Shown here: in pieces, positions 1-36,073 of the stretch
How positions within the stretch are numbered: position 1 is the first letter of the stretch
Layout: each line of letters begins with the position of its first letter
Assembly (NCBI GenBank): GCA_905182095.1
Contig: CAJJAQ010000030.1
Span: forward strand, 1-36,073
Length of the DNA: 36,073 nucleotides
Reading direction: 5' to 3'
Source: an uncultured Pseudomonadales bacterium
GTDB lineage: Bacteria > Pseudomonadota > Gammaproteobacteria > Pseudomonadales > Azotimanducaceae
Program-made: the position numbers and the translations under genes
The notes under the pieces: generated by a model
What the model was told of the DNA's origin: nothing
The model's input: the letters and a program-made list of their open reading frames with translations, nothing else
The model's database searches: none

Positions 1-1
1 T

Positions 2-793
2 TCTGCGCTCAGTAACTGCTCAGTGCCAGTAGCTCAGACCGTTGGTTTGTGCACAGATATATCAGTTAATGACGCGCCGTTTTATGTCATGGATTATGTC
101 AGTGGGCCGGTTTTGCATGATGCTGAGGTGACTCAAGCCATTCCAATGAACGAGCGTGCAACACTGGGTGCCAGTGTTATTGAAGTACTTGCCTCTCTTC
201 ATAGTATGGATCCAGATCAAGTGGGTTTGGGGGACTTAGGGCGTAAAGAAGCTTACCTGCAACGACAAATGAATCGCTGGACTAAGCAATGGGCAGCCAC
301 CAAGACCCATGAAGTCCCAGCTATGGACGAAAGTACTAAGCTGCTTGCAGAGCGTATGCCTGAGCAAGTGGGCGCCACCATTGTTCATGGTGATTATCGT
401 TTGGGTAATATGATTGTTGGTCAAGGCAAGATTGCCGCTGTTTTAGACTGGGAGCTTTGTACCCTAGGTGATCCTTTGGCCGATGTGGGCTACCTGTTAA
501 ATTCCTGGGGGGTGCCTGGAGAAGGTGAAGAGGATGTCGTGCCTACAGCCGCTGGCGGTTTTTGTAGCCGAGAAACTTTATCTGATTTATATGCAAAAGC
601 ATCTGGGCGGGATCTGTCTGAGATTAACTACTATCGAGCATTTTCGCACTGGCGTTTGGCTGCTATTGGGCAGGGCGTGTACAAGCGCTACTTGGTGGGT
701 GCTATGGGCGAGAATCGCGATGTAGATTTGGATGCTCAGAAAGCAGGTATTACTTTGCGCGCTGAGGCGGCGTTAGAATTTTTGAGTTATTAG
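2..793 (+). CDS. Aminoglycoside phosphotransferase (APH)-fold phosphotransferase family protein, 5'-truncated by window edge
   Basis: Frame is open to the window start (SALSNCSVPVAQTVGLCTD...). Motifs HGDYRLGN and DWE match the APH/choline kinase catalytic and metal-binding motifs; PFYVMDYVSGPVL is typical of the ACAD10/11-like kinase subgroup. Confidence 0.88.
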   Translation, partial: SALSNCSVPVAQTVGLCTDISVNDAPFYVMDYVSGPVLHDAEVTQAIPMNERATLGASVIEVLASLHSMDPDQVGLGDLGRKEAYLQRQMNRWTKQWAATKTHEVPAMDESTKLLAERMPEQVGATIVHGDYRLGNMIVGQGKIAAVLDWELCTLGDPLADVGYLLNSWGVPGEGEEDVVPTAAGGFCSRETLSDLYAKASGRDLSEINYYRAFSHWRLAAIGQGVYKRYLVGAMGENRDVDLDAQKAGITLRAEAALEFLSY

Positions 794-815
794 TAGAAGA
801 ATCGCTCCAAGCGCG

Positions 816-834
816 CCCCGAACTTGGTTCGGGG
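816..834. other. Perfect 8-bp hairpin CCCCGAAC-TTG-GTTCGGGG
   Basis: Arms 816-823 and 827-834, just downstream of the phosphotransferase stop; no strong T-tract follows. Confidence 0.5.
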
Positions 835-853
835 TGGCTCAGAGGGCTTGAAT

Positions 854-960
854 AAAAAGGCGCGTCAGACTCAATTGTCTGAAAGCAACTCGACTTCGGG
901 GGGAAGGACACTGTAAGGAAGGGTGTTTTGAGTTGAGAGCGCGCCTGAAACTTGAATATG
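854..960 (-). ncRNA. Candidate small RNA with intrinsic-terminator-like 3' end
   Basis: Minus strand: -35-like TTGATT (994-989), 16-nt spacer, -10 TACAAT (972-967). GGCGCG (945-940) can pair with CGCGCC (864-859), which is directly followed by TTTTT (858-854); internal hairpin TCAGAC-AATTGA-GTCTGA (882-865). No convincing ORF. Confidence 0.35.
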
Positions 961-967
961 CAAAGAA

Positions 968-980
968 TTGTACAGTACAA
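968..980. promoter_or_regulatory. Inverted repeat TTGTAC-A-GTACAA, candidate MerR-family operator
   Basis: Perfect dyad read directly; same half-sites as the dyad at 2104-2117 next to the MerR gene start. Confidence 0.5.
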
Positions 981-1010
981 AATTGTTAAATCAACAAATA
1001 TTTAGCTTTT

Positions 1011-1027
1011 TGTACAGGTTATGTACG
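1011..1027. promoter_or_regulatory. Direct repeat TGTACA-N5-TGTACG, candidate MerR-family operator
   Basis: TGTACA at 1011-1016 and TGTACG at 1022-1027, 11 bp apart; resembles TGTACA half-sites of LitR/CarH-type MerR regulators. Confidence 0.4.
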
Positions 1028-1078
1028 GTTTTTTATAAGTATTTGCCGATTTTTGCGATATGAGGCTAGATCACAAGG

Positions 1079-2095
1079 CTAGTGAGTCGAAAAACCATCC
1101 GGGCGAATGCCCTGAGACTGAGCTGGCGCTGCGGCTAACTGATTGTAGGTTGCGGTTAATAAGGTATCTAGGGCTGCTTCAAGTTGAGCCCTTGCTTGTG
1201 CCGTTTCCGTTCTGGTTTGCGCTAAGGCCTCTAGTGTCTCACGCTTAGCATCGCTGTCCTTAACTTCTTCTTCGCCAGCACAAGTCTGGAAATAGTCAGT
1301 TAATGCATTGAGTTGGTGTATTTGTTCAACTAAATGTTCGGCGCACTGGTTGGGATCTTGATCTTCTGCTGCGATGGCAATCAGTTCCTCGTCGCTAAAG
1401 CGACGAGGAACGCTGACGCCATACAACCTCGGCAGGCCAAACTCATTTATGCAGGTATATTCTATTTCGGCCCAGGACACAGGCCATTTCACTGTTGCAA
1501 CTTGCTGTTCTTGGCAGCGGCTAATTTGGTGAGCCGTGGCGAACTGGTAAAGCGTGACGATCTTCGTGTTAGGCAAAGCTTGCTGGGCTTGTTTGATTGC
1601 TTGTTCAGCCAGTACTGGAAGTTGTAAAACCAATACTTGAGGCGCATCCATTTCGCTTAAGGGGCTGATTTGTTCGCCCAGTTCTCTAAGAAAGGCTTCC
1701 AAGTTTGCCCAGCGCGACACAATGTCTAAACGTTGTTTGCCACTAACTCGTTGTTCTAATTGCAATAAATTGGCACCAATTAGGCCGATTCTAGGTGATT
1801 GGCCAACTAAATCTTGTACTTGGTGGTGGTCTTGACCGCTACCAGAGCGGGCATCAAGCTGCTCTTCGGTTAAGTGAATAACACTGGATATGGTTTGGCC
1901 CTGATCAATTAAGCGCTTGATTTTCTTAAGTATTTCAAGCTGATCTTTGCTGTAAAAGCGGGTTTTTCCGTCTTTATAGGCAGGGCTGAATTGATAACGC
2001 CTTTCCCATGCACGTAGGCGTTCAACGGCTATGCCCGTTAAGGATGCGACGCTACCAATGCGGTAGTAATCGTTTGTATTGCCTGAAGGTGTCAT
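1079..2095 (-). CDS. MerR-family transcriptional regulator with C-terminal Rossmann-like region
   Basis: N-terminal YYRIGSVASLTGIAVERLRAWERRYQFSPAYKDGKTRFYSKDQLEILKKIKRLIDQG is a MerR winged-helix domain. Likely start is the ATG at 2095 (MTPSGNTNDYYRIG), not the ORF start at 2128. Confidence 0.9.
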   Translation of the reverse strand: MTPSGNTNDYYRIGSVASLTGIAVERLRAWERRYQFSPAYKDGKTRFYSKDQLEILKKIKRLIDQGQTISSVIHLTEEQLDARSGSGQDHHQVQDLVGQSPRIGLIGANLLQLEQRVSGKQRLDIVSRWANLEAFLRELGEQISPLSEMDAPQVLVLQLPVLAEQAIKQAQQALPNTKIVTLYQFATAHQISRCQEQQVATVKWPVSWAEIEYTCINEFGLPRLYGVSVPRRFSDEELIAIAAEDQDPNQCAEHLVEQIHQLNALTDYFQTCAGEEEVKDSDAKRETLEALAQTRTETAQARAQLEAALDTLLTATYNQLAAAPAQSQGIRPDGFSTH

Positions 2096-2103
2096 GATGA
2101 TAG

Positions 2104-2117
2104 TTGTACAGGTACAA
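2104..2117. promoter_or_regulatory. Inverted repeat TTGTAC-AG-GTACAA upstream of MerR start, candidate autoregulatory operator
   Basis: Perfect 6-bp arms, 2-nt spacer, 9 nt upstream of the MerR ATG. Confidence 0.55.
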
Positions 2118-2252
2118 AGGGTGAACAAGGGTTACATGAAATTTTATCCGTGTCTACCCCTTGCTAGGCTGTTGTTTAGCTCATGTTAGGGCGCTGTACG
2201 CGTATAATTTTGCGGTGTTTTCCCTAGTTTTTTGTTGCCGGTTAGTGGGTTT

Positions 2253-2666
2253 CTACAAGTCTTCCGGCCCAATCCACATATGCGGATTCCACGCGATTTC
2301 CCATAGATGATCATCTAGATCTGCGAAGTAGCCAGAATAGCCACCCCAAAAAACCATTTCCGGTTGTTTGATCAGCTTTGCGCCGTGTCTTACTGCCTGC
2401 TCTATAAGGGTGTCCACATGGTCCTTGCTGCTGACATTGTGGGCTAGCGCCATGCCGCGAAACCCGCTGCCCTGGGATGGCACTTGGGCGTCTTCCGCCA
2501 ACTTGTCCCAAGGATAGAGTGACAGCCAAGTGCCGTTTAAGTTGAAGAATGCTATCTCTTCGTTGAACGGCGCCATGCGGGGCAATTCCAAACCCTCGGC
2601 GTAGAAATTAATGGAAGCTTCTATATCTACCACCCCAAGAGAAATCATGCTGATTCTAGGTTGCAT
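2253..2666 (-). CDS. VOC (glyoxalase/bleomycin resistance) family protein
   Basis: PRISMISLGVVDIEASINFYAEGLELP and GYFADLDDHLWEIAWNP are VOC-fold motifs. ATG at 2666 preferred over TTG at 2672. Confidence 0.85.
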   Translation of the reverse strand: MQPRISMISLGVVDIEASINFYAEGLELPRMAPFNEEIAFFNLNGTWLSLYPWDKLAEDAQVPSQGSGFRGMALAHNVSSKDHVDTLIEQAVRHGAKLIKQPEMVFWGGYSGYFADLDDHLWEIAWNPHMWIGPEDL

Positions 2667-2918
2667 AGCCAAAACTCGTTTTGTGCGGGTACGGCTACTA
2701 TGCCAGAGGTTCTGACCAGTTTATTACCCTTAGTCGGGTAATTTGCCGCTTGGGTCGCCGCCTTATACGCTTGGCGCTGGCTTAGCACCGTCACTTCAAG
2801 GGCAGGGGCTTTTTCACGCGCAGAATTGTTGGCTTGAGTTCTTGCACACACCCTCTGTTATTGAACAAAAGTTTGGTCAACAATAGGGCATCCAAATTAA
2901 TCTGTGCACGAGAGAATA

Positions 2919-4460
2919 ATGAAAAATAATTTAGGGCTATTTCTTAGTAAACGCGCTTTGCTTTCACCTGATCGAGAGGCCTATGTTGAGAGTGACGGCA
3001 GTTTAAGGCTAACCTTTAAAGAGTTGAACTTGCGCTGTAACCAGTTAGCAAATGCATTTGTTGAAGCAGGCGTTGAAAAGGGCGAGCGTGTGGGTTTGTT
3101 GCTCATGAATTCCAGTGAGTTCATGGAGTCTTATTATGCCCTTGCGAAAATTGGCGCAGTAGTAGTGCCTTTAAATTGGCGTTTGGTCGCTGATGAGTTG
3201 GAGTTTATTCTCAAGGACAGTGGTACCAGCAGGCTGATATTCGACAACGAGTTTGTTGATACCGTTGCGGAACTGCATGGTCGTGGCGAGAAAACAGACA
3301 TCAAGCAATGGCTGCAGGTGACCCATGGTGACGTGGCTTATTTCGCCGAGAGCTATCGTGGCTTTCGCGATGCAGCCTCTACAAATGAGCCTGAAGTCAC
3401 AGCCGCAGACCACGACATGCTTTACATCATGTATACCTCTGGCACTACCGGATTGCCCAAAGGTGTTGTGCATACCCACCACACCTCAATCTGGGGTTTG
3501 TTGAGTATTTCAGCTACTGCCATTTATTACGATCCCGAGCGTTATTTGGCCTGTTTGCCAATGTTCCACGTGGGCGCGTTAACGCCGTTGGCTGTAAATG
3601 TTTATCGTGGTGTAACCTCAGTGGTTATGCGCTCATTCGATCCGGTTAGCGCATGGGAGACCATTGAGCGTGAAAAAATCACCAGTGGTTTAGCAGTGCC
3701 AGCAATGTTGAGTTTTATGCTCCAAGTGCCAAATTTTGAGCGTTTTGATTACTCTAGCTTGCGCTGGATTATGACGGGCGCAGCGCCTGTGCCCCCCGCG
3801 TTGACGAAGATTTTCCATGACATGGGTATCGGCATTCAGCAGGTTTATGGGCTCACAGAAACCTGCGGGCCTACTTGTCTTATGGATGCAGAGAATGCGC
3901 TGGCAAGACCAGAGTCTACCGGCAAAGCTTTTTTCCACACTGAAGTACGAATTGCTGACGAGAAAGGTAACGACTGTCCTCCTGGCGTGGCTGGTGAGGT
4001 ACTGGTACGTGGTGAACACATTATGGTCGAATATTGGAATCGCCCAGAAGCCACTGCCGAGACGATTGTGAATGGATGGCTGCACACTGGCGATATCGCG
4101 ATTATGGACGAAGAAGGTTTTGTTTCTATTCAAGATCGGATCAAAGACATGATTATCAGTGGTGGTGAAAATGTTTATCCGGCAGAGATAGAGGGCGTTT
4201 TATCCGAGCATCCGGGTATTCGCGAAGCTGCCGTTATTGGCCAGCAAAGCGAGCGTTGGGGAGAGTCGCCTTTAGCCATTGTTGTGGCGATAGATGAAAA
4301 CCTTACACAAGCGGATGTGATGGAGTTTTGTCAGGGCAAGTTGGCACGCTTCAAGCAGCCTAAGGCTGTTGAGTTTGTAAGTGAAATTCCTCGCAATCCT
4401 AGCGGTAAAATTTTGAAGCGCGTATTGCGAGAACAATTTGATAAAAATGCGTCAGCCTAA
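2919..4460 (+). CDS. Acyl-CoA synthetase (AMP-dependent synthetase/ligase)
   Basis: YTSGTTGLPKGVVHTH P-loop-like motif, YGLTETCGP, GWLHTGD, RIKDMIISGGENVYPAEIE, PRNPSGKILKRVLRE. Confidence 0.95.
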   Translation: MKNNLGLFLSKRALLSPDREAYVESDGSLRLTFKELNLRCNQLANAFVEAGVEKGERVGLLLMNSSEFMESYYALAKIGAVVVPLNWRLVADELEFILKDSGTSRLIFDNEFVDTVAELHGRGEKTDIKQWLQVTHGDVAYFAESYRGFRDAASTNEPEVTAADHDMLYIMYTSGTTGLPKGVVHTHHTSIWGLLSISATAIYYDPERYLACLPMFHVGALTPLAVNVYRGVTSVVMRSFDPVSAWETIEREKITSGLAVPAMLSFMLQVPNFERFDYSSLRWIMTGAAPVPPALTKIFHDMGIGIQQVYGLTETCGPTCLMDAENALARPESTGKAFFHTEVRIADEKGNDCPPGVAGEVLVRGEHIMVEYWNRPEATAETIVNGWLHTGDIAIMDEEGFVSIQDRIKDMIISGGENVYPAEIEGVLSEHPGIREAAVIGQQSERWGESPLAIVVAIDENLTQADVMEFCQGKLARFKQPKAVEFVSEIPRNPSGKILKRVLREQFDKNASA

Positions 4461-4569
4461 ACTGAGCATGCTTAACAGTTGGCCGAGCAATTTTGCTTGG
4501 TCATGGCAAGACAATTAATTGCAGATTGATGACAATCTACGTTAGTAGGTAACTCTTGGGGAGTAGGGG

Positions 4570-5571
4570 ATGGAGTTAGAAGAACTTAGAGCGCGACTAA
4601 AACCTTTTTGTGAGTCGCGTTATCCGTCACCAATAGAAATATTGGAAGTTATTACCATGCCCGGTCATGCGGGTTTTGCTTATGGCTTTCGTGTGGCCTG
4701 TTTAGGCCAAGTAGATTCGTGGTTTATTCGCCTGCCGCCCCCAGGAGTGAACTGGGTGGGTACCGCAGATGTACTGCGACAAGTGGCGGTACTCAGGGCC
4801 TTGGATGAAACAGATGTACCACACTGTTCGGTGAAGTGGTCTGGAGACGATGAGCAGTGGTTTGGCAGCCCTTATTTTGTTGTACCTTGGTTAGAGGGCG
4901 ATGTTATGCGGTTGGGTGCCGAGGACTGGGGTTCTAATCTAAACGTAGAACAAATCCATGAGTTTGGCCGCCAAGCTATGTCGTCACTGGCTTCCGTACA
5001 CAAGGTTGATATCAGCAAAGTACCCTATTTGGGCGCGCCGGTACCTTTTGCCGACGATGTGACTCGTTGGGATAGGTTCTATGCAAAAGCGGCAGAGCCA
5101 GAACGCTTGCAAGATGTGCCCACAGTGCGCCAAAGATTACTCGACACTGTGCCGCAAAATGCGCCAATTGGTATTTTTCATGGCGACTTCCAAACAGCCA
5201 ATTTATTCGCCTCTAAAGATGCCCAGCTATTAGCTTTGATTGACTGGGAGTTGACTGGCGTCGGCGCTACGTTGAATGATGTTGGCTGGATTTGTACTTT
5301 CAGTGATGAGCAAGCATGGGTAGAAAACACAGACCGTACAATGTTTCTAACACCGGATACGCTCATTGAACTGTATCAAAATGCTTACGGCCAAGAGGTT
5401 GAAAACATTAATTGGTACCGAGCACTGGCGGCCTACAAGTTCGCTATTATCAGTGGTCTTAATTTGAGTTTGCATAGGCGCGGCAAACGTGAAGACGAGG
5501 TGTGGGAAACCACTGCACTGTCTATGAAGCCGTTAATAGACAGAGCGTTGGATTTATTAGCCAGCGGTTAG
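4570..5571 (+). CDS. APH-fold phosphotransferase family protein
   Basis: GIFHGDFQTANLF and ALIDWELTGVGATLNDVGW match the APH catalytic loop and metal-binding motif; RBS-like GGGGAGTAGGGG upstream of ATG. Confidence 0.9.
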   Translation: MELEELRARLKPFCESRYPSPIEILEVITMPGHAGFAYGFRVACLGQVDSWFIRLPPPGVNWVGTADVLRQVAVLRALDETDVPHCSVKWSGDDEQWFGSPYFVVPWLEGDVMRLGAEDWGSNLNVEQIHEFGRQAMSSLASVHKVDISKVPYLGAPVPFADDVTRWDRFYAKAAEPERLQDVPTVRQRLLDTVPQNAPIGIFHGDFQTANLFASKDAQLLALIDWELTGVGATLNDVGWICTFSDEQAWVENTDRTMFLTPDTLIELYQNAYGQEVENINWYRALAAYKFAIISGLNLSLHRRGKREDEVWETTALSMKPLIDRALDLLASG

Positions 5572-5660
5572 CGCAATAAAGCTGGGTCGTTTGCGGACGG
5601 AAGTCAGCAGCTGTCGTGAGTAATGGTTGGTGTCCGCGGTTGCGTGCATGGGACAAAACG

Positions 5661-6629
5661 CTAGCGATTATGTTCGCCGTGATCATCTGGGCAGGGTCCA
5701 ATTTCAACCTGAATAGTTGAATGCTCAATATTGTAGACGTTGCGCAGTACCCGCTTAATGTCTTCTACTACCCCTTGAACCTTCGCCCCCTCATTCACCA
5801 AAGCGTGCAGCGTGAGCAATGGTTTTTCGGCGGTGAGTCCCCAGGCGTGCACGTGGTGTATTTGAATAACGTCAGACACTTCGTGGGTTAACGTGGTTTT
5901 TATATCCCCAAGATTTACGCCTTCGGGCACCCCTTCTAGAAGAATGTGCGCGGACTCTTTGACAACGTAGTAGGCGCCTCTAGAAAGAATGACCACAATA
6001 ATTAGCGTGAGAATTGGGTCGGCGTACAGCCAGCCAAACATAAGTACCGCTAATGAGGCAGCAATGGCCGCGGTAGAGCCGAGCAGGTCGCCCAGAACGT
6101 GCAGAGCCGCGCTACGAATATTAGTGTTGCCACTGGTGTCATGGAGCCAGCGGAAGGCAATTAGGTTAACCACAAATCCGGCGATTGCCACTAACAATGC
6201 GGGCAGTGGCAGCATGGCTTCAGGAGAGAACAGCCGCATTATTGCCTCAAAGCTGATCCAAACTATAAGTACAACTAAAGTCAGGCCATTTACAAAGGCT
6301 GCCAACACCTGGAAGCGGTGATAGCCGTAAGAGAGCTTTTGATCATAACCACGCTCGGAAATATACGCCGCCCACCAAGCAAGGCCCAGCGCCGTGGCAT
6401 CCAAAAACATATGTCCGGCGTCGGCCAATAAGACTAATGCATTGGTCCAGATGCCTACGCCTAACTCTACGAGCATAAAAGTAGAAATAAGGATAAACGC
6501 CTTCTTTAACGCCTCTTTGTCGCCGCCGTGATGGTGGTGTGAGTGGCTATGACTGTGCCCATGACTATGCCCATGACTGCGGTCTGGTGTGGCGTTGTCG
6601 CTGGGGCTATTGTCATTAGGGTTATGCAT
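5661..6629 (-). CDS. Cation diffusion facilitator family metal exporter (CzcD/ZitB-like)
   Basis: His-rich N-terminus (HGHSHGHSHSHSHHHH), LLADAGHMFLDATALGLAWWA, C-terminal HHVHAWGL. Confidence 0.93.
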   Translation of the reverse strand: MHNPNDNSPSDNATPDRSHGHSHGHSHSHSHHHHGGDKEALKKAFILISTFMLVELGVGIWTNALVLLADAGHMFLDATALGLAWWAAYISERGYDQKLSYGYHRFQVLAAFVNGLTLVVLIVWISFEAIMRLFSPEAMLPLPALLVAIAGFVVNLIAFRWLHDTSGNTNIRSAALHVLGDLLGSTAAIAASLAVLMFGWLYADPILTLIIVVILSRGAYYVVKESAHILLEGVPEGVNLGDIKTTLTHEVSDVIQIHHVHAWGLTAEKPLLTLHALVNEGAKVQGVVEDIKRVLRNVYNIEHSTIQVEIGPCPDDHGEHNR

Positions 6630-6751
6630 GAAACCAGCATAACAAAGGCCTCCATGGTGCGTAAGCTTAGTTGCTCTGAAGTTGTCTTTTCGTTATCGAA
6701 TTCGCTTGGTTTGCTTGCTAAATTGCTCTGCGCATTCAGTCGCAGGACATT

Positions 6752-6778
6752 GCTTATGGGGCTTATGGGGCTTATGGG
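6752..6778. repeat. Tandem 9-bp repeat GCTTATGGG x3
   Basis: Three perfect consecutive copies read directly. Confidence 0.9.
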
Positions 6779-6910
6779 CCTGTTGGGCTTTTTCGCGTCG
6801 GCAACTTAATATTTAGTGATCGGGTATCTTTAGCTCATTTGCGTGCTCCTTGAATGGCTTTGAGGTAGTCTTTTACGCATCAGTAAAAACAGTAATAAGG
6901 GAGATTTTCT

Positions 6911-7693
6911 ATGGAAAGAATGCATTTAGAATTTGTTGGTCGTGTCGCGGTTTTGAAGTTTAACCACCCTGAAGTTATGAACGCCATGGGCGGTCAGATG
7001 CTACGAGATTTCGCTGATGCTGTAGCTCAGATCAAAGCTAAGGGGAGCGAAGTCCGCTGTCTTTTGTTAAGCGGCAACGGTCGTGCATTTTGTGCCGGCG
7101 CAAACCTTCAGGATGACGATGCGGATCGTAAGTCCGGTGAAGCAGGGTCTAGCTTGCGTAATAGCTATCACCCGTTGATGTTCGAACTACGCGGTCTAGA
7201 AATGCCAATGGTCACGGCAATCAACGGTGCCGCAGCGGGCGTAGGCATGAGTTTTGCCATGATGGGCGACATTGTTTGTGCCTCTAAAAACGCCTTTTTT
7301 TTACAAGCCTTTGCGCGCATTGGCCTAATTCCAGATGGCGGCGCTACGTTTTTGCTGCCACGCATGATTGGTTGGGGTCGTGCTATGGAATTGTCCATGT
7401 TGGCCGAGCGCCTAGGCGCAGAGCAAGCCCAAGAATGGGGTTTGGTAAATAGACTATTTGAAGACGGCGAAAGCTTAGAGAAAGGCGCGTTAGAAGTGGC
7501 TCAGCGCCTAGCTAACGGACCTCGCTCGTTAACTCTTATTCGTAAAGCCTATTGGCAGACTTGGTCTAATTCTTATGAGCAACAATTAGAGCTAGAAGCT
7601 CAGTTGCAGAACGAAGCGGGCCGCTCAGAAGATTTTCGTGAAGGTGTTTCGGCATTCTTGCAAAAGCGCGATGCGGAATTTAAAGGCCAATAA
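6911..7693 (+). CDS. Enoyl-CoA hydratase/isomerase family protein
   Basis: GRAFCAGANLQ and NGAAAGVGMSFAMMGDIVCASKNAFFLQAFARIGLIPDGGATFLLPRMIG are crotonase oxyanion-hole motifs. Confidence 0.94.
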   Translation: MERMHLEFVGRVAVLKFNHPEVMNAMGGQMLRDFADAVAQIKAKGSEVRCLLLSGNGRAFCAGANLQDDDADRKSGEAGSSLRNSYHPLMFELRGLEMPMVTAINGAAAGVGMSFAMMGDIVCASKNAFFLQAFARIGLIPDGGATFLLPRMIGWGRAMELSMLAERLGAEQAQEWGLVNRLFEDGESLEKGALEVAQRLANGPRSLTLIRKAYWQTWSNSYEQQLELEAQLQNEAGRSEDFREGVSAFLQKRDAEFKGQ

Positions 7694-7747
7694 CCAAGTT
7701 TATGGTCAATGAAATTTGGCCTGGGTAAAAATATACAGGGAGAGGAA

Positions 7748-8521
7748 ATGTCATTATCAGGAAGAGTGGCCTTGGTCACAGGCGGCGGTCGCGGTGTTGG
7801 CCGCGGTATAGCGTTGGCATTAGCCGCAGACGGTGCAACTGTTGCGGTAAATTATCGTCGTGATGCAGAATCTGCCCAAGAAGTGGTTGATCAGATTGTT
7901 GCCGCTGGTGGCAAGGCTAAGGCCTACGGCGCATCAATAGATGACTATGACCAAGACGCTGAAATGGTTGCGGCAATTGAGGCAGATTTTGGTGCCATCA
8001 GTATCTTAATCAACAATGCCGGTATTGCTAGCCGTGGCCAAGCGGTAGTAGACACTGAGCCTGCTGAAATGCGCCGGGTGATAGCAACCCACGCATTCGG
8101 CCCCCACTATCTGGCAGGGCTTGTGATACCAAAAATGCGTGGTGAAGCCCGCGGTGACATCATCATGATTTCCAGTGTGGCTACCCGCTCGTTAGGCAGT
8201 CATGGAGCGCCCTACAACATGGGCAAAACCGCAATGGAAGCTTTGGCTTATACCTTGGCTAAGGAAGAGCGCGCTCATGGTATTCGTGTCAACATAGTCG
8301 CACCTGGTCTAGTGGACACAGATATGGGGAAACGATTGATTCATGCTGTACAAGGCGTAGAAGACATTCGCTCACTAGACGAAAGCATGCCGTTTGGTCG
8401 TGTCTGCCAGCCGGAAGACGTGGCTAATGTAGTGCGTTTTTTGGTGGGTGAGCAAAATTCTTACTTAACAGGCGAGCGCCTATACTGCGATGGCGGTGGA
8501 CAAAGTTTGGGTCGCGTTTAG
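7748..8521 (+). CDS. SDR family oxidoreductase (3-oxoacyl-ACP reductase-like)
   Basis: VALVTGGGRGVGRGIALAL (cofactor motif), NNAG, YNMGK catalytic motif. Start refined to ATG 7748. Confidence 0.93.
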   Translation: MSLSGRVALVTGGGRGVGRGIALALAADGATVAVNYRRDAESAQEVVDQIVAAGGKAKAYGASIDDYDQDAEMVAAIEADFGAISILINNAGIASRGQAVVDTEPAEMRRVIATHAFGPHYLAGLVIPKMRGEARGDIIMISSVATRSLGSHGAPYNMGKTAMEALAYTLAKEERAHGIRVNIVAPGLVDTDMGKRLIHAVQGVEDIRSLDESMPFGRVCQPEDVANVVRFLVGEQNSYLTGERLYCDGGGQSLGRV

Positions 8522-8549
8522 CGCCTAACATCAGTGTCTCACCAATGCA

Positions 8550-8581
8550 GGTCTGATGAGGTTATGACGCCTCATCAGACC
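8550..8581. terminator. Strong hairpin (12-bp perfect stem) between convergent genes
   Basis: GGTCTGATGAGG-TTATGACG-CCTCATCAGACC, followed on + by ATTTGTT. Confidence 0.65.
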
Positions 8582-8595
8582 ATTTGTTAGCCATG

Positions 8596-9138
8596 CTAGT
8601 CGTTAACAACCCCTTCCTCACTAGGCAGTAAACGACACAATAACGCGCCAGCGATACTGAAGTAGAGTATGTAGTACAGCGCGTGGTACGCCACCCAGTT
8701 CAGTGGTTGAAACCACCAGATCACTTCACTGCCGTTAATGAGTACGGTTGCTAACACGCCGCTGACTATAACAACCTTCATTCGTTCTCCGTTTTCCTTA
8801 ACCTTGTCAAGGATAAGTGCCAGTAAAACAGCGGTGGCTAGGTTGTGCAAAAAACCAATAAACAGATCTAACGGCGCACCTTCTGCGCTGGGCGTATGGT
8901 CAATGCTGAGCAAGGTTGCAGGCCCTTTTTCTAGCCGCTCCTGGGACTTGGGTCCGGGGCTGGGTATAAGGTATGCGCCGCTTTCCGGAAACAGTTTCGC
9001 CACAGTCAGTTGGCTGACGCCCTCACTTTTGACTTAATTTGCGGCTGAGTAAGGCAGGGGGTTTACTGCCCAATAGAGGAATCCAAAGGCAAAAAGTACA
9101 GCGGCTGTGATGAATACTGCCGAAATATATTTGTTCAC
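8596..9138 (-). pseudogene. Small membrane protein interrupted by an in-frame TAA
   Basis: GTG at 9138 with AGAGG SD: MNKYISAVFITAAVLFAFGFLYWAVNPLPYSAAN-TAA(9036-9034)-VKSEGVSQLTVAKLFPESGAYLIPSP... continuing in the same frame to 8596. The ORF track lists only 8596-9003. Confidence 0.6.
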
Positions 9139-9579
9139 TAAAGGCCTCTTTTTAAATTTTGGAAACCTAGATAAAGAAAATTTGCCTGTACCGCAGCAGT
9201 TTGATTGGACCAGCGGTAGAAAAACTCCTTTAGAGCGTGGGCGTTAGTCAGTGTTTTTTGGAAATCATTAGGGAAGGTGTAGTCATAAATTCCCTCAAAA
9301 TAGAGTATTTTGAACAGTTGCACCGGTGAAGGTGGCGAAGCCAATGGCAAAATACCAGTAGTATTTTATCGGGCTATCTGGTGCCTCATCATAAATTATG
9401 AAATTTGAACCCTTAATCAGAATTATCGGCAAATGGAATATTAGGTACGAGAAGAACATAAGTGCAATATAAGAAGACGAATAGGATGCTAGGTTGAGTG
9501 GAAATGCGAAAAAGAAGAGTGCCGCAATAGCTGCGATGGACAATTCGCCGAGTAGTATCTTTTTTATAGTCAAACGCAT
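9138..9579 (-). pseudogene. Multi-pass small membrane protein, apparently frameshifted
   Basis: ORF 9579-9295 (hydrophobic, several predicted TM segments) overlaps ORF 9350-9138 in another frame. A single-nt deletion near 9306-9318 would fuse ...GFATFTGATVQ to LFKILYFEGIYDYTF...; the second part ends at TAG overlapping the next gene's GTG by 1 nt. Confidence 0.45.
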
Positions 9580-9670
9580 ACCGAGTTACCATTATTTGAA
9601 CGAAAGCATCTCAACGCTGCACCCATCCAGCCAGTGAAGTGAAGAAATGCTGTTCGCGATTTTGCTACGG

Positions 9671-9997
9671 CTAGCTGCCGCCATCTTCTTCGAGAGCTGC
9701 TGAACCACTGCCATCCTGGCTTCCACCACCACCACTTCCTATGCCGCCGGCAGCGCCTGCAGCAAATGCGACTCTAGGAAGTGCGAAACGTACCGCTGCG
9801 CTTGCCACCGGGCCTCCAATGAAGCCGCTTAAAGCGCCGCCTGCCACGCTCCAACCAAAGCCAGACCAAGAAAAGCTTCCTGAAGTAGCAGCGCTTCCAA
9901 GATATCCGGCCCCAGCAACAACGCCGCCAAACGCGGCGCCAGGAGGTCCGAAAGACCCTGATACCATTTTTATCTCTCGTGAGTTAAGTTCCCTCAT
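9671..9997 (-). CDS. Double-glycine-leader peptide, microcin/class II bacteriocin-like precursor
   Basis: N-terminus MRELNSREIKMVSGS closely resembles the colicin V leader MRTLTLNELDSVSGG; the remainder is Gly/Ala/Ser-rich and hydrophobic, ending in a GSGGGGSQDGSGS-containing tail. GGAG SD upstream of ATG. Confidence 0.7.
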   Translation of the reverse strand: MRELNSREIKMVSGSFGPPGAAFGGVVAGAGYLGSAATSGSFSWSGFGWSVAGGALSGFIGGPVASAAVRFALPRVAFAAGAAGGIGSGGGGSQDGSGSAALEEDGGS

Positions 9998-10221
9998 AGT
10001 TCTTTCTCCATTTCCGCGATATACATTGTATTTTTGATATCAGAAAAAGGTTCGCCGGCGAAAGGTGTTTGGCTGTACGGCTTGAAAATTCAGATGGGCG
10101 GTTTTGGTAGGCCCCTTTAAATATTGGAGTATTTGGGGGCCAAAAGATTTCGGTTCGGAGAATCTCTTGTAATTCAATGAGATACAGAGCGTGGTTAGGC
10201 TCGGTTATTAGGTTGTTTTAC

Positions 10222-11142
10222 CTAGTTCGCCAGCGCCAGAATGTGCGCAGTTGCAGAGCTTGCCAATGCATCTAAGTGATAGCCGCCTTCAAGCGTAGAA
10301 ATAATTCGCCCCTTAGAATATTGATTCGCAGCACTGGTGATGAGGTTGGTGACCCAAATAAAATCCTCCTCGAGTAAATTTAGTGATGCCAGTGGGTCTA
10401 GTTGGTGGGCGTCGAAGCCTGCCGAAACAAAAATTAGATCCGGTTTATGTTGTTCAAGGGCCGGTAGCCAGCTCTTCTCAATGGCGCGTCTAAAGTCGTT
10501 GCCGTCGCTACCTGCTTCAAGGGGTGTGTTGACGATGTTTGCCCGCTGAGTGTCGGTATGACGATTGGGGTAGTGGGGGTGCTGGAAGCTCGAGCAGACC
10601 AATACTTCTGGGCGATCCTTAAAAATATCTACGCTGCCGTTGCCGTGGTGGACATCGAAGTCGAGGATGGCGACCCGGTTTATATCAACGTGTTCAAGCG
10701 CTGCCATTGCCCCAACAGCTACGCTGTTGAATATGCAAAATCCCATGGCATTGTCTATTTCCGCGTGATGTCCTGGTGGCCTAACCGCGCAGAAGACTCG
10801 GGTGTCTGCATTGGCTAACACAGCATCCACCCCGCTGCATAACGCACCTGCAGCTAAAAGGGCTGCGTTGCGGCTGTGCGGCCCCAGCCAAGTATCTGGG
10901 TCCAGGGGTACAACGGCTTCGCCGTCCATGGGTGACATTTGTTCGATAAAGTCCAAGTGGGCTTGGGGGTGTACGGCTAATAGCCTGTCGAGGGAGACCG
11001 CTTGGGGTTCGACAAAATTAAGGTCTTGGCTGAGAGATATTTTGTCCCAATGAGCGAGTAGGTGGCCTAGGCGTTCGGGGCACTCTGCATGGCCGTCAGC
11101 AACTTGGTGATTCTGGTACTCAGGGTGACTATAAATGAGCAA
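10222..11142 (-). CDS. Histone deacetylase family protein (acetylpolyamine amidohydrolase-like)
   Basis: RPPGHHAE, GFCIFNSVAVGA, ILDFDVHHGNG, SAGFDAHQLDPL, LEGGYH motifs. Confidence 0.95.
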   Translation of the reverse strand: MLIYSHPEYQNHQVADGHAECPERLGHLLAHWDKISLSQDLNFVEPQAVSLDRLLAVHPQAHLDFIEQMSPMDGEAVVPLDPDTWLGPHSRNAALLAAGALCSGVDAVLANADTRVFCAVRPPGHHAEIDNAMGFCIFNSVAVGAMAALEHVDINRVAILDFDVHHGNGSVDIFKDRPEVLVCSSFQHPHYPNRHTDTQRANIVNTPLEAGSDGNDFRRAIEKSWLPALEQHKPDLIFVSAGFDAHQLDPLASLNLLEEDFIWVTNLITSAANQYSKGRIISTLEGGYHLDALASSATAHILALAN

Positions 11143-11313
11143 AGCACTGTCCTTAACTGCAAACCCTAACGGCAGATTGGCATATCAGGATGAGCATTGA
11201 GTTTTAGTTTTTCTGATTTTATCGTCTCAAAATGCATGATTGCTAATGAAACAGGCGTGAAATATGTCCTGTTACAGGCCAGCTAGTATAGAACCGAGCC
11301 AAATCTGTCTATT

Positions 11314-11703
11314 ATGAAGTCTGTTAACTTTATTGGACTGCGTGTGCTGACATTGTTGTTATTTTTGCGAACTGGAGTGGCTCTGTCTTTGGGTCTGTTT
11401 GTTTGGACCGTCAGTACAGAGCTTTTTTTGGGTCTGCCTACAATGCTCGCACTTCTAGGGCCGGTATGGCTGGGCGGCATGTGCGGTGGATTTGTTTGCG
11501 TGCTTTTTTCCCCTCGGCAAGGCTTGTCGCTGGCCTTTGTTGCTGGAGTATTGATGGCATTCGGTTTTTTGTTGATCCGTCATGGCTATCTGGGCATGCC
11601 AATGGGGTCCGATACGTTTGTTACTCTCTGGCCCATGTGGTTTCCTCCTGCCTATTACGTGGGCGCCTATGGCTATCTGCTTTTTCTTCATCAGTCCAAG
11701 TGA
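11314..11703 (+). CDS. Hypothetical multi-pass membrane protein
   Basis: 129 aa with about four hydrophobic segments; divergent from the HDAC gene; no family recognised. Confidence 0.6.
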   Translation: MKSVNFIGLRVLTLLLFLRTGVALSLGLFVWTVSTELFLGLPTMLALLGPVWLGGMCGGFVCVLFSPRQGLSLAFVAGVLMAFGFLLIRHGYLGMPMGSDTFVTLWPMWFPPAYYVGAYGYLLFLHQSK

Positions 11704-11734
11704 CTGCTCATTTGTAAAATAGTAATAAGAAATT

Positions 11735-12961
11735 ATGTCTAACTTAGAACAAAAATTGTCCCAGCTTATCCAGCCAGGTCAGCGTATTTATGTTGCGGGC
11801 AGTAGTAATGAACCTACTGGTTTGCTGCACGCCATGGCTGAAGTAGATTTACCCGAAAATTTGGAGTTTATTCAATTTCCGCTGCCTGGTCTTAATGCCA
11901 CGGATTTTACCTCGTGGAATGCCACAGCCACCTTAACCACATTTTTTATGACCTCTACCCTAGCTAAAGCAGACCTTGGCCGAGTCAATTATCTGCCTAT
12001 GCAGATGCGCGCTGTATTTGATTACCTTGCCCATAATGTAGATGTGTATCTCGTTCAGGTGGCCAAGGACGCTGCGGGTGTTCTGCGTCTAGGACCTAAT
12101 GTAGATTTTCATGAAGGGGTGATGCAATCAGCCAAAGTCATTATTGCCGAGCTAAACTCCGGCTTTGTTGCACCTGCAACCAGTGCGCGCATCAATATTG
12201 AGCAGGTTGACTACCTATTTGAAACCAACCGACCTTTAATTGAAATGCCGGTGCCAAAAATAGATGAGGCTGCTCTGCAGATTGGCGCATTGGTGGCTGG
12301 TTTAGTTGGCGATGGTGACTGCCTGCAAACGGGCATCGGCGCCATTCCTGCTGCAATTTTATCGCAACTTGGCGATAAAAACGATCTAGGTCTGCATGGT
12401 GGTTTAATCGACGATGGTGGCATGACGCTTATTCAAGCGGGCAACATCACAGGGGCGGTTAAGGCCATTGACAGACACCAGCACATTACTGGCATGGCCT
12501 TGGGCAGTAGTGAACTGATGACATGGCTTAGTCAGCGCAGTGATGTGAGTTTCCGCGGCGCGGAGCATACTCATGAGGTGCAGGTTATTCGCCAACTAGA
12601 GAATTTTGTCTCTATCAATTCGGCGGTAGAAGTAGATCTATTTGGGCAGGTTAATGCTGAGGTTGCTAATGGTCGGCAGATCTCCGGTACCGGTGGCTCT
12701 GTTGATTTTATGCGCGCAGCTAAAGCTTCCAAAGGCGGGCGCTCTATTGTTGCCATGAATGCCACCGCAAGAGGTGGCTCGGTGTCGCGGATAGTGCCGA
12801 AGGTTGAAATGGTCACGGCGCTGCGCACTGATGTGGATATAGTGGTTACCGAATTTGGTGTGGCTCACCTTAAGTATTTGCCTAACCGGGCTAGAGCAGA
12901 GGCTTTGATTGAAATTGCCGCGCCGGAATTTCGCCAAGGGCTAAGAGATCAACTCTCTTAG
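11735..12961 (+). CDS. Acetyl-CoA hydrolase/4-hydroxybutyrate CoA-transferase family protein
   Basis: LQTGIGAIPAAILSQLGDKNDLGLHGGLIDDG, GTGGSVDFMRAAKASKGGRSIVAMNAT, VDIVVTEFGVAHLKYLPNRARAEALIEIAAPEFR. Confidence 0.9.
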   Translation: MSNLEQKLSQLIQPGQRIYVAGSSNEPTGLLHAMAEVDLPENLEFIQFPLPGLNATDFTSWNATATLTTFFMTSTLAKADLGRVNYLPMQMRAVFDYLAHNVDVYLVQVAKDAAGVLRLGPNVDFHEGVMQSAKVIIAELNSGFVAPATSARINIEQVDYLFETNRPLIEMPVPKIDEAALQIGALVAGLVGDGDCLQTGIGAIPAAILSQLGDKNDLGLHGGLIDDGGMTLIQAGNITGAVKAIDRHQHITGMALGSSELMTWLSQRSDVSFRGAEHTHEVQVIRQLENFVSINSAVEVDLFGQVNAEVANGRQISGTGGSVDFMRAAKASKGGRSIVAMNATARGGSVSRIVPKVEMVTALRTDVDIVVTEFGVAHLKYLPNRARAEALIEIAAPEFRQGLRDQLS

Positions 12962-13068
12962 CTACGCGCGCGACGACCTATGTCCGCTTAAAGGGAGTTG
13001 GCTTTACTTAACGCCTCTTCGACCGCTATCAACGCCTACTTAACCTTTCCTTCTCTTTTACCTCTCCT

Positions 13069-15228
13069 TTACGTCTCGTCAACGTCTAAGGTGAGTAAAA
13101 AGAAGGCATATTCCTCGGCTAGTTCTTGCAGCGCGGTAAAGCGTCCTGATTGACCGCCGTGGCCGGCACCCATATTGGTTTTCAATATCAATACATTGTT
13201 GTCCGTTTTAACGTGGCGCAATTTCGCCACCCACTTTGCAGGTTCCCAATATGTCACTCTTGGGTCGTTTAACCCGGCTGTGACCATTATCGGTGGGTAG
13301 CCTTGAGCGCTGACTTGATCGTAGGGCGAATAAGATTGAATGAACGCGAAGGCTTCGGCATCTTCAATTGGGTTGCCCCACTCGGGCCATTCCATAGGCG
13401 TCAGAGGTAGGTCTGCATCCAGCATGGTGTTGAGTACGTCGACAAAAGGTACATGAGCCGCAACGCTGCCAAAAAGCTCAGGTGCTTGATTAACTACTGC
13501 GCCCATCAGCTCTCCGCCGGCACTGCCACCGCCAATAGCAATGCGTCCCGCTGCAACGTATTGGGTTTCTACTAGGTGTTTTGCACAATCGACAAAGTCG
13601 TTAAATGTATTGGTGCGTTGCTTTAGTTTGCCTTGGCTATACCAGTGGTAACCCAAATCATCGCCGCCGCGAATATGCGCAATGGCAAAGGTAAAGCCTC
13701 TGTCGAGGAGGGAAATGATGTTGCTGGAGAATGCGGGCGGAATGGCATGGCCATAAGCTCCATAGCCATAAAGGTAAAGGGGCGCGCTGCCGTCCACTGG
13801 GGTGTCGTGGCGTTGCACCAAACTTATGGGCACTTGGGTGCCATCCCGGGCAGGGGCCATTAACCGGCGGGTAACAAAGTTTTTCGCGTCATAGCCGCCG
13901 GGTACTTGTTGTACTTTACGTTGCTGCAAGTCTCTGGTGTCTAAGGTGTAGTCGTAAACAGTATTTGGCGTCACCATAGAGGTATAGCTTAGGCGCAGGA
14001 ACTTCGACTTATAATCCGCATTGGTGCCAAAGCCCAAAGAATAAGACTCTTCGGGCATTTGAATAAGGTGGCTGTCGCCATTTTGCTCTACAACCATCAT
14101 TTGATCTAGGCCGTCTATGCGCGCTTCAACAAGTAGATGTGTTTGCAAGACCAAATGATTTGTTAGGTAGGTGCGTTCGTCCCCGGCAACGATACTCTGC
14201 CAATTTGCTGGGTTTAGTTGTGCAGATGAGTTTTCAGATGCGTCGCCCAAAGCAACCTGGTACACGTCAAAGTTGGCTTGGCGCTGGTTACTTCTGATTA
14301 TAAACCTGCCCGACTGAGCACTATCACCCTGATGATCCACATAATATTCATGGCCGGGAGCGCGTTGGCTAATCAGCTGAGGCTTAGCGAGTAAGTTTGA
14401 CGTAGGCAGGTATTGCACCTCCGTAGTGACATGGTCGCCAGAGTGTAAAAACACCAATTGCTGGCTTTGGCTGAGGTCTGCGCTGAGGAAAAAAGATTCA
14501 TCTGCTTCCTCCATGATGACGCTGTCGTTTGGCGCTGAGTCGATTGAGTTTAGATCCCTAAACAACGCTTTATTTGGCCGCCATTGTTCGTTGACTAGCA
14601 AATAAATGAAACCGTCACTGGCGCTGTTCCAAACAGGTTCTCCTGCACAGTTTTCAATAGCAGGCGTTAATGCATCTCCAGTGGCCAGATCAATTGTATG
14701 CAGTTGATAGCGCTCGCTGCCATTGGTATCCACACTATAGGCGAGTTTTCTGCCGTCAGGACTGACCGCCAACGCGCCCAAACGAAAGTATTCGTGGCCT
14801 TGGGCCAAAGTGTTTTCGTCTAATAGTGTCTGCCATTGCGCATCTGAATCAGTCGCTGCTGTTAACGACGCACTGCGATACCAAGTACGGTACTGGGCAC
14901 CTTTGGCGAACCGCCATTGGTAACTAAAGTCGTTTTCTACAAAGGCTACGCTTTCCTCTTGTTCGGGCTTGCGCGCCTTCAATTCTTCAAAGAGCGTGCT
15001 CACCAATTCGCCGTGGGGGGCAAAAAACTCCTCAAAGTAAGCGTTTTCCTCATTTAAATACTGCAAAATTTCGCTGTCACTGACGTTGGGGTAGCCTGCG
15101 TCTTTTAGCCAGGCGTAAGGATCGTCTACAACGTGGTTATGCCGGGTAAAACTGTATGGGCGGCGTTGGGCCTTGGGTGGATTGAGGGGCGCATTTGCGG
15201 GTCCCGGATAAGCCTGATTACTGGTCAT
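13069..15228 (-). CDS. ptrB: Prolyl oligopeptidase family, oligopeptidase B-like (S9A)
   Basis: IAIGGGSAGGELMGAVVNQAPELF nucleophile motif, TAGLNDPRVTYWEP, GAGHGGQSGRF; PYSFTRHNHVVDDPYAWLKD N-terminus. Confidence 0.93.
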   Translation of the reverse strand: MTSNQAYPGPANAPLNPPKAQRRPYSFTRHNHVVDDPYAWLKDAGYPNVSDSEILQYLNEENAYFEEFFAPHGELVSTLFEELKARKPEQEESVAFVENDFSYQWRFAKGAQYRTWYRSASLTAATDSDAQWQTLLDENTLAQGHEYFRLGALAVSPDGRKLAYSVDTNGSERYQLHTIDLATGDALTPAIENCAGEPVWNSASDGFIYLLVNEQWRPNKALFRDLNSIDSAPNDSVIMEEADESFFLSADLSQSQQLVFLHSGDHVTTEVQYLPTSNLLAKPQLISQRAPGHEYYVDHQGDSAQSGRFIIRSNQRQANFDVYQVALGDASENSSAQLNPANWQSIVAGDERTYLTNHLVLQTHLLVEARIDGLDQMMVVEQNGDSHLIQMPEESYSLGFGTNADYKSKFLRLSYTSMVTPNTVYDYTLDTRDLQQRKVQQVPGGYDAKNFVTRRLMAPARDGTQVPISLVQRHDTPVDGSAPLYLYGYGAYGHAIPPAFSSNIISLLDRGFTFAIAHIRGGDDLGYHWYSQGKLKQRTNTFNDFVDCAKHLVETQYVAAGRIAIGGGSAGGELMGAVVNQAPELFGSVAAHVPFVDVLNTMLDADLPLTPMEWPEWGNPIEDAEAFAFIQSYSPYDQVSAQGYPPIMVTAGLNDPRVTYWEPAKWVAKLRHVKTDNNVLILKTNMGAGHGGQSGRFTALQELAEEYAFFLLTLDVDET

Positions 15229-15523
15229 GATTTAACTACCAAAGTTCGCTATAGAGTTGTCCGCCCGGTCGTGTGCATTTGACATAGCTGACTATACCTT
15301 TGGAATGTTACGGCAATCTGCGTGAAACCGCTGTGCAAATGACTGATGCTGCTCTAGTTATGCGTTGCTCGAACCAGCTAACTGTGGAAGTACTGTGCCG
15401 GCGGTTGTGATGCTCAGTGTTTACCGCCAAGATGAAGCCAATCGAATTATCCATCGTTAAAAAAGCAGTCGCTAACCCAGATCATTGGTTATGCATCTGT
15501 TATTAGGCAATAGGAGGCCCAAA

Positions 15524-16186
15524 GTGGCACATATTCCACCCTTAGATATAGATCAGTTAGACGAGCTTAAGCCTGTGCTGGCCATGTCCGAAGCAACTAT
15601 GGGCTTTGTGCCGAATAGTGTGCGCACAATGGCTCATATGCGTCAGTTACCCGTAGCCTTCTCAATATTATTCGGTACGGTAATGGGGGGTGACACTAAG
15701 GTGCTGCTTGAAAACATGCTGAAGGTGGTGCCAGAGCAAAATGCTGCGGAAGAAAATCTGCCGCCTGCGCTGCTGCAACTTATTGCTTTTTCTGTCAGCG
15801 TCAGTGCTGGCTGTCGTTATTGCCAGGCGCATACGGGACACAACAGTAAACGCATGAGCGACGAACCCGACGCACAGGGCGAGAAGCTGTTACAGGTGCT
15901 TAATTATGCCGAGGCAGAATGCTTCAGTGAGGCTGAACGCGCAGTGGTGGGCCTAGCTTTGGCGGCTGGACAAGTTCCCAACGGCGCCGAAAAAAGTCAT
16001 TTTGCAGCGCTGCAAGCGCATTTCAGCCAACGACAAATCACCCAAATAGTCGCTGTCATCTCAACTTTTGGCTTTCTTAATCGTTGGAACGACACTGTGG
16101 CAACGGCCCTTGAAGAGGTACCCACTGCATTTGGCGAAAGTCAGCTACAAGAGGCGGGCTGGGAATTAGGCAAGCACCAAAGCTAG
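15524..16186 (+). CDS. Carboxymuconolactone decarboxylase/AhpD-like family protein
   Basis: SVSAGCRYCQAHTGHNSKRM contains the CxxC...H motif. AGGAGG SD supports GTG start at 15524. Confidence 0.88.
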   Translation: MAHIPPLDIDQLDELKPVLAMSEATMGFVPNSVRTMAHMRQLPVAFSILFGTVMGGDTKVLLENMLKVVPEQNAAEENLPPALLQLIAFSVSVSAGCRYCQAHTGHNSKRMSDEPDAQGEKLLQVLNYAEAECFSEAERAVVGLALAAGQVPNGAEKSHFAALQAHFSQRQITQIVAVISTFGFLNRWNDTVATALEEVPTAFGESQLQEAGWELGKHQS

Positions 16187-16188
16187 TT

Positions 16189-16893
16189 ATGTGTGGACGT
16201 CTTAACATTCGAGCCAGTGACCTAACTCAGATGTTGTTAGAGTTTTTAGGCGAAGCCTACTCAGGTGAAGATAATTTCAACGCCGCGCCCACTGAAAATA
16301 TTCCCGTTTTGCGTATGAACGAGGAGGGCTCGGTTGAATTAACCAATATGCGTTGGTGGTTAACGCCGTCATGGGCAAGAGAGCCCAGTACTCAATACAG
16401 TATGTTCAATGCTAAGTCGGAAACCGCGGCTACGAGCCCAGCCTTTCGCGGGCCTTATGCGAAGCAGCGTTGCGTGGTTCCGGTCAGTGGCTTTTATGAG
16501 TGGTGTCGAGAACAAGGTCAAAAGGTTCCCTACCTTATTCATGGGCAAGAGGAGAAAACCCTATTGCTTGCAGGACTTTGGGATTGCTGGTCGTCACGAG
16601 GCACTGCTGGAGGCGTCGCCAACCTTTATAGTTTTACCCTACTGACCACAGCAGCCCACGAAAAAATGCAAGAGGTGCATCATCGTCAGCCAGTATTTTT
16701 GACATCGGATCAGGCTAAATCTTGGTTGGATATGGCCATACCTACGACCGCGTTGGAGCCTTTGTTTGCCTCCAAATTGCCGATTCCTTTGCACGGTAGC
16801 CCAGTTTCCACTTGGGTTAACAGTTCGCGCAATAAAGATCAGCGCTGTCATCAGGTTATTGGTCCTGCGCTGGCGATAGAGGAACCGCACTAA
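16189..16893 (+). CDS. yedK: SOS response-associated peptidase (YedK/HMCES family)
   Basis: MCGR N-terminus (catalytic Cys2), FNAKSETAATSPAFRGPYAKQRCVVPVSGFYEW, VHHRQPVFL. Confidence 0.95.
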   Translation: MCGRLNIRASDLTQMLLEFLGEAYSGEDNFNAAPTENIPVLRMNEEGSVELTNMRWWLTPSWAREPSTQYSMFNAKSETAATSPAFRGPYAKQRCVVPVSGFYEWCREQGQKVPYLIHGQEEKTLLLAGLWDCWSSRGTAGGVANLYSFTLLTTAAHEKMQEVHHRQPVFLTSDQAKSWLDMAIPTTALEPLFASKLPIPLHGSPVSTWVNSSRNKDQRCHQVIGPALAIEEPH

Positions 16894-16939
16894 TATTTTA
16901 ACGGTGGAACTTTGCTGGAAATAGATGCGCGCAAGCTTT

Positions 16940-16986
<47 letters not shown>

Positions 16987-17046
16987 AAAACGCAGGTGGA
17001 AAAATACCAATGATTGAACGAAATAAATTTCTACACGGAGAACGTA

Positions 17047-17493
17047 TTGATTCTTAAACGAGGCGATTGGATAGGTAAAGGTAGTGTATTGGTTGACGGT
17101 GCAACCTTGGGCGTCGGCCTAGAATTAGCGCTGAAAATTGTCGAGGACGACGATGGCTTTACCCTAACAGGAGATTTGTCCGGTGCTGGACAAGGTCCTA
17201 TTTCAATTCGAATTGCGCCTAATGATGTTGGAACTTATGTCATTGATGCGCGCATATTGACCGCTGCACTAGACGGCATAGCCAAACTGGAGAGCGAACC
17301 GAACTTGGCCTTGGTTTGGAATGAGGCGCAAACCCAGTCCGGTACTATGACCCTATTTCTGGTAGATACAGGTATTGCATGTCGTGGTTTCTTTCGCGAA
17401 AACGACAACACCATTACATGGGAGGTGCTGATTCAGCCCAAGCAAGATGTGATCACTGGCGAAAATATCGTTTCTTTTAGACCAAGGCGTTAG
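17047..17493 (+). CDS. Conserved-looking hypothetical protein
   Basis: ILKRGDWIGKGSVLVDGATLGVGLELALKI...; TTG at 17047 has a GGAG SD 6 nt upstream. The ORF track starts at TTG 17014. Confidence 0.6.
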   Translation: MILKRGDWIGKGSVLVDGATLGVGLELALKIVEDDDGFTLTGDLSGAGQGPISIRIAPNDVGTYVIDARILTAALDGIAKLESEPNLALVWNEAQTQSGTMTLFLVDTGIACRGFFRENDNTITWEVLIQPKQDVITGENIVSFRPRR

Positions 17494-17593
17494 CCTCTCA
17501 AAAGGCGTTAGCCTTGGCTTACAGCAAAACGCTAGCCTCGGCTAGACCTTTGGTCAATAAGTGGGCCTCTGGATAGACCGTGAGGCCAGCCTC
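17482..17593. other. Chain of hairpins in convergent intergenic region
   Basis: CCAAGGC(17482-17488)/GCCTTGG(17511-17517); CTAGCC-TC-GGCTAG (17532-17545); GACC-TTT-GGTC (17545-17555); GGCCTC(17564-17569)/GAGGCC(17582-17587); GAGGC-CA-GCCTC (17582-17593). Confidence 0.6.
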
Positions 17594-17682
17594 GAGTTAG
17601 AGCCTGCTAGCGCGCAATGCAGTAAATACTCAGGGAAGGCTAGTTAAGAATTAGGTAACAGCTCGGTAAGGGTGTCTCAATT

Positions 17683-18324
17683 TCAGGCGTTGGCCATACT
17701 CGAAAGTACCAATGTGTATTGCTCTTTAGTCGTTTGTAGAATGGGCTCTTTACTGACTTTGGAAAACCTCAGATAGCGTGTCAGAGCATAGTCGCTGAGG
17801 CAAGTGAGCGTATAGGCAAGTAGCTGCAGGTCGATTTGAGTTTGCAAATGGCCCATGCCTTGGCCCATGTGCAATAAACAGTGAGTCCGCTCATAGATTT
17901 GCGGGTCTAATATTCTGATCAGTGACGTTTCTTCAGTGTCTTGATTATGCACTGTACTTTCCACATTAGTGTGCATGTTGTTGGCGATAAATCGCCAGAT
18001 AGGTTTATCTAATGAGGTGATATCCGCCAAGCGTAGAGCGTCTATTGCAGCAAAGGATGCAGCTAAATCTTGTTCGTAATTTTTGACTACTAGATCTAGT
18101 TGTTGACTCAATGGGCTAGATTTTTCTCTCAACACCGCAGCGTAAATCTGTGCTTGGGAAGAGTAATGGTTGTAAAGAGTTTGGTAGCTAATAGCTGCTT
18201 CGTCGGCAATTTGCCGGCTAGTGATCGCACCAACGCCCCCCTGCTTTTTGTCCCCTAACAAAGTTCGGGTTGCTTGGATAATGCGATCCTTAACTAAGAT
18301 CTTATTTTGTTGCCGGGAGGGCAT
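17683..18324 (-). CDS. TetR-family transcriptional regulator
   Basis: KDRIIQATRTLL...GAITSRQIADEAAISYQTLYNHYSSQAQIYAAVLREK is a TetR HTH. Confidence 0.9.
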   Translation of the reverse strand: MPSRQQNKILVKDRIIQATRTLLGDKKQGGVGAITSRQIADEAAISYQTLYNHYSSQAQIYAAVLREKSSPLSQQLDLVVKNYEQDLAASFAAIDALRLADITSLDKPIWRFIANNMHTNVESTVHNQDTEETSLIRILDPQIYERTHCLLHMGQGMGHLQTQIDLQLLAYTLTCLSDYALTRYLRFSKVSKEPILQTTKEQYTLVLSSMANA

Positions 18325-18326
18325 GT

Positions 18327-19031
18327 TTAGGGACTTACCGGCGGCTTACTTTCAACCATATTCAGTGCGACTTCATCGGGTATTTGCATAGACTTCTCAT
18401 ACACACCGGGTGGGTAGTTGGTCATATGCGGGCCAGTAGAGTCGTTGATTGCGGGCTGGCTAACGCTGCCTTGGTGGTCAGCATATGTGCTGGGTTTTTT
18501 ATAACGGGCTAGCTCTTCCGCCGAAATTCCAGCTTGTTCTACTACTTCTGGATCAATCCACAATTCGTTATTGATGGGTTCTGCCGAGTAAGACAATTCC
18601 AAAGACAGATTTTCTAGTCCGGCAAAATACATGCTCACACACATACCGTGGTCTAGTGGTCCAAGTACAGGCACTCCCTTCGAACGCAGACGGTCGCGCA
18701 TGGCCATCATTTCCTCATGGTCTTTCACCTTAAAGGCTAAATGCTGCATGGTGCCTGCAGCTGAATTCGCGCCGGGGTTGCCAGCATGTGTTGTACCTAA
18801 TTGAGTAGGGATATTCGGTATGTCTGGATTAGATACAAAGGCCAGAGAGCTTTCATCGTTGAACCGCAAAAAGCCGTGCCAGGTATTTTCTACGCCGTGC
18901 ATCCAATACAGGGCCTGCAACTGCATACCCAGTTTGTCGGTAAAGAATTCGATTTGGCCTTTCATATCTGCCGTACAGATGGCCAGGTGATGGAGACCTT
19001 CCACTTTATTTGGATTAGTTTGTCCGCTCAT
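18327..19031 (-). CDS. VOC-family protein, possible extradiol dioxygenase-like
   Basis: GLHHLAICTADMKGQIEFFTDKLGM, MQHLAFKVKD, SLELSYSAE give H/H/E-type positions. Confidence 0.85.
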   Translation of the reverse strand: MSGQTNPNKVEGLHHLAICTADMKGQIEFFTDKLGMQLQALYWMHGVENTWHGFLRFNDESSLAFVSNPDIPNIPTQLGTTHAGNPGANSAAGTMQHLAFKVKDHEEMMAMRDRLRSKGVPVLGPLDHGMCVSMYFAGLENLSLELSYSAEPINNELWIDPEVVEQAGISAEELARYKKPSTYADHQGSVSQPAINDSTGPHMTNYPPGVYEKSMQIPDEVALNMVESKPPVSP

Positions 19032-20230
19032 TTATTTTCTCCTGTCTTTGCTTTTTTGACGGCGCTGAGGGCGTCGTAGCCATATAATTTTTTCATTGTG
19101 CTGCCGCCTGCTCGTTTTGCGGCTCTATTGCGCGCCCAAGCTGCAATGCCTTTGAGGTGAAAAACTCTAGCATTACGTCGTGACAATTGCTGAATCATTG
19201 CGGTGCGTTCTTTGCGCAGTTTCTCGTACTGTAAAAAAGCTGCTGCTACATCTTGTTGTTGGTGTAGGCAACTGGCTATGACTGCCGCGTCCTCAATGGC
19301 CATGGCAGCGCCTTGAGCCATAAAAGGTAGAGTGGGGTGGCAGGCATCGCCCAGCAGCGTGGTTTTGCCAATGCTCCATTGGTTCATGGGCGGGCGGTCA
19401 AATAGCCCCCATTTGTATAGTTTTGTCTCATCTAGATTTTTTAACAGTGTGGTTATGGTCGGGTGCCAGTTGGCAAATTCGGCCGCTAGATCTGCAAAGT
19501 GTCCTTTGATGCTCCAAGATTCCTCCTGCCATGTCTTGGATTCAACTACGCAAACACAGTTAACCATGGCGCCGCCCTGTACATAGTAGTGAACAAAGTG
19601 TTTGCCCGGTCCCCACCAAGCTGTAGCGGCAGGTTGAATGAGGTTTTTGGGCAGGCTATTTGTCGGCACCAAGGCGCGCCAAGCGACATTGCCGGTAAAG
19701 GTTGGAGATTGCTTGCCAAAGAGGTTTTCTCTGACTTTGGAATGAATGCCGTCTGCGCCAATCAGTCCGCGGCCAATAAACGTCTCTCCATTGACTACAA
19801 CCCTCACGCCAGCATCGGTTTCTTCGCTAGATTCTATGCGGCTGTTTAACTTTAGCTGGATCAGCGGTTGGGCCTTAGCTGCGCCAACCAACATATTTAG
19901 TAAGTCACTTCTATGGATGTGATAGTAGGGCGCGCCAAATATTTCCTCGGCGGATTTACCCAAACTGCTCTCTGAAATTATTTTGCCACTACGCCAATGT
20001 CTAAACAGGGCGTACTGAGGTAGAAAACCTTGTTCTGCTAGTTCTTGGGTTAGGCCTAGGGCGCATAGTACCCGCGAGCAGTTTGGGCTCAACTGGATGC
20101 CGGCGCCAACATCGGTGAATTCTGTGGCTTGTTCGAACAAAATCACAGGAATCTGTCGCAGCGCGAGAGCAAGGGCAGTTGTCACACCGCCAATGCCGCC
20201 GCCGGCTATGAGTATCGGATTATGTGCCAA
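19028..20230 (-). CDS. FAD-dependent monooxygenase (salicylate/3-hydroxybenzoate hydroxylase-like)
   Basis: ILIAGGGIGGVTTALALALRQIPVILFEQA (GxGxxG), GRGLIGADGIHSKVRENLF (DG motif), TTLLGDACHPTLPFMAQGAAMAIEDAAV. Overlaps the VOC start by 4 nt. Confidence 0.93.
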   Translation of the reverse strand: MAHNPILIAGGGIGGVTTALALALRQIPVILFEQATEFTDVGAGIQLSPNCSRVLCALGLTQELAEQGFLPQYALFRHWRSGKIISESSLGKSAEEIFGAPYYHIHRSDLLNMLVGAAKAQPLIQLKLNSRIESSEETDAGVRVVVNGETFIGRGLIGADGIHSKVRENLFGKQSPTFTGNVAWRALVPTNSLPKNLIQPAATAWWGPGKHFVHYYVQGGAMVNCVCVVESKTWQEESWSIKGHFADLAAEFANWHPTITTLLKNLDETKLYKWGLFDRPPMNQWSIGKTTLLGDACHPTLPFMAQGAAMAIEDAAVIASCLHQQQDVAAAFLQYEKLRKERTAMIQQLSRRNARVFHLKGIAAWARNRAAKRAGGSTMKKLYGYDALSAVKKAKTGENK

Positions 20231-20313
20231 TGCTAGACGCCTTGTGCGACAAAAGTATTGCCTTGGTTGATTTGCGGATCAACTTTCTGCTGTGCGTTTG
20301 CTGGCGCATTTCC

Positions 20314-21228
20314 CTACACCTCAATGGGTTCTGCGCTGACATTCGCTGCAATTGCATTGGCTTTTTTTGCTGCAACCAACTCGGGCACAATTTGATCTAA
20401 CTCGCTCATGCTCCAAACGCCAGTTTTCTTGTGAAATTGTTTGATGATTTTTGGCTGCTGCATAATAGACACCCCACCGCGACCTGTGTGGAATATTTCT
20501 CCAGTAATACCTGCGGCTTCTTCGCCTGCGATCCAAGCACAAATAGGTGCAATATGTTGGGGACCACCAGACTCCATGTCATCCTCTTCTACTTTTTCGC
20601 CGCGATTTTCACGCAGTGGAATGGTCATGCGAGTTAACGCTCCAGGGGAGATGGTGTTACTGGTGCAGCCATACTTGGCAAGCTCTAGTGCCATGACTCT
20701 AGAAAATCCGGCGATGCCTGCCTTTGCCGCAGCATAATTCGCTTGGCCGAAGTTGCCAAAGAGTCCGGATACACTAGAAAAATTGATAATTCTGCAACCG
20801 GTGCGATTTTCTGCGCGGATATAATTCGCAAACGGTCGTGTGCAGCAATAATGACCTTTTAAATGCACTGCAATGACTGCGTCCCAATCCGCCTCGCTCA
20901 TTTTAAATATGGTTCTATCACGCAAAATGCCTGCGTTGTTGACCAATATGTCCATACCGCCAAAGTTGTCTAAAGCGCACTGTGTTAGGGCTTCGCCGCC
21001 GGCAACGTCGGCGACAGAATCTGTATTTGATGCCGCTTCGCCCCCCGCAGCGCGGATTTCTGCCACCACATCGTCGGCGATCATGGCGGTGCCTGTACCA
21101 TCGGTATTGCCGCCTAAATCGTTGACAACAATCTTGGCGCCTTGGGCGGCCATAAGTAATGCGATCTCGCGCCCAATCCCTCTACCCGCGCCTGTGACTA
21201 CGGCAACTTTTCCCTCTAATCGACTCAT
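20314..21228 (-). CDS. SDR family oxidoreductase (3-hydroxyacyl-CoA dehydrogenase/multifunctional protein-type)
   Basis: KVAVVTGAGRGIGREIALLMAAQGAKIVVNDLGGNTDGTG, NNAGILRD, YAAAKAGIAG. Start refined to ATG 21228 with AAGGAGAAGAAG upstream. Confidence 0.93.
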   Translation of the reverse strand: MSRLEGKVAVVTGAGRGIGREIALLMAAQGAKIVVNDLGGNTDGTGTAMIADDVVAEIRAAGGEAASNTDSVADVAGGEALTQCALDNFGGMDILVNNAGILRDRTIFKMSEADWDAVIAVHLKGHYCCTRPFANYIRAENRTGCRIINFSSVSGLFGNFGQANYAAAKAGIAGFSRVMALELAKYGCTSNTISPGALTRMTIPLRENRGEKVEEDDMESGGPQHIAPICAWIAGEEAAGITGEIFHTGRGGVSIMQQPKIIKQFHKKTGVWSMSELDQIVPELVAAKKANAIAANVSAEPIEV

Positions 21229-21353
21229 CTTCTTCTCCTTGGCCTGTTCAGGCCTCGCTTGATGTGCATTTGCTCTTTGATATGAGCATAACAATTGAGT
21301 TCCCACTCCACCTAGGATAGTAATACAGGCTTTGAAGTAAGAACAAACCACTC

Positions 21354-22115
21354 ATGTCAAATAATCAGCACGATCTAAGCACCCACCATGATCAATATGG
21401 CATTGCGACTGCCGCCATGGTGAACGAAACATTTGTTCAGGATGTACAACGAGGGGTGTTGCTTATGCGTCACTCAGCCAGAGAGTTTCGTCGTGACATA
21501 CACGATCTGGAAAACCCGCTGACAGACCATGGGCGTGGTTTGGCAAAAAAGCTGGGCGAAAATTTGTCCGCTGGCATAAGTTGCCGAGCTTATGCCAGCC
21601 CACCACATCGTTGCATAGAGACAGCGGAGTTTGTTCTCGCAGGTGTGAATGACGGTAGACAAGACCAAGGTTTGGAAATGCTCGCCGCAACCAAAGTTAG
21701 GCCATTAGAGGCTTTGGGCGTGTTTTATGCGTTGGATCAAATTCGTATGTGGAAGGGTTTGCGATCAGCCGGCGGCTTGGCGAATTATATTCAAACTTGG
21801 TTTGATGGCGAGATAGCTCCAGATGTCATGATGCGCCCCCGCCAAGCTGTGGCGATGGTTCTTGAAGTGATGCTGGGTAAGCTAGATGCCACACCCTTAG
21901 AGCAGGCAGATGTTGGAAAAAAACAACTAGATTTATGTGTGACCCACGACATGACCGTTTATACCGTCCGTCACGGCGCAGGTTTAGAGTCGTTAGCGGA
22001 TGCGCCGGTGGATTTTCTAGATGGCTTATTACTTTATCGCGACAGTGGCGTGTTGATGCTGAAAAGTCATTACGGCAATAGCGTGGAAGTGACCAAGCAA
22101 ATGCTTCGCGGTTGA
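21354..22115 (+). CDS. Histidine phosphatase family protein
   Basis: GVLLMRHSAREF ... NPLTDHGRGLAKKLGENL ... CVTHDMTVYTVRHG. Confidence 0.85.
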   Translation: MSNNQHDLSTHHDQYGIATAAMVNETFVQDVQRGVLLMRHSAREFRRDIHDLENPLTDHGRGLAKKLGENLSAGISCRAYASPPHRCIETAEFVLAGVNDGRQDQGLEMLAATKVRPLEALGVFYALDQIRMWKGLRSAGGLANYIQTWFDGEIAPDVMMRPRQAVAMVLEVMLGKLDATPLEQADVGKKQLDLCVTHDMTVYTVRHGAGLESLADAPVDFLDGLLLYRDSGVLMLKSHYGNSVEVTKQMLRG

Positions 22116-22182
22116 GACTGGTTGCGGTAACGGCTAGTGGAGCAGGAGGCTACCTCAAGTAGGTAGCCCACTTGACCGACAA

Positions 22183-24090
22183 TTAGCCGGCCATTTCTTC
22201 TAACTCCATCCAACGCTCTGTCGCCGTATCTAGAGTGGCTTGAGTTTCGGCAACTTCTTTCAATAAGGGTTCTGTCTCACTAAAGGGCTTGTCGTAAAAG
22301 CTCGGGTCGGCCATGGTCGTCTGTAAGGTAGCCAGCTTTTGCTCTAGCTCTTCTATTTTCTTTGGCAGTTGATCTAACTCGCGCTGTAGTTTGTAGCTGA
22401 GTTTCACTTTGCTTTTTGGCTCGCTAACTGTGCTTGAGGCATCTGCGGTAGCCGCTGCATCTGCTGGCAGGTCGGGTAAGTCCGGTGTGTCGTTGATGTT
22501 CAGAGATTTGCCACGTGCAGCCCAATCACTGTACCCACCCTGGTATTCCACTACATTGCCATCACCTTCAAAGACCAAAGTACTGGTCACTACGTTGTCC
22601 ATAAAGTCGCGGTCGTGGCTGACAATGATGAGCGTGCCATCGTACTCCACCAGTTTTTCCTCTAAAACTTCCAACATTTCGATATCGAGGTCGTTTGTAG
22701 GTTCGTCCAAAACCAAGAAGTTGTTCGACTGCGTGAACAGTTTCGCCAACAGAACCCTATTGCATTCGCCACCAGATAAACGACTGACTGGCGTCATAGC
22801 TCGGGCAGGAGTAAAGAGGAAATTTTTCAAGTAACCGACTACGTGTCGATCTACACCATTGATGGTGATGTTGTCTTTGCCTTCGCCTACATTCCAAGCA
22901 ACGCTTTTGTCCCACTCAAGTTCTTGTCGAACTTGGTCGAAGTAGCCAACAGTCAGGTTAGTGCCAACTTTTGAACTGCCGCTATCTGGGTCAAGTTGCC
23001 CCAAAAGTATTTTCAGCAGCGTTGATTTACCCACGCCGTTGTTGCCAATAATGCCAATTCTATCGCCGCGCATGACGCGTAAGTTGAAATTCTGCAGCAG
23101 TTCATTACCGCCGTAGCCATGGGTGACATTTTTCGCTTCAATGACTTTCTTGCCAGAGCCATCGGCGTTGGAAATTTCGATCTTAGCTTTGCCCTGCTGA
23201 TTGAGGCGCTGGCCGCGTTCTCGACGCATAGACTCTAGTGCGCGGACTCTTCCTTCGTTGCGGGTTCGACGGGCCTTGATGCCTTGTCTAATCCAGGTTT
23301 CTTCTTGGGCCAAGCGCTTGTCGAATAACGCGTTGCGGGTTTCTTCTTCTTCGTTGGCTTGCTCTTTGAGCTGTAAGTAGTTGGTGTAATCACCCGGCCA
23401 TGAAATGATTTGGCCGCGATCAATTTCGACAATTCTGGTGGCTAGGCGCTGTAAAAATGCGCGGTCGTGAGTAATGAAAATAACACTGCCCTGATAGCCT
23501 CGGACCTCGTGTTCGAGCCACTCGATGGTAGATATATCCAAGTGGTTGGTGGGTTCGTCCAAAAGCAGTAAATCGGGTTTGCACACTAGCGCTCGTGCCA
23601 GCGCCACTCGGCGCCGCCAGCCACCCGAGAGTTCCGACATGTAGGAATCTCTGGGCAAGCCAAGTTGGGTAATAATGGCATCTACTTGTTGTTCCGGCTG
23701 CCAGCCGCCCAGCGTGTCAATCCGCGATTGCATGACCTCCATTTCTTCGAGGTCTCTAGTCGTCACCGCAGTGGCGCTAACTTCGCTAAAGCGTTCTATC
23801 AGCTCAATGAGTTCACCAAGTCCTTGTTGAACCACCTCTAAGACAGTCAAATTTTCCGCAGCGGGCAACTGTTGCTCTAAGACGCTTACGGTCAAATTAT
23901 CTCTGCGGTGCATAACACCGGTGTCCGGTGGCACTTCGCCGAGAATTATTTTCAACAATGTTGATTTGCCCGCGCCGTTGCGACCAATTAGGCACACGCG
24001 TTCGCCCGGCTCAATGGAAAAATTGGCATCGGTCAATAATGGGTAGTCACCAAAATGGATGTTTAGGTTGTCACAGCGAAGTAGCGTCAT
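22183..24090 (-). CDS. uup: ABC-F family ATPase Uup
   Basis: Two ABC domains (GRNGAGKSTLLKIILGE / GNNGVGKSTLLKILLGQ), ELSGGWRRRVALARAL, LLLDEPTNHLD, LVLDEPTNDLD, coiled-coil C-terminus. Start refined to ATG 24090. Confidence 0.94.
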   Translation of the reverse strand: MTLLRCDNLNIHFGDYPLLTDANFSIEPGERVCLIGRNGAGKSTLLKIILGEVPPDTGVMHRRDNLTVSVLEQQLPAAENLTVLEVVQQGLGELIELIERFSEVSATAVTTRDLEEMEVMQSRIDTLGGWQPEQQVDAIITQLGLPRDSYMSELSGGWRRRVALARALVCKPDLLLLDEPTNHLDISTIEWLEHEVRGYQGSVIFITHDRAFLQRLATRIVEIDRGQIISWPGDYTNYLQLKEQANEEEETRNALFDKRLAQEETWIRQGIKARRTRNEGRVRALESMRRERGQRLNQQGKAKIEISNADGSGKKVIEAKNVTHGYGGNELLQNFNLRVMRGDRIGIIGNNGVGKSTLLKILLGQLDPDSGSSKVGTNLTVGYFDQVRQELEWDKSVAWNVGEGKDNITINGVDRHVVGYLKNFLFTPARAMTPVSRLSGGECNRVLLAKLFTQSNNFLVLDEPTNDLDIEMLEVLEEKLVEYDGTLIIVSHDRDFMDNVVTSTLVFEGDGNVVEYQGGYSDWAARGKSLNINDTPDLPDLPADAAATADASSTVSEPKSKVKLSYKLQRELDQLPKKIEELEQKLATLQTTMADPSFYDKPFSETEPLLKEVAETQATLDTATERWMELEEMAG

Positions 24091-24252
24091 ATTTGTTGGG
24101 TCATTTTTTTTGGGCTTTTTTTGGGTACGGGCCGATTTAACAGCGCGGCAGTATATCTGTGGAAGCTTGGGATAACTGTAAAAACTTACGCTTAGAGCAA
24201 GTTTTGTGGGCCCAAGCGTCTGGGCTGCCACATTGCAGGTTCGCAGTGCACT

Positions 24253-25458
24253 TTAGCCCAAGGCTTTTTTTAGCGTAGAGGAGCAATTTTCGGGTATTAC
24301 GTTTTCAATCACTACTTTATTGCAGCCTTGAAAGGCAGAAAATTTCTCTAGAGCTTTGGCTAAGGCTCGGCAGACTTGTGCCTGCATCTTTGCCTCTGTC
24401 TCAATGAATGCCGCATTCACGCGTAAGGTTTGCTCGGCGCGTAGGGCTTTGCAGTCGATACGGCCGACCATTTGATTTTTGAATAACAGGGGCAGTGAGA
24501 AATACCCATAACGACGTTTTGCCGCCGGCACATAGCACTCTATAAGGTAGTCGAAATCGAAAATGTCGGTTAGTCGTTTGCGTTGGATGACTAGATTGTC
24601 GAAGGGTGAAAGGATCCTCAAGTTCGCATCTGCCTTGGGCAAGGGTCTATCCATAAAGTCTGCTGGGGCCAGGTATGTTTCGCCATTGGGCAGGGTCATT
24701 TCTACAAGTTCACGGCAGCCAAGTCTGGCCGCTAGCAAAGACTTAATTTCCGCTCTTAAGTGCACATCGCGCCGACCATAGGCGATGCTTTTGGCATGCA
24801 CAATGCCATGACAGGTAAACTGCTCGTCGACTAAATGCTTTGCCCATTCTTTGGCCGTGGGCACTTTAAGGTTCAAACCTTTAGGTAGAACTCGCTCGGT
24901 TAAGTCATAAGTTTTTTGGAAGTTTTTGCGCGAAGAAATCATTAAATCGCCTTCTAAGTACAATACTTCAATGGCCTGTTTGGCCGGCTTCCAATCCCAC
25001 CAGCCGGTCTTATTGATGCGTGTATCTTCAAAGTCTTTGGAACCAAGTGGCCCCTCGGCCTCTATACGTTTGAGAATGTTGCCCATGAGCTTTCGGTCTT
25101 TGCTGCGTCGTTTACGCAGTAGTCCATCCCTTACGGATTGTTTATCCGGTAGGGAATAGCGAAAATCTTGCATGGGTAAGTAGGAGGCCGCGTGGGCCCA
25201 ATACTCATAAATTTTGCCGCTCTCTAACAGCTCGTTGCTCATATCTGGAGTGAAGCCGGGTACTCGCGAGGACCAAGTGTGATTATGAGCGCGCTCGATG
25301 ACGCTGATGCTGTCTAATTGGATGTAACCTAAGTGTTCGATGGCTGCCACTGCGCCTTGGCGAGATTTGCCGAAGGGTTGGTTCTGGATAAGGCCTTGAG
25401 CGTCTAGGACTAAACGGCGTATTTTTTTAATATCTGTGGCGCTGTTTATTTCAATCAT
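24253..25458 (-). CDS. Winged-helix protein, YcaQ-like crosslink-repair DNA glycosylase family
   Basis: RRLVLDAQGL...GAVAAIEHLGYIQLDSISVIERAHNHTWSSRVPGF, YWAHAASYLPMQDFRY, LSPFDNLVIQRKRLTDIFDFDYLIECYVPAAKRRYGYFSLPLLF. Confidence 0.92.
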   Translation of the reverse strand: MIEINSATDIKKIRRLVLDAQGLIQNQPFGKSRQGAVAAIEHLGYIQLDSISVIERAHNHTWSSRVPGFTPDMSNELLESGKIYEYWAHAASYLPMQDFRYSLPDKQSVRDGLLRKRRSKDRKLMGNILKRIEAEGPLGSKDFEDTRINKTGWWDWKPAKQAIEVLYLEGDLMISSRKNFQKTYDLTERVLPKGLNLKVPTAKEWAKHLVDEQFTCHGIVHAKSIAYGRRDVHLRAEIKSLLAARLGCRELVEMTLPNGETYLAPADFMDRPLPKADANLRILSPFDNLVIQRKRLTDIFDFDYLIECYVPAAKRRYGYFSLPLLFKNQMVGRIDCKALRAEQTLRVNAAFIETEAKMQAQVCRALAKALEKFSAFQGCNKVVIENVIPENCSSTLKKALG

Positions 25459-25531
25459 ATTGGTAGCGGCCTTTAAGGTGCTCAGAAGTGATGCAATAGT
25501 TATGGACTTTATCTAACGAAATTGTCAACGG

Positions 25532-25565
25532 CTACCGTACGGCTTGTTTAGCCGATTAACGGTAG
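25532..25565. promoter_or_regulatory. Structured dyad upstream of ggt
   Basis: CTACCGT (25532-25538)/ACGGTAG (25559-25565) enclosing GGCT/AGCC. Confidence 0.35.
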
Positions 25566-25692
25566 TGGATAGCGACTACTGCTCATGGTTGGGGTTTTTA
25601 ACTAGACGCATATCTTGCCGCAGGGTCTGGGTTTAGTCACAATTAGGGCTTCGTAGGTCTTCTCAATACTGTCTAAATTTTGGGGTTACAAG

Positions 25693-27432
25693 ATGCAGTC
25701 TTTCTTAACACGTTTGCTTGGTGTGCTCAGTTTTTTTGCCATCATAATTTCTCCAGTTGCTCAAGCAGTTGCGCCTAAAGCTATGATTGCTGATGCCGGT
25801 ATGGTGGCTTCACGATCTGCTTGGGCCTCTCAAGTGGGTGCGCAGATACTCGACCAAGGCGGTAACGCAGTGGATGCTGCGGTAGCTGTTGGTTTTGCCC
25901 TGGCAGTAACCTATCCCTCGGCGGGTAATTTGGCCGGTGGTGGCTTTATGGTCATCCACCTCAACGATGGCACAGTGATGACTAATGATCACCGTGAGAA
26001 AGCACCCGCTGCGTCAACGAAAGACATGTTCTTAGACGCAAAAGGTAGCGTTGTTAAAGGGTTGTCGACTAAATCTCATCTTGCTGTAGGCGTACCTGGC
26101 AGTGTGGCAGGGTTGCTCAGCGTGTTAGAAAAATACGGCACCATGGATCGCGCCCAAGTCATTCAGCCGGCCATTGATCTTGCCGCCAACGGTATTTTGC
26201 TAGATCGTGATTTGGTTACGGGGTTTGCGCGTCGGCAGGCAGATTTTGCGCCCTTTGCTGCCAGTCGAGCGGTATTTTCTAACAACGGTGAGTTGTACGA
26301 AATTGGCGATCTATGGATTCAAAGTGACCTCGCGCAAACTTTGATACGGATCAGAGATAAAGGTAGAGATGGGTTCTATAAGGGACGCACAGCTGACTTG
26401 CTTGTTGCTGAGATGAAATCAGGCAACGGCCTGATTAGCCACAAAGATCTAGAAAATTATCAACCCCGTTGGCGTGAAGCGATTCGTGGCACCTATAAAG
26501 GTTATGAAATTATTTCTATGCCACCGCCTTCTTCTGGCGGCATATTACTGGTGCAAATGCTGAATATGTTGGAAGACTATGATTTAGGCGCCATGGGTTA
26601 CGGTAGTTCTGAGGCCATCCACCTTATGATCGAGGCTGAGCGCAGGGCTTATGCTGATCGTGCTGAGCACTTGGGCGATTCCGACTTTTACCCAGTACCT
26701 GTTGCGCAATTGACTACCAAAGCTTACGCCAAAGAACGGTTTGCCGACTTTAACCCATCTAAAGCAAGCCTTAGTGAAAACATTGAGTCAGGTAAGGTGC
26801 CTTACGAAAGTTTGGAAACTACCCACGCGTCAGTCATGGATGCCATGGGTAATGCGGTTTCCTATACCACTACGCTGAATTTGTCTTACGGTACCAAAAT
26901 TGTCGCAGCTGGAACCGGCATGCTACTGAATAATGAGATGGATGACTTCTCTGCCAAAGAAAATGAACCTAACTTTTATGGTTTGATTGGTCGCCAAGCC
27001 AATGCCATTGAGCCGGGCAAGCGCATGCTCAGTTCTATGACACCCACTATTGTGGTTAAAGGCGGTAAGCCTCTATTGGTCACCGGTTCTCCCGGTGGCA
27101 GCACAATTATTACCACCACACTGCAAATTATTCTGAATGTACTGGACCACAAAATGTCGTTATCAGACGCCGTGTCTAGTCCACGCTTTCATCATCAATG
27201 GTTACCTACTCAAGTTATTTATGAACCCCAAGCATTTTCTGCTGATACTCGCCGCGCTCTTGAAAGCAGAGGCCATAACGAGTTGATGCTAATTCCCGGT
27301 ACTTATCAAATTGGAGATGGTAATTCTGTTATGCGGAGTGAGAAGGGTATTGAAGGTATGGCCGACCCGCGTAATGCAGGTACGGCGGTAGGCTCGTCGG
27401 GCGCGGTAAAATCAGCGGCTGTTGCTAAATAG
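25693..27432 (+). CDS. ggt: Gamma-glutamyltransferase (secreted)
   Basis: Signal peptide MQSFLTRLLGVLSFFAIIISPVAQAVA; GGNAVDAAVAVGFALAVTYPSAGNLAGGGFMVIH; autocleavage region ETTHASVMDAMGNAVSYTTTLNLSYG. Confidence 0.95.
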   Translation: MQSFLTRLLGVLSFFAIIISPVAQAVAPKAMIADAGMVASRSAWASQVGAQILDQGGNAVDAAVAVGFALAVTYPSAGNLAGGGFMVIHLNDGTVMTNDHREKAPAASTKDMFLDAKGSVVKGLSTKSHLAVGVPGSVAGLLSVLEKYGTMDRAQVIQPAIDLAANGILLDRDLVTGFARRQADFAPFAASRAVFSNNGELYEIGDLWIQSDLAQTLIRIRDKGRDGFYKGRTADLLVAEMKSGNGLISHKDLENYQPRWREAIRGTYKGYEIISMPPPSSGGILLVQMLNMLEDYDLGAMGYGSSEAIHLMIEAERRAYADRAEHLGDSDFYPVPVAQLTTKAYAKERFADFNPSKASLSENIESGKVPYESLETTHASVMDAMGNAVSYTTTLNLSYGTKIVAAGTGMLLNNEMDDFSAKENEPNFYGLIGRQANAIEPGKRMLSSMTPTIVVKGGKPLLVTGSPGGSTIITTTLQIILNVLDHKMSLSDAVSSPRFHHQWLPTQVIYEPQAFSADTRRALESRGHNELMLIPGTYQIGDGNSVMRSEKGIEGMADPRNAGTAVGSSGAVKSAAVAK

Positions 27433-27460
27433 GCCAAACCTAAACTAAATCGAGATCTAG

Positions 27461-28315
27461 ATGAGTTCCATTCGAGATTCAGCGCGAACAATTATATTTG
27501 AGGCAGATACCCCAGCGGGAAGATTTTTCGATGTCGCCCTAATTTTGGTGATTTTGCTCAGCGTTATAGTCGTCATGTTAGATTCGGTCGCGGATCTAAA
27601 TAGCCGTTACGGCGAAATTTTGTATGCCCTTGAATGGTGTTTTACCATTGTCTTTATTATTGAATATGCTTTCCGTCTTTGGTGTATAGAAAAACCTTGG
27701 GCTTATGCTCGGAGTTTTTATGGCATTGTCGATTTGTTCGGTATTGTGCCGACTTTATTAAGCCTGTGGCTTGTCGGCGCGCAGTACTTCTTGGTGGTTC
27801 GCGTGCTGAGAGTGCTCAGAGTGTTTCGCGTACTGAAGATGGCGCGTTATGTAGGCGAGGCTGAGTTAATTGCGCAGGCGCTAACGGCCAGTCGGCGTAA
27901 GATTACCGTTTTTATAGGCTGTGCCTTGGCATTGATGGTGGTCTTTGGCTCTTTTATGTATTTGGTAGAAGGTCATATCAACCCTGGATTTGCGAGTATT
28001 CCGCACAGTATTTACTGGGCTGTAGCCACGATGACCACTGTGGGCTATGGCGATATCGTGCCAGTGACCGGTCTGGGTCAGGCCGTGGCCAGTTTCATTA
28101 TGATAATAGGCTACGGCATTATTGCTGTGCCTACCGGCATTGTTACCTTGGAACTTAATGAGGCGAATAGACGGCAGGCGAATACCAAAACCTGCGCTGA
28201 TTGTTCAGCAGAAGGCCATTCTCGAGAAGCCAGCTATTGCTGGCGTTGTGGTGCCAATCTCTATCGGCGCAAATCTGCGGAGGATGAAGGTGATCCGATG
28301 ACCAGCATAGACTGA
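27461..28315 (+). CDS. Voltage-gated ion (potassium) channel family protein with C-terminal zinc-ribbon-like motif
   Basis: S4-like FLVVRVLRVLRVFRVLKMARYVG, selectivity filter MTTVGYGD, C-terminal CADCSAEGHSREASYCWRCGANLYRRK. Confidence 0.93.
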   Translation: MSSIRDSARTIIFEADTPAGRFFDVALILVILLSVIVVMLDSVADLNSRYGEILYALEWCFTIVFIIEYAFRLWCIEKPWAYARSFYGIVDLFGIVPTLLSLWLVGAQYFLVVRVLRVLRVFRVLKMARYVGEAELIAQALTASRRKITVFIGCALALMVVFGSFMYLVEGHINPGFASIPHSIYWAVATMTTVGYGDIVPVTGLGQAVASFIMIIGYGIIAVPTGIVTLELNEANRRQANTKTCADCSAEGHSREASYCWRCGANLYRRKSAEDEGDPMTSID

Positions 28316-28446
28316 TCTGTTTTCTTGACCTTTTTCTTGACCTTTTGCTTTTCCGTTTTGGGTACGCTACTCGTCTCTCTTCGTCTAACTGATATTTTAA
28401 CTTTCAGCTTTAACTTTCTGCTTAAACTCAGAGCTTCTAGCGTTTC

Positions 28447-29289
28447 TCAAGTTTGATTTTCAACTAGGCCAGCCGAAAAAATATGCGCATCAATTCGATG
28501 GGTGACGGTGAAATCACCACTAGTCATCGCCTCTAACATTTCCTTATGGGCTGCATCGAATGCGGTAATCTCAGCCTCGTTCATTGACGCACCTACGCCT
28601 CGCGATGCTCGGATGCGCCCACGCCAACCCTCGCGCGTGAACGGTGTTTCCACATCGTAGTAAAAATAGCCGCTGTAGTGGAACAATGGATGCATGCCGG
28701 GATAGTTGGGGTAAGTGCGGCCATTGTAGCTGTGGGCCTGCCAGTTTGGGTTGTGGCGTAAAATCAGTTGTTCGCTGGCTTTGGCGATATCGCTGACTAA
28801 GGGTAGCCAAGAAAAATGTGAGACCACTAATTGTCCGCCAGGTTTGAGCATTTTCAAGATGGCAGGCAAGGCCTTGTCTAAATCGAAATACAAAAAGCAT
28901 TGGTGTGCTGTAATTACGTTAAAGCTGTTTTCCGTGAAGTCGGTAGTTTCAGTGGAAGCAGTTGCAAAGGTGATAGGCAAATTTTCTTCAGCGGCTAAGG
29001 TCTGTGCCATTTTTATCTGAGTGTCCGAAATATCTGTTGCCCATACTTCACAGCCTTGGCGCGCCATTTGTCGCGCAATCACGCCGGTGCCTGTACCTAG
29101 ATCGAGGACTTTTTGTCTGGGCAGGCCAATTTCTAATGAAGCCAGCTTTTGGTAAAAGCTCAGTGGTGGGCCATCTCGGTGCTCGGCGTAGTCTCTTGAG
29201 GTTTTGCCCCAATCGACACCGATACCGCCGTCTACTTCAGCGTTGCCCTTGTTTCGCGGAGTTTTTTGATCTTCCGGCATATCAAACAT
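28447..29289 (-). CDS. Class I SAM-dependent methyltransferase
   Basis: QKVLDLGTGTGVIARQMARQGCEVWATDISDTQIKMAQ, FNVITAHQCFLYFD, LKPGGQLVVSHFSW. Confidence 0.92.
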   Translation of the reverse strand: MFDMPEDQKTPRNKGNAEVDGGIGVDWGKTSRDYAEHRDGPPLSFYQKLASLEIGLPRQKVLDLGTGTGVIARQMARQGCEVWATDISDTQIKMAQTLAAEENLPITFATASTETTDFTENSFNVITAHQCFLYFDLDKALPAILKMLKPGGQLVVSHFSWLPLVSDIAKASEQLILRHNPNWQAHSYNGRTYPNYPGMHPLFHYSGYFYYDVETPFTREGWRGRIRASRGVGASMNEAEITAFDAAHKEMLEAMTSGDFTVTHRIDAHIFSAGLVENQT

Positions 29290-29691
29290 GGCGATTCCTC
29301 TGTGCGCGTTTGGGGTACTGAGGTCTGACTGAGATTTGTAGGGTTCGCCAATCAGTCCTCTGGTAGCTCTTGCTCATAGCCCTCTGTTTTGCCAACTTTT
29401 GGGATTAACTGGGCGGGTCTAATGGTTTGATCCTGAGATCCCCCACGGCTTGTGTCCTACTATTGTTGATGCGCGGGGCGAGGTGGCTGATACGCGGTAA
29501 CAAATGGCACTGGATATCGCCGAGTAAGAGCGGATTGTTGGCTTATTGGCCGTTGCGCCTTCTGGGCAAGCTAAGTCTGTAAAAATTGCTTCAATTCGCG
29601 TATAATTTGCGCCGCTTTGGACCATCTTAGAGTCCGCAAATTTTTTCAGCATCTTATTCAAGATTTTGTGCAATAGAGGAGTAATCATACT

Positions 29692-32301
29692 GTGCTTGAA
29701 GCCTATCGTGCCCACGTCAGTGAGCGAGCCGAACAGGGTGTTCCACCCAAACCCTTAGACCCAGTAATGACCGCAGATTTGGTTGAATTGCTGAAGTCCC
29801 CCCCAGCTGGCGAGGAAGAATTTCTTCTCGATTTGATCGCAAATCGTATACCACCCGGCGTTGATGAAGCAGCTTATGTAAAAGCCGGATTTCTCAGCGC
29901 CATAGTCTTGGGCGAAGCTTCTTCACCAATCATTGATGCAGAAGCCGCGGTTGCGCTTTTGGGCAATATGCACGGCGGTTATAACGTCGCCACATTGGTC
30001 GGCTTATTAGATAACCCAGCGCTTTCGGCGCAGGCCGCAGAGCAGTTGAAGACAACCATTTTGGTTTTTGATGCCTTCCACGATGTGGCTGCTAAAGCCG
30101 ATGCTGGTAATGCGGACGCTAAAGGCGTAATGCAAAGTTGGGCAGATGCCGAGTGGTTTACCAACAACGATGCAGTGCCTGAAAGTATTAAGGCGATAGT
30201 TTTTAAAGTCACCGGAGAAACAAATACCGATGATTTGTCACCTGCTCAAGATGCATGGTCTCGTCCAGATATTCCGCTGCACGCACGTGCAATGTTCAAA
30301 ATGACTCGGGATGGTTTAACCCCCGAAGATCACGGCAATATCGGCCCAATGAAGCAAATCGAAGAGATGAGCAATCATGAACTCCCAGTTGCCTTTGTTG
30401 GCGACGTTATGGGTACAGGTTCATCTAGAAAGTCGGCTACTAACTCTGTGCTTTGGTACTTTGGTGAAGACATGCCCGGTGTGCCAAACAAGCGCTCTGG
30501 CGGTATTTGCATCGGTGGCAATGTGGCTCCAATTTTCTTCAACACCATGGAAGATGCTGGCGCGTTAGTTTTTGAGGCCCCGGTGGACAAGCTTGGTTTT
30601 GGTGACATCATTGAGATTCGTCCATACGACGGCAAAATCTTAAGCGAATCTGGCGAAGTTTTATCTGAATTTGAACATAAGTCAGAAGTGATCCTTGATG
30701 AAGTACGCGCTGATGGCCGTATCAATCTGATTATTGGCCGTGGTTTAACCCAGCGTACTCGCGAGCACATGGGTCTGGCGCCTTCGGATGTTTTCCGTCG
30801 CCCAGAAGATGTTGCTCCTTCAACCAAGGGCTATACGTTAGCTCAGAAGATGGTGGGTAAAGCTTGTGGTGTGGACGGCGTGCGCGCCGGTACCTATTGC
30901 GAGCCAAAGATGACTACTGTGGGCTCTCAGGACACAACAGGTCCTATGACTCGCGACGAACTGAAAGACTTAGCTTGCCTAGGCTTTTCAACTGACTTAG
31001 TAATGCAGTCTTTTTGTCATACGGCGGCATATCCCAAGCCTGTAGACATTGATACCCAGCACAGCCTGCCAGATTTTATTATGAATCGTGGTGGCGTATC
31101 GCTGCGTCCTGGTGACGGCATTATTCACAGTTGGTTAAACCGCATGTTGCTGCCCGATACCGTAGGTACTGGCGGTGATTCGCATACTCGCTTTCCAATG
31201 GGTATTTCTTTCCCTGGTGGTTCAGGCCTAGTGGCGTTTGCCGCAGCCACAGGGGTTATGCCGTTAGATATGCCAGAATCTGTTTTGGTACGTTTTAAAG
31301 GTGAAATGCAGCCAGGTATTACTTTACGTGATCTGGTGCATGCCATTCCTTACTACGGCATCAAGGAAGGTTTGTTAACGGTAGAGAAGAAGAATAAGAA
31401 GAACTTCTTCTCAGGTCGTATTTTAGAAATTGAAGGCATCGACTCTCTAACTGTTGAGCAAGCTTTCGAGCTTTCGGATGCCTCCGCTGAACGATCTGCT
31501 GCGGGTTGTACCATTAAGTTGGGTGAAGACTCTGTTGCCGAGTACTTGCGCTCTAACGCAACCTTGTTGCGCTGGATGATTGCTGAAGGCTACGGTGATG
31601 TACGCACCCTTGAGCGTCGTGTCCTGAAAATGGAAGAGTGGCTTGCCAATCCTACGTTGATGAGCGCCGATGCTGATGCTGAATACGCAGCAGTTATTGA
31701 AATTGATTTGGCTGATATTAAAGAGCCCATCGTTTGCTGTCCAAACGATCCAGATGATGCTCGGTTGTTATCAGACGTTGCCGGCGACCCAGTAGATGAG
31801 ATCTTCATTGGTTCGTGTATGACCAATATCGGTCACTTCCGCGCAGCGGGTAAGTTGCTTGATGAAGCAGAGTCGGTTAATTCACGTTTTTGGATTTGCC
31901 CACCTACGCGTATGGACGCCCATACATTAATGGAAGAAGGCTACTACAACATATATGGCCGGGTTGGCGCGCGAACGGAAATGCCCGGTTGCTCATTGTG
32001 CATGGGTAACCAAGCACGCGTGTTAGCTGGCGCAACTGTGATTTCTACCTCAACTCGAAACTTCCCAAATCGTCTAGGCGATGGCGCGAATGTTTATTTG
32101 GCATCTGCTGAATTAGCATCTGTTGGCGGTATTTTGGGTCGTCTGCCAACTCCTGCTGAGTATATGGAGTACGCGACAAAGATCGATTCTATGTCTGCGG
32201 AGGTTTATAGATATATGAACTTCGATCAGATTGAGTCGTTCCACAATGCTGCTGAAAAAGGCAAGTTGATTGCTGCTCAGCAAATTATTGAAGTGTCTTA
32301 A
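29692..32301 (+). CDS. acnB: Aconitate hydratase B
   Basis: MLEAYRAHVSERAEQGVPPKPLD N-terminus, GTGGDSHTRFPMGISFPGGSGLVAFAAATGVMPLDMPESVLVRFKG, FIGSCMTNIGHFRAAGK, PGCSLCMGNQARV. Confidence 0.97.
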   Translation: MLEAYRAHVSERAEQGVPPKPLDPVMTADLVELLKSPPAGEEEFLLDLIANRIPPGVDEAAYVKAGFLSAIVLGEASSPIIDAEAAVALLGNMHGGYNVATLVGLLDNPALSAQAAEQLKTTILVFDAFHDVAAKADAGNADAKGVMQSWADAEWFTNNDAVPESIKAIVFKVTGETNTDDLSPAQDAWSRPDIPLHARAMFKMTRDGLTPEDHGNIGPMKQIEEMSNHELPVAFVGDVMGTGSSRKSATNSVLWYFGEDMPGVPNKRSGGICIGGNVAPIFFNTMEDAGALVFEAPVDKLGFGDIIEIRPYDGKILSESGEVLSEFEHKSEVILDEVRADGRINLIIGRGLTQRTREHMGLAPSDVFRRPEDVAPSTKGYTLAQKMVGKACGVDGVRAGTYCEPKMTTVGSQDTTGPMTRDELKDLACLGFSTDLVMQSFCHTAAYPKPVDIDTQHSLPDFIMNRGGVSLRPGDGIIHSWLNRMLLPDTVGTGGDSHTRFPMGISFPGGSGLVAFAAATGVMPLDMPESVLVRFKGEMQPGITLRDLVHAIPYYGIKEGLLTVEKKNKKNFFSGRILEIEGIDSLTVEQAFELSDASAERSAAGCTIKLGEDSVAEYLRSNATLLRWMIAEGYGDVRTLERRVLKMEEWLANPTLMSADADAEYAAVIEIDLADIKEPIVCCPNDPDDARLLSDVAGDPVDEIFIGSCMTNIGHFRAAGKLLDEAESVNSRFWICPPTRMDAHTLMEEGYYNIYGRVGARTEMPGCSLCMGNQARVLAGATVISTSTRNFPNRLGDGANVYLASAELASVGGILGRLPTPAEYMEYATKIDSMSAEVYRYMNFDQIESFHNAAEKGKLIAAQQIIEVS

Positions 32302-32328
32302 GACCCTCAGCAAATAGCACTATCTGTT

Positions 32329-32360
32329 ACCACACTGTTTGATTAATCATTCAGTGTGGT
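32329..32360. terminator. Stem-loop downstream of acnB
   Basis: ACCACACTG(32329-32337)...CAGTGTGGT(32352-32360), loop contains TGATTAATCA; no long T-tract. Confidence 0.5.
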
Positions 32361-32492
32361 GATTGCCCTCAAATCGCTTCACTTGCCTATTCTACTCTTC
32401 GCTAGTTTGTCCCCCATAATTTGCCCTGAACCCACCAATCTCCTGTAGCAGGCCTTTTGTGAGGTGTGGTTAAGAATTTTACAACCTTATAG

Positions 32493-33173
32493 ATGGATCA
32501 TTTTCTTATGTTGCAATCCACCAAAGTTGAGCTGCCTCAGAGTGTTATTTTTGATATGGACGGGACACTCTTAGATACCGAGGTCCTAGCGCGTAAGGCG
32601 TTTTCTGCGGCAATTGTGGCATGCGGATTCCACTACGACGCAAACATTTATGATCGATGCCTAGGTACCACCCATGACGCCACGCAAAAGGTCCTTGAGG
32701 CAGCTTATGGCGCAATGTTCGATACTAGTGAGTTGCACGTACACTGGACAAATCACTTTGTTGAGCTGGCTAAAGAAAACCCGATCAAAATTAAGCCTGG
32801 CATATTGCAAGTGCTGCAAGCATTGCATGCCAAAGGCGTGCCCATGGCAGTAGCCACTTCAAACAAACGCGATGTTTGCGAGGATGCTTTAGCCAAGGCT
32901 GGTATAGCAGGTTATTTTCAGCACTATGTCTGTGCCGGCGAGTCCGCTAACTCAAAGCCAGCGGCTGACCCGTATCTCGCCGCCGCCGCTTTACTTAACG
33001 CAGACCCTAAGAAATCTTGGGGCGTGGAAGATTCGGATGTAGGCACACTGGCAGCAGTACGTGCTGGTTTAAGAGTTTTTCAGATACCAGACGAGCTGCC
33101 ACCAAGCGCTGCAACTCGCGAGCTGGGCCATGAAATTATTGCCAGTGCGGAAGAACTATTGGCGTTGATTTAG
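32493..33173 (+). CDS. HAD-superfamily hydrolase (beta-phosphoglucomutase/phosphatase-like)
   Basis: VIFDMDGTLLDTEVLA, VPMAVATSNKR, KPAADPYLAAAALL, WGVEDSDVGTLAAVRAGL. Confidence 0.92.
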   Translation: MDHFLMLQSTKVELPQSVIFDMDGTLLDTEVLARKAFSAAIVACGFHYDANIYDRCLGTTHDATQKVLEAAYGAMFDTSELHVHWTNHFVELAKENPIKIKPGILQVLQALHAKGVPMAVATSNKRDVCEDALAKAGIAGYFQHYVCAGESANSKPAADPYLAAAALLNADPKKSWGVEDSDVGTLAAVRAGLRVFQIPDELPPSAATRELGHEIIASAEELLALI

Positions 33174-33313
33174 CAGCAGGTTTCGAGTTTTTGCTTAAGC
33201 GCTCTAGCTCTGCTGGAGATGCTTTAGAATTCGCCATAGTCAGAAAATGTCGGCTTGAATATTGGTGCTAAGCTAGTGAAGAGGTCTGTGGGTTAGGTTT
33301 TGAATAAGCAAAA

Positions 33314-33337
33314 AAAACCGGGCTTAAGCCCGGTTTT
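33314..33337. terminator. Bidirectional rho-independent terminator
   Basis: Perfect palindrome AAAACCGGGCTTAAGCCCGGTTTT between convergent genes, A-tract upstream and T-tract downstream. Confidence 0.9.
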
Positions 33338-33384
33338 AGCAAAAATTTTAGGGCAGCCTCAAGATTGAGACTAGGCCAAAAATG

Positions 33385-33822
33385 TTAGTCAGCGCTTAAG
33401 CCTACAAGCTGAGAAGCAGTAAGTTCTAGAGCGCTTGCCACGCGGTTGAAGAACGCAACCTCATGGTCGCTGACTCGACCATCCGCATGAATAACAGTTT
33501 CCAATGCACGTATTGTTTCAATGCGCGCGGTGGTGGTGAGTTTGCGTGAGCACTTATTCAGATATCGCTCTAGTGGCGCAGCTTCATAAATTTTTGAGTG
33601 TGCTGCCACGCGAACGTTAGCGCTGGTGAATTTTTTACCGGTATATTTAAGTAATACTTCTTTAACCTTGTCCACTTCAACATCTTTGATGTTTGTGTCT
33701 GAGGCCGTTGCACGAGCAAGTGTCATTAACATGACTTCTTGGGCTAGGATCTTTTGCTCAGGCTTGGTTAGCGCTTTGCCACCGAATAGTTTTTTGACGC
33801 CGGATAGTTTAACGATGCTCAT
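33385..33822 (-). CDS. TerB-like domain protein
   Basis: LAQEVMLMTLARATASDTNIKDVEVDKVKEVLLKYTG ... IETIRALETVIHADGRVSDHEVAFFNRVASALELT resembles the TerB helical fold. Start refined to ATG 33822. Confidence 0.65.
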   Translation of the reverse strand: MSIVKLSGVKKLFGGKALTKPEQKILAQEVMLMTLARATASDTNIKDVEVDKVKEVLLKYTGKKFTSANVRVAAHSKIYEAAPLERYLNKCSRKLTTTARIETIRALETVIHADGRVSDHEVAFFNRVASALELTASQLVGLSAD

Positions 33823-34121
33823 TAACAAGTTCTCAATAGCTAAATTCGGGCGCCAGTATAACCGAAACTGCCCCAGTATCACCGTATTATGATGTCACCA
33901 TTTACGCTGTTTTTTGCAACGTCGGTCTGTTTCGCGACTGAATTTACCGCAAGAGTTTGCATAACTAACTAGGGTGAGGGACCGGCCTAGATCATGTAAT
34001 CTTCTTGGCCGTAGGGCATTTGTTTATGCATGGTTTGATAAGTAGGTGATTTAGTCGAGCTATGCGGGTACTACTACTCTCCAGGTCAATTGACCGAACA
34101 GAAAATAGAATTAGGAACGTC

Positions 34122-35180
34122 ATGATCAGTAGCCACAGACCTATAAAGAGCAAATTCGCATACTTGTTAGTATGCATCTTGTTTACGTCGCTAGTTCCGC
34201 TGTCTAGTTATGCCGAATATCAAGGGCCGAGGAATTTTTTTGGTGATCCAGATCTGCAGGGCACTTGGACTAATGCCACGTTGACGGCGCTGCAAAGACC
34301 GGATGAATTTGACAGTCTAGTTGTCTCTGAGGCAAGCGAGCGAGCGGTAACGCAAACTCGTGAAGACCTGTATGAGGATATCGATAACCCAGACAAAGCC
34401 GGGGGTAAGCTCGACAGCGGTGGTGATGTGGGCGGGTACAATACCTTTTGGTTTGATGAGGGTGACCGCATGGCTAGGGTGGACGGAGAAATTCGCTCGT
34501 CCCTTATTGTCTATCCTGAAGATGGCAAAATTCCTTATCGCCCGGCGGCCTATTGGTCTATGGCGAAAAAATTCAGTCAAATGATGTTTCGTTATGACGG
34601 TCCAGAGTTACGCCCATTAGGTGAACGCTGTATCGTTGGCTTTGGTTCCACTGGCGGCCCGCCAATGTTGCCAGTGCTTTACAACAATAACTATCAGATA
34701 GTACAAAACCAAGACACAGTGATGATTTTGATTGAGATGAATCACGACGCGCGCGCGGTACGCATGAACAGCCAGCACCCACCAGCGCACGTAAAAAAAT
34801 GGCTGGGCGATTCTATTGGTTGGTGGGAAGGCGATACTTTGGTAGTTGAAACCACTAACTTCCACCCGGGTCAAAGTGCTCGGGCGGGTATTCGTAATCA
34901 ATTGATCAGCTCGGATGCACTGAAAGTAACTGAGCGTTTTACCCGGGTTTCTGATCAAGGCATTAAGTACGAATTTGCAATGGACGACCCAGCGGTTTAT
35001 TCCGAGGTTTGGCGCGCTGAGATACCTATGCGTAAAAGCACAGAGACTATTTATGAATATGCGTGCCATGAGGGAAACTATGCCATGCCCGGTATTTTGG
35101 CTGGCGCCAGGTTGGCCGAGCAAGAGGGCAGGGCTGGGGGCTTTATGCAGACCCTTGCAACTTGGATTGGCGATTATTAG
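34122..35180 (+). CDS. Secreted hypothetical protein
   Basis: Signal-peptide-like MISSHRPIKSKFAYLLVCILFTSLVPLSSYA; mature part YQGPRNFFGDPDLQGTWTNATLTALQRP...GWWEGDTLVVETTNFHPG. Confidence 0.8.
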   Translation: MISSHRPIKSKFAYLLVCILFTSLVPLSSYAEYQGPRNFFGDPDLQGTWTNATLTALQRPDEFDSLVVSEASERAVTQTREDLYEDIDNPDKAGGKLDSGGDVGGYNTFWFDEGDRMARVDGEIRSSLIVYPEDGKIPYRPAAYWSMAKKFSQMMFRYDGPELRPLGERCIVGFGSTGGPPMLPVLYNNNYQIVQNQDTVMILIEMNHDARAVRMNSQHPPAHVKKWLGDSIGWWEGDTLVVETTNFHPGQSARAGIRNQLISSDALKVTERFTRVSDQGIKYEFAMDDPAVYSEVWRAEIPMRKSTETIYEYACHEGNYAMPGILAGARLAEQEGRAGGFMQTLATWIGDY

Positions 35181-35335
35181 TTCTAATTTATTGCAATTTT
35201 TTGGCTTCTTTTAGCGCCGGGGTAATGTCAGGGTGACCGCTGCTGACAGCAATCCCTCGGTGAAGCGCTTGCTTGAATAAAATCATTTTGTCGTCTCAGG
35301 CGAGTTAACCTCGAGCTAAAGGATTGTTGTTACGC

Positions 35336-35956
35336 ATGGATTTTTCGCTACTATACTTTTTTATTCCTGTCTTCTTTGTTGTCTCCATAACGCCGGGCTT
35401 ATGCATGACTTTGGCCTTAACCATGGGCATGAGTATTGGTCTGGGTAACACAATGAAGATGATGGTGGGCGAACTCGGTGGGGTGTTGCTAGTGGCCACT
35501 GTTGTTGTCGTGGGCGGTGGCGGCATTATTGCTGCTAACCCATTACTACTGGTGGTTTTTAAGTATGTTGGCGGCTTCTACCTAATTTATGTTGGACTGC
35601 AAATGATGCGCTCGCTGGGTTCCATGGCGGTTCGGCCTGATGGCTCCGCATCTTTTGAATTGGATTTTTTCAGCTTGGCTGGACAAGGCTTTATAACTGC
35701 GGTGGCGAACCCTAAAGGCTGGGCTTTTTTCCTCGCCATGACACCAGGGTTTATTAACTACGACATTGCTCTAGGTCCGCAAATGATGGCTTTGGTGAGC
35801 ATTATTCTGATTATCGAATTTACCTCGCTAATGCTTTACGCCGCAGGCGGGCAGGTGCTGGGTAAGTTATTACTTAACAGCGATAACGTGCTGTTGCTTA
35901 ATCGTGTAGCGGGGCTGTTAATGATTTGTGTCGGTATTTGGTTAGCAACTAGCTAA
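35336..35956 (+). CDS. LysE family translocator
   Basis: FIPVFFVVSITPGLCMTLALTMGMSIGLGNTMKMMVGELGG, FKYVGGFYLIYVGLQMMRS, AVANPKGWAFFLAMTPGFI. Confidence 0.92.
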   Translation: MDFSLLYFFIPVFFVVSITPGLCMTLALTMGMSIGLGNTMKMMVGELGGVLLVATVVVVGGGGIIAANPLLLVVFKYVGGFYLIYVGLQMMRSLGSMAVRPDGSASFELDFFSLAGQGFITAVANPKGWAFFLAMTPGFINYDIALGPQMMALVSIILIIEFTSLMLYAAGGQVLGKLLLNSDNVLLLNRVAGLLMICVGIWLATS

Positions 35957-35992
35957 GGTGCACTAAGCCTGCCTAAGTTTAGGGGTTTCTGT

Positions 35993-36073
35993 TTATGATT
36001 TTTTGCTCGGTGCGCCGAACAAGACTGCCAGCTTAGCTTTGGCTTGTTCTTCTGCGCTTAAAGGCTGCTCTGT
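35993..36073 (-). CDS. C-terminal fragment of a CDS running off the window
   Basis: Minus strand reads TEQPLSAEEQAKAKLAVLFGAPSKKS-TAA, open to the window edge; hydrophilic, plausible C-terminus. Confidence 0.45.
   Translation of the reverse strand, partial: TEQPLSAEEQAKAKLAVLFGAPSKKS

Follow-up and report, generated by a model that had tools for sequence, protein, structure and literature searches.

Does the gap between the convergent genes near the start of this contig encode an RNA of its own and, if so, what governs it and how might it act? An earlier note on the window (the whole stretch of DNA analyzed, 36,073 nucleotides) had proposed a small RNA (sRNA) under MerR control at positions 854–994 of the minus strand, and every element on which that proposal was built was recovered in its place. 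On this strand, promoter elements of the form TTGATT-N16-TACAAT run from 994 to 967. Further downstream, GGCGCG (940–945) pairs with CGCGCC (859–864) to form the basal stem P1, and the 3′ arm is directly followed by TTTTT (858–854), the U5 run with which it makes up the terminator. The internal 6-bp hairpin of the note, TCAGAC-AATTGA-GTCTGA (865–882; arms at 865–870 and 877–882), is now named P4 and is stacked on P1 within the terminator, and the C-rich stretch lies at 898–923. A second internal helix that the note had overlooked, P2 (CAACTC, 930–935; GAGTTG, 886–891), turns the RNA into a three-way junction consisting of the basal stem P1, P2 bearing the C-rich core, and P4, followed by U5.

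The predicted RNA of about 105 nt spans positions 854–960 of the minus strand, its 5′ end near 960 being placed from the −10 box and its 3′ end in the U-run at 858–854. Its fold reached −27.1 kcal/mol, compared to −16.2 ± 2.8 kcal/mol for shuffled sequences (z = −3.9), and none of 200 dinucleotide shuffles equalled it. A covariance model matched positions 853–954, and the element was aligned across 50 sequences. In this alignment, inspected by eye and unscored, loop lengths differed by 1–4 nt and a common start codon was absent. No Rfam covariance model matched the sRNA at its gathering score. With its own promoter, an intrinsic terminator and an intergenic position, the element is almost certainly, as far as its sequence allows us to judge, a structured RNA gene that was previously uncatalogued and that would be tied tightly to a MerR-type regulator.

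The intergenic region was detected by blastn in 29 of the 58 genomes searched (its own and relatives), all belonging to one genus; promoter and terminator delimit the conserved stretch, most matches ending at the terminator. The named close relatives form the K189A/HTCC2089 clade of marine gammaproteobacteria. Twenty-five of these sequences served to build a covariance model, which detected the RNA in 94 of the 207 host-family genomes, covering 18 of 37 genera, as a single locus in each positive genome except for one genome with two copies. In G501, near-identical merR–sRNA loci (L081 and L082) lie on separate contigs and may be an assembly duplicate. Wide scans of about 375 further genomes from the order and another 368 from the class gave no matches beyond the family; because the strict filters of such scans lose weak matches, the restriction to the family is provisional.

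Among 49 distinct sequences, 95.7% of the pair cells were standard (99.7% of cells paired in P1), and 16 of 25 pairs showed double changes. These cover all 15 pairs of the inner helices, with compensatory changes in all 8 pairs of P2 and all 7 pairs of P4. By contrast, helix 3 (CUUC/GAAG) was conserved with zero compensatory change. The covariation score was 0.371 in this alignment, which was itself fitted to the structure model, compared to 0.131 for shuffled alignments and at most 0.072 for slid partners; an independent MAFFT alignment (n = 25) gave 0.204, compared to 0.092 and at most 0.084, respectively. The note would have abandoned the sRNA if relatives did not conserve the stem and the poly-U end; both were kept across 18 genera with compensatory changes, and the conserved structure, promoter and terminator all support its proposal. 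Strongly diverged versions of the RNA were also observed in genera g28 and g164 (L240, 2373–2463, minus; L243, 2366–2445, minus; L245, 1742–1821, plus), which retain a GGCGTG/CACGCC stem and a CUCCC-rich loop and have weak model scores.

An element located between convergent genes could instead be their shared terminator region, with no dedicated transcript. This reading is barely credible: the U-run is present on the minus strand only, the conserved core and P2 are unnecessary for termination, and the element has its own promoter, with conserved −35 box, −10 box and operator. In 30 of 47 loci, the window included, the gene that follows lies on the opposite strand and converges on the sRNA, from which we infer that the RNA acts in trans. 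We rejected on the same ground an equally far-fetched reading of the RNA as a cis-acting leader or attenuator of the downstream gene. It would suit the 17 of 47 loci with a following gene, often lipoprotein-like, on the sRNA strand, but the terminator is conserved whichever way the next gene points, and in the window the gene orientation refutes it. At several loci (L026, L017, L020, L022, L057, L072, L076 and L077) the next same-strand gene 3′ of the sRNA is lipoprotein-like; the genes at these eight loci carry an ACGGGGG signal region and might be targets or co-regulated.

The merR gene (1079–2095, minus strand; possibly with a longer start at 2128) encodes a protein with a CarH-like helix-turn-helix (HTH). 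In all 50 of 50 loci, merR lies on the same strand as the sRNA, 50–280 nt upstream of it. Across the 207 family genomes, 91 had both the MerR protein (>240 bits) and the RNA, 108 had neither and 8 were discordant (Fisher p = 3e-48, a value that ignores shared ancestry). The discordant genomes comprise five with MerR only, in which the contig ends at or near the gene (G027, G500 and G566) or a diverged RNA is present (G335 and G565), and three with the RNA only (G011, G013 and G525), in which the coordinates suggest that merR is cut by the contig end. The HTH is nearest to those of CarH, CarA and LitR: NF052513 matched with 7e-12 over the HTH region only, far below its cut-off, and PDB entries 5c8d and 3whp matched the HTH, while Pfam and PDB profiles identified nothing beyond it. 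DxHxxG, a B12-binding motif of CarH, was absent from all 37 MerR homologues, as was Wx9EH. The latter is a motif of B12-binding CarH (PMC8156234). An AlphaFold model of MerR made with five sequences had a pLDDT of 37 and was discarded. The window's own genome holds a second, distant MerR paralogue (L136; G000:C121:11562-12437), near which neither the operator dyad nor the core motif was seen by pattern. A similar pattern check in other families of the order found MerR homologues with no core motif or operator dyad of this type nearby.

The promoter of the sRNA is of the sigma-70 type. Its −35 box, TTGATT, lies at 989–994 and its −10 box, TACAAT, at 967–972 (minus strand); an automatic hexamer scan found TTGACA as the −35 box in 31 of 52 loci. 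The spacer is 16 nt in the window and in 39 of 52 loci, with a range of 16–18 nt. In this single sequence, the promoter hexamers alone do not exceed chance (4 found, 3.1 expected); their conservation across 50 loci exceeds chance. The TTGTAC dyad that the note had seen over the −10 box (the TTGTACTGTACAA dyad) was confirmed and is the candidate MerR operator TTGTACAGTACAA (968–980, plus-strand coordinates), and TGTACWGTAC was present in 38 of 52 loci. The exact 12-nt TTGTACWGTACA occurred once per genome, at the sRNA promoter, in 12 of 13 genomes, and the thirteenth had a one-mismatch site at the equivalent place. One-mismatch sites beyond the sRNA locus were about as frequent as those of the reversed pattern, a background level that led us not to propose a wider MerR regulon.

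A second candidate operator element (1011–1027), upstream of the −35 box, consists of two TGTACA-type half-sites 11 bp apart; 34 of 52 loci have it with no more than a single additional mismatch. CarH operators have TnnACA half-sites with an 11-bp period that overlap a sigma-70 promoter (PMC8156234). The system described here resembles CarH and CarA in its HTH domain, its 11-bp repeat of half-sites fits theirs (PMC8156234), and its putative operator overlaps a sigma-70 promoter; their known targets, however, are protein-coding genes, here replaced by an sRNA, and the MerR protein lacks the B12 motifs. The arrangement also differs, in that the 11-bp repeat sits upstream of the −35 box and the element over the −10 box is a palindrome, unlike the CarH-type repeat. 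A further dyad, TTGTACAGGTACAA (2104–2117), lies just 5′ of merR, and a similar TGTACCTGTACA precedes merR in some relatives; this is a possible autoregulatory site. Taken with the invariable adjacency and the co-occurrence, the presence of the operator essentially only at the sRNA promoter supports the MerR control proposed in the note, which we regard as very likely on these sequence grounds.

Control could in principle mean activation by the classical MerR twist, since most characterized MerR proteins are activators and both the −35 and −10 boxes of the window are imperfect. We consider this improbable. Classical MerR-activated promoters have spacers of 19–20 nt, whereas those found here are 16–18 nt; the dyad is centred over the −10 box rather than between the promoter elements; and the −35 box is often a perfect TTGACA. 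Moreover, CarH and CarA, to which its DNA-binding domain is closest, act by repression (PMC8156234). Given the spacer length and a dyad that covers the −10 box, repression by MerR is the clearly favored, though sequence-based, reading.

The C-rich core of the sRNA contains two tandem motifs that are unpaired and almost fixed across the alignment of 50 loci. Motif A (913–923, minus strand) reads CCCTTCCTTAC, given as CCCUUCCUUAC in the window, and GUCCUCCCU in most relatives. Motif B (898–911, minus strand) reads GTGTCCTTCCCCCC, usually in the form GUGUCCUUCCCC, and is shared with phage RNAs (see below); GTCCTTCC / GUCCUUCC is present in 48 of 50 loci and GTGTCCTTCCCC in 38 of 50. Ultraconserved unpaired C-rich motifs among variable stems also occur, as anti-Shine-Dalgarno (anti-SD) motifs, in alpha-r14/NfeR1 and AbcR-type rhizobial sRNAs; one of these, NfeR1, acts at the initiation region of ntrBC mRNA and silences it (PMC10746234). 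Those RNAs, however, have three separate hairpins with CCUCCUCCC, whereas here one three-way junction carries two different tandem motifs, in another bacterial class, with no Rfam match and with a MerR-type regulator. The resemblance of the tandem C-rich loops to the anti-SD loops of NfeR1/AbcR makes translational repression the most likely outcome, and our analysis leans towards base-pairing as the mode of action.

At genome scale, the anti-SD idea in its simple pattern form was unsupported. The note had suggested that the C-rich stretch could pair with Shine-Dalgarno sequences, but GGAAGGAC located 2–12 nt before ATG was not enriched over the reversed pattern. The scan with GGAAGGACN{2,12}ATG gave 2 matches in the window's own genome and about the level of the reversed-pattern control in seven others, and the longer GGG form had 0 matches in the own genome. 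These scans covered one seed in a simple pattern form.

A search of IMG/VR with the core identified four contigs from two phage lineages, one comprising L254 and L256, which are 90% identical, and the other L255 and L257. The core matches lie in intergenic RNAs (L254, 9347–9461, minus; L256, 9215–9339, minus; L255, 5690–5791, plus; L257, 1587–1688, plus) among head and packaging genes. They carry GCAGUCCUCCCUUUCAAGUGUCCUUCCCC..GAAG or a close version of it, and the covariance model scored them at 26–37 bits. Their outer stem is unlike the bacterial one; reading of the L254 and L256 sequences showed that its pairing is kept via changes on both sides. Additional candidates from a relaxed viral pattern were rejected as true examples, their scores being below model significance, and L271 was judged from its sequence to be a chance match. 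INPHARED phages gave no significant match to the RNA, and no similar RNA was found on plasmids.

The near letter-for-letter identity of this core of about 30 nt (GCAGUCCUCCCU..GUGUCCUUCCCC..GAAG) between the bacterial RNAs and two phage RNA scaffolds whose stems differ would fit a different mode of action, in which the RNA gene and its MerR control are the same but the C-rich core binds a titrated protein (or another RNA) instead of serving as anti-SD seeds. The missing enrichment of SD complements also speaks for it. On the other hand, the tandem C-rich motifs resemble known anti-SD-type sRNA loops, the drift of motif A (GUCCUCCC, CUUCCUUA and ACUCCUUA) preserves complementarity to SD-like sequence, and the diverged RNAs of g28 and g164 keep only a C-rich loop (CUCCCUCCCCUCCCC), a pattern more in line with pairing than with a strict site for a protein. 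Protein titration thus seems doubtful to us, and base-pairing is the reading retained below. Tentatively, the core may be a portable module with one specific cellular partner, used by bacteria in a MerR-gated sRNA and by phages in a mimic or decoy that seizes or titrates the same pathway. A phage RNA known to disturb the sRNA network of its host is AgvB, an anti-sRNA of E. coli prophages (PMC4104026); AgvB, however, mimics the mRNA target, whereas the phage RNAs found here repeat the core of the sRNA itself. A core common to phages would give a concrete handle on how phage and host compete through regulatory RNA.

The model that we favor, with a probability of roughly 0.6, is that of a MerR-repressed, trans-acting sRNA with two anti-SD-like loops. 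The minus-strand gene would be transcribed from its own sigma-70 promoter into an sRNA of about 105 nt ending at the Rho-independent terminator. The adjacent MerR, a B12-independent relative of CarH/CarA, would bind the TTGTAC-type dyad over the −10 box and, upstream of the −35 box, the CarH-like 11-bp repeat, most likely repressing the sRNA until a signal releases repression. With essentially no other copy of the operator in the genome, MerR probably acts chiefly through the sRNA. Once released, it would expose its two C-rich single-stranded motifs and most likely block the translation of mRNAs whose G-rich initiation regions are complementary to them. In the VqmA–VqmR system of Vibrio, too, a transcription factor governs an sRNA gene (PMC13251380). 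VqmA differs from the MerR protein described here in being a DPO-responsive activator that is not of the MerR type. The vqmA and vqmR genes are adjacent, and we know of no relatedness between VqmR and this sRNA. If correct, the model would add a previously uncatalogued sRNA family in understudied marine bacteria, and its dedicated regulator, of the MerR type, would chiefly target an RNA instead of a protein gene.

Sister MerR genes in genus g24 (L237, L238, L239, L246 and L247) are followed by a different downstream sequence, which includes TGTACAGTACA in three of them and had no Rfam match. It contains several AUGGA/ACAGGA motifs, of which some sit in short hairpins when judged by eye, a pattern suggestive of a CsrA-binding RNA.
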